Assembly (NCBI GenBank): GCA_021202075.1
Contig: JAJQDT010000110.1
Location: 8,011-72,010, forward strand
Length of the DNA stretch: 64,000 nucleotides
DNA from: Lachnospiraceae bacterium
GTDB taxonomy: Bacteria > Bacillota > Clostridia > Lachnospirales > Lachnospiraceae
Direction: 5' to 3'
Shown here: positions 1-64,000 of the stretch, piece by piece
How positions within the stretch are numbered: position 1 is the first letter of the stretch
Layout of the letters: every line of letters begins with the position of its first letter
Translations under genes and position numbers: made by a program
The notes under the pieces: model-generated
What the model saw: the letters and a program-made list of their open reading frames with translations, nothing else
Databases searched by the model: none
What the model was told of the DNA's origin: nothing

Positions 1-140
1 CCATTGCCGCCAGGCAATTTCTAATGCGCGGCTCTCCTTATATGTCCTGCATCGGTTTTTGATGCAGGACGAAGGCCGCGCCATTGCCGCCAGGCAATTT
101 CTAATGCGCGGCTCTCCTTATATGTCCTGCATCGGACGGA
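1..140 (-). repeat. Two tandem copies of a palindromic intergenic element (site A)
   Basis: Bases 1-55 recur exactly at 81-135, giving an 80-bp period. A perfect 10-bp stem lies at 44-53/61-70 (GTCCTGCATC and GATGCAGGAC). A second stem pairs 75-81 (GCCGCGC) with 106-112 (GCGCGGC) and encloses ATTGCC/GGCAAT. The same two-hairpin layout occurs at about 18955-19062, 22158-22266, 26478-26593 and 28761-28835. It lies downstream of the exporter permease gene. The first copy probably continues beyond the window edge. Confidence 0.8.
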
Positions 141-163
141 GGCCGCGTCGGGACTCTTATAAT

Positions 164-186
164 CTGCGATTCGCCCGTCAGGCGGT
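164..186. repeat. 23-bp dispersed motif, copy 1
   Basis: This stretch matches 49656-49678 in 22 of 23 positions. The resemblance continues upstream in weaker form as a short T-rich stretch. It contains short self-complementary arms. Function is unknown; it is probably part of another dispersed intergenic repeat. Confidence 0.6.
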
Positions 187-197
187 GCAGGATGGGT

Positions 198-221
198 AAG
201 GAACTGTCGCGGCAGTTCCTT
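198..221. other. Perfect 9-bp hairpin downstream of the exporter permease
   Basis: AAGGAACTG (198-206) pairs exactly with CAGTTCCTT (213-221) around a 6-base loop. It lies just past the stop of the minus-strand permease gene. No T tract follows on the minus strand, so it may be a transcript 3' end stabiliser rather than a classical terminator. Confidence 0.5.
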
Positions 222-3103
222 AGCACAGGCGTGAGCCCCCATGGGCAAGGTACATACATACACACGCCGCTCACTCAATACTCTTCAGCGACTCAACCAT
301 GTCGATCTTTTTGAGCTTAAAGTGCATCGCGAAGTTCACGATGATGGAGAACGCGACCGTGAACAGCGCGCTGTAAAGATAGCTCTTCGGGTAAATCGAG
401 CGCCCGAACATGCAGGTATCGACCTCGACCGTTGTGATGATAAACGCGTGCAGCGCCTTTCCGATCAGGCAGCCTGCGCCGACGCCCATGATCGTGGTAA
501 TCACGTTTTCGCGGTAGATATACGCGGACACCTCTCCGTCATAGAAGCCGAGCACCTTCAGCGTCGCCATCTCGCGCCGCCGCTCGTTGATGTTGATGTT
601 GTTCAGATTGTACTGCACAACAAACGCCAGCAGCCCGGCCGACACAATAAGTACGATGATGACCAGATCCAGAGCGCTTAGCATATTTTCAATCGTCTCC
701 TGCAGTGACTCGGTGTAGGTAATGCTCAGCGCCGCGTCACAGGCCAGCAGGGAGCTGCCAATCTCCTCGATCGCTTCCTGTCCTTCTTCCGTCTGTGCAT
801 TTTCGATACAGAAGAAAATGCTGTTATACTCCGGCTCTTCGCCAAACATTTCCTCGTAGAGCGCCGGCGTCAGATACAGGTAGTGATACAGATAATTCTC
901 GCAGATTGCCGCAATCGGGATCTTTGCCGTACCGCCGTCATCCAGGCTCAGAGTCAGCATGTCTCCGACGGAAAGGTCAAATTCCTTCGCAATCTTTTCT
1001 GTGATGATTGCGCCGTCATCGGTCAGCGTATAGTCCTCATCCTCTGTACGGCTGCGGAAGGTCAGGAATTCACTGATCTCCTCCATATCCTCCGGCACAT
1101 AGATGTAGATGGACCACTGTTTTCCGGTGCCGCTCGCGTCCTGCCCCGCAATGTCCATGCTCTGCATATAAAACCGCTTCCACGAGGTGATCCGCTCCTC
1201 CGACGCGACCTCATCCATCAGTTCGTCATAGTCCGCTTCCTCCGCGTCCGCGTCATAAATCAGCATCGCGTCATAGGTCTGCAGCTCACTGTACTGCAGC
1301 ACGCCGACGTCCCCGATCGAATCCCGCAGTCCGTAGCCGACCATCAGAAGGCCCATGCAGCCCCCGATGCCGAGGACCGTCATCAGCAGACGCCTTTTGT
1401 AACGCATCAGATTCCGGACCGTCGATTTCCAGTTAAAATTCAGATGCTTCCAGATCAATGGCACGTGCTCTAAGAACACGCGCTTGCCCTGTTTGGGCGC
1501 GGGCGGCCGCATCAGCTGCGCGGGCGCGGTCCCAAGTGCGCGGTAGCAGGCCGAAAGCGCGGCTCCGACCGTACAGCACAGGGCAATGCCGGAGGCAGCG
1601 GCTCCATATTCCCAGTGGTACGGCACCAGGATCGTCGGCTGATATTTGTACATGATCTGATAAGCAGTGATAATGATCCACGGAAACACCTTTTCCCCAA
1701 AGAGGACGCCGAACACGCTGCCGCCCAGCGTCGCCCAGAATGCATATTTCAGATATTTCTTCGCGACGTCCCATTTGCCGTAGCCGAGCGCCTTCAACGT
1801 GCCGATCTGCGTGCGCTCCTCCTCCACCATACGGGTCATCGTGGTCAGACTGATCAGCGCCGCGACCAGGAAAAAGATGACCGGAAATACCTGCGCGATA
1901 TTTACCATGCGGTCGGCATTCTCCCCATATCCCGTATTTTCCGGGAGGGAGCTGCGGTCATAGACATACCATTCGGGATAGCTGATATCCGCAAGCTCTG
2001 CTTTTGCGTCCGCGATCTTCTGCTCTGCTTCTTCCAGCTCCTCCTCCGCGTCCGCGATTTCCTGTTCGGCATCGGCGATTTTCTGCTCAGCCTCTGCTTT
2101 TCCTTCCTCATAATCCGCCCAGCCGTCCGCGATTTTCTGCTCATTTTCCGCAATCTCGGATTCCGCCTCGGCGATCTGTTCCAGCGCGTCCGCAATCTGG
2201 GACCGGGCATCCGCTAACTGGCTGCGCCCCTCTTCCAGCTGCTGCTTTCCGGAATTATATTCGGAGAGGGAGGAGTAATACTGCGCCCAGCCGTCGTCCA
2301 GCTCAGTCCGTGCGCTTGTCAGCTGCTTTTGGGCGCTCTCCAGCTCGGCGTAGCCATCGTCAACCTCCTCCTGCGCGGCGGCAAGCTCCGATTCCGAAGC
2401 CTCCAACTGCTCCTTCGTCGCCGCCAGCGTCGCCTTCGCCGTTTCCAGCTCTTCCTTCTGCGCCTCCAGCTCCTCTTTCGCCGCCGCAATTTGCGCGGCC
2501 GTCGCGTCGAGGGTGCTCTGCCCCTCCTCCAGCTGTGTCTTCGCGGACGCCAGAGCGGCCTCCCCCGCCGCGAGCTCCTGTTCTTTGGCCACGATCTCCG
2601 CAGAGGCCGCGTCCAGCGCGGATTTTGCTGTTGCCAATGTGCTCTCCTGCTCGTCCAGCTGGGATTTCGTCGCCGCCAGCGTTGCCGCAGCCGTATCCAG
2701 GGCCGTCTTCTGCTCCGCGAGTGCAGCTTCCGCCGCAGTCAGCTGCGTCTGGAGTGCAGTGGCGGCCGCCTGGGCCTTTGCAAGCGCCGCAGAGGCAGTC
2801 GAGAGAGCCGTATTTGCGGAATCCAGGGAAGTCTGCTTTGCCGTCCGATCTGCCTGTGCCGAATTCAGAGCCGTCTGCGCCGCTGAGAGCGCGGATTGCG
2901 CATTCGCCAGCGCCGATTCTTTTTCGGAAAGCGTACTCTTCGCCGCTGCCAGCACCGATTCCTTTTCGGAAAGCGTATTCTTTGCCGAGGTCAGTGCCGA
3001 TTCCTTTTCCGCAAGGGCGGCCTGTGCAGCTTCCAGCTGTGCCAGTTCCCCTGAAGCATCCGCTCCGGACGCCACTGCTGCGTCATACGCTGCCTGCGCA
3101 CTG

Positions 3104-3355
3104 CTCACCGCCGCAGCCGCGGTATCGTATTCACTCTGTGCCGTGTTTACCGCCGCAGCCGCCGTATCATAGGCGCTCTGGGCGCTGCTTACCGCCGAGG
3201 CTGCCGTGTTATATTCGCTCTGCGCACTGCTCACCGCCGCAGCCGCCGTGTCATATGTACTCTGTGCGCTGCTTACCGCCGCAGCCGCCGTGTCATAGGC
3301 GCTCTGGGCGCTGCTCACCGATGACGCCGCAGAATCATACGCGCTCTGCGCACTG
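3104..3355 (-). repeat. 42-bp tandem repeats encoding a coiled coil
   Basis: About six imperfect copies of a 42-bp unit encode 14-residue repeats of the form AQSxYDTAAAAVSS, exactly two heptads. The DNA is recognisable by recurring ACCGCCGCAGCCGC blocks. The unit length preserves both the reading frame and the heptad register, so copy number can change without breaking the coil. Confidence 0.8.
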
Positions 3356-3696
3356 TCCGCCGCTGCCTGCGCGGTATTATAGCTGGTGCGCAGAGCTTCC
3401 ACCTGTGCCGCCGCTGTATCATACGCGCTCTGTCCCGAAGCCAGCTCCGCCGCGCCTGCATTGTAGGTTTCCCACGCCGCGTCCAGTGCCGCGCGGCCGG
3501 AATCATAAGCGCTCTGCTGTGCGGCCAGCTCCTCCTTCGCCGACGCAAGCGCGGCTTTGCCCGACGCAATCTCCGCCGCAGAGGCGTCATACGTGCTCTG
3601 GGAAGCAGCCAGATCCGCCACGCCCTGCTCGTATGCGGCTTCGGCTGCCGCAATCTGCTCCTCGGCCGCCGCGATCTGCTCTTCGGCGGATTCCAG

Positions 3697-3699
3697 CTA
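3697..3699 (-). other. In-frame TAG stop inside the permease gene
   Basis: The + strand reads cta here, so the minus strand reads TAG. It lies between codons for Ala and Leu in an otherwise uninterrupted frame from 4929 to 271. One base change from CAG (Gln) or GAG (Glu), both abundant at this heptad position, would give this stop. Confidence 0.9.
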
Positions 3700-5025
3700 C
3701 GCCAGTCCTTCCTCGTACTGCGTCCAGCCCGATTCCACCTGCTCTGTGCCGGAGTCGATCTCCTTCTGCGCCGCCTTCAGCTTCTTTTTCGCCGCCTTTG
3801 CCTCGCTCTCATACTCGGCAAACGCACTCGCGTACTCCGACTCGCTCGTATTTAAGGTATCCAGCGCGGAAGACAGCTGGCTCTGTGCATCCGCAAGCGT
3901 CGACTCACTGTCTGCAAGCTCAGCCTCTCCGTCGGCGAGCTCCTCCTCGGAATCCGCCACGGTCGTCTTTGAATCCTCCAGCTCGGTCTTCCCATCTGCG
4001 AGCTGATCCTCCGCATCATAAAGCTCGGACTCCGCCTCATTAAGCTCCGACTCTGCCTCGGCCCTGCCATCTTCCAGCTCCGCCTTCGCGTCTTCGAGCT
4101 CCTGCCAGCCCTCCTCAACCTCAGACTCGGCCTCCGCGATTTCCGATTCCGCTTCCTCCGTAAGCTCCGTATACCGCGCCTCACAGCGCACATCCTCGAT
4201 GGCCTCGATCCGCTCCAAGACCTCTGCAACCAGGTCGTCATAGGCATCCGTGTAGGCCAGCTCCTCCTTCGCGCCCTCTACCTGTACATAAATAATGCTG
4301 TATACATCGGTATCAAATTCATCCGCGGTCACGTAGACAAAGCCGGACAGCGACCCGGTCCCGAGTGTCGTACTGCCGCGCTGGCTCGCGATATAGCAGG
4401 GGCTGTAGCCGGTGCCCGTGATCGTCAGCCTGCGGTTCACCAGAGCCGAGTCATCCTCATCCTCCACCGTAATCTCCAGCACATCGCCCGGCTCATATCC
4501 CATCGAATCCGCAAAATCCTGATCCAGAAAACACTCGCCCGCCTGCTCTGGAAGCGTTCCCGCCTCCAGGGCAACCTCGTTCATCGTCTCCGGAAACGCC
4601 TCCACATGGAGCACCGACTGCGACTCCTCGCCGCCCGTATACACATCCTCCATATACGTGCCTTCGACAGCCGCCACGCCGTCCACCGCCGCGATCGCCG
4701 CCACGTCATCATCCGTCAGCCCCAGCGTACTGATCACCCGGATATCCATCAGATTAGCGTCATCAAAATAAGAGTCCTCCGTGACGCGCATATCCGGCGC
4801 CGACGACTGAAGACCCGAAAAGAAAGACACGCCCAGCGCCACAATCAGAAATATGGACAAAAAGCGGTTCATGCTCTTTTTCACTTCCATGCGGAAGTCT
4901 TTGTTTAACGCGCGTTTTCTTTTTCTCATATCTTATCTGCTCTTACTTTATTGACCGGCCAGCCATTACATCAATATCCTTCACAGAGCACCTCTGAACA
5001 TCCAGACAAGGGAAGCTCTGTTTCA

Positions 5026-5730
5026 CTACCACTCAATATTCTCCACCGACATCGGCTCTTCGTTCAGATACAGGTCTGCCACCTGCCCGTTCTTAATCCG
5101 GATCACCCGGTCCGCCATCGGCGCGATCGCCGAATTATGCGTAATCACGATCACTGTCATCCCCCGCTCCCGGCACATATCCTGCAAAAGCTTCAGGATC
5201 GACTTTCCCGTCTGGTAGTCCAGCGCACCGGTCGGCTCATCACAGAGCAGAAGCTTGGGATTCTTCGCAAGCGCCCGGGCGATCGACACGCGCTGCTGCT
5301 CGCCGCCGGAGAGCTGCGCGGGAAAATTCTTCATGCGCTGCGAGAGCCCGACATCCTTCAGCACACGCTCCGCGTCCAGCGGATGGCGGCAGATCTGATT
5401 CGCCAGCTCTACATTCTCCAGCGCGGTCAGATTCTGGACCAGATTGTAAAACTGGAAAACAAAACCGATGTCATTCCTGCGGTAGCCCGTCAGCTTTTTC
5501 TGATTATATTTCGAGATATCATTGCCGTCCACCCAGACACTGCCGCTGCTCGCGGAATCCATCCCGCCCAGTATATTCAGAACCGTCGTCTTGCCGGCGC
5601 CGCTCGGCCCGACAATAACGACAAACTCGCCCTTGCCGATTTCAAAGTCAATGCCGTCCACCGCATGGATTTCCACCTCGCCCATGCGGTAAATCTTCGT
5701 CACATGCTCCAGCTTCACATATGCTTCCAT
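5026..5730 (-). CDS. ABC transporter ATP-binding protein, MacB/LolD family
   Basis: This 234-residue ATPase powers the adjoining FtsX-type permease. Walker A GPSGAGKT is at residues 41-48, followed by a Q-loop (GFVFQFYNL), the signature LSGGEQQR, Walker [13 protein letters not shown] and an H-loop His in VITHN. The length and the [12 protein letters not shown]-terminus are typical of the LolD/MacB/SalX group. It is transcribed first, 96 bp upstream of the permease start, with GAAAGGAAA as ribosome site and a good promoter at 5787-5815. The ATPase looks intact although its partner carries a stop codon. The exported substrate cannot be told from sequence; in Firmicutes such pairs often export or respond to antimicrobial peptides. 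Confidence 0.93.
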
Positions 5731-5786
5731 CGAAATTAGTTTCCTTTCTGAACAATACCAGGCTTCGCTCTTCCCAATGTATTTCT

Positions 5787-5815
5787 ATTTTAATGACTCT
5801 GACACAAAGATGCAA
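5787..5815 (-). promoter_or_regulatory. Sigma-A-type promoter for the exporter operon
   Basis: On the minus strand TTGCAT (5810-5815) and TAAAAT (5787-5792) are separated by exactly 17 bp, about 60 bp before the ATPase start codon. It is a good match to the housekeeping consensus. Confidence 0.6.
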
Positions 5816-5940
5816 TTCTTTTTATAAAATTTTAATAGTCTGGATTTTTCTTTTCCATAAATAATCTCAGGTAAAAGAGTCAGTCCTCCCCGTCCGCTAA
5901 AATTTCTATTGCTATTTCTTCCACTTCCGCTTATAATTTT

Positions 5941-5991
5941 ATGATACAAGGGATTCGAGAGCACGAAGTGCGAAGAAATCCGTAGTATCAT
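5941..5991. repeat. Long imperfect palindrome between exporter and ArsR genes
   Basis: ATGATAC (5941-5947) pairs with GTATCAT (5985-5991), GGATT pairs with AATCC, and the centre is GCACGAAGTGC. The GAA/TTC-centred core recurs in other intergenic palindromes of the window. It sits between divergent genes and could be an operator or a REP-like element. Confidence 0.6.
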
Positions 5992-6009
5992 TTTATCAGA
6001 TATAAAAAA

Positions 6010-6024
6010 GTCTGCTTCGCAGAC
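6010..6024. other. Short hairpin GTCTGC-ttc-GCAGAC
   Basis: A perfect 6-bp stem with a TTC loop lies 22 bp before the ArsR-family start. No T tract follows. In the message it could affect initiation of the regulator. Confidence 0.4.
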
Positions 6025-6046
6025 ACCCGATATTACATAGAAAGCA

Positions 6047-6577
6047 GTGATTCCTATGGGGAAGAAAAAAGAAAAGGAAAAGAAAAACAAGAAAAAGAAT
6101 GCGGACGCTTCTTTAAAAAAGCAAAAGAATAAGAAAAGCAGCAAACAGCAACAGGCTACCCTAAAGAGCTGCTCCCAAAAAATCAATGCGCAAAAAGACG
6201 ATATCTTAAAAAGCAACGCACCAAATGCACCAGAAAAATCAAGGAAGCAGTCCATCACCGATACGGCAAAGTGCAACTCTCCCGAAGCAGCAATGCAAAT
6301 GCTCCCGGTTTTTCAGGCGCTTTCTGATGAGAATCGTCTCAAAATCATGAATCTGCTCTCTGTACACGAGAGGACCACGCCGGAATTGCTGGAGCTGGTG
6401 GATGTTGTGCAATCCACCATGTCCCATCATCTGAAAATACTGACCGAGGCCGGACTGATCAGCTGCCGAAAGCAGGGGAAGCGCTCCTGCTACTCAATCC
6501 GCCCGGACACATTTGCGCAGATTGAGACATACTTTGCCTGCCGGATTTCGTCGGCAGCTGACACAGAAGAGCTGTGA
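6047..6577 (+). CDS. ArsR/SmtB-family winged-helix regulator with Lys-rich N-terminal tail
   Basis: This 176-residue protein has an ArsR-type winged helix in its C-terminal half, roughly residues 85-165. The diagnostic stretches are FQALSDENRLKIMNLL, TPELLELVDVVQSTMSHHLK (recognition helix) and LISCRKQGKRSCYSI. The first 60 residues are almost entirely Lys, Asn, Gln and Ser, which is unusual because ArsR proteins are normally about 100 residues. The tail may add non-specific DNA affinity. It starts at GTG 6047 or ATG 6056, neither with a strong ribosome site. The wing has Cys in the SCRKQGKRSCY context, but a classical ELCVCDL metal box is absent, so the inducer is unknown. It lies divergent from the exporter operon and upstream of a tiny membrane protein; either may be its target. 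Confidence 0.85.
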   Translation: MIPMGKKKEKEKKNKKKNADASLKKQKNKKSSKQQQATLKSCSQKINAQKDDILKSNAPNAPEKSRKQSITDTAKCNSPEAAMQMLPVFQALSDENRLKIMNLLSVHERTTPELLELVDVVQSTMSHHLKILTEAGLISCRKQGKRSCYSIRPDTFAQIETYFACRISSAADTEEL

Positions 6578-6645
6578 TTTTGCATATATACAATTTGGAA
6601 ACTATTGTAAATGATCTGAAAGCATCAAGGTAAAGGTGTGTACTT

Positions 6646-6813
6646 ATGAACCGAAACGAACGAGAACTGCACAACAACTGGGAAGAGTCCTGGGAACGAA
6701 CCGGATGCGGGCAGGGAAAAGGGTTCACGCCCGCACAGATTGTGCTGGTAATTCTGATTATCGTGCTGCTGGCGGCGCTGATCGGGATGGGCGTCGTGTA
6801 TCTGATTTTATAA
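6646..6813 (+). CDS. 55-residue single-pass membrane protein
   Basis: A short reading frame starts at ATG 6646 behind AAGGTAAAGG and ends at TAA 6811-6813. Residues 1-30 are polar and charged (MNRNERELHNNWEESWERTG, then a Cys). Residues 31-55 are a strongly hydrophobic helix rich in Ile, Leu and Val, ending YLIL. That layout (short soluble N-terminus, one C-terminal helix) and the good ribosome site make it likely to be real. It begins 69 bp after the ArsR-family regulator and may share its transcript. I do not recognise a family. A 75-codon frame over the same bases looks like a shadow, because it lacks these properties. Confidence 0.65.
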   Translation: MNRNERELHNNWEESWERTGCGQGKGFTPAQIVLVILIIVLLAALIGMGVVYLIL

Positions 6814-6883
6814 GCCGGGTATGTAAGAACGGCAGGCTACACAAAATTTTAAAAAACATATAAACAAATCCGCAAAACTATGA

Positions 6884-6993
6884 TATAATAAAACAAATTA
6901 CAGTAAAGAAACCATTATTTACCGGCGAGGATGGCGGGCCTACGCGCAGCAGCGCGAATGACCGGTCATCTGTTTTTTTAAAGGAGAACCATT
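6884..6993 (+). promoter_or_regulatory. Leader of citrate synthase gene: -10 element and hairpins
   Basis: TATAAT at 6884-6889 is a good -10, though no convincing -35 stands 17 bp upstream. The leader then holds CGCGCAGCAGCGCG, a 14-base self-complementary hairpin, and the palindrome ATGACCGGTCAT followed by a T-rich run (TGTTTTTTTA), ending 10 bp before the AAAGGAGAA ribosome site. The T run after a palindrome resembles a short attenuator. No known riboswitch class was recognised. Confidence 0.4.
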
Positions 6994-8361
6994 ATGGCAA
7001 TTAGCGATACTGATAAGAAAATCCGGGACATCCGGCTGGCGGAGCTCGCAAAATACTGCTACAGCTCCAGTGAATTTGACCTGAACCTGTATGCGGAATA
7101 TGATGTGAAGCGCGGTCTGCGTGAGTCGGACGGCAAGGGCGTCCTCACTGGACTGACGGAGATTTCAGATGTCGTCGCATTCCGCACGGAAAAAGGCAAA
7201 AAAATACCGGCCGATGGCCAGCTTTATTTTCAGGGCTACAATCTCATGGATCTGAAAAACGGCTTCGAAAACCGCAAGTTTAATTATGAGGAAACCGCCT
7301 ATCTGCTGCTCTTCGGCGCCCTGCCGAACCGGCAGCAGCTGGATTCGTTTCTGGAGCTTCTCGCTCAGTACCGCGAACTGCCGAACAAATTCGTGCGCGA
7401 CGTCATCATGAAAGCCCCCAGTTCAAATCTGATGAACGCGCTGCAAAGAAGCGTGCTGACCCTGTATTCCTACGATGAGAATCCGGACGACATCTCCGTT
7501 CCGAATGTACTCCGGCAGAGCCTGTCGCTCATCGCCACCCTGCCGCTGATTTCGGTGTACGCATACCACGCACACCAGCACTATCACAATGACGAAAGTC
7601 TGGTCATCCGCTACCCGGACGCCAGCCTTTCCACCGCGGAAAACATCCTGCGGACACTGCGCCCGGATGGGCAGTACACGGAGCTGGAGGCGCGTGTCCT
7701 TGACATCGCGCTTGTCATTCACGCGGAGCACGGCGGCGGCAACAACTCTACCTTTACCACGCACGTCGTGACCTCCACGGAGACCGACACCTACTCCGCT
7801 GTTTCTGCCTCCCTCGGCTCTCTGAAGGGTCCGAAACACGGCGGCGCGAACCTGAAGGTCGAGCAGATGTTTGCCGACATCCGCGAGCACGTAAAAGACT
7901 GGGAAAACGAAGAGGAGATTGCCGATTACCTGAGAAAGATCATCCGCAAAGAAGCCTTTGACGGCCGGGGCCTGATCTATGGCATGGGGCATGCCGTCTA
8001 CACCTGCTCTGACCCCCGTGCGGTCATCCTCAAGGAATACGCGAAATCTCTCTCCGAAGAGAAGGGACTCACCCGCGAGTTTATGCTTTATGAAAATGTC
8101 GAGCGGATCGCCCGCGACGTCCTGACGCATGAGAAAAACCTCCACAAGCCGATCTGCTGCAACGTCGATTTCTACAGCGGATTCGTCTATTCCATGCTCG
8201 GCATCCCGAAGGAGATGTTTACGCCGATTTTCGCGATCGCACGTATTGCCGGCTGGAGCGCCCACCGCATGGAAGAGCTGGTCAACGGCGGAAAAATCAT
8301 CCGCCCGGCCTACAAATACGTCGGCCACCATGTGCCGTACATACCGCTGGAGAAGCGATAA
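6994..8361 (+). CDS. gltA: Citrate synthase
   Basis: This 455-residue enzyme condenses oxaloacetate and acetyl-CoA to citrate. Catalytic-site stretches are present: HAEHGGGNNSTF near residue 245, GPKHGGAN with His near 281, YGMGHAVYT with His near 332 and VDFYSGFVY with the general-base Asp near 390. The C-terminal Arg and SAHRMEEL stretch is also present. The 455-residue length with a longer N-terminal part is common among clostridial enzymes. The start ATG has AAAGGAGAA in front. It appears to be a single-gene transcript with a strong terminator at 8402-8444. Aconitase and isocitrate dehydrogenase, which usually complete glutamate synthesis, are not next to it. Confidence 0.96.
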   Translation: MAISDTDKKIRDIRLAELAKYCYSSSEFDLNLYAEYDVKRGLRESDGKGVLTGLTEISDVVAFRTEKGKKIPADGQLYFQGYNLMDLKNGFENRKFNYEETAYLLLFGALPNRQQLDSFLELLAQYRELPNKFVRDVIMKAPSSNLMNALQRSVLTLYSYDENPDDISVPNVLRQSLSLIATLPLISVYAYHAHQHYHNDESLVIRYPDASLSTAENILRTLRPDGQYTELEARVLDIALVIHAEHGGGNNSTFTTHVVTSTETDTYSAVSASLGSLKGPKHGGANLKVEQMFADIREHVKDWENEEEIADYLRKIIRKEAFDGRGLIYGMGHAVYTCSDPRAVILKEYAKSLSEEKGLTREFMLYENVERIARDVLTHEKNLHKPICCNVDFYSGFVYSMLGIPKEMFTPIFAIARIAGWSAHRMEELVNGGKIIRPAYKYVGHHVPYIPLEKR

Positions 8362-8401
8362 GCAACTGCCGTTTTGGCAAATTAATTTAATCCCTCATCC
8401 T

Positions 8402-8444
8402 GCCTGTTTGAAGAGCCTGAAGTCTCCTCAAACAGGCTTTTTTT
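8402..8444 (+). terminator. Rho-independent terminator of citrate synthase
   Basis: GCCTGTTTGA (8402-8411) pairs perfectly with TCAAACAGGC (8428-8437), followed by seven T. It lies 40 bp after the stop codon and between convergent genes. Confidence 0.93.
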
Positions 8445-8488
8445 GCGCGAAGCGGTTCTCAACTGTGCGGTTATCATTTTATTCCGGT

Positions 8489-9856
8489 TCATAACAGAAC
8501 CAGTTCCAAAATCTCAAAATTCTCCGCTTCCCCAGCCACAAGCCGCAGCTCGTGCTCTCCCGCATCCGCAAGAATTTTTTCGGAGGTCTGTACCCCATTT
8601 TCAAAGGTCAGCGTTCCCGCGTTTTGGTCATCCAGCCAGACCGTCAGAGCCGCGCTCCCCGATGCCCTGACTCGAAGCTTCTGAAACCCGTTTTCACTTT
8701 TTACATAGCGAAAAATGATCTCGTCCCCGGCCGAAATATTCATCAGCTTTTCCGGGTACTGCTCCTTCGTCTCCGGCTCCTCATTGAGGCCGATAAATGC
8801 GGTTCCCTTCAGTCCGCACGCCTGATAGCCCATGATAGCCTCTCCCGGCGTAAACGGCTCCCCGATCCCCTGAGACGTCATTTTTACCTCCGGTATCGTT
8901 CCGTCCGGCAGTATTGTGATTTTTTCAATGCAAAGTCTGCGATGCTGTTCCGTCCCGCGGCTGCAGCGGTGATAGAAAACATACCACTGCCCGTCCACGC
9001 ACTCGATGGAACCATGATTATTCCAGCTTTTCGGGTCGCACCCGTCATTGTCAATAATGATTCCCTGATAAACGAACGGCCCAAGCGGCGACGGTCCGGT
9101 AGAATATCCCAGAGAGGTTGGCTTGCCGCGCTCCATATCCGCGTAAAGATAGTAATACGTGCCACCGATTTTTCTCATGGAAGACCCCTCATGGAAATAA
9201 TGCTCTGTCTCCGTCACCAGGTCGTCCACAATATTTTCCCTGTCAAAAGAAACCAGATCAGGGTTCAGCCTGACCCCATGAGAAAACAGCTGCCCCCAGT
9301 ACAGATAGGCCTGGCCGTCCTCATCTATAAAAACTGCAGGGTCGATACCGCCGCAGGGAAGCTGTACCGGATTGCCAAACGGACCTTCCGGACGGTCAGA
9401 CACGACAACACCCTCACTGTCATCCGGCATACAGATATACAAATAATACGTTCCGTTTTTTTCCACGCAGTCCGGAGCAAACAGAAGCGCCGGCTTTTCG
9501 CCCTCCTCTTCCTTTTCAAACTTCTCCTTCATATCCTCGCCGTTCTCCGCCATAGCCGAGAGCATTTTCTGAATAAACGGGGTCGGATGGCTCCAGTCAA
9601 TGCCCGGATATTTTGGCGCACCGGGATTATTGAACCAGGGAATCTGTTTTCCGTTTAGCGCCTCCTCATGGATCGTCCAGTTCTCCATATCCGGCGTCGA
9701 TACTACATGATATTTCTCACTGCAGTAAACATCCTCGCGGTCGTCATAACTCCCGTAAATATACAGCTTTCCGTCCGGCATCACATGCGCCTCACTGTCC
9801 GGGATATGAAATTCCAGCGGCAAAATCGGGTTCCTCTTGTTTTTATAATTCTCCAT
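8489..9856 (-). CDS. Glycoside hydrolase family 43 (arabinofuranosidase/xylosidase-like)
   Basis: This 455-residue protein has a five-bladed GH43 beta-propeller followed by a beta-sandwich domain from about residue 325, CBM6-like. The three expected acidic residues are visible: general base Asp20 in HIPDSEAHV, the pKa-modulating Asp near 172 in GGIDPAVF, and the acid Glu near 223 in HEGSSMRK. GH43 enzymes cut arabinose or xylose from plant glycans. There is no signal peptide, so it probably acts inside the cell on imported oligosaccharides. It starts behind GGAGAAG and lies 41 bp downstream of an isomerase-like gene in the same direction, so the two probably form one operon. Exact substrate cannot be read from sequence. 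Confidence 0.9.
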   Translation of the reverse strand: MENYKNKRNPILPLEFHIPDSEAHVMPDGKLYIYGSYDDREDVYCSEKYHVVSTPDMENWTIHEEALNGKQIPWFNNPGAPKYPGIDWSHPTPFIQKMLSAMAENGEDMKEKFEKEEEGEKPALLFAPDCVEKNGTYYLYICMPDDSEGVVVSDRPEGPFGNPVQLPCGGIDPAVFIDEDGQAYLYWGQLFSHGVRLNPDLVSFDRENIVDDLVTETEHYFHEGSSMRKIGGTYYYLYADMERGKPTSLGYSTGPSPLGPFVYQGIIIDNDGCDPKSWNNHGSIECVDGQWYVFYHRCSRGTEQHRRLCIEKITILPDGTIPEVKMTSQGIGEPFTPGEAIMGYQACGLKGTAFIGLNEEPETKEQYPEKLMNISAGDEIIFRYVKSENGFQKLRVRASGSAALTVWLDDQNAGTLTFENGVQTSEKILADAGEHELRLVAGEAENFEILELVLL

Positions 9857-9897
9857 AATCTTCTCCTTATCTATTAATTGTTATGCAATGTGAACTA

Positions 9898-10809
9898 TCA
9901 GTTATCTAAGCCAATGAGATTGCGGTCGGCCTGGTTCAAAGCCAGTATAATGGTTCTCAGATAATCCGAACCCTTTTTCAAATCTGACAAAAGGACCTGT
10001 CCTTTCGCCGCGCGGTCCTGATCGATCATCAGTCCATGAGGGATAAGCGGAAGATTCGGTATTTGATTCAGGATCTTTTCGGTCGGCAGAACACCGTCTC
10101 CGACTGCAGCAAAAGAATCCTTCTCATCCACGCTTGCAAAATCAGCGACAAAATCTTTTAAATGAACTGAAAAAATCCGGCTCGAATACTTTTCCATAAA
10201 GGAAATCACATCATCTCCGCCGAACAGCTGCCAACCAACATCCAGCTGCAGCATAACTTTATCAGAAGTATGTTCAAGAAAATCTTCCATCAGGGTACAT
10301 TCTCTTCCGTCCGCAATTACTTTTTTAAATTCCATGTAGTGATTATGATAGCCAAGATGAATTCCATGAGGATTCAAAATCTGATTGGCATAATCCAGTT
10401 GCCTGGCTGCCGCCCGACATTTTTCTAAAGTGTCGAATTCCAGACTTGTCATAAAAAAACGAATCCCGGTTTTCTTAGAAAAAGAAATCAGCTCCGGCAG
10501 GGCGTCATCTTCTTTTATATCAGCAGACAGGCCAATATGCATTGATGAGATTGCAAGTCCCCATTCGTTCAGCTTCGGCAGCATCATCCGAACCTTTTGT
10601 TCATCCCACAGCAGCGTTCTCACAAAAGAAGGTACCGGACTATCCGGGGCAAGTGCCGGATCATTCCGAAACGCGTAAATTGGTTCAACCGCGGTAAATC
10701 CACTTTCCGCCAGCTGTTTTAATGTCTGTTCAGAATCCTGTTCCAGCTCTGAGGCCAGACCAAACAAGCCACACCCTAATTCCATATCTTTCTTCTCGCT
10801 TTCTTTCAT
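9898..10809 (-). CDS. Sugar phosphate isomerase/epimerase-like TIM barrel protein
   Basis: This 303-residue protein belongs to the xylose-isomerase-like TIM barrel superfamily. Metal-site motifs are HLGYHNHYMEF, LQLDVGW and FSVHLKDF, the usual pattern of the IolE/epimerase group. It begins at ATG 10809 with no clear ribosome site; ATG 10785 (MELGCGLFG) has a better purine-rich leader and is an alternative start. It lies first in an operon with the GH43 gene. A divergent paralogue starts at 11160. Likely role: isomerisation or epimerisation of a sugar or keto-sugar released from plant glycans. The reaction is not known. Confidence 0.85.
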   Translation of the reverse strand: MKESEKKDMELGCGLFGLASELEQDSEQTLKQLAESGFTAVEPIYAFRNDPALAPDSPVPSFVRTLLWDEQKVRMMLPKLNEWGLAISSMHIGLSADIKEDDALPELISFSKKTGIRFFMTSLEFDTLEKCRAAARQLDYANQILNPHGIHLGYHNHYMEFKKVIADGRECTLMEDFLEHTSDKVMLQLDVGWQLFGGDDVISFMEKYSSRIFSVHLKDFVADFASVDEKDSFAAVGDGVLPTEKILNQIPNLPLIPHGLMIDQDRAAKGQVLLSDLKKGSDYLRTIILALNQADRNLIGLDN

Positions 10810-10981
10810 AATGATGATAGTATTATCACATATTCAATCCTGAAAGTCACTAGAAAAACAGGACAATACTAAATGGAAAAAACTGCCATCGCTCTTTTGC
10901 ATGTCAGATTTTTCCAGCAAAGATGTCTTTTGAAACAATAGCTTTTTCTCATAACCAGTGATATCCTGATTTATACGTGCT

Positions 10982-11090
10982 GGAACCAGATTTTTACCAT
11001 ATTGCGTAAAAAATTATTTTTCAGTTCCGAAACCGAACAAGCCGGAACCAAAATCTTCCCATTTTGCGCAAAAAATTGTTCTAAAGTTCC
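10982..11090. promoter_or_regulatory. Two 47-bp direct repeats between divergent isomerase genes
   Basis: Segments 10982-11028 and 11044-11090 align end to end without gaps at a 62-bp offset. Each begins GGAACC and ends GTTCC, so each is bounded by a GGAAC/GTTCC inverted pair, and each has TTGCGyAAAAAATT in the centre. They lie in the 350-bp space between the two divergent isomerase-like genes and are strong candidates for binding sites of the local regulator, perhaps the AraC protein at 12184-13305. Confidence 0.6.
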
Positions 11091-11159
11091 TCAATATAGC
11101 GGCAAGCAAAAACAATTTGACTCTTAATATCTTAACGAAAAACGAAAGGAGAAGACGAA

Positions 11160-12026
11160 ATGAAATACAGTTTAATGACCACAACTATGGTTTTAGATCT
11201 GCTGTCTGAATCAATGACAGGGATTCCAAAATTACAGATTCAGAAGAAATACGCCGACATGATGGAGATGATAGCATCCATCGGAATTTCAGCAGTGGAG
11301 ATTACCACACTGGAACTGGATTTGTTCGGAATGGATGTTGTCAAACAAATCCTGAACGAAAGTCATCTGAAGGCAGGCGGATTCGTTCACATGGATACGT
11401 TTGCCCATACAGACTCTAAAATATCACAGGAACTGGCAGCATCAGCCATGCGCCGTATTGATGACGCGCTTTGCCTTGGAGCGGATAATCTTATGCTTGG
11501 GCTTATGGCCCAGGACGATGTATCGGCTCACAGCCCGGAGGAACTGACGAATGCTCTGATTCAAAACATTCGTCCTGTTGCCGAATATGGGATGAAAAAG
11601 GGAATTAAAATCTCTGTGGAAGATACTCCGGATATCCGGTTGCCTCTTTGTGATACGGCTGATACAAAAATTCTCCTGGATGCCATACCAGAGCTCTATC
11701 TGACCTTTGATACCGGCAATATGCTCCTGAAACACGATGCTCCGCTCTCCTATCTGGAAGCTTTCCAGGACAGGATCTGCAATGTTCATTTAAAGGATAT
11801 ATGCTATCCGGCGCCGGGGCAGCCGGGCGATACAGACGTAGACGGCAAGGTGATAGCCGGCTGTCAACATGGATGCGGTCTCATTGATTTTGCAAAAATA
11901 GGAAACCGCCTGAAATCAATGAATTATAACGGAAACGCTGTGATTGAATATATCGGCCATAGCCGTGATAATCATGCAGTCCGGATTCGTGAAGCATATT
12001 TGTTCCTGCAGGATCAGATTGGGTAA
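11160..12026 (+). CDS. Sugar phosphate isomerase/epimerase-like TIM barrel protein
   Basis: This 288-residue protein is a second member of the xylose-isomerase-like barrel superfamily. Metal and active-site stretches are KISVEDTPDI, LTFDTGNML, CNVHLKDI and AVIEYIGHS. It begins with ATG 11160 behind a strong AAAGGAGAAG site and is divergent from the paralogue at 9898-10809, with which it shares little beyond the fold. It ends convergent to the AraC regulator. The pairing with GH43 and an AraC regulator suggests use of a plant-derived sugar. The specific substrate is unknown. Confidence 0.85.
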   Translation: MKYSLMTTTMVLDLLSESMTGIPKLQIQKKYADMMEMIASIGISAVEITTLELDLFGMDVVKQILNESHLKAGGFVHMDTFAHTDSKISQELAASAMRRIDDALCLGADNLMLGLMAQDDVSAHSPEELTNALIQNIRPVAEYGMKKGIKISVEDTPDIRLPLCDTADTKILLDAIPELYLTFDTGNMLLKHDAPLSYLEAFQDRICNVHLKDICYPAPGQPGDTDVDGKVIAGCQHGCGLIDFAKIGNRLKSMNYNGNAVIEYIGHSRDNHAVRIREAYLFLQDQIG

Positions 12027-12037
12027 CCTCACGCAAG

Positions 12038-12141
12038 GGCTGCTCCATCACGGGGCAATTTCATTATCGGTTCTCAACGGCTGTAAAAGTGTTCGTCGAA
12101 GTATCGGCTGCTCTATCACAAAGCAATTTCATTATCGGTTC
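12038..12141. repeat. 36-bp imperfect direct repeats after the isomerase gene
   Basis: Bases 12038-12073 and 12106-12141 agree at 32 of 36 positions and are 68 bp apart. Both contain GCAATTTCATTATCGGTTC. They lie between the convergent isomerase and AraC genes. No T tract or strong stem was seen, so they are not obvious terminators. Confidence 0.6.
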
Positions 12142-12183
12142 CGAACCGCCGTCAGGCGAAAGCGAACAGACACTTCCTTAAAA

Positions 12184-13305
12184 TCAGGTATTCTGCATAG
12201 TCCGGTACTCCGCAGGAGTCACCCCATAATAATTTTTAAATGTCCGGTAGAAACCGCTGACATCCGCATAACCGACCTGCTCCACAATCTCCGGCAGAGA
12301 CAGATCCGGATTATGGAGCAGCTCGGCCGCTTTGTGAAGCTTCAGATCGCGTGTCAGCTCAGAAAAACGTTTCCCCGTGTGTTCCTTAATAATCCTCGAC
12401 ATATGGCGTTCGCTGTAGTGAAAAAAGCCTGCCAGCTCCGGCAGCGAAACGTGCGCGTAATTCGACTGAATATAGTTCATGATAAAAATGAGATTATCAT
12501 CTGCTTCATCATCGCCTTCCGAACAGATGACAACATCCTTCTCATGCCTGCGCAGAAGCAGAACACAAATGGCGTGTATCAGGTTGTTCATCATACGATT
12601 CGAATATTTTTCCTGATTCTGATATTCCTCGCAGGCATAGAGAATAAATTCCTTCAGGTTTCTGTCGTCACCCGTATGAAACAGAAGCGGCATACTTTTC
12701 CGCTCCCCGTACAGGGCATGTGTAAAAAAGGCAGTAAGCACATCCCGGCCGGAAAGCAGATCCATAAATGCCGTTTCAAACGTACTGGAGCGAATCAGAA
12801 TATTTATAATCCTGCAGTCATCCGCGAACGCTCCAATTGCGTGCTTCGTACCCGGAGCAATCAGGCAGAGGTCTCCTGGCCGCATAACAACGGCAGGCTT
12901 TTTCAAATCAGAACCTGTGAGCGAAGCCCGTAAATCGGTTCCTTCCAGATAATTTTGACAATTCCCTTCCATTACATATGTCATCTCAAAAAAACTATGG
13001 GAATGATAGATAGCCGGGAAATAACGGGCATGCCAGGTGACTGCCACGTCCCCTCCGTTAGGAATGAAGGTATCTTCCATCAGACTGGCCTCAACCGGAC
13101 CGTCAAGCAATTCATCAAAATCCATGCCGTTTTCGCGCATCTGTTTCCGGAATTCCCGCTCATCCACTGGACGTCCCTGATCAGAATCCCTCTGGCTCAA
13201 ATACAGATTTTTTAATTTTTTCTCAAGCTCATTCAGATCCTCCGGTTCCATCCCGTCATGCCTGCCTGACATAACCGTGTCCCTTTCACGAAAAAAATCC
13301 GCCAT
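12184..13305 (-). CDS. AraC-family transcription regulator
   Basis: This 373-residue regulator has an N-terminal extension of about 75 charged residues, then a cupin sensor domain (ARYFPAIYHSHSFFEMTYV, PGDLCLIAPGTKHAI) and a C-terminal double helix-turn-helix from about residue 270. The HTH landmarks are VSLPELAGFFHYSERHMSRIIKEHTGKRF and IVEQVGYADVSGFYRTFKNYYGVTPAEYR. It starts at ATG 13305 behind AAGGGGG. The cupin His pair (HSH) is typical of sugar-binding AraC proteins. Its position beside the isomerase and GH43 genes suggests it controls them. The paired 47-bp repeats at 10982-11090 are plausible targets. Confidence 0.92.
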   Translation of the reverse strand: MADFFRERDTVMSGRHDGMEPEDLNELEKKLKNLYLSQRDSDQGRPVDEREFRKQMRENGMDFDELLDGPVEASLMEDTFIPNGGDVAVTWHARYFPAIYHSHSFFEMTYVMEGNCQNYLEGTDLRASLTGSDLKKPAVVMRPGDLCLIAPGTKHAIGAFADDCRIINILIRSSTFETAFMDLLSGRDVLTAFFTHALYGERKSMPLLFHTGDDRNLKEFILYACEEYQNQEKYSNRMMNNLIHAICVLLLRRHEKDVVICSEGDDEADDNLIFIMNYIQSNYAHVSLPELAGFFHYSERHMSRIIKEHTGKRFSELTRDLKLHKAAELLHNPDLSLPEIVEQVGYADVSGFYRTFKNYYGVTPAEYRTMQNT

Positions 13306-13381
13306 CCGTCCGTACCCCCTTCGTCTGTTCCATCAGTCACAGAATATCATAAAGGGACTGAATCTGTCTACAAAGTTTACA

Positions 13382-13408
13382 GCTATTTACGCTATTTACG
13401 CTATTTAC
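13382..13408. repeat. Three perfect 9-bp tandem repeats
   Basis: GCTATTTAC occurs three times in a row with no spacing. It lies in the 216-bp space between the AraC regulator and a small gene remnant. Nine-base units are a likely site of replication slippage; function is unknown. Confidence 0.7.
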
Positions 13409-13521
13409 AGTCTGGAATCTATTCTTGCCAGGCTGTGTGGTTTCTATTATAATAAAAGCATACCAGCTGGCAGTCTGTCAAAACGTGTGAGATACTTAAA
13501 GCGAGAGGAGACTATGACCTG

Positions 13522-13773
13522 ATGAGTACTGAGGCGGAAAAGTTATACAATCTCGGAGTAGAGGATGGCATGGAACAAGGTATTGAAAAAGGTATCAAAA
13601 AAGGTATCGAAAGGGGCATCGCACAATCAGAAATGAACCAAGCCAAAGAAAAAGCGGCGGCGGTAATCCGAATGCTGCAGGACAAACTCCCCGTTGAGAA
13701 AATTGCGGGTTATCAGAATATGACGATTGATGAAGTGCGCAAAATCGAAGCCATGATGCCGGCGAAGGCATAA
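13522..13773 (+). pseudogene. 3' remnant of an Rpn-like PD-(D/E)XK nuclease/transposase-family gene
   Basis: The frame encodes 83 residues: MSTEAEKLYNLGVEDGMEQG, then a Gly-Ile-Lys/Glu repeat and a Lys-rich helix ending in a short helical segment (LPVEKIAGYQNMTIDEVRKIE). This is the C-terminal tail typical of the Rpn/PD-(D/E)XK transposase-associated family. Immediately upstream the overlapping frame reads SLSKRVRYLKREETMT and stops at TGATG, which also resembles these proteins just before the tail. The nuclease domain itself is missing, so this is probably a decayed fragment, though the tail could still be translated from ATG 13522 or coupled through the overlap. Confidence 0.5.
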
Positions 13774-13892
13774 ACAAAAACCATAGCCTGTGAATGCATA
13801 AGTCACAGAAGCATGTTTTATCGATGAAATGATTTCGCAATCAAATTGTTCTTAAATTCTTATAAAGAGGAAAAAGCATTCGAGCAGATACA

Positions 13893-13917
13893 AGCCTGGC
13901 AGTAAATGTGCCAGGCT
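13893..13917 (-). terminator. Possible terminator hairpin of the alpha-glucosidase operon
   Basis: AGCCTGGCA (13893-13901) pairs perfectly with TGCCAGGCT (13909-13917). It lies 90 bp past the GH13 stop on the minus strand. Only a weak T stretch follows, so termination is uncertain. Otherwise the 13774-14006 interval holds nothing recognisable. Confidence 0.4.
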
Positions 13918-14006
13918 CGATATAAGTCGTACCCATCGTTACTTTGCAGGCGTCATAGCGTCATACATTATTACTATAACTGTCACGATCCCTCGGATCC
14001 CTGGAG

Positions 14007-15671
14007 TCACTTTTTTCCAAATACTACCGCCTGATATGGCTGCATTTCAGATTCTATACTGTCGTAATTGTTTAAAAGGATGTCATAATCTGCTCTTTCA
14101 ACGCACCATGGGCGCCGCCTGGATGCGTAATTAATCGTTACCAGTACTTCCTGATTCTCAGCAATTCTTTTATATATAAAATCCTCTGCTTCGTTTGTCT
14201 CGATTCCTTCAAAAAAGCCATATACAATCGCCTCTTTGTATTCCGATTTCCGGCGCAGACGGATCATCTTTTTGTAAAAAGCAAGAACCGATTTCTCATC
14301 AGCTTCTTCTCGTTTCACATTTATCTCTTTGAAATTCGGATTTACCGGCATCCAGGGTGACCCTTCGGTAAATCCGGCATACGGCTCATCCGACCATTGC
14401 ATCGGTGTCCTTGCATTGTCCCTGCTTCTCCGTCTCAGATAATCCATGATTTTTTCCTCAGAATCACCGGCATCCATGGCTCTTTTGTATGTAGCCAGGG
14501 CTCCGATATCGTTGAACTGCCTGATATCATGAAAGGGGTAATTACTCATACCAATTTCCTGTCCCTGATAAATATATGGCGTTCCGCGCAGGAAAAAGTA
14601 CAGTACACCAAGCATTGTGATACTATAATACTGAATTTCACCATCTGGCAGATACTTATTAACCGATCTGGGCTGATCATGATTTTCCAGGTAGGGAGCC
14701 GCCCACCCGACCTTCTGTGTATCCTCCTGGCTCTGATAGATACAGTGTTTTAAATCCTTTAAATCCCATGGAGCAAACTCGCATGGCTTGATTATACCAT
14801 TCGTATCAATATCCGCATAACTAAAATCAAATACCATTGAAAAAAATCCATTTTCCCCGATATAAGCCTCTAAATCCTTTTGTGGAACGGACACTTCGGC
14901 TACTGTCATACTATCATATGGTTTAAATGCCTTATCACGGAGTTCGCCAAGAAACTCGCCAATTCCCGGCTGATTCAGCAGATAGTCATCGCCGTTCGCC
15001 AGGCCATCTTCGCCATCTGCGGGAACCTTGCATTCTGATAATATTTTTTCAGATTTTTTTATATTACCGATTGCATCTATACGGAAACCTGCTATCCCCT
15101 TGCTCTGCCAGTACAAAATTATATCGCAGATTTCCTGCCGGAGCAACGGATTTTCCCAATTCAGATCCGGCTGTTCCTTTGCAAAGGTGTGAAAATAGAA
15201 CCGATTGCTGTTCCCGATACGCGTCCAGACGCTGTCCCCAAAATAATTGCGGAAATTGTTCGGCGCATTTCCATCCGCCGTTTCCCGGATGATAAAATAA
15301 TCCCGATAAGGGCTTTCAGGATTCTGAAGTACATCCTGGAACCATTTGTGTTCGCAGGAAACATGGTTCACCACCAGGTCCATCAGAATTTTTATATGAC
15401 GCTTTCCGGCTTCGCAAATAAGTTCCTCCATATCTTCCCTGGTTCCCAGGCTGGAATCTATATCATAATAATCTGAAATATCATATCCATTATCTCTCAT
15501 GGGCGACCTGTTAACCGGGTTCAGCCAGATCACATTCACCCCAAGCCGTTCAATGTAATCCAACTGGCGAATAATACCCTTCAGGTCTCCGATTCCATCC
15601 CCATTCGTATCCATAAAACTTTTCGGATAAATCTGATATACAACAGTATCCAGCCACCACTTCTTCTTCAT
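14007..15671 (-). CDS. GH13 alpha-glucosidase (oligo-1,6-glucosidase type)
   Basis: This 554-residue cytoplasmic enzyme hydrolyses alpha-glucosidic bonds in short oligosaccharides. Landmarks of GH13 subfamily 31 are the calcium-type loop DTNGDGIGDLKGI near residue 22, LMDLVVNH, the nucleophile Asp near 198 in GFRIDAIG, the acid/base Glu near 256 in MTVAEVS, and the transition-state Asp near 331 in ENHDQPR. The length fits oligo-1,6-glucosidase, trehalose-6-phosphate hydrolase and related enzymes. There is no signal peptide. It is the last gene of the operon encoding the binding protein and two permeases and so probably degrades the imported sugar. The preferred linkage (alpha-1,6 or other) is not certain. 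Confidence 0.93.
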   Translation of the reverse strand: MKKKWWLDTVVYQIYPKSFMDTNGDGIGDLKGIIRQLDYIERLGVNVIWLNPVNRSPMRDNGYDISDYYDIDSSLGTREDMEELICEAGKRHIKILMDLVVNHVSCEHKWFQDVLQNPESPYRDYFIIRETADGNAPNNFRNYFGDSVWTRIGNSNRFYFHTFAKEQPDLNWENPLLRQEICDIILYWQSKGIAGFRIDAIGNIKKSEKILSECKVPADGEDGLANGDDYLLNQPGIGEFLGELRDKAFKPYDSMTVAEVSVPQKDLEAYIGENGFFSMVFDFSYADIDTNGIIKPCEFAPWDLKDLKHCIYQSQEDTQKVGWAAPYLENHDQPRSVNKYLPDGEIQYYSITMLGVLYFFLRGTPYIYQGQEIGMSNYPFHDIRQFNDIGALATYKRAMDAGDSEEKIMDYLRRRSRDNARTPMQWSDEPYAGFTEGSPWMPVNPNFKEINVKREEADEKSVLAFYKKMIRLRRKSEYKEAIVYGFFEGIETNEAEDFIYKRIAENQEVLVTINYASRRRPWCVERADYDILLNNYDSIESEMQPYQAVVFGKK

Positions 15672-15768
15672 ATTTTCCCCTCACTTATCTGTTTATTTTT
15701 ATCACCCCCATGTCACGCTCTCATCTGCAGCGTGACATGGTTAAAAAGCAATGACCCTCCTGGTCTGC

Positions 15769-16599
15769 CTATTTAATAGCACCTTGTGAAACGCCTTCAA
15801 TAATCTGTTTCTGCAGCAGCAGATACAGGATAATAACCGGGATGATTGTCAAAACAAGCGCGGATGTCACAAGCGAATAGTCGGTCGAATACTGTCCAAC
15901 AAAAGAATACGTTTTCAATGGCAACGTTTTCAGAGAGTCTTTATAAAGCAGGACAAACGGCAGAAGGAAATCATTCCAGATAGCAAGCACGTCCATAATT
16001 ACTATAGTGGAAGTAATCGGCTTCAGTATAGGGAAAATAATCTGGAAAAGAAGTTTTAACTGTCCGCAGCCATCCAGCATAGCCGCCTCTTCCAGCTCAT
16101 AGGGTATGTTTTTGATAAATCCATGGTACATAAATACCGCCATTGAAGTATGCGCTCCCATATAGAAAAACACCACGGCGCCAAGGTTATCTGTGAGATT
16201 CAAAGCAGAAAAGTTTTTCACAACAGGGATCATGATAGTCTGAAACGGAATGATCATAGACGCTACCATAATCATAAAGATGACCTTGTTGATTACCCAG
16301 TCCCTACGTGCAAACAGGTGCGCACACATCGCAGAAATCACAACAATCAGTACTATGCTGGCTCCCGTCACAATCAATGAATTCAAAAAGCTCTGCAGAT
16401 AATTCATTCTCACGAATGCCTTTACATAGCCTTCTATGTTAATTGAGGAAGGAAGGGATAACGCGTCCAGAATCACCTCTTTATTTGTCTTAAAGCTGTT
16501 AATCAGAACCAGAAAAAACGGATACATGAAAACACACAGCAAAGCGATAAAAACAACATAAAAACATATTTTCTTTAATATTCGGATTCCTTTCGTCAT
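15769..16599 (-). CDS. Carbohydrate ABC transporter permease, MalG type
   Basis: This 276-residue inner-membrane protein has six predicted helices. The first is at about residues 10-32 (CFYVVFIALLCVFMYPFF). The coupling EAA loop reads ELEEAAMLDGCGQLKLLFQIIFPILKP, the standard contact with the ATPase. It overlaps the 3' end of the MalF-type gene by 4 bp, which indicates translational coupling. It forms the transport pore with its neighbour. No ATPase gene is in the operon, so a shared MsmK-like ATPase elsewhere probably serves it, as is usual for family CUT1 importers in Firmicutes. Confidence 0.93.
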   Translation of the reverse strand: MTKGIRILKKICFYVVFIALLCVFMYPFFLVLINSFKTNKEVILDALSLPSSINIEGYVKAFVRMNYLQSFLNSLIVTGASIVLIVVISAMCAHLFARRDWVINKVIFMIMVASMIIPFQTIMIPVVKNFSALNLTDNLGAVVFFYMGAHTSMAVFMYHGFIKNIPYELEEAAMLDGCGQLKLLFQIIFPILKPITSTIVIMDVLAIWNDFLLPFVLLYKDSLKTLPLKTYSFVGQYSTDYSLVTSALVLTIIPVIILYLLLQKQIIEGVSQGAIK

Positions 16600-17483
16600 G
16601 CTTCCACCTCCTGTCTCTTTGTAATCAGCACCTGCGTCACAGAGATAACTGCAACAATAACGAACAAAATCAGCGCTTCCGTCTGACCCGCGCCATACTG
16701 TTCAGCCTGAAAAGCCTTATTATAGACGCGCATCGCCACAAGCTCCGTGCTCTGGAAAGGGCCACCATTGGTCAGCGCCAGGTTCACATCATAAGCCATA
16801 AACGCTGATTTGATTGACATAAATATACTGATCGTTACGGATGGCATAATCAGAGGAATGATGATATGGCGAATCTTCTTGAATCCCACTGCCCCATCCA
16901 GCCTTGCAGCCTCCTGTACATCCTTAGGTACTGAAACGATTCCCGCCATATAGATCAGCATCAAATAGCCGGACAACTGCCATACCGCTACAATGACAAG
17001 CGCCACAAATGCCGAGTCGGCGGAACTTAGTAAATTATACTTGAAAATAGAAATACCATATTGTGCACCCAGTTGCGGAAGCGCCTCAGAAAATACGAAT
17101 TTCCACACAATACCGAGAATCACTCCGCCCACTAGATTCGGTGTGAAAAATGCCACCCGGAAAAATCCCTGACCTTTGTAGCCACCTGTGAGGGAAAAGG
17201 CTATCAGAAACGCGATAACATTCGTAAAAACCACCACGCACAGGACATATTTAAATGTTCTTCCCAGAGATATCCAGAATTCTGAGTCCTGAAACGCACT
17301 GATATAATTCTGCAGCCCAATTATCTGATAAGTATCCGAAAGTCCGTTCCAGTCCGTAAACGTCAGCCAGATTCCATTGATAAATGCCACTAAGATTACT
17401 GCTGTAAAAACAGCTGTTGCCGGTCCCGCAAAAAGCAGGAAGGTCCCCACATTTTTTAATGTCCTGTTCTTTTTCTGATTCAT
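16596..17483 (-). CDS. Carbohydrate ABC transporter permease, MalF type
   Basis: This 295-residue protein is the partner permease of the CUT1 sugar importer. It has six predicted helices. The EAA loop is DVQEAARLDGAVGFKKIRHIIIPLIMP. The start ATG is 50 bp after the binding-protein stop codon. Members of this family bind the receptor-delivered oligosaccharide through the MalF/MalG cavity. The sugar is inferred only from context: an alpha-glucoside, because the operon ends with a GH13 alpha-glucosidase. Confidence 0.93.
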   Translation of the reverse strand: MNQKKNRTLKNVGTFLLFAGPATAVFTAVILVAFINGIWLTFTDWNGLSDTYQIIGLQNYISAFQDSEFWISLGRTFKYVLCVVVFTNVIAFLIAFSLTGGYKGQGFFRVAFFTPNLVGGVILGIVWKFVFSEALPQLGAQYGISIFKYNLLSSADSAFVALVIVAVWQLSGYLMLIYMAGIVSVPKDVQEAARLDGAVGFKKIRHIIIPLIMPSVTISIFMSIKSAFMAYDVNLALTNGGPFQSTELVAMRVYNKAFQAEQYGAGQTEALILFVIVAVISVTQVLITKRQEVEA

Positions 17484-17533
17484 CCTTATCCCTCTTTTCC
17501 TTTACAATCCACACAGACAGGCCATGCGATTCC

Positions 17534-18826
17534 CTATTCCTGCGCTTCCCAGTATTCCGAAACCTCAGCGGCAAGTTCACTTCTGTCAATCTGCCCATCC
17601 AGATATTTCTGCATTGCAGCGCCTACGTAGGTGTAGTGATCCGACGGGTACATCACATACATTGGGAAATTATCCCCATTCTGCGTATAATCGACAACCG
17701 ATGTCGATACCGATTCTGTAATAACCGCTTCATTGTTTGTGTAGGCAGGAACGTTTCCGCAATTGATAACATATTCCTGGCCGTCCTCCGACATGATCAG
17801 CCAGTCGATAAATTCCTGCGCGGCTGCCTGCTCTTCTTCTGTCGTGGTTGACTGCTCTACGCAAAAATACCCCGGTACCAGTGTACAGATCTTTCCATAG
17901 TTCGGATTGCTTTCACTCACTGGCACAGACATAATGCCGTACTCCCCTTCCTCATCCAGTGTACGGATATTTGCAGTCGCCCAGTTTCCGTGAAACCAGA
18001 ACGCCACCTGATCTGTCGCCAGCAGCTGCGCCTGTTTTTCATTTCCATCTGCCACCGTTTCAAGCGGGTTGTCCTGATAATAGTTGTACTCCATCAGAAG
18101 ATCAAAGGTGTCCATGTAATCATTAAAAATCTCGTTGTTTTCCAGATCAGCTGTGCCCTCCTCCAGAGCTGCCACAAATGCGTCCTTCTCTTCTGTGTCT
18201 TCTGACTGTCCTGCGTAAATCTGGGTAAACCAGTGGTTTCCAAGGTTCCAGTCAAACGGGCTGATCGCCACTGCCGTGTATCCTGCTTCTTCAATTGCGT
18301 CACATACCTCAGCAAAATCTTCCCTTGTAAGAATCGTTGACGGGTCAAAATCTTCTCCCATCACTTCTGAAAGAATCTGTCTGTTATATATCATGCCATA
18401 TGCCTGAATGTTGGCAGGAACGCCGTAAACTGCTCCGTCTGCAGTGACATCGTCCGTGGTTCCTTCCACCGCATAGGACAGGCATTCCATATCCGAAAGA
18501 TCCATCAGTTTATCCGTCAGCTTTAATACGTCTCCTGCCTCTAAGAAATAAACGGTCGGAGGATTCCCGGCATTATACATAACCGTCAGCATCTCATATC
18601 CACTTGAGCCTTCCGTCAGAGTCACCAGTTCGGCTTCAATCGTATTGCTCTGTGCGTTGAATGCCTCGATGATTGCCTGATTTTCATCTGCGGAATCACC
18701 TCCAAGATAAACACTGATCGTTACCTTCTCCCCGCTCTCGGCAAGAACGCTCATCGAAGTCCCTCCCATAGCCAGGCTTACTGCCATAGTTCCTGCTAAA
18801 ATAACATTCATTCCTCTTTTCTTCAT
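17534..18826 (-). CDS. Extracellular sugar-binding protein of the ABC importer
   Basis: This 430-residue solute-binding protein captures the sugar outside the cell. The start ATG 18826 is preferred because GGAAAG stands 10 bp before it; an upstream in-frame ATG at 18886 lacks a site and would bury the signal peptide. The signal is MKKRGMNVILAGTMAVSLAM followed by GGTSMSVLAESGE. The mature part has the family 1 layout, with YEMLTVMYNAGNPPTVYFLEAGD near the N-terminus and WFHGNWATANIR for sugar contact. Oddity: the usual lipobox Cys is absent. The position reads LAMGGTS where a Cys would be expected, and a type I cleavage after VLA is likelier. Unless the anchor is lost, it may be released or held by another contact. 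Confidence 0.9.
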   Translation of the reverse strand: MKKRGMNVILAGTMAVSLAMGGTSMSVLAESGEKVTISVYLGGDSADENQAIIEAFNAQSNTIEAELVTLTEGSSGYEMLTVMYNAGNPPTVYFLEAGDVLKLTDKLMDLSDMECLSYAVEGTTDDVTADGAVYGVPANIQAYGMIYNRQILSEVMGEDFDPSTILTREDFAEVCDAIEEAGYTAVAISPFDWNLGNHWFTQIYAGQSEDTEEKDAFVAALEEGTADLENNEIFNDYMDTFDLLMEYNYYQDNPLETVADGNEKQAQLLATDQVAFWFHGNWATANIRTLDEEGEYGIMSVPVSESNPNYGKICTLVPGYFCVEQSTTTEEEQAAAQEFIDWLIMSEDGQEYVINCGNVPAYTNNEAVITESVSTSVVDYTQNGDNFPMYVMYPSDHYTYVGAAMQKYLDGQIDRSELAAEVSEYWEAQE

Positions 18827-18954
18827 TGCAATATTCCTTTCCGCGCCTCGCGCTTTTTTATAGTGAACGACAGATTCCGTTGCCATTCACTGTAAGTGAT
18901 GCACACAGACGCATGAAGAATTGGCTGTCTGCGCAGCCACGCGTCTGGCACACT

Positions 18955-19062
18955 GGAAACGACTTACTTCGTTTCCTGAAATAGTGGAAGCCGCACAGAA
19001 AATAATCACTTCGCGATTGGTACGGCCTTTGTTCGCATTCGCATAGCGAGTACGAACATGTA
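18955..19062 (+). repeat. Palindromic intergenic element (site B) in the importer leader
   Basis: Three stems are visible. GGAAACGA/TCGTTTCC occurs at 18955-18976. GCCG (18990-18993) pairs with CGGC (19023-19026) around a TCACTTCGCGATTGG core. GTTCG (19031-19035) pairs with CGAAC (19052-19056) around TCG/CGA. The order CGGCCTTtGTTCG...CGAACATGT mirrors GCGGCCTTCGTCC...GGACATAT at 26522-26563. It lies in the 5' untranslated part of the importer mRNA. Confidence 0.6.
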
Positions 19063-19069
19063 CTGTTTT

Positions 19070-19087
19070 TATAAAACCGGTTTTATA
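19070..19087. promoter_or_regulatory. LacI-type operator O3 (perfect 18-bp palindrome)
   Basis: TATAAAACCGGTTTTATA is a perfect palindrome with the central CG typical of LacI-family operators. It lies about 245 bp upstream of the binding-protein start and 190 bp downstream of the promoter, at a distance suitable for DNA looping with O1/O2. Confidence 0.85.
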
Positions 19088-19254
19088 TTTGCCGATATTT
19101 TAGCGGATGTATCCATCCGCCTTTATAATTTCCGTTTCAGGTACAAGTCTGCGTAAGATCGTTCTGGCTAAAACCTGCCCGGTGAGTACAAAACGAAAAC
19201 ACTGCCTTCCGCTTGTCTTTTCCGTATATGTACAGTTTGATTAATATCTTTATT

Positions 19255-19272
19255 TATAAAACCCGTTTCATA
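19255..19272. promoter_or_regulatory. LacI-type operator O2, just downstream of the start of transcription
   Basis: TATAAAACCCGTTTCATA matches the perfect palindrome at 19070 in 16 of 18 positions. It begins about 11 bp past the -10 element of the minus-strand promoter, so a bound repressor would block initiation. Confidence 0.8.
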
Positions 19273-19282
19273 ATGTAATTCG

Positions 19283-19311
19283 ACTATAAAACCGTTTTCC
19301 GTTTTTGTCAA
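19283..19311 (-). promoter_or_regulatory. Promoter of the sugar importer operon with overlapping operator O1
   Basis: On the minus strand TTGACA (19306-19311) and TATAGT (19283-19288) are separated by exactly 17 bp. A third operator-like sequence, TATAAAACCGTTTTCCGT at 19285-19302, fills the spacer and -10. The leader to the binding-protein start is about 450 bases. Confidence 0.88.
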
Positions 19312-19371
19312 CCCCTTTTCATTTTCTTCTCTGTTTTCACTAAATTCAGGCTTCGTTTTTTGTGCAAAACA

Positions 19372-19412
19372 GATAATGCCCGGCAGAACCATCTCCTCTG
19401 CCGGGCATTATC
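19372..19412 (-). terminator. Terminator-like hairpin after the LacI gene
   Basis: GATAATGCCCGGCAGA (19372-19387) pairs over 16 bp without mismatch with 19397-19412. On the minus strand the stem is followed by TGTTTTGC. It separates the regulator transcript from the importer promoter. Confidence 0.85.
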
Positions 19413-19466
19413 CAGTCTCTTTCTCAATCAGCCGGAACAGGGAAGCCTTTGCCCCGGCCACTCATT

Positions 19467-20441
19467 TCATTTTGTCGTATCTCCGTTAAACAGATACACA
19501 TCGACCATTTCCATTTGTCTGGGGTTCTCATTAGCAATCTGAAGCATCAATGAGTCCGCAATCTGACCCGCAATAATCTCTGCCGGCTGAACTACCGCTG
19601 AAAGCTGTATCGGGGAATTTCCGGCCTCGTCAATTCCATCCGTAGAGATAATTTCAAAATCTTCAGGCACATTTTTCCCCCGTTTTTGCAGAACCTTTAA
19701 AAAGGCGGTTCCCAGAATATCCGCCGCATAGAGTCCATCTGCCTCAGGTTCCTGAACTAAAATCTTCTCTGCGAGTTCCATATAATGTGACAGTTCAAAA
19801 TTTTCCCATTCCTCCTTAATGATCTTCACATTGCCTCCTAATCTTTGTGTTTCCTCCACAAAAGCAATGTGACGCCTGAAAGAAGGGATTTCCGCCGATT
19901 CTTCTCCAGTTACCGTCAATACATGACGGCAGCCATCCTCATAAAGCTTTCTGGCAGCAAGTTTCCCTGATTTATCCTGATTCACCGGAACCTGCACGAT
20001 CCCATCCACCGTCCGATCCATCAAAACCAATGGACGACCAAGTTCACGATACTCTTCGCCAGGAAGAGATGGAACAAATACAACCGCACCATCCACCGCA
20101 TTTCGCTTCAAACGCTCGAGGCAGAGCCGTTCTTCCTCAGCACTATATTCCGTAAGCCAGAGAACAACCCCATACTGATGTTTTTTCAGTTCAATTACAA
20201 GCTTTTTGATGATACCCAAAAAAAACGGATGCTCAATATCCGGAAGAATCATGCCAATCAGATTGCTTCTGTTTCGATATAAATTTCTTGCCAGTTCATT
20301 TGGCACATAATCCACCTCTTGAAGAGCCTTTTCGATTTTATCTCTGGTTTTTTTTGATATGTATCCTTTATTGTTTAAAGCTCTTGATACCGTTCCCGGC
20401 GCAACCTGAGCACGCTCTGCTATTTCCCTTATATTTGCCAT
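19467..20441 (-). CDS. LacI-family repressor of the sugar importer operon
   Basis: This 324-residue regulator has an N-terminal HTH (MANIREIAERAQVAPGTVSR) with hinge helix PNELARNLYRNRSNLIGMIL, then a periplasmic-binding-protein-like effector domain. It is transcribed in the same direction as the importer and lies immediately upstream of it. Three near-identical palindromes around the importer promoter (19070, 19255, 19285) are its likely targets, so it is probably the repressor. A malto- or isomalto-type inducer is likely from the GH13 gene, not proven. Its own promoter may be 20566-20594. The recognition helix PGTVSRALN fits operators with central CG. Confidence 0.93.
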   Translation of the reverse strand: MANIREIAERAQVAPGTVSRALNNKGYISKKTRDKIEKALQEVDYVPNELARNLYRNRSNLIGMILPDIEHPFFLGIIKKLVIELKKHQYGVVLWLTEYSAEEERLCLERLKRNAVDGAVVFVPSLPGEEYRELGRPLVLMDRTVDGIVQVPVNQDKSGKLAARKLYEDGCRHVLTVTGEESAEIPSFRRHIAFVEETQRLGGNVKIIKEEWENFELSHYMELAEKILVQEPEADGLYAADILGTAFLKVLQKRGKNVPEDFEIISTDGIDEAGNSPIQLSAVVQPAEIIAGQIADSLMLQIANENPRQMEMVDVYLFNGDTTK

Positions 20442-20565
20442 ATTTTAACCACACTTCCTGTCTGAACAATTTCCCCGGATTGTCAACGGGCGCCTCCATA
20501 CGAAGCGAACGGAAATGGAACGCATCCCATTGCCGAGAGCAGCGGGGAATGCTTTTACAGGAGAT

Positions 20566-20594
20566 ATGATACCATGCGGCGTTCCAAATCGCAA
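20566..20594 (-). promoter_or_regulatory. Possible promoter of the LacI gene
   Basis: On the minus strand TTGCGA (20589-20594) and TATCAT (20566-20571) are 17 bp apart, about 125 bp before the start codon. The rest of the 345-bp space between LacI and the DUF4340 gene holds only the terminator at 20728. Confidence 0.4.
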
Positions 20595-20727
20595 CAAAAA
20601 CCTTATCTCGGGGCACCGGACGGATATTCTGTCGTTATCGTTCGGTCTCAGATTTTCTTCAGATATAGCATCAAGGAAAAATGCGAATCCTGATGGCATG
20701 AGTCATTGCGGTCTGCGGTATTTAACC

Positions 20728-20763
20728 GAGAAAAAGCAGGACATTAATGTCCTGCTTTTTCTC
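20728..20763 (-). terminator. Bidirectional terminator between the Gld-like operon and LacI gene
   Basis: GAGAAAAAGCAGGACAT pairs with ATGTCCTGCTTTTTCTC in a perfect 17-bp stem, with A runs on one side and T runs on the other. It can stop transcription of the minus-strand DUF4340 operon. Confidence 0.9.
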
Positions 20764-20786
20764 ATATATTTGACACAAAAAGGAGA

Positions 20787-22136
20787 TTATTCTGTATCTG
20801 CCTCCGAGCCCGATTCCGTCTCGGTCTCTTCTTCCTCCGGCGCGATCAGATCCGATGCTGAATATCCAAACACCGTCGACAATACCGTGCTGGAGATAGT
20901 ATGCACTTCCAGGGAATCTTCCATCCGCACATAATAGTTGCCGTTGTCATCCGTATCGCCGATCCGGAATGTCACAGTCCGCTCGATCGTTTCCACAGAA
21001 TCCTCTGTCTCAGATTCGGATTCCGCTTCCGATTCATCCCCGGCTTCCTCCGTCTCAGTTTCCTCGGAATCCTCTTCTTCCTCCACTTCCTCCTCGTACG
21101 TAATCGTCAGGATTGCGGATGGCTCATCGAGGCCATATTCTGAGAAATCGGTACAATTGTGCTCCAGGAAATCCACGTATGCAAGACCCGCGAGCGCACT
21201 GGTGAGAGTGTCGGCCTCATCCGAATCGGCTTCGACACCGGCGGCAAGATCCTCCGCGGTCACCTCGTCCTCTGTATCTTCTTCCGTTTCCGATTCGTCC
21301 TCTGCGTCCTCAATTTCCTCATCATTGGCCTCCGTCTCGGTGTCGGATGCCTCTGTTTCCGGCTCTGTCTCTTCAGTCTCCGTCTCGGCATCTACAGACT
21401 CTGTCTCCGACTCATCTTCTACAGCCTCAGTTTCTGTAGCATCTGCGGTCTCTTCTTCCTCATCTGTATCGTCGCTTCCGTCCACGCTGCTCACCATCCA
21501 GATGGCGTCCTCGATATAGAGATCATATCCCTCGCCATCCGCCTCCTCCAGGCGGATGCCTGTGATGGTCGATGCCTGCAGGGTCGGAAGCTCTTCGCTC
21601 TCGGCATAGTCGTAAATGTTGTCAGAGAATGCGCTGCTTAAGTCGGTACTCACCGTATATACCGTGGAAGTATCCTCATTGAGCATCAGATAATCGTTTC
21701 CGGTCGAGGCGTTGTTGTCGCCGATCGTGATGATAGTCTCTTCGCCATCCTCATCGGTCAGTGTAATGGTACTCTGAGGCTCATCAAATCCATACTCGGA
21801 CGTATCGTCAATGTCTGTCAGTGTCCGAATGGATTTCAGCTCCGCGGCTTCCTCCAGTGGAGCGAGTAATGCAGACGAGTCCACCGGGAATGTATCGTCA
21901 TCATCCTTTTGCCAGGTATCATCATCCTGAAGGGAGAACGATACCTGCTCTCCGTCAATCGTGTAGCTCACTGCTGTAAGCACGGAGGTGTCTACCTCGA
22001 GAATCACTTCTCCTTCTGCGGCTTCCTCTTCGGCCTGCTCCGTCTTCTCATTATAGACAGTCAGGCCATAGTAAACCCCACAGAGCACGCAGATAATTAC
22101 CACGCCGATTATTAATTTGAAGTTTTTTATCTTCAT
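20787..22136 (-). CDS. DUF4340 protein of a Gld-like ABC system, with acidic inserts
   Basis: This 449-residue protein has one N-terminal membrane helix (residues 7-27) and an extracellular part. Two DUF4340-like repeats are visible: the KSIRTLTDIDDTSEYGFDEP and FSEYGLDEPSAILTITY stretches are typical. Long Glu/Thr/Asp/Ser-rich runs interrupt it at about residues 222-290 and 345-385 and again at the C-terminus. Such runs are not part of the core family. It is the last gene of the minus-strand operon of ATPase, permease and GldG. Family knowledge: DUF4340 proteins accompany GldG-type ABC auxiliary subunits; the function is not established. Low-complexity acidic tracts may bind cations or keep the extracellular parts apart. 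Confidence 0.85.
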   Translation of the reverse strand: MKIKNFKLIIGVVIICVLCGVYYGLTVYNEKTEQAEEEAAEGEVILEVDTSVLTAVSYTIDGEQVSFSLQDDDTWQKDDDDTFPVDSSALLAPLEEAAELKSIRTLTDIDDTSEYGFDEPQSTITLTDEDGEETIITIGDNNASTGNDYLMLNEDTSTVYTVSTDLSSAFSDNIYDYAESEELPTLQASTITGIRLEEADGEGYDLYIEDAIWMVSSVDGSDDTDEEEETADATETEAVEDESETESVDAETETEETEPETEASDTETEANDEEIEDAEDESETEEDTEDEVTAEDLAAGVEADSDEADTLTSALAGLAYVDFLEHNCTDFSEYGLDEPSAILTITYEEEVEEEEDSEETETEEAGDESEAESESETEDSVETIERTVTFRIGDTDDNGNYYVRMEDSLEVHTISSTVLSTVFGYSASDLIAPEEEETETESGSEADTE

Positions 22137-22157
22137 CCAAAAAATCCTCCGTTATAT

Positions 22158-22266
22158 GTCCATCATCTGGGACAGATGATGGACGCAGGCCCCGCCTCGC
22201 ACGAAGTGCGACTTTTAATGGCGGGGCTTACCGATTTATGTCCATCATCTGGAACAGATGATGGAC
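22158..22266 (-). repeat. Palindromic intergenic element (site C), two hairpin units within the operon
   Basis: A perfect 12-bp stem with 3-base loop (GTCCATCATCTG...CAGATGATGGAC) occurs at 22158-22184 and again at 22240-22266, an 82-bp period. Between them GCCCCGCC (22189-22196) pairs with GGCGGGGC (22220-22227) around CGCACGAAGTGCG. It lies between the GldG and DUF4340 genes, and would fold in the mRNA. Confidence 0.88.
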
Positions 22267-22273
22267 ATTTTCT

Positions 22274-24217
22274 TTATCGTTTCCGGCGGCCAAGCCAGAT
22301 GCCCAGGCCAATAATCAGGAGCGCGCCCGGAATGATCGCGATCGTCACAATGCTCCAGAAGCTGCTGGAAGCAGACGTCAGCGTCAGATACTCTACGCTC
22401 ACGCTCTTGGACGGTACGGACACAGAGCTTTCCTGGTCGCATGCCCAGCTCAGGGTGTTCACAAAGAGCTGATAGTTGCCGCCTGATACCATGGAATTCG
22501 CGGACTCGTTTACCAGCGTCGACGAAGTAAAGACTGCCACTCTGATCTCGGCCGTTGTTATCTCTTCTTCCTCCGTCTCGGATTCCACTTCCGTCGTATC
22601 CTCATCTCCCGAGTCATCGGTTTCATTATCTGCGTCTTCCGCCTCGGTCACGTCTTCGTCCCCCGAATCGTCGGTCTCGACATCTGCGTCTTCCGCCTCG
22701 GTCACATCAACCGCCTCGTCGTCCACGTCTTCGTCCTCAGTCGCGTCAACCGCCTCGTCATCTGTGTCTTCTGCTTCCGTCGCGTCCTCGTCCGCCGAAT
22801 CATCAGTTTCGGCATCCTCAGCTTCTTCGGCATCCTCTTCCGTCTCAGTCTCCGTTTCCTCCTCAATTTCCAGCTCATCCAGCCAGCTGGAAAGGTCGGT
22901 ATCCTCATCCACTTCCGCGGTTTCTTCCAGAAGCTCATCCGTCAGCTCGACTGTTTCCGTGATAATCACGCCCAAGTCAAACGGGCCGTCTATGTCGTCG
23001 TCCTCCTGCTCATAGGTGGTCATGTTCTGCACATCGACTTTGGAGTATGAATTGTCGGAGGTCGTCAGCACACTGCTGATCGTCAGGTCCTCGCGTGCAT
23101 CGTCCGTCGTCTCGATGCCCTGCGCCGCAGAAAGCAACACATATGCGCTTCCATCCGCCATATCGTCCGAGACATCCGTGCTGTTAATATCCGGAACCAG
23201 ATAATACGGAACCTGCACGTAATAGTTGCTGTTCCCTTCTATGACAATGCCGTCCACCAGTTCCGTTCCATAGTATTCCAGTACGGTGTTCAGGTTCGTC
23301 AGCTCGGTCGTCGTATAATCCGTGATGATAATTGCGCTTCCGCCGCGCCGCAGGTAATTGATAATTTTCTGTACTTCCGCGTCGGAAATGTCGCTGGTCG
23401 GCGAACAGATCAGCAGACAGTCGGCGTCATCCGGCACTGCGTCCGAGGTCACCAGATTCAGCTCCTCCACCTCGATATTTTCTTTCTCAATCGATGTGAT
23501 CAGATCATCCGGCAGCTCCAGCTCATTGTGCCCGGTCAGTGTATACAGCTTCGGAAGCGAGTCGCTCGTCAGCGCCGCGATCGCGCTTGTAATCTGTCCC
23601 TCGGCGTCAAACCCGGTCGTCGTGTATGAGTAATACGTATAGCTGAATTCATACTCATACATATCGTCATAGGAAATCACGCGGCTCTGCTCGCCGCACA
23701 CGACAATCACGCTGTTATCCGTAAGCGTTTCGTCGGTATACTGCGACGTAAACTGCGGATAAAGAACCGGATCCTTTTCCACCACGGTCACATGCGAAGA
23801 AAGGTCCGCATAGCGGTCCAGCAGCCTGGACACCGTCGTATCCCGGTTGCTGTCCTCGAGGATATAGTAAATCGTAATATCCTCATCCAGCCCCTCAATC
23901 AGTTCTTTGGTCGTATCCGTCAGAACAGAAAGCTGCTGTCCGCTTAAATCAATCTGCGTATACTGTGACGGCAGCTGTCCCACAATCAGGTTCACGATCA
24001 ATACCGCCACCACAACAATCACCGTCAGCGCAATGCTGTAGGAGCCATGCTTCAGCTGCCGCAGATTCTTATTCAAACGCGGTTTTTTTGTCTTTTTCTT
24101 CTTCGATTCCGGATTCTTCTGACCCACGTCGCCCGCACCGGCAGCCGATTGCGTTTCCTGAAGCATTTCCGCCTCCCGGGTATTTGACTCATCATTATTC
24201 TGTCTCATTATTCTCAC
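22274..24217 (-). CDS. GldG-family ABC auxiliary protein with acidic tandem repeats
   Basis: This 647-residue protein has helices at about residues 56-82 and 620-640 enclosing an extracellular GldG/IFT52-like domain. Recognisable family stretches are QYTQIDLSGQQLSVLTDTTK, ITIYYILEDSNR, LPKLYTLTGHNE and LRRGGSAIIITDY. From about residue 450 to 555 there is an insert made only of Glu, Asp, Thr, Ser, Ala and Val, carried by 54-bp and 39-bp tandem DNA repeats around 22600-22800. It is transcribed after the ATPase and permease. Family knowledge: GldA/F/G-type systems are named from Bacteroidetes gliding, but in Firmicutes they are ABC systems of unknown substrate. Confidence 0.85.
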   Translation of the reverse strand: MRIMRQNNDESNTREAEMLQETQSAAGAGDVGQKNPESKKKKTKKPRLNKNLRQLKHGSYSIALTVIVVVAVLIVNLIVGQLPSQYTQIDLSGQQLSVLTDTTKELIEGLDEDITIYYILEDSNRDTTVSRLLDRYADLSSHVTVVEKDPVLYPQFTSQYTDETLTDNSVIVVCGEQSRVISYDDMYEYEFSYTYYSYTTTGFDAEGQITSAIAALTSDSLPKLYTLTGHNELELPDDLITSIEKENIEVEELNLVTSDAVPDDADCLLICSPTSDISDAEVQKIINYLRRGGSAIIITDYTTTELTNLNTVLEYYGTELVDGIVIEGNSNYYVQVPYYLVPDINSTDVSDDMADGSAYVLLSAAQGIETTDDAREDLTISSVLTTSDNSYSKVDVQNMTTYEQEDDDIDGPFDLGVIITETVELTDELLEETAEVDEDTDLSSWLDELEIEEETETETEEDAEEAEDAETDDSADEDATEAEDTDDEAVDATEDEDVDDEAVDVTEAEDADVETDDSGDEDVTEAEDADNETDDSGDEDTTEVESETEEEEITTAEIRVAVFTSSTLVNESANSMVSGGNYQLFVNTLSWACDQESSVSVPSKSVSVEYLTLTSASSSFWSIVTIAIIPGALLIIGLGIWLGRRKR

Positions 24218-24264
24218 CTCTTAGTTCCATTTATGTTCCGTTCCTGTTTCTGAAAATAAGGCTC

Positions 24265-25128
24265 TCAGCCCCAGCGTCTTTTCTGTATCGTCTCAACCGT
24301 CAAAAACAGGAAAACTCCAATCACCGAGGCATAGTAAACAATGCCGGGAATGTCGAAAATACCACTGTAAAACTCGGAAAAATGATCCGAAATATTAAAA
24401 ATACTCAGGATGTTCTGAATCAGTCCTTCATACGCACTTGCATTGGTCACGTAGACGATGATCAGCGCCGCCTCACCTGCAATGCCGCAAATCGCCGAAA
24501 TGATTACATTTTTTATCATTGAATAAATCACAAGCGCCGCGATCAGCACCAGTACCAGCAGCACATAAAACGAGCCCGCCGCGGTCTCCGGGAAAAAGCC
24601 TGCGATCCCGTCGATGACATAACACACAAACAATACCAGAAACGTCAGTACCGCCGCAATGATCTGGCTCTCGGTCACCGATGAGATAAACAGTCCGATG
24701 GCCAGAAACGTGCAACCCATCAGGAAGAATCCGAACATGGCCGTGTAGGTCTCCGCAAAATAAATGGTGCCAAACTGTGCCAGAATCAGCGGATACAGGG
24801 CAAGAATCAGCATCGGAATCAGAAAGATAGTCATCAGCGCGAAAAACTTGCCCACCACAATCTCCGTCACCGATACCGGCGCGGTCAGCAGCAGCTGATC
24901 GGTTTTCTGCTTCTGTTCCTCCGCAAGCACACGCATCGTCAGGATCGGCACAGCGATCAGCAGGACAATCAATACCGCCGAAAGGGTGTAGGCAAATTTC
25001 GGATAAGCCGACTGCAGGTTGTAGGCGGTAAAGTAAATACCGGTGACCAGCAGAAACAAGGCCATAAACACGAACCCGACCATCGAGTTCAGAAATCCTT
25101 TGACTTCTTTTTTATAAATCGCAACCAT
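24265..25128 (-). CDS. ABC-2 type permease, GldF-like
   Basis: This 287-residue membrane protein has six predicted helices and the ABC-2 permease landmarks MRVLAEEQKQKTDQLLLTAPVS. The start ATG 25128 is chosen because AGGAAGGAGAGG stands before it; the upstream in-frame extension overlaps the ATPase tail and is not likely to be translated. The ribosome site lies inside the last codons of the ATPase, so the two are coupled. It is the membrane channel of the Gld-like system. The encoded protein ends TIQKRRWG. Confidence 0.9.
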   Translation of the reverse strand: MVAIYKKEVKGFLNSMVGFVFMALFLLVTGIYFTAYNLQSAYPKFAYTLSAVLIVLLIAVPILTMRVLAEEQKQKTDQLLLTAPVSVTEIVVGKFFALMTIFLIPMLILALYPLILAQFGTIYFAETYTAMFGFFLMGCTFLAIGLFISSVTESQIIAAVLTFLVLFVCYVIDGIAGFFPETAAGSFYVLLVLVLIAALVIYSMIKNVIISAICGIAGEAALIIVYVTNASAYEGLIQNILSIFNISDHFSEFYSGIFDIPGIVYYASVIGVFLFLTVETIQKRRWG

Positions 25129-25129
25129 T

Positions 25130-26245
25130 TCAATCCTCTCCTTCCTGATTTTCAGGCATTCCGGAAGAAGCGCGGGATTCGGCTTCCGCGTCTGAAGCCG
25201 ACACTCCATATCCAATACCTGTTCCAGAGCCGGCGTCATCCTCTTCTTCCCGCTTCGCGGACTTTCCGCCAAACCCGAACCGTCTCTTTTTCTTCGGCTC
25301 CTCCTCTTTCGGGTGATCCTCAGTCAGCTCAAGGAACACCTCCTCAAGAGAAACATGTGTATGCTGCATCCGCAGAATCGCCTTTTTCTCCTGTGCACAG
25401 AGGTAGAAAATCATCTCACGCAGGTCATTGTCCGCATCCGTCTTAACCACAGCATCACAAGCTCCGGCCTCCTGGGAATCCTTCACATCCAGCGACTTGA
25501 CTCCCGGCAGAGAGCTGAACATTCTTCTGACCTCGGATGCCTTTGCCCGAACAGTCAGCTCCAGAGACCCGGAGCCGCGCATCAGGTTCATCAGATTTTC
25601 CGGTGTGTCGCTTGCCACAAGCTTGCCGTGCGCGATAATCATAATATGGTCGCAGATTGCGCTGATCTCTGAAAGAATATGAGAGCTCAGAATCACCGTG
25701 TGCTTCTTCCCAAGGCTCTTAATCAGCTCGCGAATCTCAATGATCTGCTTCGGATCAAGACCCACCATCGGCTCATCCAGAATGATAATATCTGGATAGC
25801 CCAGAATCGCCTGCGCCAGACCGGTACGCTGCCGGTAGCCCTTGGAAAGATTGCGGATCAGGCGGCCTTGCATTTCTGTCAGCCCGGTCGTCTGCATCAC
25901 CTCAGCAATCATCGCGTCCCGGTCCTTCTTCGGCAGCTTTTTCAGCTCCGCCGCAAACTGCAGGTACTCCAACACCGTCATATCCGGGTACACCGGCGGA
26001 ATCTCCGGCAGATATCCGATGCATTTCCTTGCCTCCTCCGGCTCCTCCAGAATATTGTGGCCGTCTATCATCACCTCGCCGGACGTCGGCGCAATATAGC
26101 CGGTCAGAATATTCATCGTCGTCGTTTTTCCCGCCCCGTTCGGGCCGAGGAAACCGTAAATCTGCCCATTTTCCACCGTAAACGACAAATCATCCACTGC
26201 GGCGTTCGAGCCATATCGCTTCGTAAGATGGCTTACTTCAATCAA
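25130..26245 (-). CDS. ABC transporter ATP-binding protein, GldA/CcmA-like
   Basis: This 371-residue ATPase starts at TTG 26243-26245, preceded by AGGAGGG at 26252-26258. Longer upstream frames give unrelated sequence and are rejected. Walker A GPNGAGKT is near residue 33, with signature LSKGYRQR, Walker B IIILDEPMVGLD and an H-loop in LSSHIL. From about residue 305 there is an unusual tail rich in Lys, Glu, Gly and Ser. Drug-export-type ATPases normally end earlier. It is the first gene of the Gld-like operon of four genes (ATPase, permease, GldG, DUF4340) and supplies energy. Its promoter should be within 26246-26480, where I see no clear one. Confidence 0.9.
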   Translation of the reverse strand: MIEVSHLTKRYGSNAAVDDLSFTVENGQIYGFLGPNGAGKTTTMNILTGYIAPTSGEVMIDGHNILEEPEEARKCIGYLPEIPPVYPDMTVLEYLQFAAELKKLPKKDRDAMIAEVMQTTGLTEMQGRLIRNLSKGYRQRTGLAQAILGYPDIIILDEPMVGLDPKQIIEIRELIKSLGKKHTVILSSHILSEISAICDHIMIIAHGKLVASDTPENLMNLMRGSGSLELTVRAKASEVRRMFSSLPGVKSLDVKDSQEAGACDAVVKTDADNDLREMIFYLCAQEKKAILRMQHTHVSLEEVFLELTEDHPKEEEPKKKRRFGFGGKSAKREEEDDAGSGTGIGYGVSASDAEAESRASSGMPENQEGED

Positions 26246-26477
26246 AATAGTCCCTCCTGTTCTGAATCGCTTCTTATAATTTCCCTTTTCTGATTGTATG
26301 GAAAGAATGTGTCCATTTCGGGATAAGAATGTGTCTAATTTGTGGTCTGAACAACACAGATGTATCCTATTATCTGCCGTCTCCGCTGTCCTGATACCTT
26401 TCATTCGGCCGTTCCCGCATATCTTCTTTTGTAATATCCTCATACCGCTGAAATGGTATTGTTTCAAATCTTCTTTC

Positions 26478-26593
26478 ATGATAAAATGAGAGCCGCGCAA
26501 CGGAGAATCGCTTCGCGAGGGGCGCGGCCTTCGTCCATACTCGCTTCGCGAGTACGGACATATGATAAAATGAGAACCACGCAACGGAGAATC
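26478..26593 (+). repeat. Palindromic intergenic element (site D) with 32-bp terminal direct repeats
   Basis: Bases 26478-26509 recur at 26562-26593 with 2 mismatches, an 84-bp period. Between them GCCGCGC (26492-26498) pairs with GCGCGGC (26522-26528) around a CGCTTCGCG core. GTCC-A-TACTCGC pairs with GCGAGTA-C-GGAC over 26533-26559. The second direct repeat runs into the aroK leader. The rest of the 26246-26477 interval holds nothing I can assign. Confidence 0.88.
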
Positions 26594-26610
26594 AGACCAG
26601 AGGTGAAAAA

Positions 26611-27114
26611 ATGAGCAAAAATATTTTTTTGATAGGATTTATGGGCGCCGGAAAGTCGACCATCGCGCGCACACTGCGTGAGGAATATGGGATGCGTCTG
26701 ATTGAAATGGACGAACAGATTGAATCGCAGGAAGGGAAAACCATCTCGCAGATTTTTGCCGACAACGGCGAAGCATATTTTCGGGCGCTGGAAACCCGTC
26801 TGCTTGAGTGCCTTGAGGAGGAAGAGAATACCGTGGTCTCCTGCGGCGGCGGCGTGCCAATGCGCCGGGAAAATGTGGCTGCGATGCGCCGCAGCGGAAC
26901 AATTGTGTATCTGAGCGCCGCTCCGGAGACGATTTACGAGCGCGTAAAGGAATTTCATACCCGGCCGCTGCTCGAGGGGAATATGAATGTGGAATACATT
27001 AAAGCCCTGATGGCACAGCGGCTTCCAAAATATCTCAGCGCAGCGGATGTTACCATCGAGACCGACGGAAAGGATGCCGGAACGATCAGCTCGGAAATAC
27101 TGCAATCCATTTAG
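26611..27114 (+). CDS. aroK: Shikimate kinase
   Basis: This 167-residue kinase phosphorylates shikimate with ATP, the fifth step to chorismate and aromatic amino acids. Walker A GFMGAGKS is at residues 9-16, followed by an Asp in EMDEQIE, the shikimate-binding Arg in FRALE and the GGG loop (SCGGGVPM). The lid has Arg in FHTRPLL. Length matches AroK/AroL. The start ATG follows AGAGGTGAAAAA, right after a palindromic repeat element. It stands alone; other aro genes are not nearby. The terminator is 27131-27172. Confidence 0.95.
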   Translation: MSKNIFLIGFMGAGKSTIARTLREEYGMRLIEMDEQIESQEGKTISQIFADNGEAYFRALETRLLECLEEEENTVVSCGGGVPMRRENVAAMRRSGTIVYLSAAPETIYERVKEFHTRPLLEGNMNVEYIKALMAQRLPKYLSAADVTIETDGKDAGTISSEILQSI

Positions 27115-27130
27115 CAGCAAATACAAAAAA

Positions 27131-27172
27131 CCGATGTCTTCCCACTTTCGGGATTATGACACCGGCTTTTTT
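27131..27172 (+). terminator. Terminator of aroK
   Basis: CCGATGTC (27131-27138) pairs with GACACCGG (27158-27165) with one mismatch, followed by C and six T. An A run precedes it, so it may also work for the convergent araA transcript. Confidence 0.85.
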
Positions 27173-27220
27173 GCTTCACGAAACCACTGCTTTTTCAGCC
27201 CCTGATTCGCGAACCGCATC

Positions 27221-28717
27221 TTATCTGTAGTAAATCGAATTCCATCTCAGCTCATTCTTGAGGTTCCGGATGGTCGTATCGTTGTCAATGAAGACGGTCT
27301 CAATGCCCATCGCGTCGGCCCAGTCGCCCATCTGCTCAGCGGTCAGGTCGTAGGAGAACGCGGTGTGATGTGCGCCGCCCGCAAGGATCCACGCCTCCGC
27401 GCCCGTCGCCAGATCCGGCTGCGGGGTCCAGAAGTTCGTCGCTACCGGAAGCTTCGGCATCGGCTTCTCCACCTTCTTGCAGTCTACCGTGTTAACAATC
27501 AGGCGGAACCGGTTCCCCATATCAATCAGGGATGTTGCAATGCCCTGTCCTTCTTTTGCCGTGAATACAAGGCGCGCCGGATCTTCCCGGTCACCCATGG
27601 AGAGCGGATTGACCTTGATACTGATCGGCCCCTCGGCAATCGTCGGGCAAACCTCAAGCATATGCGCTTCGAGCACGCCTTCCTTGCCCGGAACCAGATT
27701 GTAGGTATAATCTTCCATGAAGGAGGTACCCTTTGCGTTCGGAACGTTCTGGGTCATGATCTTCATCAGACGCACCATCGCAGCGGTCTTCCAGTCTCCC
27801 TCACCGCCGAAGCCGTAGCCCTTCTCCATCAGGCGCTGAATCGCCAGACCCGGAAGCTGCTGCAGCGCGCCGAGGTCGCCGAAATGCGTAACGATCGCCT
27901 GATAATTCTTCTCTTCCAGGAAGCGCTCAAAGCCAATCTCGATCTGAGCCTGCACCGCCACATGCTTCCGGAATTCTGCCTCGTCTCTTCCCTCAAGAAG
28001 AATCTGATATTTGTCATAATACTCATCGACCAGAGCGTTCGTATCCGACTGGGATACCGCCTGTACTGCTTCCGCGATTTCATTCACCGGATACGCGTCG
28101 ATCTCCCAGCCAAACTTGATCTGCGCCTCTACCTTATCGCCCTCGGTAACCGCCACATTTCTCATATTATCGGCAATACGCATCACGCGGATATGGCTGC
28201 TCTCCATAATGCCGATCGCAGTGCGCATCCAGGACGCAATCCTCTCCTGCACCTCTTTGCTGTTCCAGTGACCGACGATAATCTTGCGCTCAATGCCCAT
28301 TCTGGTCACAATGTGACCGTACTCACGATCGCCGTGTGCGGACTGGTTTTCATTCATGAAATCCATATCAATCGTATCATACGGGATCTCTTCATTAAAC
28401 TGTGTATGCAGATGCAGCAGCGGCTTGCGGAACTCCTGCAGACCGAGGATCCAGGACTTAGCCGGTGAAAAGGTATGCATCCAGGTGATCACGCCCGCGC
28501 ACTCATCGTCCGCGTTCGCCTCGTTGAACGTCTTGCGGATAACCTCATTTGTAATCATGGTCGGCTTCCAGATAACCTCATACGGAAGCACACCCGACTC
28601 ATTCAGCTTGCTCACAATGATTTTGGAATGCTCCGCCACCTTAGCAAGGCACTCATCTCCATAGAGATCCTGAGAGCCGGTAGCAAACCAGAACTTGTAA
28701 TTCTTTGCAGCTTTCAT
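27221..28717 (-). CDS. araA: L-arabinose isomerase
   Basis: This 498-residue enzyme converts L-arabinose to L-ribulose. Metal ligands expected for this family are visible: Glu in FGGEGDWKTAAM, Glu in SFMEDYTYNL, His in EAHMLEVCP and His in GGAHHTAFS. N- and C-termini align with the usual 490-500-residue enzymes (FWFATGSQDLYG and NNELRW-like ends). The start ATG is behind AAGGAGGA. It stands alone here, without araB or araD. The 370-bp leader contains the palindromic element E and a long inverted repeat. It fits with the GH43 gene of the window in arabinose use. Confidence 0.97.
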   Translation of the reverse strand: MKAAKNYKFWFATGSQDLYGDECLAKVAEHSKIIVSKLNESGVLPYEVIWKPTMITNEVIRKTFNEANADDECAGVITWMHTFSPAKSWILGLQEFRKPLLHLHTQFNEEIPYDTIDMDFMNENQSAHGDREYGHIVTRMGIERKIIVGHWNSKEVQERIASWMRTAIGIMESSHIRVMRIADNMRNVAVTEGDKVEAQIKFGWEIDAYPVNEIAEAVQAVSQSDTNALVDEYYDKYQILLEGRDEAEFRKHVAVQAQIEIGFERFLEEKNYQAIVTHFGDLGALQQLPGLAIQRLMEKGYGFGGEGDWKTAAMVRLMKIMTQNVPNAKGTSFMEDYTYNLVPGKEGVLEAHMLEVCPTIAEGPISIKVNPLSMGDREDPARLVFTAKEGQGIATSLIDMGNRFRLIVNTVDCKKVEKPMPKLPVATNFWTPQPDLATGAEAWILAGGAHHTAFSYDLTAEQMGDWADAMGIETVFIDNDTTIRNLKNELRWNSIYYR

Positions 28718-28760
28718 TGCATTATCCTCCTTATATGAATAAAAAATAAATACATAACGT

Positions 28761-28835
28761 GTCCGTTATCGCAAAGCGAGAATGGACATGGCAATGTTCC
28801 GATTTTCGGAGAAAATCGAGAACGGTACCGCGCCA
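28761..28835 (+). repeat. Palindromic intergenic element (site E) in the araA leader
   Basis: GTCCGTTATCGC and GCGAGAATGGAC form an imperfect stem (28761-28787), followed by CAT. GTTCCGATTTTC (28796-28807) pairs with GAAAATCGAGAAC (28811-28823), then GGTACCGCGCC. Twenty bases at 28811-28830 recur exactly at 44082-44101 beside murF. Confidence 0.65.
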
Positions 28836-28882
28836 TATAATGCACGGCATACATTGTAATACTATCCGAGCCAGAAAACCAG

Positions 28883-28953
28883 CCGGCGCCGCGACCGGAA
28901 GGGATCGTTACAAGACAGGCATAGCTTATTTCGCAACTGATCCCTGGCGCCGG
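28883..28953. other. Inverted repeat in the araA upstream region
   Basis: CCGGCGCC (28883-28890) pairs with GGCGCCGG (28946-28953), and GGGATC (28901-28906) with GATCCC (28939-28944). The arms enclose 32 bases. A CAGAGAAA/TTTCTCTG hairpin follows at 29021-29040, nearer the esterase gene. Its role is unknown. Confidence 0.5.
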
Positions 28954-29087
28954 AAAAGAGCTCCATGGCAGGGAATCCCTGCAAAATCATAACTAATCAG
29001 AGCAGCTGGTCATATTCTGACAGAGAAATGTTTTTCTCTGCAGGTGTCAACAGCAGCGGTATCTGACTCAAAGATATCAAAAATTCA

Positions 29088-29903
29088 TCAGAGAACCCAG
29101 TTCTCCATCCATGCGTGTACAAGTTGCGGCCAGACCGCAACCGCCTGTTCTGTCCATCCGCCGTCCGCCGAGCCGGTTAGCCGATTCGCGAGCGACAGGC
29201 CATGCCCGCCCCGCTCAAACAGATGGAATTCCGTCGAAATGTGATGCTCCACCAGAGCATTGACAAGAAGCAGAGAATTCTGTACCGGCACACAGTCATC
29301 CTCGCAGGTATGCCATACAAAGGTGCGCGGCACCTGCTCCCCGACGCAAAACTCCAGGGACAGTTCCTTCTTTTGGGCCTCATAATCCGCGCCGAGAAGG
29401 TTGCGGAACGAGCCGTCATGCGCAAATTCCCCGGAAGAAATGACCGGATAGCACAAGATCAGTGCGTTCGGACGGAGCCGTTCGGATTCTTCCTTCAATT
29501 CCTCCGCCAGAAAGCTGCGGTTCCAGAACATCCCGTAATTCGCCGCCAGATGCCCGCCCGCGGAAAATCCGGACACCACGATTCTGTCCGTATCCACGTG
29601 CCAATCCTTCGCGTTCGAGCGAATCACTGACACCGCCTTGCCCAACTCCAGAAGCGCGGTCGGATAAACAGCCGGCGCCACCGAATACCGGAGCACCGCC
29701 GCATGGTACCCCATCGAAAGGTACTGCATCGCCACAATCTCCGCCTCCCGATCCGAAAGAAACTCATAGCCGCCGCCCGGGCAGATCACAACCATCGGCC
29801 GTATCGGAATCGGAATCTCCGGCGACGCATCCAGAAGGTACAGATACAGTGCCGCATAGTCCATGGAATCTTTATTTTTAATATCAATTGTCTCGTATCT
29901 CAT
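29088..29903 (-). CDS. Alpha/beta-hydrolase, acetyl-esterase-like
   Basis: This 271-residue cytoplasmic hydrolase has an oxyanion HGG-like loop (VVICPGGGYEFLSDREAE), a nucleophile Ser in VSGFSAGGHLAANYG, an Asp in CEDDCVPVQNS and a His in RGGHGLSLAN. This layout fits the BD-FAE/acetyl-xylan-esterase-like group. The start at ATG 29903 follows AGGAAAAAATC; longer upstream frames have no support. Together with araA and GH43 it suggests de-acetylation of plant glycan fragments inside the cell, but the substrate is only inferred. Confidence 0.88.
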   Translation of the reverse strand: MRYETIDIKNKDSMDYAALYLYLLDASPEIPIPIRPMVVICPGGGYEFLSDREAEIVAMQYLSMGYHAAVLRYSVAPAVYPTALLELGKAVSVIRSNAKDWHVDTDRIVVSGFSAGGHLAANYGMFWNRSFLAEELKEESERLRPNALILCYPVISSGEFAHDGSFRNLLGADYEAQKKELSLEFCVGEQVPRTFVWHTCEDDCVPVQNSLLLVNALVEHHISTEFHLFERGGHGLSLANRLTGSADGGWTEQAVAVWPQLVHAWMENWVL

Positions 29904-29921
29904 ATGATTTTTTCCTGTTCT

Positions 29922-29964
29922 AAAAAGTCTGCCGACTCGGCATTTTTTGCCAGTGCGGCAGACT
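29922..29964 (-). terminator. Terminator of the acidic lipoprotein gene
   Basis: AGTCTGCCG (29926-29934) pairs with CGGCAGACT (29956-29964). On the minus strand the stem is followed by five T and lies 28 bp past the stop. Confidence 0.85.
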
Positions 29965-29992
29965 CGATTCATCACATCTTAATTTTTATAAA

Positions 29993-31627
29993 TTATTCGC
30001 TCTCAGTCTCGTCTGCAGTATCCGCTTCCGTCGCTTCCTCAGACTCTGCTGCTTCCGTTTCTGCAGCTTCCGTATCCGTCTCGGATTCTGCCTCTGTGTC
30101 GGCCTCTGAAGCTGCTTCCGTATCGATCTCAGCTTCCGAACCATCCTCAGTTCCTTCTTCTGTATCCGCCTCAGATTCGGACTCAGCCTCCTCTTCGGTA
30201 TCCGTCTCGGTCTCTTCTTCCTCATACAGGTACAGATTCGAGTCGAAGGTAATCGTCGCGAGGACTTCGTCGTCCTGGGAAATCTCGCCGTCTTCCTCCC
30301 ATTCCGTGTACAGATCCTCGATCATCTCGTCCTTCCGGTCTTCAATGATGCTCTCTTTCTCCTCCTCGGTCGCCTCTTCGTCAAATTCGTTGACTACTCT
30401 TACCACATAATAGCCGCTCGACGCTTCCACCGGATATTCGATCAGGGTATCGTCCCCAACCCCTTCTGTAGCTGTGATCAGGCCTTCCACTACCGATGTG
30501 CTGTCCGCGCCAAAGGTAATCTCATTCGACGTCAGATCCTCGTCAATCTGCACCGCCGCATCCTCCAGGCTCAGATCCTCGTCCGCCAGGAGGAGCTCAA
30601 TAATCTGCTCGCACTTCGCATAGGCCTCTTCCATCGCCGCTACGACTTCCGGATCCTCGGTCTCTGTTTCCGTCTCCGTCTCTTCAGCCGTCTCAGACTC
30701 TGCCTCCGACGCATCTTCCGCTTCTGACGCATCCTCCGCGTCAGTCTCATCCTCCGCAGCATCTGTATCCGCCGCCTCGGTCTCAGCCTCTTCTGTATCA
30801 GCAGCTTCCTCCGTCTCTGTTTCATCCGAGGAGGTCGTCTTCGTCGCCGTATTGCCGCTCAGCAAAGCCGTCTCGGACTCTTCATCTACAGCAGTCTCAG
30901 CTATCGTCTCAGACTCCTCATCCGCAGCGGTCTCTTCCTCGGTCTCAGCCGCAGTTTCCTCTTCCGCATCAGCCTCATCCGCCGTCTCGTCTTCGGCGTC
31001 CTCACTGGCTGCCTCTTCGGTCTCGGTTTCTTCTTCCGTCTCGTCCTCGGTCTCCATCGCGACGTAGACATACTCAACGCGCCGCTGCGCAGCTTCCTCG
31101 TCCGATACCTCCGTATCCACATCCGCGCACATCGCGACCTCCATCTTCGCCTGGATCGTGATCAGGGAAAGATACTCTTCTATGATCTCCTGCGTCGCGG
31201 ACATCGCGGTGAGCGTATCCTCATCGTTCGCTTCTATAAAAGCAGCAGCAGCCTCAGAAATCGCCGTCTCCTCATCCTCGGTCAGCGAAACATCATAATC
31301 CTCCATGTTCTGTCTCGCCAGGATCATCTCCTCAATGGATTCAATGCAGCTTTCAAGTACCATATCTCCAATCGTATAGCCGTCGCTGTAATCATAGAGG
31401 TAAGGATTATCTCCAAAATAATACTCATACACTTCCTGCGTCTGCGCCTGCGAATAGCTGGCCGCAAACTTTATCAGGCCTGCTGACACCGTTTCTTCAT
31501 TCACAGTCAGAACTGTTGCGTCCGCGTCAAATGCCGCCTCACTGCTTTTGGAGCAGCCCGCCAGCGAGGTCATCACAAGACTCGCGCTCAGCATCGATAA
31601 GGCTGCCCGTTTCATTCCCATATTCAT
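29993..31627 (-). CDS. Acidic lipoprotein with SurA/PrsA-like foldase features
   Basis: This 544-residue lipoprotein has a signal MNMGMKRAALSMLSASLVMT ending in a lipobox LAGC. The body has SurA/PrsA N-domain features (VNEETVSAGLIKFAASYSQ, then DMVLESCIESIEEMILARQ) and a parvulin-like segment (EEAYAKCEQIIELLLADEDLSLEDAAV, SGYYVVRVVNEF). An insert of nearly pure Glu/Asp/Thr/Ala/Ser at about residues 190-320 splits the foldase region, and a similar acidic tail ends the protein. Likely role: helping exported proteins fold at the membrane surface. A promoter with good match lies at 31827-31855. The start at 31627 has GGAGGAG in front. Confidence 0.8.
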   Translation of the reverse strand: MNMGMKRAALSMLSASLVMTSLAGCSKSSEAAFDADATVLTVNEETVSAGLIKFAASYSQAQTQEVYEYYFGDNPYLYDYSDGYTIGDMVLESCIESIEEMILARQNMEDYDVSLTEDEETAISEAAAAFIEANDEDTLTAMSATQEIIEEYLSLITIQAKMEVAMCADVDTEVSDEEAAQRRVEYVYVAMETEDETEEETETEEAASEDAEDETADEADAEEETAAETEEETAADEESETIAETAVDEESETALLSGNTATKTTSSDETETEEAADTEEAETEAADTDAAEDETDAEDASEAEDASEAESETAEETETETETEDPEVVAAMEEAYAKCEQIIELLLADEDLSLEDAAVQIDEDLTSNEITFGADSTSVVEGLITATEGVGDDTLIEYPVEASSGYYVVRVVNEFDEEATEEEKESIIEDRKDEMIEDLYTEWEEDGEISQDDEVLATITFDSNLYLYEEEETETDTEEEAESESEADTEEGTEDGSEAEIDTEAASEADTEAESETDTEAAETEAAESEEATEADTADETESE

Positions 31628-31826
31628 TAAAATAGCTCCTCCGTTTCCTGTCGTGCATTCCGGCTGCAGGCATTCAGCTCAAACCATACTTCCTGCGAGC
31701 ATCCTGTCATACTTTCTGTATGCATCGCTCCCCGATTCTGCACTATGTTCTTTTCGTACCGTTCCTTTCCGGACACAGCACGCTTTATGTCAGCCGTTTT
31801 CGAATCACAGCCGCACTCGCTGAACT

Positions 31827-31855
31827 ATTATAATCGTTTTTGGCGCATATCGCAA
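31827..31855 (-). promoter_or_regulatory. Promoter of the acidic lipoprotein gene
   Basis: On the minus strand TTGCGA (31850-31855) and TATAAT (31827-31832) are 17 bp apart, with a leader of about 190 bases. The rest of the 31628-31922 gap is T-rich with no assigned feature. Confidence 0.7.
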
Positions 31856-31922
31856 CATCAAAAAATGTTTTTTCAGCTTTTTTTCAAAATGTTTTTCAAT
31901 GTTTTTTCAATTCTCATGAATA

Positions 31923-33113
31923 TCATATATCACAGTCGGCTTCTGTTTCTGCCCCAACGATGTTCTCCATCGCATTGACAGGCATCCTGGATTCCTTTTC
32001 TTTCCTTTTTACAAGAAGAGCCGCGCCGAGCGTGACGGTCAGCGGAACGGAGAGCACGATGCCGTAGCTCCCGGCCAGCCCCTGCATGATGGCTATGCCG
32101 ATATTGTTGGAATTGATCAGCTGCTGGTAAGGAAGGTTGTAGGCGTAATCCAGCATCAGCGTGCTGGTGCTGGTACCCGCAAACGCCAGAATCAGCGTAT
32201 TGCTGTCCGTCCCCATCATATCGCGGCCCACACGCATTCCCGCGAACCAGAGCTCTTTCCGCGAAATGGACGGATTCTGGCGAACAATCTCATCCATGGC
32301 GCTGGAAACCGACATGGCCACGTCCATGGTCGCGCCAAGGGCGGAAATCAGCAGACCGGAAAAGAGCAGACCGCCGACCTGAATTCCCTTCACATTCCAG
32401 AGCGTAATAAGACTTTCAATGTCAGAAACATTGTATCCGGTAATCCCGGAAGCCCTGCTAAACAGGATTGCCGCAACCCCGGCGCTTAATATCCCCGCAA
32501 CCGTCCCTCCGATCGCGCAGACCGTTTTCCTGGTCGCACCGCCGATCAGGTACATCGTGACCAGCGTCGTGACGAAACAGACGAATACCGCCACCCAGAA
32601 CGGAGAATACCCGCGGTAGATCAGCGGAATATAAAGAAAAATCACGCTCGCGAACGTAAAAATCAGTCCCAGGCTTCCTTTCACCCCCTGTTTTCCACCG
32701 ACCACGCACAGCAGCAGCAGATAGAGCGCCGCAAAAATATAAATCACCCATTCCCGATCCTTCGTGTAAACACTCGCGACCGTTGTATCTCCCGAAACGC
32801 TCTGCATCACAATCACATGCATCCCGACCGTGCACCCGGCGCCGAACAGATAGCCGGAGCTGCTGGTCATCTCAAGAACCTCGCCCTTGCGCACACCGGT
32901 GAGCATCTCCACCTTAACAGTCTGCTGCCCGGAGCGCGAACCGTCCGACTGCAGATTATCCTTCACGATTTCCGTAACGACTCCCTTTTCAAACGTCTGG
33001 CCGGTGCGCGTCACCAGCTCCGTAATCTCCACCTGATTCGCCCACAGAATCAGTCCGATGAACGCCGCGAGCACGATAATCGGAACTATTATTTTCGCTG
33101 TTTTTTTCCTCAT
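31923..33113 (-). CDS. YibE/F-family membrane protein
   Basis: This 396-residue protein has an N-terminal membrane anchor (residues 8-25), a small extracellular beta domain (about residues 30-125, with QTVKVEMLTGVRKGEV) and about six to eight helices. The typical family stretches LGATMDVAMSVSSAMDEI and FAGMRVGRDMMGTDSNTLILAF are present. YibE/F proteins are widespread in Gram-positive bacteria; their function is not established. It is transcribed as the first minus-strand gene after the phosphoesterase, separated by 373 bp with several palindromes. Confidence 0.9.
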   Translation of the reverse strand: MRKKTAKIIVPIIVLAAFIGLILWANQVEITELVTRTGQTFEKGVVTEIVKDNLQSDGSRSGQQTVKVEMLTGVRKGEVLEMTSSSGYLFGAGCTVGMHVIVMQSVSGDTTVASVYTKDREWVIYIFAALYLLLLCVVGGKQGVKGSLGLIFTFASVIFLYIPLIYRGYSPFWVAVFVCFVTTLVTMYLIGGATRKTVCAIGGTVAGILSAGVAAILFSRASGITGYNVSDIESLITLWNVKGIQVGGLLFSGLLISALGATMDVAMSVSSAMDEIVRQNPSISRKELWFAGMRVGRDMMGTDSNTLILAFAGTSTSTLMLDYAYNLPYQQLINSNNIGIAIMQGLAGSYGIVLSVPLTVTLGAALLVKRKEKESRMPVNAMENIVGAETEADCDI

Positions 33114-33156
33114 GGCCTTACTTCCTCATGTATAATGTTAAAAATTTACTGATCAA

Positions 33157-33216
33157 GTAGGAGGCGACTTGTCGGCTCCTACTCGCCCGCGCGGGCTGCG
33201 TCCGGCGTCAGCCGGA
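33157..33216. repeat. Cluster of three palindromes upstream of the YibE/F gene
   Basis: GTAGGAG (33157-33163) pairs with CTCCTAC (33176-33182), CCCGCGCGGG (33186-33195) is a perfect palindrome, and TCCGGC pairs with GCCGGA (33201-33216). The order CGGGCTGCGTCC resembles GGGGCCTGCGTCC of site C. A degenerate element of the same family is likely. Bases 33290-33486 show nothing further. Confidence 0.5.
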
Positions 33217-33254
33217 AAACTCCTTACGCAACCCTGCGCATAAACAACGAAACA

Positions 33255-33286
33255 ACGGCGGGTCTTTGCTTTCGCAAGCCCGCCGT
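33255..33286 (-). terminator. Probable terminator of the metallophosphoesterase gene
   Basis: ACGGCGGG (33255-33262) pairs with CCCGCCGT (33279-33286), with an inner CTTTGC/GCAAG stem. On the minus strand TTGTTTCGTTG follows. The T tract is interrupted, so the call is moderate. It lies 200 bp past the stop codon. Confidence 0.5.
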
Positions 33287-33486
33287 CCATCACTCACACC
33301 CGGCAGCTCTCTTTCGAGCTCAAAACCGGCCTGTTTTTAATCCGTCACCAGCCGTTGCTGCCTGTCACCTGTCAAGGCCGTCCGCCATTCTGTACCACTG
33401 CCTGAATTATTTATGCCTTTTTATCTCTCTGTCTCTGTTTCAGCACAGTGCCAGCGGCGGATAACTGATAACTCCCTGCACTTTCA

Positions 33487-35055
33487 TCACTCTGCGGTCT
33501 TTACAATCGTAAACGCCTCATCGATCGTCTCAACAGTCCCGTCGTCCGTAATCTGATACGTCTCTACGGAGAAGGAATCCGCTGTCATAGTGATGACCGA
33601 ATAGCTCGGCAGCCAGTTCTGGCTTCTTACTTCGATGTAATCCTGCTGTGACGCGATCAGCTCATAGAACTTTGAACCACTTGCGGAGTTCGCGGTCAGG
33701 TAAAGGATACCTTCCGGATCCGTTACGGTATCTCCGTCCACATCCTCGATGGTGTAGCAGATGTTATCATCCTGGAACTCGGCCAGAGCCGCTTCCGCCT
33801 CCTCATCGCCCTCTTCCGGATTCAGTTCGATCTGCTCACCGCTCTCGATATTGGTCGCGTGATCCCAGTCATAGTCCATGCCGTCCTCAGTCAGAGAGAA
33901 TGCATAGCTCTCATGCTCCTCACTATCGCCGTACAGAAGCTTCGAACGGCTGTAGGTATGGTCATGGCCCTGAAGTACGACGTCGATATCATATTCATCA
34001 AATACCGGTGTCAGCTGGGTACGAAGAATCATACCGTCTGTATCAGAGTGATCCAGGCCGGTACCGTAAATATCCTGGTGCATGGTAACGACACGCCATG
34101 TCGCATCCGGATACGCCGCAACTGCCTCATCGATCGCCTGCTGATGCTCCGCTACATTGTAGTTATTCGTATTCAGCACGATGAACAGGCCGTCGCCATA
34201 TGAATAGTAATAGTCTCCGCCCGCGGTCGTCGCGCCAAGCTCCGTCGCATTCGGGTTATTGAAATGATACGTATAATCCTCGTTGAGAGAATCATGGTTG
34301 CCGATCGTCGTCGCCACTGCAAGGCCTGCAAGCACATCCGACTCCAGATACGCCGCATATTCCTCTTCCTTTGCGCTTCCGGTCTTGTTTACCTGGTCGC
34401 CTGCGGAAATCATGAAATTGATATCCGTATTCTCTGCAGTCGCGATCTCCAGTGTACGGTTCCACGCAAAACCATCGTTTTCAGCCGCCGTGTTTGCCAC
34501 CCCACTGTCCGCTACCAGCTCGCCGTCTCCCTGTGTCTGTCCCTTGGAAGCGCCGATCTGCGGGTCGCCGACATAAAGGATTTTTACTGTGTCATAGCTT
34601 CCTGTCGTGTATTCCTTTACCTCTGTCTGCTCGCCGTTCTTCTCTACTGTATAATAATAAGTGGTCTCTGCCTCAAGGCCGGTCACCGTCACATGATTGT
34701 AATGATAAGCCACGCCATCAGTCAGATCCGTATTCACATCACCGCTCTCGCCGGTAAACTCCTCCAGCGCATCCGCATCGGTACCAAAATGTACCACCGG
34801 CGTCGCGTCGCTGCCGGTATTCTCGCTGTACCAGGCAAAATTCAGCTCCGTCTCATCCGCGCCCGGCGTCAGAGATACCTTTGTGTAATCCGTAGCAATG
34901 GTCTCCCAATTGCTCTCCCACTCAGCCCAGGCATCGCCGCCCGTCGCACTCGAATCATTGTAATGCTCGGTCGCCGCAAGCGCTGTTTGACATGAAAATG
35001 CGGATCCTATAATCGCAGCCGCAGTTAAAATACTGATGACTCTTTTCCTATCCAT
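33487..35055 (-). CDS. Secreted metallophosphoesterase, purple-acid-phosphatase-like
   Basis: This 522-residue exported enzyme has a signal peptide (MDRKRVISILTAAAIIGSAF, cleavage after ALA), a fibronectin-type III-like domain at about residues 55-150 (TKVSLTPGADETELNFAWYS, TGLEAETTYYYTVEKNG) and a calcineurin-like catalytic domain. Metal-binding motifs in order are GDPQIG, SAGDQVN, IGNHDS, TMHQDIYG and LQGHDHTYSR. The binuclear centre is therefore complete. It cleaves phosphoesters outside the cell, perhaps to gain phosphate or process nucleotides. No cell-wall anchor was seen. A long leader (about 270 bases) is suggested by a promoter at 35328-35355. Confidence 0.92.
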   Translation of the reverse strand: MDRKRVISILTAAAIIGSAFSCQTALAATEHYNDSSATGGDAWAEWESNWETIATDYTKVSLTPGADETELNFAWYSENTGSDATPVVHFGTDADALEEFTGESGDVNTDLTDGVAYHYNHVTVTGLEAETTYYYTVEKNGEQTEVKEYTTGSYDTVKILYVGDPQIGASKGQTQGDGELVADSGVANTAAENDGFAWNRTLEIATAENTDINFMISAGDQVNKTGSAKEEEYAAYLESDVLAGLAVATTIGNHDSLNEDYTYHFNNPNATELGATTAGGDYYYSYGDGLFIVLNTNNYNVAEHQQAIDEAVAAYPDATWRVVTMHQDIYGTGLDHSDTDGMILRTQLTPVFDEYDIDVVLQGHDHTYSRSKLLYGDSEEHESYAFSLTEDGMDYDWDHATNIESGEQIELNPEEGDEEAEAALAEFQDDNICYTIEDVDGDTVTDPEGILYLTANSASGSKFYELIASQQDYIEVRSQNWLPSYSVITMTADSFSVETYQITDDGTVETIDEAFTIVKTAE

Positions 35056-35327
35056 ACATGAACCTCTTTTCTTCTCGAATATTCTCTCAATCAGGAACAG
35101 TCCGTTCTCTATTCTATTCTGTTCCGTTCCAAATCATCCGGTTTGCCGCGAAAGCATCTCTTATGGATCCTCCCGCCGGCAACGATCGGATTTATCATCA
35201 TTTTCTGTAACCATTCAGAGAAGCGATCACGGAAAGCCTTTTCCTTTTCATACTGTTCTGAACGATTACAATTATATGTTCAGTCATGGAGATTCTCTGG
35301 CGCCTCACGATTCCCGCTGACAACGCG

Positions 35328-35355
35328 AGTATAGCACCCCAAAAAAGAAAAGCAA
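35328..35355 (-). promoter_or_regulatory. Possible promoter of the metallophosphoesterase gene
   Basis: On the minus strand TTGCTT (35350-35355) and TATACT (35328-35333) are separated by 16 bp. The distance to the start is about 270 bases. The match is fair and nothing better was seen in 35056-35520. Confidence 0.4.
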
Positions 35356-35529
35356 TAGACTTTACCAAGTTTTCTGAAAGTTTTACACAGATTATACAAA
35401 GGTGTGACAATTACTTGAGAAATCTTACGTTTCATTCATTTATCTCTATTGTCGCATCCTTCTTTCTATGCTAATATTACAGTAATTCCATCAATGCCAT
35501 TTGTGAAAAGATAATCGGAGGGCGGTCAT

Positions 35530-35724
35530 ATACCAAAATCCATTGCCACCAGGCTTCAGGACTTTGAAAAAGTCATACGTCGCAATGCTTTTTATATAGA
35601 TAAGACTCCGTTTATAGCCGACTGGTGGCTGTCAAATGACGATGTCACCTTAATTACGAGGCCGCGCCCTCGTGATTCCCGGAGCTCGTATGGTAGATCA
35701 GCATGTCCCAATTGTAAATATTAA
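35530..35724 (+). pseudogene. 5' remnant of an AAA-ATPase-like gene (DUF1703-associated family)
   Basis: The frame from ATA 35530 reads IPKSIATRLQDFEKVIRRNA, then FYIDKTPFIADWWLSNDD, then VTLITRPRPRD. This is the N-terminus of the AAA-ATPase-like family often paired with a PD-(D/E)XK tail, in which LITRPRRFGKT is the start of Walker A. Here homology breaks off right at LITRPR, before the P-loop, and runs into a stop at 35722. The start appears lost too: TCATATACC follows the AGGGCGG site where an ATG would be expected. Upstream (35056-35520) I see no gene. Confidence 0.7.
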
Positions 35725-35860
35725 TAATTCCAGAAGTAAAACCCTAATATTTTCAGAGGCAAAATGCCAATATTCTCGGATGTGAAATCTCAATATTTTC
35801 GGAAGTAATTTCACGATATTTTCGGAAGTAAATCATTGATATTTTCGGAAGTTTGGGCTA
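35723..35860 (+). repeat. Six 23-bp direct repeats upstream of the DUF4143 ATPase
   Basis: Units start at 35723, 35746, 35769, 35792, 35815 and 35838, each exactly 23 bp apart, with core AATATTTTCGGAAGTAA. Later copies are more alike than early ones. The last copy supplies the -35 box of the promoter at 35837-35865. The strict period (about two helical turns) favours repeated binding of one regulatory protein. They are not CRISPR because there are no spacers. Confidence 0.88.
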
Positions 35861-35865
35861 TACTA
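35837..35865 (+). promoter_or_regulatory. Promoter of the DUF4143 ATPase gene
   Basis: TTGATA (35837-35842) and TATACT (35860-35865) are 17 bp apart. The -35 falls inside the sixth 23-bp repeat, so proteins bound to the repeats could repress or recruit polymerase. The start codon follows 31 bp later with GGGAGGAA as ribosome site. Confidence 0.75.
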
Positions 35866-35896
35866 TACGAAAAGAAATCGTCCAGGGAGGAATCGC

Positions 35897-37168
35897 ATGA
35901 GTACGAAATATCTGAAACGAATAGCAGACAAAATACTGGCCGACCGTCTCGAATCCAGCGGAGCTGTTTTAATTGAGGGGCCTAAATGGTGCGGAAAAAC
36001 AAGAACAGCCACAGAAATGTCGAAAAGCCAGCTTTATATGCAGGATCCGGATAAAGCATCCTCTTACATGAAAGCAGCAGATACAAAGCCATCCATTCTT
36101 CTAAAGGGAGATACCCCCCGGCTTCTCGATGAATGGCAGACTGCCCCCGTCCTGTGGGATGCAGTGCGTTTTACGGTTGATCAGAAGGGAGAAGCCGGAC
36201 AGTTTATCTTAACCGGTTCGGCCGTTCCGCCGGATAACGCAGTACAGCACACAGGAACCGGAAGAATATCGAGAATGATGATGCGGCCGATGAGCCTCTA
36301 TGAATCCGGAGAATCGAACGGTACCGTATCGCTGTCTGAATTGTTTGACGGGAATCTGGAGATTGAATCTTTTTCAGAATTAACGATTGAGGAGACTGCC
36401 TATGCCATTGTTCGCGGCGGCTGGCCGGCATCCATCGGCGAATCAGAAAAGAATGCTCTGCGGCATGCAATTGATTATGTGGAAGCGATTATAAATGCGG
36501 ACGTATCGAGAGTTGACGGCGTTGAAAAAAATCCCGCCAGAGTCCGGGCTTTATTGCGATCTTTGGCGCGAAACATCTCGACTTTAGCGACGATCAAAAC
36601 CATTCATGACGACATCGCCATGGGAGACACGGATGAAAGCATTTCAGAAAAAACAATCAGTCAGTATCTCAATGCGCTCAACCGTATCTTTGTAACCGAT
36701 AACATTCCTGCCTGGAATCCTGCGTTGCGTTCGAAAACGGCCATACGAACTTCTCCGAAACGGCAGTTTACGGACCCATCGATTGCAGCAGCGGTTATGC
36801 GTCTGACGCCGGAACGATTGCTCGATGATTTCAATTATTTTGGATTCCTGTTCGAATCATTATGCGAACGGGATTTAAGAGTCTATGCGGAATCGATCGA
36901 CGGTGAAGTCTTTCATTATCGTGACAGCAGCGGCCTTGAGGCCGATGCTGTCATAGCGCTCAACGATGGACGATGGGCCGCTGTCGAAATCAAGCTTGGA
37001 TCAAAAGAAATCGAAGAGGCCGCAAAGCACCTTATAGAACTGAAAAACAAAGTCAATACCGAAAAGATGCGCGAACCGTCCTTTCTGATGGTTCTGACCG
37101 GAACGGAGATTGCTTATCGCCGGGATGACGGCGTCCTGATCGTGCCAATCGGGAGCCTGAAAAACTGA
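35897..37168 (+). CDS. AAA_14/DUF4143 ATP-binding protein
   Basis: This 423-residue protein joins an AAA_14 ATPase (Walker A GPKWCGKT at residues 28-35; Walker B RLLDEWQ; sensor LTGSAVPPD) to a C-terminal DUF4143 domain with a PD-(D/E)XK-like core (EADAVIALNDGRWAAVEIKLGS). The gene is intact, with a good promoter and ribosome site, and ends 3 bp from the convergent mfd gene. Family knowledge: such ATPases are common, patchy and poorly characterised accessory genes, often linked to mobile DNA or defence. The neighbouring AAA remnant and six operator-like repeats suggest a self-regulated accessory module. Confidence 0.9.
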   Translation: MSTKYLKRIADKILADRLESSGAVLIEGPKWCGKTRTATEMSKSQLYMQDPDKASSYMKAADTKPSILLKGDTPRLLDEWQTAPVLWDAVRFTVDQKGEAGQFILTGSAVPPDNAVQHTGTGRISRMMMRPMSLYESGESNGTVSLSELFDGNLEIESFSELTIEETAYAIVRGGWPASIGESEKNALRHAIDYVEAIINADVSRVDGVEKNPARVRALLRSLARNISTLATIKTIHDDIAMGDTDESISEKTISQYLNALNRIFVTDNIPAWNPALRSKTAIRTSPKRQFTDPSIAAAVMRLTPERLLDDFNYFGFLFESLCERDLRVYAESIDGEVFHYRDSSGLEADAVIALNDGRWAAVEIKLGSKEIEEAAKHLIELKNKVNTEKMREPSFLMVLTGTEIAYRRDDGVLIVPIGSLKN

Positions 37169-37171
37169 TTA

Positions 37172-40100
37172 TTATTTTTCGTCTCGCCCACTCTCCCGGG
37201 CGGGCAGTGCAAGGTGCCCGATCGCTTCCACGAGCTCTTTTGCCAGTGGAATCGTTTCTTTGTCGTCTTTTCCATTGACACAAGAGCGGGTGTATATGAA
37301 CTGCGGTGCTGCTGTTTTTTTCGCTGTTCTTCCACTCTGTCCGGAAGTTCCGTTTCCAGCATCCCCGGCGGATGGTTTCCCCTTTTGCAGCTGCACCGCT
37401 GTTGCGGCCTGACCAGACTTTGTCATTGCTCCGTCTTTACCCTGATCACTACCCGCAGGAGACTGCGTCCGGAATGCCGATGCAGCCGCACTGCCAGGGC
37501 TCGCCTGCGCAGGGCTGAATACAAATTTCAGCCGCCCCCGGTAGTCCTTTAGCAGCGAATCAATCCTGGACACGTCGATCTGCGCGCGTTCGTACATCTG
37601 AATGCGGATTTCGTTTCCTTTCTGGGCGAGCTCTGCAATCCAGGCCTCATGCGCCTGCGCGCGCAGACGGGCGACGGTGAGCAGGTTCTGCACGGGGCGC
37701 GGCGGTTCACCAAAACGGTCAATCAGCTCCTCAAGCATATCCTCATGCTCCTCCTCGGTGCGGATGGCGGCGATGCGTTTGTAGACGTCGAGCTTCTGCG
37801 TCTCGCTGCGGATGTACCGCTCGGGGATGAATGCGTCGATGTCGAGATCGATGGTCGTCTCGAAGCTGTCCTGCGGCGGCATGACGCCCTGCGCCTCCTT
37901 TACGGATTCGTTGAGCAGCTTGCAGTAAAGGTCATAGCCGACCGCCGCCATATGGCCAGACTGCTCGCTGCCGAGCAGGTTCCCGGCGCCGCGGATTTCC
38001 AGATCCCGCATGGCGATGCGGATGCCGCTGCCAAGCTCCGTAAATTCGCGGATCGCGGAAAGACGTTTTTCCGCGACCTCTCTGAGCATTTTGTCGCGGC
38101 GGTACATCAGAAACGCGTAGGCAGTGCGGTTTGAGCGCCCCACCCGACCACGCAGCTGATAGAGCTGGGCGAGCCCCATCGTGTCCGCGTCATGGATGAT
38201 CATGGTATTTACATTTGAGATATCCAGCCCGGTCTCGATAATGGTCGTCGTCACCAGCACATCGATGTCTCCGTTGATAAAATCGACCATGATGCGCTCC
38301 AGCTCGTGCTCCTTCATCTGCCCATGCGCGAACGCGACGCGGGCCTGCGGAACAAGCGCCGCAACCCTGTTTGTAAACTCGACAATCGTGTTGACGCGGT
38401 TGTATACGTAATACACCTGTCCGCCGCGCGACAGCTCGCGGCTGATGGCCTCGCGCACCAGCTCCTCATTGTATTCCATGACATAGGTTTGAATCGGCAC
38501 GCGCTCCAGAGGCGCTTCCTCGAGCACACTCATGTCGCGGATGCCGACCAGGCTCATGTGCAGCGTCCGCGGAATCGGCGTCGCGGTCAGCGTCATCACA
38601 TCGATATCCGTCTTCAGCTGCTTGATTTTTTCTTTATGGGTCACGCCGAAGCGCTGCTCTTCATCGATGACCAGCAGCCCCAGATCCTTGTACTGCACAT
38701 CCTTCGAGAGCAATCGATGCGTGCCAATCACGATATCCACAAGCCCTTTTTTCAGATCGGTCAACGTCTTTTTCTGCTCGGCCGGGGTTCGGAATCGGCA
38801 CAGCAGGTCGACCCGCACCGGAAAGTCCTTCATGCGCTGTAAAAAGGTATTGTAATGCTGCTGCGCCAATATGGTCGTCGGCACCAGATAGGCCACCTGC
38901 TTCCCATCCTGGACAGCCTTGAACGCGGCACGGATCGCGATCTCTGTCTTGCCGTAGCCGACGTCGCCGCAGATCAGGCGGTCCATGATTTTTGTACTCT
39001 GCATATCGCGCTTGACTTCTTCAATCGCCGTCAGCTGATCCTCCGTCTCCTCGAACGGGAACATTTCCTCGAACTCCCGCTGCCACACGGTGTCCTCGCT
39101 GTAGGTGAACCCGTCCTTGCGCTGCCGCTCGGCATAGAGCTTCACCAGATCCTGCGCGATCTCCCGCACGGCCGTACGCACCTTTGATTTCGTGCGGTTC
39201 CACTCCTGCGTGCCCAGCTTGTTCAGCTTCGGCGTCTTCGAATCTCCGTCGGCATATTTCTGGATCACATCCAGCTGTGTCGCCGGTACGTACAGATTGC
39301 TGCCCCCGGCGTACTCGATTTTCATATAGTCCTTCGTGACATGGTCGACCTCGATCTTTTCAATCCCCTTATAGATGCCAAGGCCATGGTTTTCGTGCAC
39401 AACAAAATCGCCGATCGACAACTCCGAAAAGCTGCTGATCTGCCTTCCCTCATAGCGCTTCTGTTTTTTCCGCTTCTTCTTTTCCTGCCCGAAAATGTCG
39501 CTTTCCGTGATCACGACAAACTTAATCAGCGGATATTCGTACCCCCGCTTCGCATTCCCGTACGTGATCAGAATCTCGCCGGGCTGCACCTCGCGCTCTT
39601 CCTTTTCCGTATAAAACGCCGACAGCCCTTCCTCTGTCAGATCCTGCGCCAGCCGGTTTCCCCTCGTGCGCGACGCCGCCAGCAGAATCACGCGGTAGCC
39701 GCTCTTTTTCCAGCCCTTCAGGTCCTTCACCAGATACTCGAAGCTGTTGTTGTACGGATTGACCGATCGAACGGTCAGGCTGTACTTTCCGGAAACCACC
39801 CACGGCGCTTTCACATTCTCCAGTGTGCATAAGCCCACCGCATTCCTTCTGCAGACGGCAGCCGCCGTCTCCTGCGCAGAAAACAAAAGTTTCGTCTGTC
39901 CCGACAGTACATACCCCTTCTCCAGGCGGTTCTTCATGCTCTCGGAAAACTCCAGCTCCACCGCGGCAGCCGCCTCCATGATCCGGTTCGGCTCATCCAG
40001 AAAAATCAGCGTTCGATCCGGATCGAAATAATCCAGAAAGCTGATTCTTTCTTCCGTAAAATAATCCAGAAAGCCCTCCATCGAGAGCGGCTCTCCAAAC

Positions 40101-41593
40101 TCCGTCAGCTCATCGCGGCAATCCTGCAGAAGATGATGAATCCGGTTCACCGGTTCCTGCCAGTTAGACTGTAAAAAGCTGCTCCGCTCCGGCTCTGAAC
40201 TCCTTTGAACCGAATTCACGGTCTTTCCATCGTATCGCGTCTCCTCCTGGTCTGAATCCTTTCGAACCGAATTCACAGTCTTGCTATCACGCCACGTTTC
40301 ATCCGCGGTATCAGCTGTTTTTTTCTCTGATATCACATCTGGATTCATTCCATCCAATCGTTTGCCATGTGCAAAATCTCCCGCAGTTCCCAATTTCCGG
40401 AATCTCTCTTCGGCTGCCTTTGCTTCCTTTTCAATCCGTTTCAATGCTTTCTTCCGCGCGGCCGCATCCGGCATCAGCTCCGCCGCCGGATAGATACGCA
40501 CCCGTTCCAGATTCTCGATTGAGCGCTGACTCTCCACGTCGAAGCTGCGGATGGAGTCCACCTCCTCGCCCCAGAGCTCAATGCGCACCGGGTTCTCCTC
40601 CGTCAGCGGAAAAATATCAATAATCCCGCCGCGGATCGCAAACTGACCTGGCCCCTCGACCTGCCCGACGCGCTCATAGCCAATCTGAATCAGGTCTTTC
40701 TTTAATTTATCCGTATCGATCTCCGCGGCCGTTTTCCCCGCCGGAACCGATTCCACACCTGCAGCAATTTTTCTCTCCGGAATCGAATCCATACCTGCGG
40801 CCTTTTTTCCCGCCGGAGCCGATTCCACACCTGCAGCAGTATCTGAAGCAATATTTGAAACAATATCTGAAGCAACATCCAATGACAGTTCTGCCGCTTC
40901 CCGGCTCGTTCCGGCACCGGAGGATTCCGACATTCCACAGCAGATCCCATCCAGACCAATCTCCAGAACGTGACTCACCCAATCCTCAGACGACACCATC
41001 CGGTTCATGCAGGCCGCTACCGTCGTGATAATTGTAAGAGGACGCAGCGATTTTTCCTCTCTCTTCTGCGAAGGCGTATTTTCACCCGCATATGCTTCCG
41101 CCAACACCTTCAACACCTGCGTCCGCTGCTGCTCGAGCAGATTGCTCTGGATATCCGCCTGAAAGAAGATTAAGTCCTTTGCCGGAAAATACAGGATATC
41201 CCGGTCAAAGAAGCGATAATTCTCGAACATCTCCTTCGCGCGCAGATCATTGTGCGTAATAATAAGCGTGACCAGCCGCGCGGGATGACTTCCGGCCGCT
41301 GAAGAAGCCCTCTCCGAAGATGCGCCAGCTGAAGTCGCCACAGATGCAGACACTCTGCCCGCTGATACAGACACTGCGGAAGCCGCCGCAGGAACCGCGG
41401 AGGCTGATACAGGAATCATGGAGGCTGATGCGGGAACCATGGAGGCCGCCGCAGACGCCATGCAATACACAAAATGTGATTTCTGGGAATCAATGCACCC
41501 CGTCACCTGGAGCAGACCGCGATTTTTCGCGGCCCTTTGGCTGATCTCTTCAAATTCGCCCAGCTCCCGCATGGGCGCAGTAAAAGCTTTCAT
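37172..41593 (-). CDS. mfd: Transcription-repair coupling factor Mfd with low-complexity inserts
   Basis: This 1,473-residue protein displaces stalled RNA polymerase and recruits UvrA. The start ATG 41593 follows AGGAGTTTGT. Domains in order are a UvrB-like N-terminus, an RNA polymerase interaction domain ([21 protein letters not shown]), a helicase with Walker [17 protein letters not shown] and [16 protein letters not shown] motifs (here [10 protein letters not shown]), and a C-terminal TRCF domain. Mfd is usually about 1,150 residues. The excess is mostly in four places: Ala/Ser-rich 21-bp repeats (about 41394-41460), 36-bp repeats (40725-40832), a Lys/Ser/Asp stretch with a duplicated KTVNSV unit, and a Gly/Ser/Ala stretch near the C-terminus. 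It follows pth and murF in one operon. Confidence 0.95.
40725..40832 (-). repeat. 36-bp tandem repeats inside mfd
   Basis: Three exact-length copies at 40725-40760, 40761-40796 and 40797-40832 encode 12-residue units of the form AAGVESxPAGKT/I. They lie in the N-terminal region where other Mfd proteins have a short linker before GYERVxxVE. Frame is preserved. Confidence 0.85.
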
Positions 41594-41661
41594 ACAAACT
41601 CCTATTTTTATTTCTTTCGAACCATCTAAGAACGCAATGCAGCATACTGCCATTGACCATA

Positions 41662-42240
41662 TTATGATTTTGCCACATGCGCGTTAAAATGGTTCATCAC
41701 CGTCTGCACATCCTCTGCAAGCAGCATCGCCGCCGCATCGGCCGCCCGCGAAAATGCCTCCTCCATTGTAACCCGTTCCTCCTCAGGGAAATGCCCCAGC
41801 ACATAATCCACGAGATCATAGCCTTCCGGCTTTTCTCCGACGCCGATCCGGACACGTGCAAACTCCTGCGTGCCCAGATGCTGGATCAGGCTCTTAATCC
41901 CGTTGTGACCGCCCGCGCTGCCCTTCGCCCGGACGCGCAGCTGCCCAGGCGGGAGGCTGATGTCATCGTAAAGCACGAGAAAGGCCTCCTTCGGGTCGAT
42001 TTTGTAAAAATCACACGCGGCGCGGATGCTTTCCCCGCTCGCATTCATGAAGGTCAGCGGCTTCAGAAGCAGCACCTTCTGCCCATTGATGACGCCGGTG
42101 CCGGTGAGCGCCCGGAATTTCTCCGTCTCAATCCGGATCCCGTATTTCTCCGCAAGCCGATCGATCGCCTCATAGCCGGCGTTGTGCCTCGTATTCGCGT
42201 ATTTTCGCCCCGGATTCCCGAGGCCGGCGATAATAAACAT
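41662..42240 (-). CDS. pth: Peptidyl-tRNA hydrolase
   Basis: This 192-residue enzyme frees tRNA from stalled peptidyl-tRNA. The catalytic region IIAGLGNPGRKYANTRHNAGY carries the expected Asn and His20-type residue. The remaining family landmarks are KPLTFMNASGES, LYDDISLPPGQLRVR and GSAGGHNGIKSLIQ. Length is normal and, unlike its neighbours mfd and murF, it has no low-complexity insert. It lies 68 bp upstream of mfd and 61 bp downstream of murF, all on the minus strand. The pth-mfd order is common in Firmicutes. Confidence 0.97.
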   Translation of the reverse strand: MFIIAGLGNPGRKYANTRHNAGYEAIDRLAEKYGIRIETEKFRALTGTGVINGQKVLLLKPLTFMNASGESIRAACDFYKIDPKEAFLVLYDDISLPPGQLRVRAKGSAGGHNGIKSLIQHLGTQEFARVRIGVGEKPEGYDLVDYVLGHFPEEERVTMEEAFSRAADAAAMLLAEDVQTVMNHFNAHVAKS

Positions 42241-42301
42241 AACGTTTTCCTCTTCCTTCTACCTGCCCAGTATTCTTTTCAGCCATTGACCTGTCATCAT
42301 T

Positions 42302-44047
42302 TCAACCCATCTCCTCGAGCTTCGCAACCACCTTCTCAAAATGCATGAAATGTGAGGCCTTAACCAAAATGGTATCACCCTTTTGCACGAGAGTATCCAG
42401 CTTTGCGAGCAGTGTCTGAAGGTTCGGCAGAACAACCGTTGGCATCCCGGCGTTGACCGCATTCACGCCATCCGCAATCTGTTCACTCAGTGGACCGACA
42501 CAAATGCAGAGATCAATGTTCAGTCCTCCTGCTGCCTCGCCAACCTCGCGGTGCATCTGCGCTTCCTCTTCGCCCAACTCCCCCATGTCTCCGAGAATCG
42601 CCACTTTTCTTGCGAGTCCGTCCTGAAGCACCTCGAGCGAAGCCTTCATCGACATCGGATTCGCGTTATAGCAGTCATCGATAATCGTAAACTGCTCTGT
42701 ATGGATAATGTGAAAACGGCCGCTGACCGGCTGCAGGCTCTCAATCCCCGCGCGGATTTCGTCAAACGTCAGGCCATAGTGCAGGCCAACCGCCGTGGCC
42801 GCAAGCGCATTCATCACCATATGGATGCCCGGGATAGGGATCCGGACGGTAAATGTACTCACTGACCCATCCACATTTCGATCCTCCGCCATAGCGTGCA
42901 CATCTGATATATTTTGCGACATAGTGTGTGCGTCCAATGTGTTTTGCACCATAGTGTGCGCATCCGATATGCTTTGCGCCATCGTGTGCGCATCCAATGA
43001 ATTTTGGGGAGCACTCGAGGACAGAGTTTTTGCAGTCTGATCAGCAGATAATTTTTTCGCGACGCAGATCCGGCACTCGATCCCGTCCAGCCCTTTTTTC
43101 ACAATGTGATCCGCGTAGATATCATTCTCCTGCCCAAATCCGAAAAAGGTCGGATGAAGCGTTCTGCCGCTGTCAATCTCCCTGGTGCATAAGTTCCCAC
43201 GCACACCTGATCCGGAATCGTTGGTCAGGTGAAGCATATTTTTTGCACAGGTACCTGCTGCCAGCTCCGAAGTATCTGCCCGACATGAGTCATCACCCGC
43301 CTCTTTGACCTGCTCTTGTTTCGTGCATACGCAGGCAGCCGTCTTCACCGTTTCCACGCCCGCCAGCTTATCATCGTCCCCGTTTAATACAATATACCCG
43401 TCCGGGCGCAGAAAATCAAAAATTTCTGTCTTTGCGCGAAGCACGCCGTCCCGGTCTCCCAGAAACTCCAGATGGCACTGCCCGATGTTCGTAATCACAC
43501 AGGTATCCGGCTTCGCGATCCGCGCCAGATTATGCATCTCTCCGAAATGATTGATGCCCATCTCCAGCACCGCGATCTGATCCTCCTCGCGGAGCCGGAA
43601 AATCGTCAGCGGAAGGCCCAGCTCATTATTAAAATTCCCCGCCGTCTTCAGCGTCCGGTATTTCTGTGAGAGCACCGCCGCGACCATCTCCTTCGTGCTG
43701 GTCTTGCCGACGCTGCCCGTAATACCGACCACCGGGATCGACAACTGCTCCAGGTAATACGCCGCCAGATCGCCCAATGCTTTGATGGTCGACTCTACTT
43801 TTATGTAATTAAATAAAGCCTCCGGCTCCCGCTCCCCGATCACGCACAGTGCGCCCTTTTCAAACACCTGTCCGATAAAATCATGGCCGTCCACCCGCTC
43901 TCCTTTAATCGCTGCGAACAGGCATCCGGGCTCCGCCTTCCGGCTGTCTGTCGTAATCGCGCAGACCTCCCGGTCACGGTCATCCTCTCTTCCATAATAA
44001 ATCCCGCCGCACGCATCTGCCATGCGGCCCAATGTCATATTTTTCAC
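42302..44047 (-). CDS. murF: MurF, UDP-MurNAc-tripeptide-D-Ala-D-Ala ligase, with repeat insert
   Basis: This 581-residue ligase adds D-Ala-D-Ala to the peptidoglycan precursor in the cytoplasm. P-loop GITGSVGKTSTKEM is near residue 110, followed by TAGNFNNELGLPLT, LEMGINHFGEMH and DDCYNANPMSMKASL. MurF is usually 450-460 residues. The extra residues lie in the centre, between about residues 225 and 390, and include a Cys/Ser-rich stretch and four 10-residue repeats of DAHTMxQxxS type encoded by 30-bp units at 42888-43007. The stretch TFTVRIPIPGIHMVMNALAA after the insert restores the family pattern. Confidence 0.95.
   Translation of the reverse strand: MKNMTLGRMADACGGIYYGREDDRDREVCAITTDSRKAEPGCLFAAIKGERVDGHDFIGQVFEKGALCVIGEREPEALFNYIKVESTIKALGDLAAYYLEQLSIPVVGITGSVGKTSTKEMVAAVLSQKYRTLKTAGNFNNELGLPLTIFRLREEDQIAVLEMGINHFGEMHNLARIAKPDTCVITNIGQCHLEFLGDRDGVLRAKTEIFDFLRPDGYIVLNGDDDKLAGVETVKTAACVCTKQEQVKEAGDDSCRADTSELAAGTCAKNMLHLTNDSGSGVRGNLCTREIDSGRTLHPTFFGFGQENDIYADHIVKKGLDGIECRICVAKKLSADQTAKTLSSSAPQNSLDAHTMAQSISDAHTMVQNTLDAHTMSQNISDVHAMAEDRNVDGSVSTFTVRIPIPGIHMVMNALAATAVGLHYGLTFDEIRAGIESLQPVSGRFHIIHTEQFTIIDDCYNANPMSMKASLEVLQDGLARKVAILGDMGELGEEEAQMHREVGEAAGGLNIDLCICVGPLSEQIADGVNAVNAGMPTVVLPNLQTLLAKLDTLVQKGDTILVKASHFMHFEKVVAKLEEMG
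42888..43007 (-). repeat. Four 30-bp tandem repeats inside murF
   Basis: Copies at 42888-42917, 42918-42947, 42948-42977 and 42978-43007 encode the 10-residue DAHTMxQxxS units. The unit keeps the frame. They lie in a linker outside the ATP and D-Ala-D-Ala sites. Confidence 0.88.
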
Positions 44048-44101
44048 CTTTCTTTTCCTTCCCCCTTAATCGTTTTTCGCAGAAAATCGAGAACGGTACC
44101 G

Positions 44102-44250
44102 ATTTTTAATTACCCTGTTTTGTCCCAGCAACAAAGAACCATTCCCAGCGTTTCCAGCTTCGCCTTCGTAATTTTAATCTGATACTGTAATTCCTCGTCC
44201 CGGTCATCCGACTTTAAAATTCTCTGTAATTTTGTATCTTTAACACCCGC
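44102..44250 (-). pseudogene. Coding-like stretch in frame after the L,D-transpeptidase stop
   Basis: Directly after the TAA at 44251-44253 the same frame stays open for 46 codons, reading AGVKDTKLQRILKSDDRDEE, then LQYQIKITKAKLETLGMVLC, then CWDKTG and stop. The composition is that of a helical bacterial protein, but there is no ATG, GTG or TTG start in frame. It could be the decayed end of a former gene or of an older extended C-terminus. The rest of the gap (44048-44101) contains a 20-base block identical to part of site E. Confidence 0.35.
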
Positions 44251-46089
44251 TTACTCAATCACCACCACCGAATCGTCCGTCGTCCCTCCGGAGCTGCTGC
44301 CCGAGGTACTCCCGGACGAATCACCGGATGCGCCGTCCGACGAACCGGTCGTCCAGGTCGTCTCGTCGGAAATAACAATCTCAAATTCCGCATCGTTCGT
44401 TGACAGACTGCTGCCCGAAGATGTGCCATCGCTGCTGTCTGCCTGCCCTGACGAGTCGGAATCACTCCCGGACACACCCGTGTCGGATACACTTGCATCC
44501 GAGGAGCCCGTGTCCGAATCCGACGAGCCGGAGCCAGATGCGGCAGTGCCGGATGAAGTCGCCGTGGAGGAAGTGCCTCCATAGATGGTGATGTTATCAT
44601 CCTCATCGATGTCCGCGTCCGAAGAGTCATCTGTATCTTCCGAACTGTTTGTCACGTAAGACGTGCCGCTGCTCGCCGTGGCATAGCCGTAATCAATTCC
44701 GGAGCTGTAGCACACGACCGGCGTCCCGGCCTCGATATTCTCATAGATAGTCTGCGCCTGCGCGGTGGGCGTATTGATGCAGCCGTGGGAGCCGCTGCTC
44801 ATATAAATCGTTCCGCCGTAAAGGCTGCGCCACGAGTCCGCATCATGGATACCCACATTCCCATAAAATGGCATCCAGTAGTCCACCGGCGTCTCGTAGT
44901 CCTCGCCGGTCAGAGTCGCGTTGCGCTCCTTATAGACAATATAGTAAATCCCTTCCGGCGAGGCGTTCCCCACGCTGGTATTCCCGGTCACGACCGGCGT
45001 CTCCACCAGCAGCTCGCCATCCTTATAATACCACATCCTCTGATTCGTGTAATCGATTTCCACGTAGGTGTCACCGATGTCATTCGTTCCGCGCGTCAGC
45101 GCGCTCACCGTCCAGACAGGCGAGCGGCCTTCCGTGTTCCCCGCCAGCAGCAGGCTGTACAGCTCCACGGTCTCCGCTTCCCGGTCCATCTGCCAGCCAT
45201 AGGTGACGGACTCCACATACACCGTGTCTCCATTCGAAGTGACGAACGGCTCCAATGTGCCAACCGTATCATAGGTATCCGCGAGAGCGTCTACCCACGC
45301 AGCCACCGAATCATAATCGAAAGCAGGCGTATTATTTTCATCCAGCGAAAACCATTCCATAAACGTCGAAGAATTCAGCGACACCACCACGTCGCCGCTC
45401 ATATAATAATTGATGACCATCGAAGAATATTGGTTATACAGGCTGACCTCCTCGATCAGGCTCTCATCCTCAGAAGTGGTCTCCGCCTCCACATAGCATT
45501 CGGCCATCTCCAGGTTCAGACTCTTCTTTCCCGCGTCCACCGCTGTGAGCACCGCAGACTGCACCTTTTCCATGTCCAGCTGCGTGCCCTCCACCTCCGC
45601 GACAATTCCATAGGTGCCATCGTCCAGAAGCGCCACATACGCATTTTCCGGCGCCTCCATCTGATCCTCCTGCATCATCGGGAGTGCGGCCACCAGCGCC
45701 TCCAGCTTCTCCTCATCATACGTCACAGAGGTGTCCATGGAATAAGACACCCCTTTCGAAAAACACGAAGCGATCCAGGCGAACGCATTCTGCTGTTTCA
45801 GAAGCGCCCGCGTCTCGTCGCCCGGCACAAATGTATACTCAAAATCCGTCCCGGTAAGAATCTCCTGCTCCTCATCCCGCCCGGTAATCACAAGGCGGTA
45901 ATTCGCCACATCCGCCGCGATCAGATCCTCGGCCTCGGCCACAGTCAGATCCGACACATTGATCCCGTTAATGGATGTATTTTTAAAAAAGTGCGTCGAA
46001 TAATAAGCCGCAATCGCGCCATACACGCCGATCACACACACAAGCAGGATCAGCACGGTCGTCAGCAGCAAAACGGTTCGTTTCCTCAT
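44251..46089 (-). CDS. L,D-transpeptidase (YkuD) with Ser/Gly/Asp-rich tail
   Basis: This 612-residue exported enzyme makes peptidoglycan cross-links. The start ATG 46089 follows AAGAAGG. Residues 5-30 form a signal anchor. Two putative PG-binding_4-like domains fill about residues 35-330 (NTSINGINVSDLTVAEAEDL is typical). The YkuD domain includes YVEIDYTNQRMWYYKDGEL, VTGNTSVGNASPEGIYYI, GIHDADSW and the active-site GSHGCINTP with Cys. The last 140 residues are nearly all Ser, Gly, Asp and Thr and could reach through the cell wall. It precedes murF in the same direction, 203 bp away, which fits a cell-wall gene group. Confidence 0.93.
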   Translation of the reverse strand: MRKRTVLLLTTVLILLVCVIGVYGAIAAYYSTHFFKNTSINGINVSDLTVAEAEDLIAADVANYRLVITGRDEEQEILTGTDFEYTFVPGDETRALLKQQNAFAWIASCFSKGVSYSMDTSVTYDEEKLEALVAALPMMQEDQMEAPENAYVALLDDGTYGIVAEVEGTQLDMEKVQSAVLTAVDAGKKSLNLEMAECYVEAETTSEDESLIEEVSLYNQYSSMVINYYMSGDVVVSLNSSTFMEWFSLDENNTPAFDYDSVAAWVDALADTYDTVGTLEPFVTSNGDTVYVESVTYGWQMDREAETVELYSLLLAGNTEGRSPVWTVSALTRGTNDIGDTYVEIDYTNQRMWYYKDGELLVETPVVTGNTSVGNASPEGIYYIVYKERNATLTGEDYETPVDYWMPFYGNVGIHDADSWRSLYGGTIYMSSGSHGCINTPTAQAQTIYENIEAGTPVVCYSSGIDYGYATASSGTSYVTNSSEDTDDSSDADIDEDDNITIYGGTSSTATSSGTAASGSGSSDSDTGSSDASVSDTGVSGSDSDSSGQADSSDGTSSGSSLSTNDAEFEIVISDETTWTTGSSDGASGDSSGSTSGSSSGGTTDDSVVVIE

Positions 46090-46305
46090 AATATGCCTTC
46101 TTTCATGATAAATCAACCAAAGCACAATCAGGCTACAGGTTATACCTGATTATCATAATACGCGATTCACAAAAATAAAAGAAACGCCCGGTTAAAAGTA
46201 AATTGATTCTTTCTTAAAAATTCGGCAGCCATTTAAAACAGCGCCGGTTTCTTCATTTCGGAATGGACAGAACCGTTACAAAATACCCGGCACGAGCCGC
46301 AGTCA

Positions 46306-48654
46306 TTACACTATACTCGGTACGAGCCGCGGCCGGGCCTCGAGCACGGCCGCTGATGTTTCCGGAAGCACAATCTTCAGCTCGCCGCCGATGAGCGGGT
46401 AGGCCGCGGATTCCTCGGTGAAACCGTCCTTTGTCGTCTCAAAGACCTGTTCGAGGACACTGTCATTCGTAATGCCCGCCGACCAGACCGGCAGGGTCAG
46501 CTCCATCCGCTCCTCGCGATTGTTAAAAAGGATCACCATCTGGCTTTTTCGGCTGAATCGCCCATACGCCAGCCAATTCGTTCCGCCGCCCAGAATTCGC
46601 AGGGAACCATGTGTCAGGACCGGATATCTGCGGTGCATCGCAATCACGCGCCGGTGAAACTCCAGCATCTGCTTATCCTCATGCCCCCATGGATAGGTGC
46701 GCCGGTTGTCCGGATCGGTAAAGCCGCAGACCCCGGCCTCGTCGCCGTAATACAGAGTCGGCGCGCCCGGCCAGGTCATCTGCATCACGACCGCCTCACG
46801 CATGATTTCCGGCCGGATTCCCTTGCCGGCCGCCTCCCCGCCAAGCTGATCCACACGCCCGACCGTTCCGCTGGTGCGTGTCAGAAAGCGGGAATGGTCG
46901 TGATTGGAAAGCTGATTCATCGCCACCTGCAGCGACGGTGTGAGGAATTCCGTCATATTCATCGCCATCGAACGCCGGAAGCTGTCCGCATCCCCGCGCA
47001 GCTCTCCCTTATATTCATCACTGTGCTTTTCCATACCGGTAAAAAACCAGGTCACCGGCTCCATAAACGCGCGGTAGTTCATCACCGTGTCCCACTCATC
47101 GCCGCCCAACCAGGCGGACGCGTCCTCATAATGCTCCGCCAGAATCATGGCGTCCGGATTCGCCGTCTTCACTGCCTTGCGGAACTTTTTCCAGAACCGG
47201 TGGTTGTACTCCGGCGAAAATCCGAGATCCGCCGCCACATCCAGCCGCCAGCCGTCCACATTGTAAGGCGGGGATACCCATTTCGCCGCAATCCGCAGGA
47301 TATATTCCTCCAGTTCCGGCGACGCCTCATAATTCAGCTTCGGCAGCGTCTCATACCCCCACCAGCCCTCATAGTAATCATTATATGGCCATTCATGCTC
47401 ATTGTTGAACTTAAAAAACGAACGGTACGGGCTGTCCGCCGAGACATAAGCGCCCTTCTCATAGCCCGGCTGCTTCTCATAGATCCGCTCGCGATCCATC
47501 CATTTATTAAACGAGCCGCAGTGATTGAACACACCGTCCAGAATCACGCGCATCCCGCGCCGGTGTACCTCCTCGACAAACCGTGCGAAAAATGCATTGC
47601 TCGCCTCCAGGTTCCGGATATCCGTCACGCGGCTGATGTAGCGGGTCGCGTCACGGTTGGTCAGGTGCATACGTTTCTTTGACGAACTGTTTTCCATCGA
47701 AGACATTGAGGCGCCATCCGCCATCTCCGGACGCTCTGGCTGTACCGGCCCTGACGCCGATCCTTCGCTGCCAGCCGACCAGATGTATTCCGACGCATCA
47801 CCGCCCGATAACCGCACGGATTCCGGCGTATCACCACCCAACGGCCACACCGTTCCCGGCGCATCGCCGCCCGACGACTGTACAGATCCAGGCGCATCGC
47901 CGCCCGACGGCGAATCCGAGCAGGCGGCCAGCGTATCTCCGCGCTCCGCCACGATCACCCCGATATGCGGATCCACATAATCATAATCCTGCGTGTCATA
48001 TTTATGGTTCGAAGGCGAGACAAAAATCGGGTTCAGGTACAATACCTCCACGCCAAGCTCCTGCAGATAATCCAGCTTATCCCAGATCCCCTGCAGGTCG
48101 CCCCCGTAAAATTCACGCGTGTCATCCGCCTGGGGCAGCTGATCCCAGTCCGTCACCCGGCTCACCGGCTTTTCCAGGTAAAAATACTCCTTATCAAGCA
48201 CATCATTCGACGGATCCCCATTGCAAAACCGCTCCGTAAAAATCTGGTACATGACCGCGCCCTTCGCCCAGTCCGGCGTCGAAAAGCCAGGCACCAGCGC
48301 AAATAGACGGCTCTGGTTCAAGTTCCGCGACACGCCGAGACGCGTGTAAAAGCAGCGCACGCTCCCCGCCTGCACTTCAAAATAATAGCGGACCGGATCC
48401 TCCCCCACCGTAATCTCCGTCGCATAATAATCAAACCGCGAATCACTCGACTCAACCTCCATCGCCTTTTTCATCGCGCCGCTGATAAAAAACACGACAT
48501 CCACATTGTCGCGCTTCGTTCGGAAGCGGATCTTCACCGTATCGCCCGGCATCGGCTCCATCGGCGTCACAAAATTCTCCGTGCAGTCACTGAACAGCGA
48601 TTCTACATCAAAAATCGGCCGCATATGAACAAAATAATCCAGCCGCTTCATCAT
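46306..48654 (-). CDS. GH13 alpha-amylase family enzyme (neopullulanase/cyclomaltodextrinase-like)
   Basis: This 782-residue cytoplasmic enzyme cuts alpha-glucans. An N-terminal CBM34-like domain (about residues 1-120) precedes the barrel. The nucleophile Asp is in VDGWRLDVA, the acid Glu in MILAEHYEDA and the third Asp in QLSNHDHSR. A Gly/Asp/Ser/Pro-rich insert of about 70-80 residues lies between VDPHIGVIVAERGDTLA and RYISRVTD and carries 33-bp repeats at 47791-47925. The start ATG 48654 is chosen because the barrel-family N-terminus (KRLDYFVHMRPIFDVE) begins there; no normal ribosome site precedes it, only an A-rich tract. Neighbour of the L,D-transpeptidase, but apparently separate. Confidence 0.9.
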   Translation of the reverse strand: MMKRLDYFVHMRPIFDVESLFSDCTENFVTPMEPMPGDTVKIRFRTKRDNVDVVFFISGAMKKAMEVESSDSRFDYYATEITVGEDPVRYYFEVQAGSVRCFYTRLGVSRNLNQSRLFALVPGFSTPDWAKGAVMYQIFTERFCNGDPSNDVLDKEYFYLEKPVSRVTDWDQLPQADDTREFYGGDLQGIWDKLDYLQELGVEVLYLNPIFVSPSNHKYDTQDYDYVDPHIGVIVAERGDTLAACSDSPSGGDAPGSVQSSGGDAPGTVWPLGGDTPESVRLSGGDASEYIWSAGSEGSASGPVQPERPEMADGASMSSMENSSSKKRMHLTNRDATRYISRVTDIRNLEASNAFFARFVEEVHRRGMRVILDGVFNHCGSFNKWMDRERIYEKQPGYEKGAYVSADSPYRSFFKFNNEHEWPYNDYYEGWWGYETLPKLNYEASPELEEYILRIAAKWVSPPYNVDGWRLDVAADLGFSPEYNHRFWKKFRKAVKTANPDAMILAEHYEDASAWLGGDEWDTVMNYRAFMEPVTWFFTGMEKHSDEYKGELRGDADSFRRSMAMNMTEFLTPSLQVAMNQLSNHDHSRFLTRTSGTVGRVDQLGGEAAGKGIRPEIMREAVVMQMTWPGAPTLYYGDEAGVCGFTDPDNRRTYPWGHEDKQMLEFHRRVIAMHRRYPVLTHGSLRILGGGTNWLAYGRFSRKSQMVILFNNREERMELTLPVWSAGITNDSVLEQVFETTKDGFTEESAAYPLIGGELKIVLPETSAAVLEARPRLVPSIV
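47791..47925 (-). repeat. 33-bp tandem repeats inside the amylase gene
   Basis: Four copies of an 11-residue unit, SGGDAPGSVQS-like, lie in a surface loop between strand 2 and strand 3 of the barrel. The DNA unit is recognisable by GCATCGCCGCCCGACG. Frame is preserved. Confidence 0.8.
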
Positions 48655-48671
48655 TTTTTTCTTTTTTTTTA
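48655..48671 (-). other. Poly-A tracts directly before the amylase start codon
   Basis: On the minus strand, nine A, a G and seven A lie directly before ATGATG. An ATG sits upstream in another frame. Gain or loss of an A would change spacing and might change which start is used, so this is a candidate slippage site. Confidence 0.4.
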
Positions 48672-48896
48672 TCCATAAAACGCTCCCCACATATATTTCA
48701 GGTTTCCATGTGCTGCCCGGCTTCAGGAACTGTCGCGAACCACGATTTCTCCGCAAAGTCCGGGCGCAAACAGGTGAACTATATTATAAGCCAGGATACG
48801 CCGCTTTCGCAACCATTTTTGCAGATTTCTGCCCCCGGCGATTTCTGTACGTTACTGGTCACTCCCCGACCACTCACTTACTGCGTGGTCAGAGCT

Positions 48897-48934
48897 TATC
48901 CCGCACGAAGTGTGGGATGCCACCCGGCGAGGGG
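48897..48934. repeat. Inverted repeat, left copy, flanking an AAA-PD-(D/E)XK gene
   Basis: This stretch matches the reverse complement of 51364-51400 at about 33 of 37 positions, including the 20-base core GTGGGATGCCACCCGGCGAG. It contains CCGCACGAAGTGTGGG, itself a hairpin. The interval 48672-49060 has no gene that I can support. Confidence 0.75.
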
Positions 48935-49060
48935 CGAAAACGCAGTGGCAACAGCATCCGACTCCTCGCCGGAGCGGCAGGCATCCTTGTCACACAACAC
49001 GAAGCCCCCGGCATCTGTAGGCAGAAGGAAAGCGGATTTTTTGTGTATTCTGAGCACACA

Positions 49061-49088
49061 GAAAAAGCAGCCGCAAGGCTGCTTTTTC
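49061..49088. terminator. Bidirectional terminator
   Basis: GAAAAAGCAGCC pairs perfectly with GGCTGCTTTTTC around a GCAA loop. It would stop transcripts from either side of this gene-free stretch. A TATAATGTAT/ATACATTATA inverted repeat lies at 49128-49162. No gene was recognised in 49089-49394. Confidence 0.85.
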
Positions 49089-49394
49089 CGGAGAAGGTAT
49101 CTCTCAAATGGGGTGTAGCAAAAACTATATAATGTATTGGGGGTTTTACGAGATACATTATATCATCCCAACCAAATTCAGTGTGCACAAACTTCACAAA
49201 AAAGAGATATCGTTTTTGTGCAGAACGCACATCAAAGTCTCATGTATTAAACACCAAAAACGTCTGCTCCTCGTTTCGGTCACTCTTCAACGCATACCAC
49301 CGGCACGCAAAACCGTTTAACAATAACCGTGCTGCCAGTGGCAGAAGCAAATGCTTCGAATAGCCGGAAGGAGGGAAACGACAGGTTGACCTAG

Positions 49395-49571
49395 TCAAAC
49401 AAATGCATTTCTATTGCTATCATATGCATAATCCACCGCTGCCAGTTTTTCTGTAATCGCCTCTTTCGAAACGCCTAGCCCCGCGCACAGATCATCAAGC
49501 GACGCATAGTTATCGCGGAGCTGCGTATTGATGTAGCTCAGTAAAATCATCGGGTCATTCGGTAATTCCAT
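49395..49571 (-). CDS. DUF4250 small protein
   Basis: This 58-residue protein begins MELPNDPMILLSYINTQLRD, contains a helix-turn-helix-like segment (SLDDLCAGLGVSKEAITEKL) and ends YDSNRNAFV. It matches my memory of the DUF4250 family in size and in the LPNDPxxLLSYxNTxLRD opening. The start ATG 49571 is chosen because upstream residues bear no relation to the family; GGAG precedes it at 11 bp. Function is unknown; it may bind DNA. It lies downstream of the AAA-PD-(D/E)XK gene with a 114-bp space that contains a dispersed 23-bp motif. Confidence 0.8.
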   Translation of the reverse strand: MELPNDPMILLSYINTQLRDNYASLDDLCAGLGVSKEAITEKLAAVDYAYDSNRNAFV

Positions 49572-49655
49572 GTCAAAAGTTCTCCTCTCTGAATGCAGCA
49601 TCATACCCTTTCGCTGCCCGAATCCTTTCATACATAAGCCGGGGGCTTTTATGGC

Positions 49656-49678
49656 CTGCGATTCGCACGTCAGGCGGT
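49656..49678. repeat. 23-bp dispersed motif, copy 2
   Basis: It matches bases 164-186 at 22 of 23 positions. It lies between the DUF4250 start and the end of the AAA-PD-(D/E)XK gene. See the copy near the start of the window. Confidence 0.6.
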
Positions 49679-49684
49679 TTTTAC

Positions 49685-51265
49685 TCACACCACGGCCTCG
49701 ACCAGCACCCGGTCTCCAAGGACAATCTCCTGAACCCCAATCGTTTTCTTCTTATTAAAACAAAAGCTGAGCATATATCCTTTTTTCAGATGATAATGAT
49801 CCAGGTACTCCAGAAGCTGGTCTTCACCTCTTTCATTATAAGCATTTCCCCGCCAGATTTTGCACTCGATTACATACTGCTCGCCATGATAATCAATAAT
49901 AAGATCCGTCCTCTCCCGGTTGCGTGTCTGCGCTTCGACATAGCTGTTTCCCTCGCCATTAATAATCGGTTTCAAAAACAGCATAAAGTAGCGCCTTCCC
50001 ACATCCTCCAGAAACTTCTCATCCCGGTCGCCGTACAGATCATCAAAACTCACCACAAAGCGTTCCAGGATTCGTCTGACATTCAGGTGACCGCCGGTGA
50101 TAAACTGGTTTTTTGCTATCAGACCGGCATCATAAAGCTCGCTGGTTCCATATTCATCCGACATAAACCAGTTATACAGGACGGTCTCAAAAATCCGATT
50201 GAAGATGACCGCCGTTCCATTTTCATTTCGAATAAAACCGAACATCGCCGCAATCTCGATATAATCATTCATCGGCGTGTACGGGATCGGTTTGCCAGTA
50301 AACAGCAGATCATAAAGCACCTTCCGAAGCTTCGGATAATCCTCAACCTTTCCCTTCAAAGACAAAAACAGCGCATTCGTCTCATTTGTCAGCAGCTTTA
50401 CTGCCTCGAGAAGCCCTTCTTTTGTCCATGCAGAAGCTTTATCCGGAAAATTATCGCTTCCGGCGATTCTCTCGTCCATCAATTTGCAGATTCTTGAAGA
50501 AAGATATGGATACCCAGAAGTATAATCATATATCAGCTCCGATATCTCATCAATGTTCATTCCTGTCTGATAATCTTTTTCATAATCCCACAGCATCTGA
50601 GCGATGTCTGATACAGAAAATCTCATATCTACGATAAAATCCGCTGCAATATTCCACGGACTGTTCGACTTATGTTCCTCTTCAGGTCTGATTTTCTTTT
50701 TGATATTCCGCACATCATAAACGCCCGCCAGAATCACCGACTGGAAAGCCCCGGCCTTCGGCCGCTTTAAATAATACGCCCGCAGCTGCGCCAGGAAATC
50801 AATGAACACCTGATTATTGGTCGCCGTGTCCACCTCGTCAATGATGAGAACAGGCGGTGTTTCCAGCTTCCCGCACCATGTTTTAATCACCCGGAACAAT
50901 GCATTAAGAGAGCTAACCCTCGCCGTACCTTCCGCAAACGCGAGGAACTGCTCCTCTATCCCCTCCGGGAATTCCTCCACCGTATCGAGCAGCTCATCCG
51001 AAAATGCCTGTACAAATGATTCTTCCGTACTAAACGACGAAGCTCCCAGCGTCTGAAAATCCAGACTGATCACTACATAATCTTTTTGCAGATATTCGGC
51101 AAGTGCATTCAGCGTCGTCGTTTTTCCAAACTGCCTGGCACGGTTGATGGTAAAATAATCTCCGGCATCCACCATCCGCTTTATTTCTTCCAGACGCGTG
51201 GTCAGATCGACCATATAATGCTTCTCCGGTCTGCACGCTCCATTTACATTAAATATCTTAGCCAT
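49685..51265 (-). CDS. AAA-like ATPase with PD-(D/E)XK nuclease-like C-terminus
   Basis: This 526-residue protein has an AAA-like NTPase domain (Walker A RARQFGKTTT near residue 45, Walker B PPVLIIDEVDTA) and a C-terminal PD-(D/E)XK domain (RTDLIIDYHGEQYVIECKIW with D...ExK). The start at ATG 51265 follows AGGGGTGA; the earlier frame has no support. Family knowledge: such AAA plus PDDEXK_9 proteins are abundant and patchily distributed in gut Bacteroides and Clostridia and have no proven role. Inverted repeats at 48897 and 51364 flank it with DUF4250. A broken relative of its last 130 residues lies at 56792-57223. This supports a mobile or selfish character. Confidence 0.9.
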   Translation of the reverse strand: MAKIFNVNGACRPEKHYMVDLTTRLEEIKRMVDAGDYFTINRARQFGKTTTLNALAEYLQKDYVVISLDFQTLGASSFSTEESFVQAFSDELLDTVEEFPEGIEEQFLAFAEGTARVSSLNALFRVIKTWCGKLETPPVLIIDEVDTATNNQVFIDFLAQLRAYYLKRPKAGAFQSVILAGVYDVRNIKKKIRPEEEHKSNSPWNIAADFIVDMRFSVSDIAQMLWDYEKDYQTGMNIDEISELIYDYTSGYPYLSSRICKLMDERIAGSDNFPDKASAWTKEGLLEAVKLLTNETNALFLSLKGKVEDYPKLRKVLYDLLFTGKPIPYTPMNDYIEIAAMFGFIRNENGTAVIFNRIFETVLYNWFMSDEYGTSELYDAGLIAKNQFITGGHLNVRRILERFVVSFDDLYGDRDEKFLEDVGRRYFMLFLKPIINGEGNSYVEAQTRNRERTDLIIDYHGEQYVIECKIWRGNAYNERGEDQLLEYLDHYHLKKGYMLSFCFNKKKTIGVQEIVLGDRVLVEAVV

Positions 51266-51363
51266 TGCAATGTCACCCCTGTCTAAAATAACCTTGTTTT
51301 TATATATAATGCCTGATATCAGAAACAAAGTCAAGCCTTTTTTATTTCTTTAGCCGCAAAATT

Positions 51364-51400
51364 CCCTCGCCGGGTGGCATCCCACGCTTCGCATGGGATA
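51364..51400. repeat. Inverted repeat, right copy
   Basis: Reverse-complement partner of 48897-48934. It contains CCCACGCttcGCATGGG. Beyond it (51401-51460) GGGTTATACCC and further CCCTCGCCGGG copies repeat the arm. Confidence 0.75.
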
Positions 51401-51473
51401 TGCCCTCGCCGGGTTATACCCTCAATCTTCGATAGTGGGGCGTGGTATATGCTTTACCCGGCTCTGTGCATAG

Positions 51474-51509
51474 AAAAACCCGGAATTCACTCTTTCGGGC
51501 AAATTCCGG
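51474..51509 (-). terminator. Terminator of clpB
   Basis: CCGGAATT (51480-51487) pairs with AATTCCGG (51502-51509). On the minus strand the stem is followed by GTTTTTC. It lies 100 bp after the clpB stop. Confidence 0.8.
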
Positions 51510-51608
51510 ATAGCTGTTTCTCATATTATAATTTGAAAAGGTAAATAGCAGATACTGCGGATTCTTCAACACTCTGGAACCAGCTTTTCCGCAGGCTCTC
51601 CTTATATT

Positions 51609-54212
<2,604 letters not shown>

Positions 54213-54252
54213 AAGCTCCCTCCTCGTCTGTATCATTTTTTGTTACATCAGT

Positions 54253-54295
54253 ACTATAGCACCGATTGTTAGCCACGTCAAGTGTCGAGTGCTAA
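54253..54295 (-). promoter_or_regulatory. clpB promoter with CIRCE-like operator
   Basis: On the minus strand TTGACG (54276-54281) and TATAGT (54253-54258) are 17 bp apart. The half-site TTAGCACTC (plus-strand GAGTGCTAA, 54287-54295) and a degenerate partner beginning TTAGC (54269-54277) are 9 bp apart, the spacing of the HrcA-bound CIRCE element. One arm matches fully, the other in 5 of 9. Confidence 0.75.
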
Positions 54296-54429
54296 TTTCG
54301 CGCATTTTTTTCAAACCATTCGTGCAATCTTTTTATCAAAATTTTCGAAAAAAATTATCGGCTGCCCGTCAAATTTACACATTTCAATCATTTACATCAC
54401 GAATTCTTTTGCCCAGAAAAGGGATATGA

Positions 54430-54648
54430 ATGAACGTTCCGAAGGCGAGCAGCATCCGGGTAATCCTGTCCGATCAGCAGGAATTCACGTACACGGTAAA
54501 AAACTTTGCCTGTCTTGCCCACGGCATTGAAGAGCTGAACAGGGATAAGATGATCGTCTTTATCCACTTCCAGATGGTACGGGTGAGGGAATTCCTGATG
54601 CCGGACGGGGATGCGCGTTTGCTTACAGAAAATGAAAAAACATATTGA
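54430..54648 (+). CDS. Hypothetical 72-residue protein
   Basis: The frame starts at ATG 54430, within ATGAATG, after GGGAT. It reads NVPKASSIRVILSDQQEFTY, then a mixed alpha/beta stretch and ends MPDGDARLLTENEKTY. Codon use resembles real genes of the window, and no better frame overlaps it. No family was recognised. Its stop codon TGA is part of the -35 box (TTGACA) of the next gene, which is a tight arrangement. The start is not certain; ATG 54426 is out of frame. Confidence 0.5.
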   Translation: MNVPKASSIRVILSDQQEFTYTVKNFACLAHGIEELNRDKMIVFIHFQMVRVREFLMPDGDARLLTENEKTY

Positions 54649-54673
54649 CAGATTCGTCTATTCGGAATATAAT
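54645..54673 (+). promoter_or_regulatory. Promoter of the XRE-family gene
   Basis: TTGACA (54645-54650) and TATAAT (54668-54673) are 17 bp apart, a near-perfect promoter. ATTCG is repeated three times across the spacer and -10 (CGGAATATAATTCG is partly palindromic), a likely operator of the regulator it expresses. Confidence 0.85.
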
Positions 54674-54715
54674 TCGTATTAACGGATTTTATTTTAGCAG
54701 CAGACAGGAGCAGCC

Positions 54716-55069
54716 ATGACTATCAGTGAAAAGATCTTTGAGCTATTAGAAAAACGTGGGATGTCCCAGAAAGAATTTTCAGATAAAACAGGCATCGCGC
54801 AGAGTGCCGTCAGCGACTGGAAACGGAAAAAGACCAATCCTGTGTCGGATAAAATATTGATTATCTGTGAGGTTCTTGATGTCACCCCGGAGGAATTGCT
54901 CTCAGGCACAGAGCAGTCTGGCGGCCGGAGCAGGAAACAGGACTATTACATCATCGGCAAAGATACGGAGCTTGGGTTACTGGTCGAAAGCTACAGGAAT
55001 CTGGCTCCGGAAATGCGCGCGAGGTTAGAAGGATATATGGAAGCATTAAAGGCAATGGAAGAACACTGA
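54716..55069 (+). CDS. XRE-family helix-turn-helix regulator
   Basis: This 117-residue regulator has the HTH_3 fold at residues 5-60 (LLEKRGMSQKEFSDKTGIAQ followed by SAVSDWKRKKTNPVSDKIL) and a short C-terminal helical part that likely dimerises. The start ATG follows CAGGAGCAGCC. A consensus promoter with ATTCG repeats lies 43 bp upstream and may be autoregulated. It has the size of phage-type repressors, but no phage genes surround it. Its targets are unknown. Confidence 0.9.
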   Translation: MTISEKIFELLEKRGMSQKEFSDKTGIAQSAVSDWKRKKTNPVSDKILIICEVLDVTPEELLSGTEQSGGRSRKQDYYIIGKDTELGLLVESYRNLAPEMRARLEGYMEALKAMEEH

Positions 55070-55307
55070 CTTTCTATGCATAATTTTCCTGTGCACTGAT
55101 TTTTTGTGTATTATTTTTGCGCAGTTATTCGTTTAAACGTATTATGTGTAGTAAAACGTCCTTCGGGCAAATGAGAAGCACCGACAGTTCGCAAAGGAAT
55201 TGGTAACAACAGGACAGCTGGATGTGCAGAGAAACCGATTCATCAGGCAGCACTCCATCACGCCCGGACTTTTTTATTTGAAAACGATGACAGGAGGAGG
55301 CGCACAC

Positions 55308-56591
55308 ATGTCTGAAAAAAGGTTTACCTCTGTTACAGGCTCCGCTGCTACAGAGCCATCTGCTACAAAACCCTATATTGTAGAACCCGCTGTCGCAGAA
55401 CCTTCTCAGGAAATGTTTCAGACGGATTCCGGCTTCACGAGAGGCATTCATACCGAGCAGCAGCTCTGGGACGAAATCTTTAAAAAGGAACTCTATGAAA
55501 TGCCATTTTTGCTGTTGCCTCTGCTCTATGAGATTTATGGGATGGAATATCCGCGGGAGACACCGGTCACTCCGATTGCCACAGAGTTTTCAGTGGAAAG
55601 TCCGGATACAAAAGAAATAACCTCCATTCGATCCGATATGACCTTAAAAGTTGCCCTGTCTGATATTTTCCACTTTGAGTGTGAGATTTCGACAGATCCG
55701 GATATGAGTCTGCGTATGTATGACTACGATTCTCGAGTAGCATTAACTTACCCGGTGCGGCAGAAAAAGATACCGATTCTGCTAAAATATCCGCACTCGG
55801 CAATTCTGTATCTCAAGCCAGGAGTCAGAACGCCGGAGCCTCTTACCTGCAGACTGTATTTTCCACCCGGCAAGTTGGTTCATGCAGTACAGACGCAGAA
55901 TTCTCACACAAATGAAAATGCAAAAAAATCTGTGCAAAGATCAGAAGCTAAAAAAAATCAGCCGGATACGGCAGATGAAGTAAATACCGAGGCGCGACCG
56001 AGTGTGAAGGCATCGCTTGACGCGAAGAATCTGTCAGGCACGGAAGATTTGTCTGATAATAAAAGTCCTGGAACGGAGGGGCTGACGGACGAGATTTCAT
56101 ATGTAGACTATTTAATACCTGTAGTGAAAGTGCAGGCATATAGTTTACAGCAGATCCGAGAAAAGCACCTGCTGATTCTGATACCATTCACACCGATACG
56201 ATTTCGTCCCCTGTTAAAACGAATGAAAAAAGAACCCACTTTTGCAAAAAACGAATTGACAAATTTCTATCAGGAAATTATACTGACATTAGACGAGGCA
56301 GTGACAGATGGCTACATCAGCGAACAAAATCGCAAATGTATCCTTTCATTACTGCAAAAAGCCATGATCCGGGTGTTTAATAAAACCACGTTTTTATCGG
56401 AGGTGATACATATGACAGCACCTGTGCTGGAATTTGAGTGGGAGACAGTCGAAAGACTGGAAAAGGAAATTGCTGTACTGAAAGAAGAAAATGCGAAGAA
56501 GGATGCAATAATGGCAGAAAAAGATGCGGAAATCAGAGCTTTGCGTAAACGGCGCTGGGGAATCTTTTATGGCAGGAGAAAAGAAGGGTAA
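55308..56591 (+). CDS. Rpn/PD-(D/E)XK-like hypothetical protein with coiled-coil C-terminus
   Basis: This 427-residue protein starts at ATG 55308 after AGGAGGCGCA, a clear ribosome site. Earlier in-frame codons are not supported. Residues about 120-170 contain FHFECEISTDPDMSLRMYDY followed by DSRVAL, resembling the E-x-E/Q, R and Y-D-S pattern of Rpn-family nuclease-transposase proteins. A low-complexity Lys/Ser/Asp stretch fills about 200-265. From about residue 385 a charged heptad tail (LEKEIAVLKEENAKKDAIMA) is likely coiled coil. I am not sure that nuclease residues are complete. It may share ancestry with the Rpn-like fragment at 13522. Confidence 0.6.
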   Translation: MSEKRFTSVTGSAATEPSATKPYIVEPAVAEPSQEMFQTDSGFTRGIHTEQQLWDEIFKKELYEMPFLLLPLLYEIYGMEYPRETPVTPIATEFSVESPDTKEITSIRSDMTLKVALSDIFHFECEISTDPDMSLRMYDYDSRVALTYPVRQKKIPILLKYPHSAILYLKPGVRTPEPLTCRLYFPPGKLVHAVQTQNSHTNENAKKSVQRSEAKKNQPDTADEVNTEARPSVKASLDAKNLSGTEDLSDNKSPGTEGLTDEISYVDYLIPVVKVQAYSLQQIREKHLLILIPFTPIRFRPLLKRMKKEPTFAKNELTNFYQEIILTLDEAVTDGYISEQNRKCILSLLQKAMIRVFNKTTFLSEVIHMTAPVLEFEWETVERLEKEIAVLKEENAKKDAIMAEKDAEIRALRKRRWGIFYGRRKEG

Positions 56592-56671
56592 AGTCTCTGA
56601 TGTCCGGCAAAAGCCCCTAAAAGGCAAAGCGAATGCACAGCAGGGGCTTCTCTCCTGAATCTGTGCAGATA

Positions 56672-56699
56672 GCAAAAGAACCTTCAATGGCTCTTTTGC
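56672..56699 (+). terminator. Possible terminator of the Rpn-like gene
   Basis: GCAAAAGAACC pairs with GGCTCTTTTGC around TTCAAT with one mismatch and is followed by TTTGC. A second stem AAGCCCCT/AGGGGCTT brackets 56611-56649. Confidence 0.45.
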
Positions 56700-56791
56700 T
56701 TTGCACCCGCCATCGCCCTGCGTTTCCCGTTACTCTCTTCATTCTCTGCCATTCTTTGCCATTTCCTGCCAGTTCCTGCAATTCTCTTATC

Positions 56792-57223
56792 CTACACCAC
56801 AGCCTCCACCAGGACGCGCTCCCCCACCAGAAGCTGCTTCACGCCAGTCTGCTTCTTTTTATTGAAGTTAAAGCTCAACATATATCCCTTCTGCAGGTGG
56901 TAGTAGTCCATATACTCCAGCAGCTGGTTTTCTCCCCGCCGGTTGTACTCCTGACCATGATAAATTTTCATCTCCAGGACAAATTGCATTCCTTTATAGT
57001 CGATAATGACATCTGTCCGTTTCATGTTGCGTGTCCGGGATTCAATATAACAATTCCCGGTCCCATTTATGATAGGCTTCAGATAAATCAGAAAAATCCT
57101 TCTTCCGTTGTCCTCGATGAATTTATCGTCCGCATCCGCGTAAATATCTTCGAAATATTCACAGAACTTCTGCAGCACCAGCTCCATCTGAAGAAATAAA
57201 TAAATGGCAGAAAAAGATATCAC
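56792..57223 (-). pseudogene. 3' fragment of an AAA-PD-(D/E)XK gene
   Basis: The 131 residues from about 57187 align closely with the C-terminus of the intact protein at 49685-51265: ADADDKFIEDNGRRIFLIYL, KPIINGTGNCYIESRTRN, TDVIIDYKGMQFVLEMKIY, and RGENQLLEYMDYYHLQKGYM. The nuclease-like D...ExK residues are kept. The ATPase domain is entirely missing. A few unrelated residues precede it (MISFSAIYLFLQ). It is a truncated paralogue, possibly a relic of a second insertion. Confidence 0.85.
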
Positions 57224-57376
57224 AGAAAATTACTGGAAGACGAACATATTTGAAATCGCATGGCTTGAAGATGAGACTGTTGCAAAGTTTAAAAGCGATT
57301 TCCGGAGACCGCAGGTTTGAATTGAAACAAAATGAACACATATCAAAAGAGCAGGCATGCATCCGTCTGAATTCTT

Positions 57377-57568
57377 CTATAGACGAATATTGGACGTTCC
57401 AAAAGCTTTTGGCAGAGTCGGCAGACTCCGTATCATCCATCTTTGCCTGAATCTCTGCCACGGAATTGCCCGCCCCTTGATCTCAAAGGTAAAAATACTC
57501 GCTCCGCCATTTGGGAAGTATTTCTGATACAGCTCATGGTCCAGATGATCCGGCAAAGAAGGATTCAA
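57377..57568 (-). pseudogene. Probable fragment of an O-acetylhomoserine sulfhydrylase-like gene
   Basis: The frame reads DHLDHELYQKYFPNGGASIF, TFEIKG and then diverges. This is strongly like the MetY stretch YxLAxKYFPKGAGSIFTFEIKGG near the C-terminal third of that PLP enzyme. The remaining sequence on either side does not keep the family pattern. It lies directly after the UroD-type methyltransferase, so a sulfhydrylase gene may once have stood here. Bases 57224-57376 show no gene I can support. Confidence 0.45.
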
Positions 57569-57580
57569 AAATTATGTCAG

Positions 57581-58822
57581 TTATTTTCTCCCATACTCGC
57601 GAACGGTATCATAGAGCGCTGCCAGATTTTCACGTTTTACGACCTGGATGGAAGCGTTAGTCTCAAAGATAAACCCGCCACCGGGAGCGCCGATATCAAT
57701 CTGTCTTTTGGCCTCATCGATCACCTGCTGCTTTGTACCATATTCCAAAAGGTAGATTGGGAAATTTCCGGTGATGCAGTTTTTCGCGCCAATTGTCTTT
57801 TTGGCGTGCGCCAGGTCTACGGTCTCAAAGTGAATGATGCATTTGCCTTCCGGCAGACCGGTCATCTCATCCACTCTCCGCTCATACTTTCCCTCTGTAT
57901 AAAGGATCGGTGTGACGCCCATCTCAGTCAGAGCATTGATGACTTTCAGGAATGGCTTCCAGTACAGGGTCTGATACTGCGCGGGGCTCATGAAACCGTC
58001 CATGCCCTTGTGCATCCAGAACATGACACGTTTTACCGGCATCGGTGCGAAACGAAAATACTGCAGGTTCGCGATCTGGATGTCCGCAAGGAGATTGACC
58101 GCCTCCTCAACAAGCTCCGGGCATTCGATCAGGTCATCAAACATTTCCACTGTCCCGCGGAAATAATTGGAGAGAGTGTCAAAGGGAACCAGGCCTACCC
58201 CTGTCAGCATGGGCGGAAATCCCATACCGGCAAGCTGTCCCTGAAGTGCCTGCGTTGCCTTATCGGTTTCGGCTTCCAGCTTACCAATCTCGATCAGCTT
58301 CTGATAAGCGTCCAGCGCCTTCAGATTGTAAAGGTTGCCGACAGCGCCCATATACATGTAGTTCGTCGGCGCAGGGTTTAACAGAGTGCCGAGTCCGTCA
58401 AGATTCGGGAATACCCGCGGCAGGTATTTATGAAGGACAAACCCGGTGAAGTCCCGGAGAAATTCCAGATATTCTTCCTGTTGCATGAACGCGTACTCAT
58501 GTACCTGGTAAACGCTGTCGTCCGGACATTTTGTACCAGGGCGGCCCGGCCAGTCTATGTATTTGGTGCCGGCCAGCTCTTCCGCTTTCCCACAGAGGAG
58601 CTGCGCCAGCTGAACATCAGGCTGAAATTCCTGGTGAAACTGAATGATTGCATCAGAAGCAGCCTCATAGTTATATAGACTGTCCTTGTAAGTAGCTTTC
58701 CCGTCGCTTAAAACAAACGGGGTGGAGCCGTAATTGATCCAGATCGGGATCCGCTCCGGCTCTTCGTGGCGTGTCGCCTCCTCTGCGATACGAATTCTTT
58801 GTTCGAAAATACTCTCTGCCAT
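57581..58822 (-). CDS. UroD-type corrinoid-dependent methyltransferase
   Basis: This 413-residue protein belongs to the uroporphyrinogen-decarboxylase-like superfamily, which also includes MtaA-like methyltransferases that move methyl groups between corrinoid proteins and a substrate or coenzyme. Family stretches are GKAEELAGTKYIDWPG, the GMGFPPMLTGVGLVPFDTLSNYFRG segment and IIHFETVDLAHAKKTIGAKN, IDIGAPGGGFIFETN. The gene is last in a minus-strand cluster with a corrinoid protein and RACo activator, which favours a methyltransferase role over haem biosynthesis. The methyl donor or acceptor is not known. It is separated by 162 bp from the upstream hydrolase gene. Confidence 0.85.
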   Translation of the reverse strand: MAESIFEQRIRIAEEATRHEEPERIPIWINYGSTPFVLSDGKATYKDSLYNYEAASDAIIQFHQEFQPDVQLAQLLCGKAEELAGTKYIDWPGRPGTKCPDDSVYQVHEYAFMQQEEYLEFLRDFTGFVLHKYLPRVFPNLDGLGTLLNPAPTNYMYMGAVGNLYNLKALDAYQKLIEIGKLEAETDKATQALQGQLAGMGFPPMLTGVGLVPFDTLSNYFRGTVEMFDDLIECPELVEEAVNLLADIQIANLQYFRFAPMPVKRVMFWMHKGMDGFMSPAQYQTLYWKPFLKVINALTEMGVTPILYTEGKYERRVDEMTGLPEGKCIIHFETVDLAHAKKTIGAKNCITGNFPIYLLEYGTKQQVIDEAKRQIDIGAPGGGFIFETNASIQVVKRENLAALYDTVREYGRK

Positions 58823-58984
58823 TGGTTACCTCCTGTTTTGATGTTTGTTCATATGAAAAAAATGAGTTGCTTTTACATCCGTTTCCTCGTATGGATCACT
58901 GACTCTGCGCCGCCCCTGATCCACTCCTGCAAGTTTTGCCAACAGGTTTTTATAGAATCTCTTTCATCCGCAGTGACGGTTGAT

Positions 58985-59977
58985 TTATTCCACCGGCTCC
59001 AGCCCGTTCTCCTCACACCATTCCAGCGCAAGCTCCCGGTATGTCTGATCCCTGTACTCGTACCATTCATCTTCAATCCCCAGGCGCGCCAGGGTATCCT
59101 TGAAGCGGCGGAACGCTCCCCGGCCCTGAATGGCTCTGGCGAGCTGGTTCTGCATTCTGGCATTCGAAAGCTGGTCAATGAAGCGTTCCATGATCGAATA
59201 TTCATTGATATCAAACTGCGTCGGAAGAGGAATATATCTTCCTTCTTCGTTATACTCAATCTCGTCCTCGAGCTCCTCATCCTCGTCAAACTCACTGAGC
59301 ATCACGGACTCGCCGGTCTTTGTGTCCAGATAATAAGTAATCGCATTATCGGCAAATTCAATCGCCTCCAGGATGACATCCAGCTTCACCTTCCCGGCTG
59401 TCTGCCTGGACTGCTCTGGCTCCCTGGCCGGTTCGGACAGGTACAGGTCTACCCTGTGCATGATGCCGTACAGGGTCTCAATATCCTGCTTCCAGTCGTC
59501 GGTCTCCAGCGAGTGGTTCGCCTGCTCGATCACAAACAGCGTCAGATCCCGTTTCCCGCACTCCATCCGAATCAGCTCAGTGCCAACCCAGCTGTCCGCG
59601 GTCCCGTGAAACACAAGCCCCGGCTGATCCATGAAGCGAAACGACTCCTTCACCGGCGTGAAGTAGACATTCCTGGTCGTCAGCTCATGCTTTCTGGCAT
59701 AGGCAGACGCAATCGCGGTTCCGATGCTCTTGGAAATGAACAAAATTTCCTCGTACTGTGAAAAGTCCACATCCTTCAAAAGCTCCTCACACTGATCCAG
59801 CGCGGAGAAAAAGCAGGCGCTCATTTTATCTTTGTCTCCCTTGACTCCGGCCGGGAAATTTCCATACGGCACATTTTTTATCTCATAGCCATGGGCAGCA
59901 GCCACCCGTTTGCTGTGGTAGAGCAGCGGCTTATCCACATGGTAACCAATTCCCGGAAATACGACTGCGAGTTTCAT
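58985..59977 (-). CDS. Alpha/beta-hydrolase fused to a UPF0158 domain
   Basis: This 330-residue protein has two parts. Residues 1-180 form an alpha/beta-hydrolase-like domain with Ser in LFISKSIGTAIASA, Asp in VFHGTADSWVG and His in IEQANHSLET, a plausible triad. Residues about 195-330 form a UPF0158-type domain (DNAITYYLDTKTGESVMLSE, RYIPLPTQFDINEYSIMERF, LARAIQGRGAFRRFKDTL, WCEENGLEP). UPF0158 proteins normally stand alone and have no proven role. The gene lies between the PucR regulator and the methyltransferase in the corrinoid cluster. Function is not known; a fused hydrolase might act on a methyl ester substrate, which is inference only. Confidence 0.8.
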   Translation of the reverse strand: MKLAVVFPGIGYHVDKPLLYHSKRVAAAHGYEIKNVPYGNFPAGVKGDKDKMSACFFSALDQCEELLKDVDFSQYEEILFISKSIGTAIASAYARKHELTTRNVYFTPVKESFRFMDQPGLVFHGTADSWVGTELIRMECGKRDLTLFVIEQANHSLETDDWKQDIETLYGIMHRVDLYLSEPAREPEQSRQTAGKVKLDVILEAIEFADNAITYYLDTKTGESVMLSEFDEDEELEDEIEYNEEGRYIPLPTQFDINEYSIMERFIDQLSNARMQNQLARAIQGRGAFRRFKDTLARLGIEDEWYEYRDQTYRELALEWCEENGLEPVE

Positions 59978-60026
59978 CTGATTCGTTCCTCCTCAATTTT
60001 TCTGTGCAAAATCACTCAGAGCAGAC

Positions 60027-60220
60027 TGAAAATATCCCTTAGTTTGCTTAGCGCTGTCGGTTTTTTTTGCTTTCTGTTCAAAGCCCCCAGGACTGGTTAA
60101 AAGCAACCCGGAATGCTCACCGGCTTTGCTCAGCGCTTTGAGTTTCTTCTCTTAAAACCGCTCAAAACGGGCGGAGAATTTCACTGGCTTTGCCCGGCGC
60201 CATGATTTTTCTCCTCATCC
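60027..60220. repeat. Three decaying copies of the 3' end of the PucR gene
   Basis: The region 60177-60217, which covers the last codons of the regulator, resembles 60112-60152 (offset 65 bp) and, more weakly, 60027-60067 (offset 85 bp). All contain TTTGCyyrGCGC-like centres followed by T-rich tails. The two downstream copies lie past the stop. This is either tandem duplication of the gene end or repeated leader structures. Confidence 0.45.
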
Positions 60221-61878
60221 TGTTCCAACAGCCGATAAGATAGCTCCAGATAAAAGACCTCCTCCGGATTTTCCAGATCGGAATGAAGAATTTCTTTAAT
60301 CCGCTCCATTCGATAGAGGAAGGTGCTCCTGTGGATGTAGAGCTCTTTTGCCGCCTGTGTCGCATTCATCTGCCGGTCGATCCAGGTCTTCAGCGTCGCC
60401 ATATATTCCGTGTGATTCTCCCGGTCATGCTCCCTGAGCTTTAAAAGACCCTCGTGACAGATCATATCGGCAGGCAGTTTTCTTGTCGATTGCTCTATGA
60501 TATACGTCAACGCCACCTGATTAAAATGATGGATCCACAGATAAGGCCGTTTCCGGCTGCCGACATCCAGTGCGGTCTGCGCCTGTACATACTGACGGCG
60601 CAGATTCATGTGCCCCTTCATGGTTCTGCTGTAGCCCGCTTTCAGATAACTGTCCCGGATAAAATAGACCAGTTTCGCGGCCGCCTCTTCTTCATCCATC
60701 CCGAGGCGGGAAAGATTAAAAAAGCTGACCACCTCATCCTGATAGAGAAAGCTGACGGAATCGCGAAGCTGCTTTTGGACATAACAGCAAATCGCACGCG
60801 TGGAGAGCTGTTTCTGATTCAGATAAGTAATCTGCAGAACCAGGCACAGGTATTCATCCTGACCGCCCCATCCCACAGCCGAAAGGCTGCGGCTGATCTG
60901 AACATAATCCGCCGTCCGGTCCGAAAGGACTCTCTGGAAAATCGCCTCTAAATCCCCCTTCATGGGCGCGGGAGCCTCCCGAGCGAGCTGGTACTCCAGA
61001 TGCTTTGCCAGGGTCTCCAGAATACAGATGCAGCTCTCTGTGACCGGAGTATCATATTCGGTCAATACCAGGCGGTAAGTCGGCTGTTGATCCACAAACA
61101 GAGTCCGAAGCATGGAACGGCGGCCGCTGATGTAATCCGGAAACAGTACGGTTCGCCGCTCCTGCGTAAGCTTCTGGTATCCTTCGTCCTGCAGCAGTGC
61201 ATTCATGTATTCCACATTCAGCCCATCTCTGGTAAACAGTTTTTCCCGTTCCGGAAGCTTTTCCATCCCTGCCTCGGCAGTCAGCGAAAAATCCGTCCCC
61301 ATAACCATCAGGGGATTCCCCAGAAATCCGGCGCTCAGCTCCAGGGTCTTCCCAATCCCGGCATTCTCCGCCAGCAATCCAACCACCTTTTGCTCCCACT
61401 CTTCACAGACATCAAACATCTCCTGCACATAATTCAGGACCTCTGCCGCGCCGCCATCCGCCTCCACGCACACATAAGCGCCTCCGCTTTCCATTTTGGG
61501 CTTCCCGCATCTCCCCTTCTCCAGGCAAAATACCCGGAACACCGGATCCTGCACATCCGCAGCAGACCATTTCGTCGCATCCTCTTCTGATAAAACCGGT
61601 ATCACACATACATGTCCTCGCCGGTCAGCCATGCTCCCTCTGTCTTGCCGCTTCTTATCCTTCCAGGCATTGGTGTTCCCTTCTTCGATTTGCCGCTTCT
61701 CATCCTTCCAGGCATCGGTGTTCCCTTCGCTTTGCTGTTTCTCACCCCTTCGGGAGCTGCGTACTTCGGACCAGAAAAACGGGCGCAGATAGCCATCGCG
61801 GCCGGACAGCCCCGCAGCCTTCACAATTGTAAACTCTTTTGCCAGCTGTTCATACAGCCATGCCGATGACAATTTCAC
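60181..61878 (-). CDS. PucR/CdaR-family transcription regulator
   Basis: This 565-residue regulator is proposed to start at GTG 61876-61878, which has GGAGG exactly 7 bases before it; the earlier GTG 61923 overlaps the corrinoid gene by 4 bp and is a translation-coupled alternative. The middle part resembles PucR/CdaR sensor domains. The C-terminal HTH_30 domain reads TEYMATLKTWIDRQMNATQA followed by AKELYIHRSTFLYRMERIKEIL. Near residue 60 to 100 a charged insert carries two 45-bp repeats at 61646-61735 (EGNTDAWKDEKRQ-type units). It likely controls the surrounding corrinoid cluster in response to a methylated substrate. The ligand is unknown. Confidence 0.85.
   Translation of the reverse strand: MKLSSAWLYEQLAKEFTIVKAAGLSGRDGYLRPFFWSEVRSSRRGEKQQSEGNTDAWKDEKRQIEEGNTNAWKDKKRQDRGSMADRRGHVCVIPVLSEEDATKWSAADVQDPVFRVFCLEKGRCGKPKMESGGAYVCVEADGGAAEVLNYVQEMFDVCEEWEQKVVGLLAENAGIGKTLELSAGFLGNPLMVMGTDFSLTAEAGMEKLPEREKLFTRDGLNVEYMNALLQDEGYQKLTQERRTVLFPDYISGRRSMLRTLFVDQQPTYRLVLTEYDTPVTESCICILETLAKHLEYQLAREAPAPMKGDLEAIFQRVLSDRTADYVQISRSLSAVGWGGQDEYLCLVLQITYLNQKQLSTRAICCYVQKQLRDSVSFLYQDEVVSFFNLSRLGMDEEEAAAKLVYFIRDSYLKAGYSRTMKGHMNLRRQYVQAQTALDVGSRKRPYLWIHHFNQVALTYIIEQSTRKLPADMICHEGLLKLREHDRENHTEYMATLKTWIDRQMNATQAAKELYIHRSTFLYRMERIKEILHSDLENPEEVFYLELSYRLLEQDEEKNHGAGQSQ
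61646..61735 (-). repeat. Two 45-bp tandem repeats in the PucR gene
   Basis: Copies at 61646-61690 and 61691-61735 share 35 bp that are nearly identical and differ in the last 10. They encode 15-residue charged units. The multiple of 3 keeps the frame. Confidence 0.85.
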
Positions 61879-61919
61879 CCGCATTCCTCCACAGACGAGG
61901 CTCCGATTTGCTATCCCCG

Positions 61920-62555
61920 TCACACAATAAATGTTTTCGCAACCTCTGCGGCTTCCACGCAGTTCTCTGTATAGGCATCCGCCCCCATGTCCCGGGCAAG
62001 CTGTCTTGTCACCGCGCCGCCGCCCACCATAATCTTATATTTTTTATCCGGATCATTGCGCCGCAATGTTTTTACTACCTGCTCCATCTCCGGGAGAGCT
62101 GTGCTCAAAAGAGAGGAAATACAAACAATCTGGACGTCCGGATTTTCATGAACCGCCTTCAGAAATTGTTTCTCTGAAATATCCACACCCAGATCAATCA
62201 CCTTAAATCCTGCGCTTCGAAACATAAGCGCGACCAGGTTTTTCCCGACATCATGAAGGTCGCCCTCCACGGTTCCCAGGATGATGGTTCCGATGCTTCT
62301 GGCTTCCAGTCCCGGTTCCTGTTCTTCAATCAGTTCAAATCCCACGCGGACGCAGCGGGCCGCCGCGAGAATGCGGGGAATGTCTGCTTCCTGGGCCTTA
62401 AATCGCTCCCCCATCACCTGCATCGCGGGCATCATTGCTTCCTCCACAATCTGCATCGCGTCAATTTGCTGATTCAGCGCTTCCTCCACCAGCCTCCTCG
62501 CCTCTCCGGGATGGCCTTCTTCTATGGAACGCTGCAGCTCCTCCAATATCGTCAT
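61920..62555 (-). CDS. Corrinoid (B12-binding) methyl carrier protein
   Basis: This 211-residue protein carries the methyl group on a bound cobamide. The N-terminal helical domain (IDAMQIVEEAMMPAMQVMGE) precedes the Rossmann-like B12 domain with the lower-ligand motif GDLHDVGKN, His near residue 101, and later SSLLSTALPEM and VGGGAVT. Length and order match MtbC/MtmC/VdmA-type proteins of corrinoid demethylases. It should take methyl from the donor through a first methyltransferase and deliver it to a second one. It is followed without gap by the PucR gene. A T-rich region with possible promoter precedes it (62556-62761). Confidence 0.93.
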   Translation of the reverse strand: MTILEELQRSIEEGHPGEARRLVEEALNQQIDAMQIVEEAMMPAMQVMGERFKAQEADIPRILAAARCVRVGFELIEEQEPGLEARSIGTIILGTVEGDLHDVGKNLVALMFRSAGFKVIDLGVDISEKQFLKAVHENPDVQIVCISSLLSTALPEMEQVVKTLRRNDPDKKYKIMVGGGAVTRQLARDMGADAYTENCVEAAEVAKTFIV

Positions 62556-62761
62556 GAAAATTCCCCCCAGGCTTCTGTCAGGAAAATCAGTATGCCATCT
62601 GCTCCGCCGGAGACGCAGATCATAAATATCTGACGCACCCGAAGCCCTGACTCAAGTAAGTCTAAATTTCCTGTCAAAAATAAGAAATTATTCTTATGTT
62701 CCTGATCCAGATAAACCCGAACCAAAATTTGCAAAATACACAAAAAGTGTTTTTTAAGTGC

Positions 62762-63301
62762 CTACAATAACAGATAGCAGCTCGTATACGCTATCGAACA
62801 CGAGCCGTAATAATACTTCAGGTGATTCGACTGACAGACCTGTGTGACCAGCAGCCCATAGGCTTCCATAGAGGAAAAAGCCTGCCCGGGAAACCGACAG
62901 GGCGCATCCGGGTACGTACATACTTTACACTTCGTACAGCACCCGCTTCCAATCGCCAGCATATTCGGATAGTGCGGACGCAAAATTTTTTCGAATGCAT
63001 AAAAGTATTCCTTATGCCGCTGTTCTGTCTCCATCATCGCCTCGCCGTCCAGCTCATCCTCCAGCTCGCCCACCGTCTGAACGATAATCCCTTCCCGGTA
63101 CTGCCCGATTTTCTCCCGGCACTCCTCAAGAGTCCCGCAGCCGGGCGGACAGCTCCAGCATCTCCCATACATATGACAGGTGTTGGCCTCACACATCTGA
63201 CGAACCTCCTCCCGAAGCTCCAGCGTCCCGCAATCCAGCGGCTCCACATAAGAAAATCCCTGCTCTTTCCCCAGCTTCTCAAGCTGCACGATATCTATCA
63301 A
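62762..63301 (-). CDS. DUF2284 Cys-rich metal-binding protein
   Basis: This 179-residue protein starts at TTG 63299-63301 after GGGGGG. It has Cys-rich motifs typical of DUF2284: CHMYGRCWSCPPGCG in the N-terminal half and CCTKCKVCTYPDAPC in the C-terminal half, with about ten conserved Cys. These probably bind iron-sulfur clusters. Genes of this family are often next to corrinoid methyltransferase genes, and may serve in reactivation or electron supply. The exact role is unknown. It lies between the RACo gene and the corrinoid protein gene. Confidence 0.88.
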   Translation of the reverse strand: MIDIVQLEKLGKEQGFSYVEPLDCGTLELREEVRQMCEANTCHMYGRCWSCPPGCGTLEECREKIGQYREGIIVQTVGELEDELDGEAMMETEQRHKEYFYAFEKILRPHYPNMLAIGSGCCTKCKVCTYPDAPCRFPGQAFSSMEAYGLLVTQVCQSNHLKYYYGSCSIAYTSCYLLL

Positions 63302-63522
63302 ACCGATTCCCCCCTGTCCACTGACACATCAGCTCCTGCCTTCGATATCTCGGTTCCGGAATTCATCTTGCCCTTTCCGTAGTTCCGATGTTCCAGAGTT
63401 CTCTGCCCGCTTCCAAAGCATCCGGAATCCCGCTATGCCAGGCCATCCGTGCATACTCTCTGTCCCAATTATTGCCTGCCCACTGCCATATATCTCCCAC
63501 TCTTTGATTTCTTCAATCCCCG

Positions 63523-64000
63523 TCAGCCGGCAGCTTCAAACCCGAGCTCATCCACAAAGCAATCCTGAAATTCCGGAAGCGCTGCCAGTTCGATCATTTC
63601 CGTCTTCCGGGCCAGCACACCCGCATTATTCCATTCCTCCTGATTCAGCAGGGCAAGCTTAGCGCCTTCCCCGGCCGCGTTCCCCACTGCCTGTACCCGT
63701 CCGGCAAGTGTTCGAGGAAACATCCCAATCGTACCCGCGCTGGCGGCATCCATGTAGTTTCCAAACGCCCCTGCAATATAAACGCAGGTAATATCCTCTT
63801 CCTTCACTGCCAGAGTCCTCATCAGAAGCTGTATGCCTGCGGCAATCGCAGCTTTCGCCAGCTGCACCTCCCGCACATCCTTCTGGGTCAGATACACGCC
63901 TTTTCCATTTCCGGATTCCTCCGGAGGAACCAATACAAATGTCTGCGCGTCTTCCTGTCCGCTCTCCAGCCTGCCGCTTTCATCGATTTTCCCCGCACGA
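63523..64000 (-). CDS. C-terminal part of RACo-type corrinoid activation protein
   Basis: The frame is open to the window edge on the minus strand, so the N-terminal part lies outside. The visible 158 codons contain TFVLVPPEESGNGKGVYLTQ, KDVREVQLAKAAIAAGIQLL, YIAGAFGNYMDAASAGTIGM and VGNAAGEGAKLALL, the ASKHA-type C-terminal domain (DUF4445) of RACo/RamA-type proteins. These use ATP to restore inactive Co(II) corrinoid proteins to Co(I). The expected iron-sulfur N-terminus must be looked for beyond the window. It is first in transcription order of the visible cluster. Confidence 0.9.
   Translation of the reverse strand, partial: RAGKIDESGRLESGQEDAQTFVLVPPEESGNGKGVYLTQKDVREVQLAKAAIAAGIQLLMRTLAVKEEDITCVYIAGAFGNYMDAASAGTIGMFPRTLAGRVQAVGNAAGEGAKLALLNQEEWNNAGVLARKTEMIELAALPEFQDCFVDELGFEAAG

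Follow-up and report, generated by a model that had tools for sequence, protein, structure and literature searches.

A corrinoid methyl-transfer operon in a Lachnospiraceae genome that most likely demethylates plant-derived compounds

This locus bears on the question of how methyl groups are taken off diet and drug compounds in the gut: by which bacteria, and by which enzymes. In a 2026 study of etoposide O-demethylation, the disruption of three candidate enzymes of Eubacterium limosum was without effect (PMC12915777), and a review calls the enzymatic basis of such gut demethylation unresolved (PMC13418474). The window analysed here, a stretch of 64,000 nucleotides, spans positions 8011-72010 of contig C47 in a 5.55 Mb draft genome with an estimated completeness of 95%. 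A preliminary description had proposed a corrinoid demethylation-type cluster with an unknown substrate at the end of this window and regarded it as an undescribed system. We find that the cluster most likely serves to demethylate compounds of plant origin, using vitamin B12, and that it is not an undescribed kind of system, the roles of its helper genes being predicted ones.

All six open reading frames lie on the minus strand where the preliminary description had put six genes in one direction, and each exceeds a curated Pfam cut-off. They comprise a UroD-superfamily protein (UroD2, 57581-58822; PF01208, 63.9 bits against a cut-off of 23.9), an alpha/beta-hydrolase-like domain fused to UPF0158 (58985-59977; PF03682, 54 bits), a PucR-family regulator (60181-61923; PF13556 (HTH_30), 68 bits, and PF17853, 27.6 bits), a corrinoid carrier protein (CP2, 61920-62555; PF02310, B12-binding, 80.3 bits, together with PF02607), a cysteine-rich, predicted metal-binding DUF2284 protein with 15 cysteines (62762-63301; PF10050, 158.4 bits) and the C-terminal part (63523-64000) of a RACo-type corrinoid activase, on which RACo_C_ter scores 135.1 bits. 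The close spacing that had also been claimed holds for CP2 and PucR, which overlap by 4 bases, whereas the remaining gaps are of 97-235 bases. The operon is cut by the window end and the contig continues past 64000. Upon reading this flank, as had been proposed, we found the rest of RACo (680 aa in total; 63523 to window-equivalent 65565, L004:6534-8576), another corrinoid protein (CP1, window-equivalent 65741-66376, L004:8752-9387), a methyl-H4folate:corrinoid methyltransferase (MTII, window-equivalent 66474-67277, L004:9485-10288) and a UroD-family first methyltransferase (UroD1, window-equivalent 67513-68547, L004:10524-11558), all on the minus strand. The earlier suggestion that a first methyltransferase may lie beyond 64000 proved right.

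With the flank included, all four components of bacterial corrinoid demethylases, as listed in PMC13222342 and PMC12915777, are present, which supports the proposed type of cluster and makes the label of an undescribed system too strong. UroD1 scores 43.2 bits to PF01208, so that a UroD-superfamily methyltransferase I (MTI) is represented by both UroD proteins, and MTII reaches 325.4 bits to NF005719 (cut-off 259). RACo (P0004) carries Fer2 (34.7 bits), RACo_C_ter (263.2 bits over the whole protein) and the cysteine motif, and belongs to the activase class with a [2Fe-2S] domain, with ATP dependence predicted. Both CP1 and CP2 have DxHxxG, SxL and GG, which we take together to be the corrinoid motif. 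Upon searching the genome, one such MTII and two such corrinoid proteins were found, all within the operon, and a third UroD gene was found on contig C13. Because the only MTII and both corrinoid proteins found in the genome sit in it, the operon appears to serve several donor-specific UroD enzymes as a common hub. The closest likeness, by component set, is to the bacterial corrinoid O-demethylases with the methyltransferases OdmB, VdmB and MtvB (PMC13222342, PMC10418091), which have the same MTI superfamily, a corrinoid protein, a methyl-H4folate methyltransferase, an activase and a host with acetyl-CoA synthase (ACS), whereas the operon has two corrinoid proteins as well as DUF2284 and PucR genes in the cluster. 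The core machinery belongs to a known type, whereas the exact donor and the parts played by PucR and two helper genes are predictions.

Our preferred reading, to which we give a probability of roughly 0.62, is of a four-component corrinoid methyl-transfer system acting as an O-demethylase, whose donor, by analogy with the known systems, would most likely be a plant-derived aryl methyl ether. Going by the protein families, RACo, with ATP and electrons, would bring the corrinoid of CP1, and probably that of CP2 too, to Co(I). The methylated donor would be bound by UroD1, and in this genome also by UroD2 and the third UroD enzyme, with Co(I) becoming methyl-Co(III)-CP. MTII would then pass the methyl group to tetrahydrofolate, from where it would enter the Wood-Ljungdahl pathway, and PucR may turn the cluster on upon donor or product. 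The gene for the ACS beta subunit is present in this genome and in 26 of 36 genus genomes (22 of the 23 that are at least 90% complete), which gives methyl-H4folate an outlet into the Wood-Ljungdahl pathway; the host probably makes acetate. ACS is equally common in genus genomes with and without UroD1 and thus does not link to UroD1.

Gene content, families and gene order are observed directly, as are the co-occurrence and conservation of UroD1. Across eleven same-genus genomes UroD1 is 92-98% identical, held as tightly as ClpB, whereas identities of about 60-84% are seen for most of the other proteins of the operon. MTII is found in 13 of 16 genus genomes with UroD1 and in 2 of 20 without it; among genomes at least 90% complete the counts are 11 of 11 and 2 of 12 (p = 6.7e-5). 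In a fold search, a relative of 96% identity displayed the MtaA/UroD fold. CdmB, the chloromethane enzyme discussed below, is absent from these fold matches, which carries no weight because the library searched ends in April 2026. By sequence, a search of solved structures with UroD1 itself returned nothing at E 0.01, and the UroD1 profile gave chance-level matches there, at E 0.07 and above, which counts against the preferred reading. Some UroD1 matches are listed with in-frame stops, which are taken to be gene ends because an intact UroD reading frame was seen at nine such loci that were fetched (L159, L165-L172). Hominifimenecus microfluidus and Sporobacter termitidis both carry UroD1. In line with a plant-derived donor, the record titles of several other hosts point to samples of rumen, rectum or duodenum. 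As a candidate demethylase enzyme, UroD1 is highly conserved, has defined partner genes and is widespread in Clostridia and in some Coriobacteriia, with rumen and gut samples among its sources.

The donor could be of another kind. It is unlikely that UroD1 acts on a non-aromatic O-, S- or N-methyl donor, such as O-methylated sugars or cyclitols or methyl thioethers. Methyltransferases of the UroD superfamily use very different donors (PMC10418091), and UroD1 is so conserved that one common donor is plausible. Near UroD1-type genes we observed MFS-like transporter genes at two loci (with a Pfam run for one, L063), an uncharacterised glycyl radical enzyme gene in 4 of 80 loci, and, two genes away at L060, a gene that by eye resembles a family 4 glycosidase. 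However, no recurrent sugar or sulfur gene was recognised beside UroD1 in the 80 loci, where most families are unannotated. Recurrent neighbours beyond the core genes are few there, several of them from close relatives, and the neighbours of lone UroD1 genes gave no consistent substrate clue, a point against the preferred reading. A 70% identical UroD1 is also present in Sporobacter termitidis DSM 10068, a species reported to use no growth substrates other than a narrow range of methoxylated aromatics (PMC4585845), which supports the aryl methyl ether reading and counts against a non-aromatic donor. That genome has 32 UroD-family matches, 30 of them over the cut-off, and with so many other UroD proteins its diet does not assign UroD1.

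Haloalkane (chloromethane) demethylation, in which UroD2 and perhaps the whole cluster would work like Cdm of Acetobacterium dehalogenans, we consider improbable. The structure of CdmB (9rui) is the only match of UroD2 among solved structures (phmmer E 1.5e-18; family profile E 5.5e-48), and UroD2 probably serves as a second enzyme for methyl donors, with this chloromethane enzyme as its nearest solved structure. As in CdmBCA, MTII and corrinoid proteins share a cluster with the MTI; the authors of that work suggest haloalkane conversion in gut genera such as Blautia, which carry cdmB, and CdmB is a haloalkane enzyme inactive on methoxylated aromatics, which also counts against the aryl methyl ether reading (PMC13222342). 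The match is distant, however, and proven O-demethylases are among the close relatives of CdmB (PMC13222342). Furthermore, by sequence no match to CdmB was detected for UroD1, the conserved core enzyme, and the activase here lies inside the same cluster, in contrast to CdmBCA. UroD2 relatives (E <= 1e-30) occur in 7 of 143 other genomes searched, or 8 of 144 with this one included, and so rare an enzyme cannot set the core function. The structure of UroD2, predicted from two sequences, was of poor quality, with a pLDDT of 56.5. Among the neighbours of UroD2 relatives that were run against Pfam we found AAA-ATPases, a sigma factor, a MerR regulator, an acetyltransferase-like protein and one protein without a match, and no aromatic or methyl gene.

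A type 1 mlp-like cluster, recycling methyl-sulfur or methyl-selenium without folate, also combines UroD-family proteins, a corrinoid protein and an activase, but such clusters are defined by having no tetrahydrofolate methyltransferase within 20 kb (PMC10418091), and with MTII two genes from RACo this reading is rejected by its own definition and is hardly credible. UroD1 and UroD2 reach 20.3 and 21.7 bits to the MtaA/CmuA model TIGR01463, below its cut-off of 235.4, which likewise speaks against mlp; identity to MtaA-type soluble methylcobamide:CoM methyltransferases is 14%, and, by gene content, the methyl group would go to folate here. An MttB-type (methylamine, betaine) system was rejected as well, with 0 matches to PF06253 in this 95% complete draft genome.

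When the cluster was compared across the genus, the core recurred, with losses, as UroD1-MTII-CP1-RACo-DUF2284-CP2-PucR, but the hydrolase-UPF0158 fusion and UroD2 were not in the recurring set. The fusion had been counted as part of the system, which is not supported here. Its hydrolase half is a stand-alone gene in 13 other genus genomes (frames of 185-258 aa), and three more matches belong to longer frames (331-378 aa). Of seven same-genus UroD1 operons, five can be read on their downstream side, and none of these five has the fusion, which was rejected as a component and is probably a passenger. The hydrolase half matched Pfam below cut-off only (Abhydrolase_11, 15.6 bits against 27), and solved structures matched the fusion at chance level (best E 0.09).

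PucR had been taken as an unusual feature, but PucR genes lie near UroD-family genes in 30 of 120 cases against at most 2.9 expected, about ten times as often, and PucR is the probable regulator of the cluster. Regulation of such systems is called largely unexplored by the Cdm authors (PMC13222342), and the PucR link offers a testable answer. DUF2284 follows RACo in 24 of 30 cases, a position from which it may be a RACo partner; its matches among solved structures were at chance level (best E 0.44). CP2 forms a clade separate from CP1 and is kept in related loci, mostly beside PucR. One speculative and rather doubtful extension is that CP2 acts with PucR as a sensor pair, in which the methylation or redox state of the CP2 corrinoid would be relayed to PucR and the switch would be methyl flux and not free substrate, with DUF2284 delivering electrons to RACo. 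If true, gene regulation coupled to a corrinoid protein in this way would be new in kind, and the PucR family would be widely used to control UroD-type demethylases. The sensor role is weakened because some loci keep CP2 without PucR directly after it (L054, L056 and L164; at L159 a short reading frame lies between, and L057 ends there). Additionally, no riboswitch or other Rfam RNA reached the gathering score in the 19 kb flank L004, and promoter and terminator scans were near chance in number (10 vs 9.3, 13 vs 10.1). The one noteworthy element from these scans is a candidate terminator, a hairpin with a T-run, between CP1 and RACo, which suggests two transcription units rather than one.

We found that the operon on the minus strand matches the four-part corrinoid demethylase known from acetogens in each of its components and in every characteristic that can be tested from sequence. 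The preliminary description had proposed a possible undescribed system; with these same components, the kind of system is one already known. The window spans C47:8011-72010 of a draft genome of 5.55 Mb. The six genes it had placed on the minus strand are present in those positions by ORF calls and Pfam, with the gene of the corrinoid activase RACo truncated by the window end, and the flank past position 64000, which it had suggested reading, carries UroD1 (a first methyltransferase of the UroD family), MTII (methyl-H4folate:corrinoid methyltransferase) and the corrinoid protein CP1 upstream of RACo. Across window and flank the transcription order is UroD1, MTII, CP1, RACo, the cysteine-rich protein DUF2284, the second corrinoid protein CP2, the regulator PucR, the hydrolase-UPF0158 fusion and the second UroD-family protein UroD2, with successive gaps of 235, 97, 175, 221, 206, −4, 203 and 162 bases. 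The gap between CP1 and RACo holds a hairpin and its T-run, so the genes may form two transcription units. MTII scores 325.4 bits, above the NCBIfam cut-off of 259, CP1 scores 213.4 bits to the methyltransferase corrinoid protein model, slightly below the cut-off of 215.3, and RACo has all three of its domains ([2Fe-2S], middle and C-terminal).

The gene content is observed directly, and family knowledge suggests the reaction chemistry: RACo would generate Co(I), the UroD enzyme would move the methyl group from the donor to Co(I), and MTII would hand it on to H4folate, for use by acetyl-CoA synthase (ACS) and the Wood-Ljungdahl pathway. We consider an aryl methyl ether the probable donor (probability about 0.6), and UroD1 may yet prove to be an ortholog of a characterised O-demethylase; non-aromatic donors are possible for UroD1. 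A type 1 mlp cluster and an MttB-based system were both ruled out as the identity of the operon. In literature searches, we did not find the gene set around the core, or the core's link to PucR, described.

Next, we compared the operon with seven fetched loci (L053-L059) out of the 11 others carrying a UroD1 match of at least 92% identity in the same genus. UroD1, DUF2284 and CP2 are kept in the same order in all seven, and the full series from UroD1 to PucR is found in one; one locus is without MTII and CP1, two are without RACo, and in three PucR is missing or the contig end is reached. The five loci with a visible downstream side contain neither UroD2 nor the fusion (L057 and L059 end too early), and none of the seven genomes has a UroD2 relative. 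Elsewhere in the genus, the hydrolase half of the fusion stands alone as a gene in 13 genomes, in frames of 185-258 aa, and three further matches lie in frames of 331-378 aa. The fusion, which the preliminary description had counted as a cluster member, is therefore read as a passenger, being free-standing in its hydrolase half and missing from all five visible operons. Across 117 loci, DUF2284 follows RACo in 24 of 30 cases, CP1 follows MTII in 25 of 28, DUF2284 precedes CP2 in 15 of 16 and PucR follows CP2 in 11 of 16, and dropping one more duplicate (116 loci) leaves these counts unchanged. The loci were picked for UroD or CP genes and not for pairs, and the counts lack independence given the relatedness of many of the species.

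CP1 and CP2 form distinct clades with good support (100/99, with a caution over one long row, L173, among the CP1-labelled sequences), and CP2 at 55% identity or more turned up only in the genus of the window (60 genomes) and in named Lachnospiraceae loci. In the window's own genome, CP2 has two matches at E ≤ 1e-20, itself and CP1, MTII has one at E ≤ 1e-40 and UroD has three, which makes it probable that a single MTII is shared by the three UroD enzymes. The same modularity is shown by another genome, G008, whose UroD1 operon lacks MTII and CP1 and whose sole MTII match is paired with a CP1 adjoining two other UroD genes (L165, G008:C56). This pair is 97/95% identical to the window genome's pair (L004:8752-10288), although the pairs of the six fetched UroD1 operons that possess one (L053, L054, L056-L059) reach only 74-78% identity to the window genome's pair; the MTII-CP1 pair thus seems, on sequence comparison, to have probably been exchanged between UroD loci. 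The own genome also has three RACo-type genes: the operon copy, one on contig C77 at a distance of about 6 kb from ACS, and a third at G000:C114:102480-103445.

Upon examining 36 genomes of the genus, UroD1-type genes (best match at least 53% identity) and MTII were both present in 13, UroD1 only in three, MTII only in two and neither in 18 (p = 2e-5, only a guide given shared ancestry). The three UroD1-only genomes are drafts at 82, 71 and 65% completeness; among the 23 genomes at least 90% complete, the counts are 11, 0, 2 and 10, respectively (p = 7e-5, with the same caution). ACS beta is found in 26 of the 36 and in 22 of the 23, and the genus looks acetogenic, with or without UroD1.

Furthermore, we located PucR-type genes in 14 genomes, namely the window's own and 13 selected for their UroD genes. 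Of 120 such genes scoring above the family cut-off, 30 are no more than 4 kb away from a UroD-family gene; the covered fraction of the genomes would predict 2.9 at most. None is this close in three of the genomes (G008, G010, G014); in G008 and G014 the PucR at the opposite end of the operon from UroD1 is beyond the 4 kb limit. This suggests that UroD-type demethylases are commonly regulated by PucR-family proteins. Of two papers matching PucR, corrinoid and methyltransferase in a text search, one has a passage on another subject (PMC9503626). The passages found for DUF2284 and methyltransferase concern a list of genome-enriched families and selenoproteins joining arsenite methyltransferase to DUF2284 (PMC13188914, PMC7883539), and corrinoid systems are the subject of neither passage. 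From its 15 cysteines and its usual position as the next gene after RACo, we guess that DUF2284 may donate electrons to RACo or assist in its loading. CP2 could be another carrier, or else act as PucR's sensor.

Finally, UroD2 relatives occur in eight of 144 genomes, the own included. The only UroD2 match among solved structures is the chloromethane methyltransferase CdmB, and haloalkanes are possible UroD2 donors. PucR adjoins in the opposite direction in all four relatives of 41-45% identity with a visible upstream side (L045, L046, L049, L050), the contigs of L047 and L048 ending before that neighbour; of three loci at about 30-36% identity, the two in L051 have no adjoining PucR and L052 ends there. 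A short ORF after UroD2 (56795-57223) has a weak PD-(D/E)XK nuclease match, and AAA-ATPase genes are found close to UroD2 relatives at both L046 and L049, a hint of a variable region. A 463-aa ORF on the plus strand (55200-56588) has zero Pfam matches at E 0.001. At four other loci (L071, L072, L136, L142), UroD1 has nearby an uncharacterised gene for a glycyl radical enzyme with PFL-like and Gly_radical domains, whose product in L072 measures 816 aa; four of the five copies are within 3 kb, and L071 and L072 appear closely related to each other. The 4.2 Mb genome of Sporobacter termitidis DSM 10068 has 32 UroD-family matches, 30 over the cut-off, with four at 134-144 kb of contig C33.
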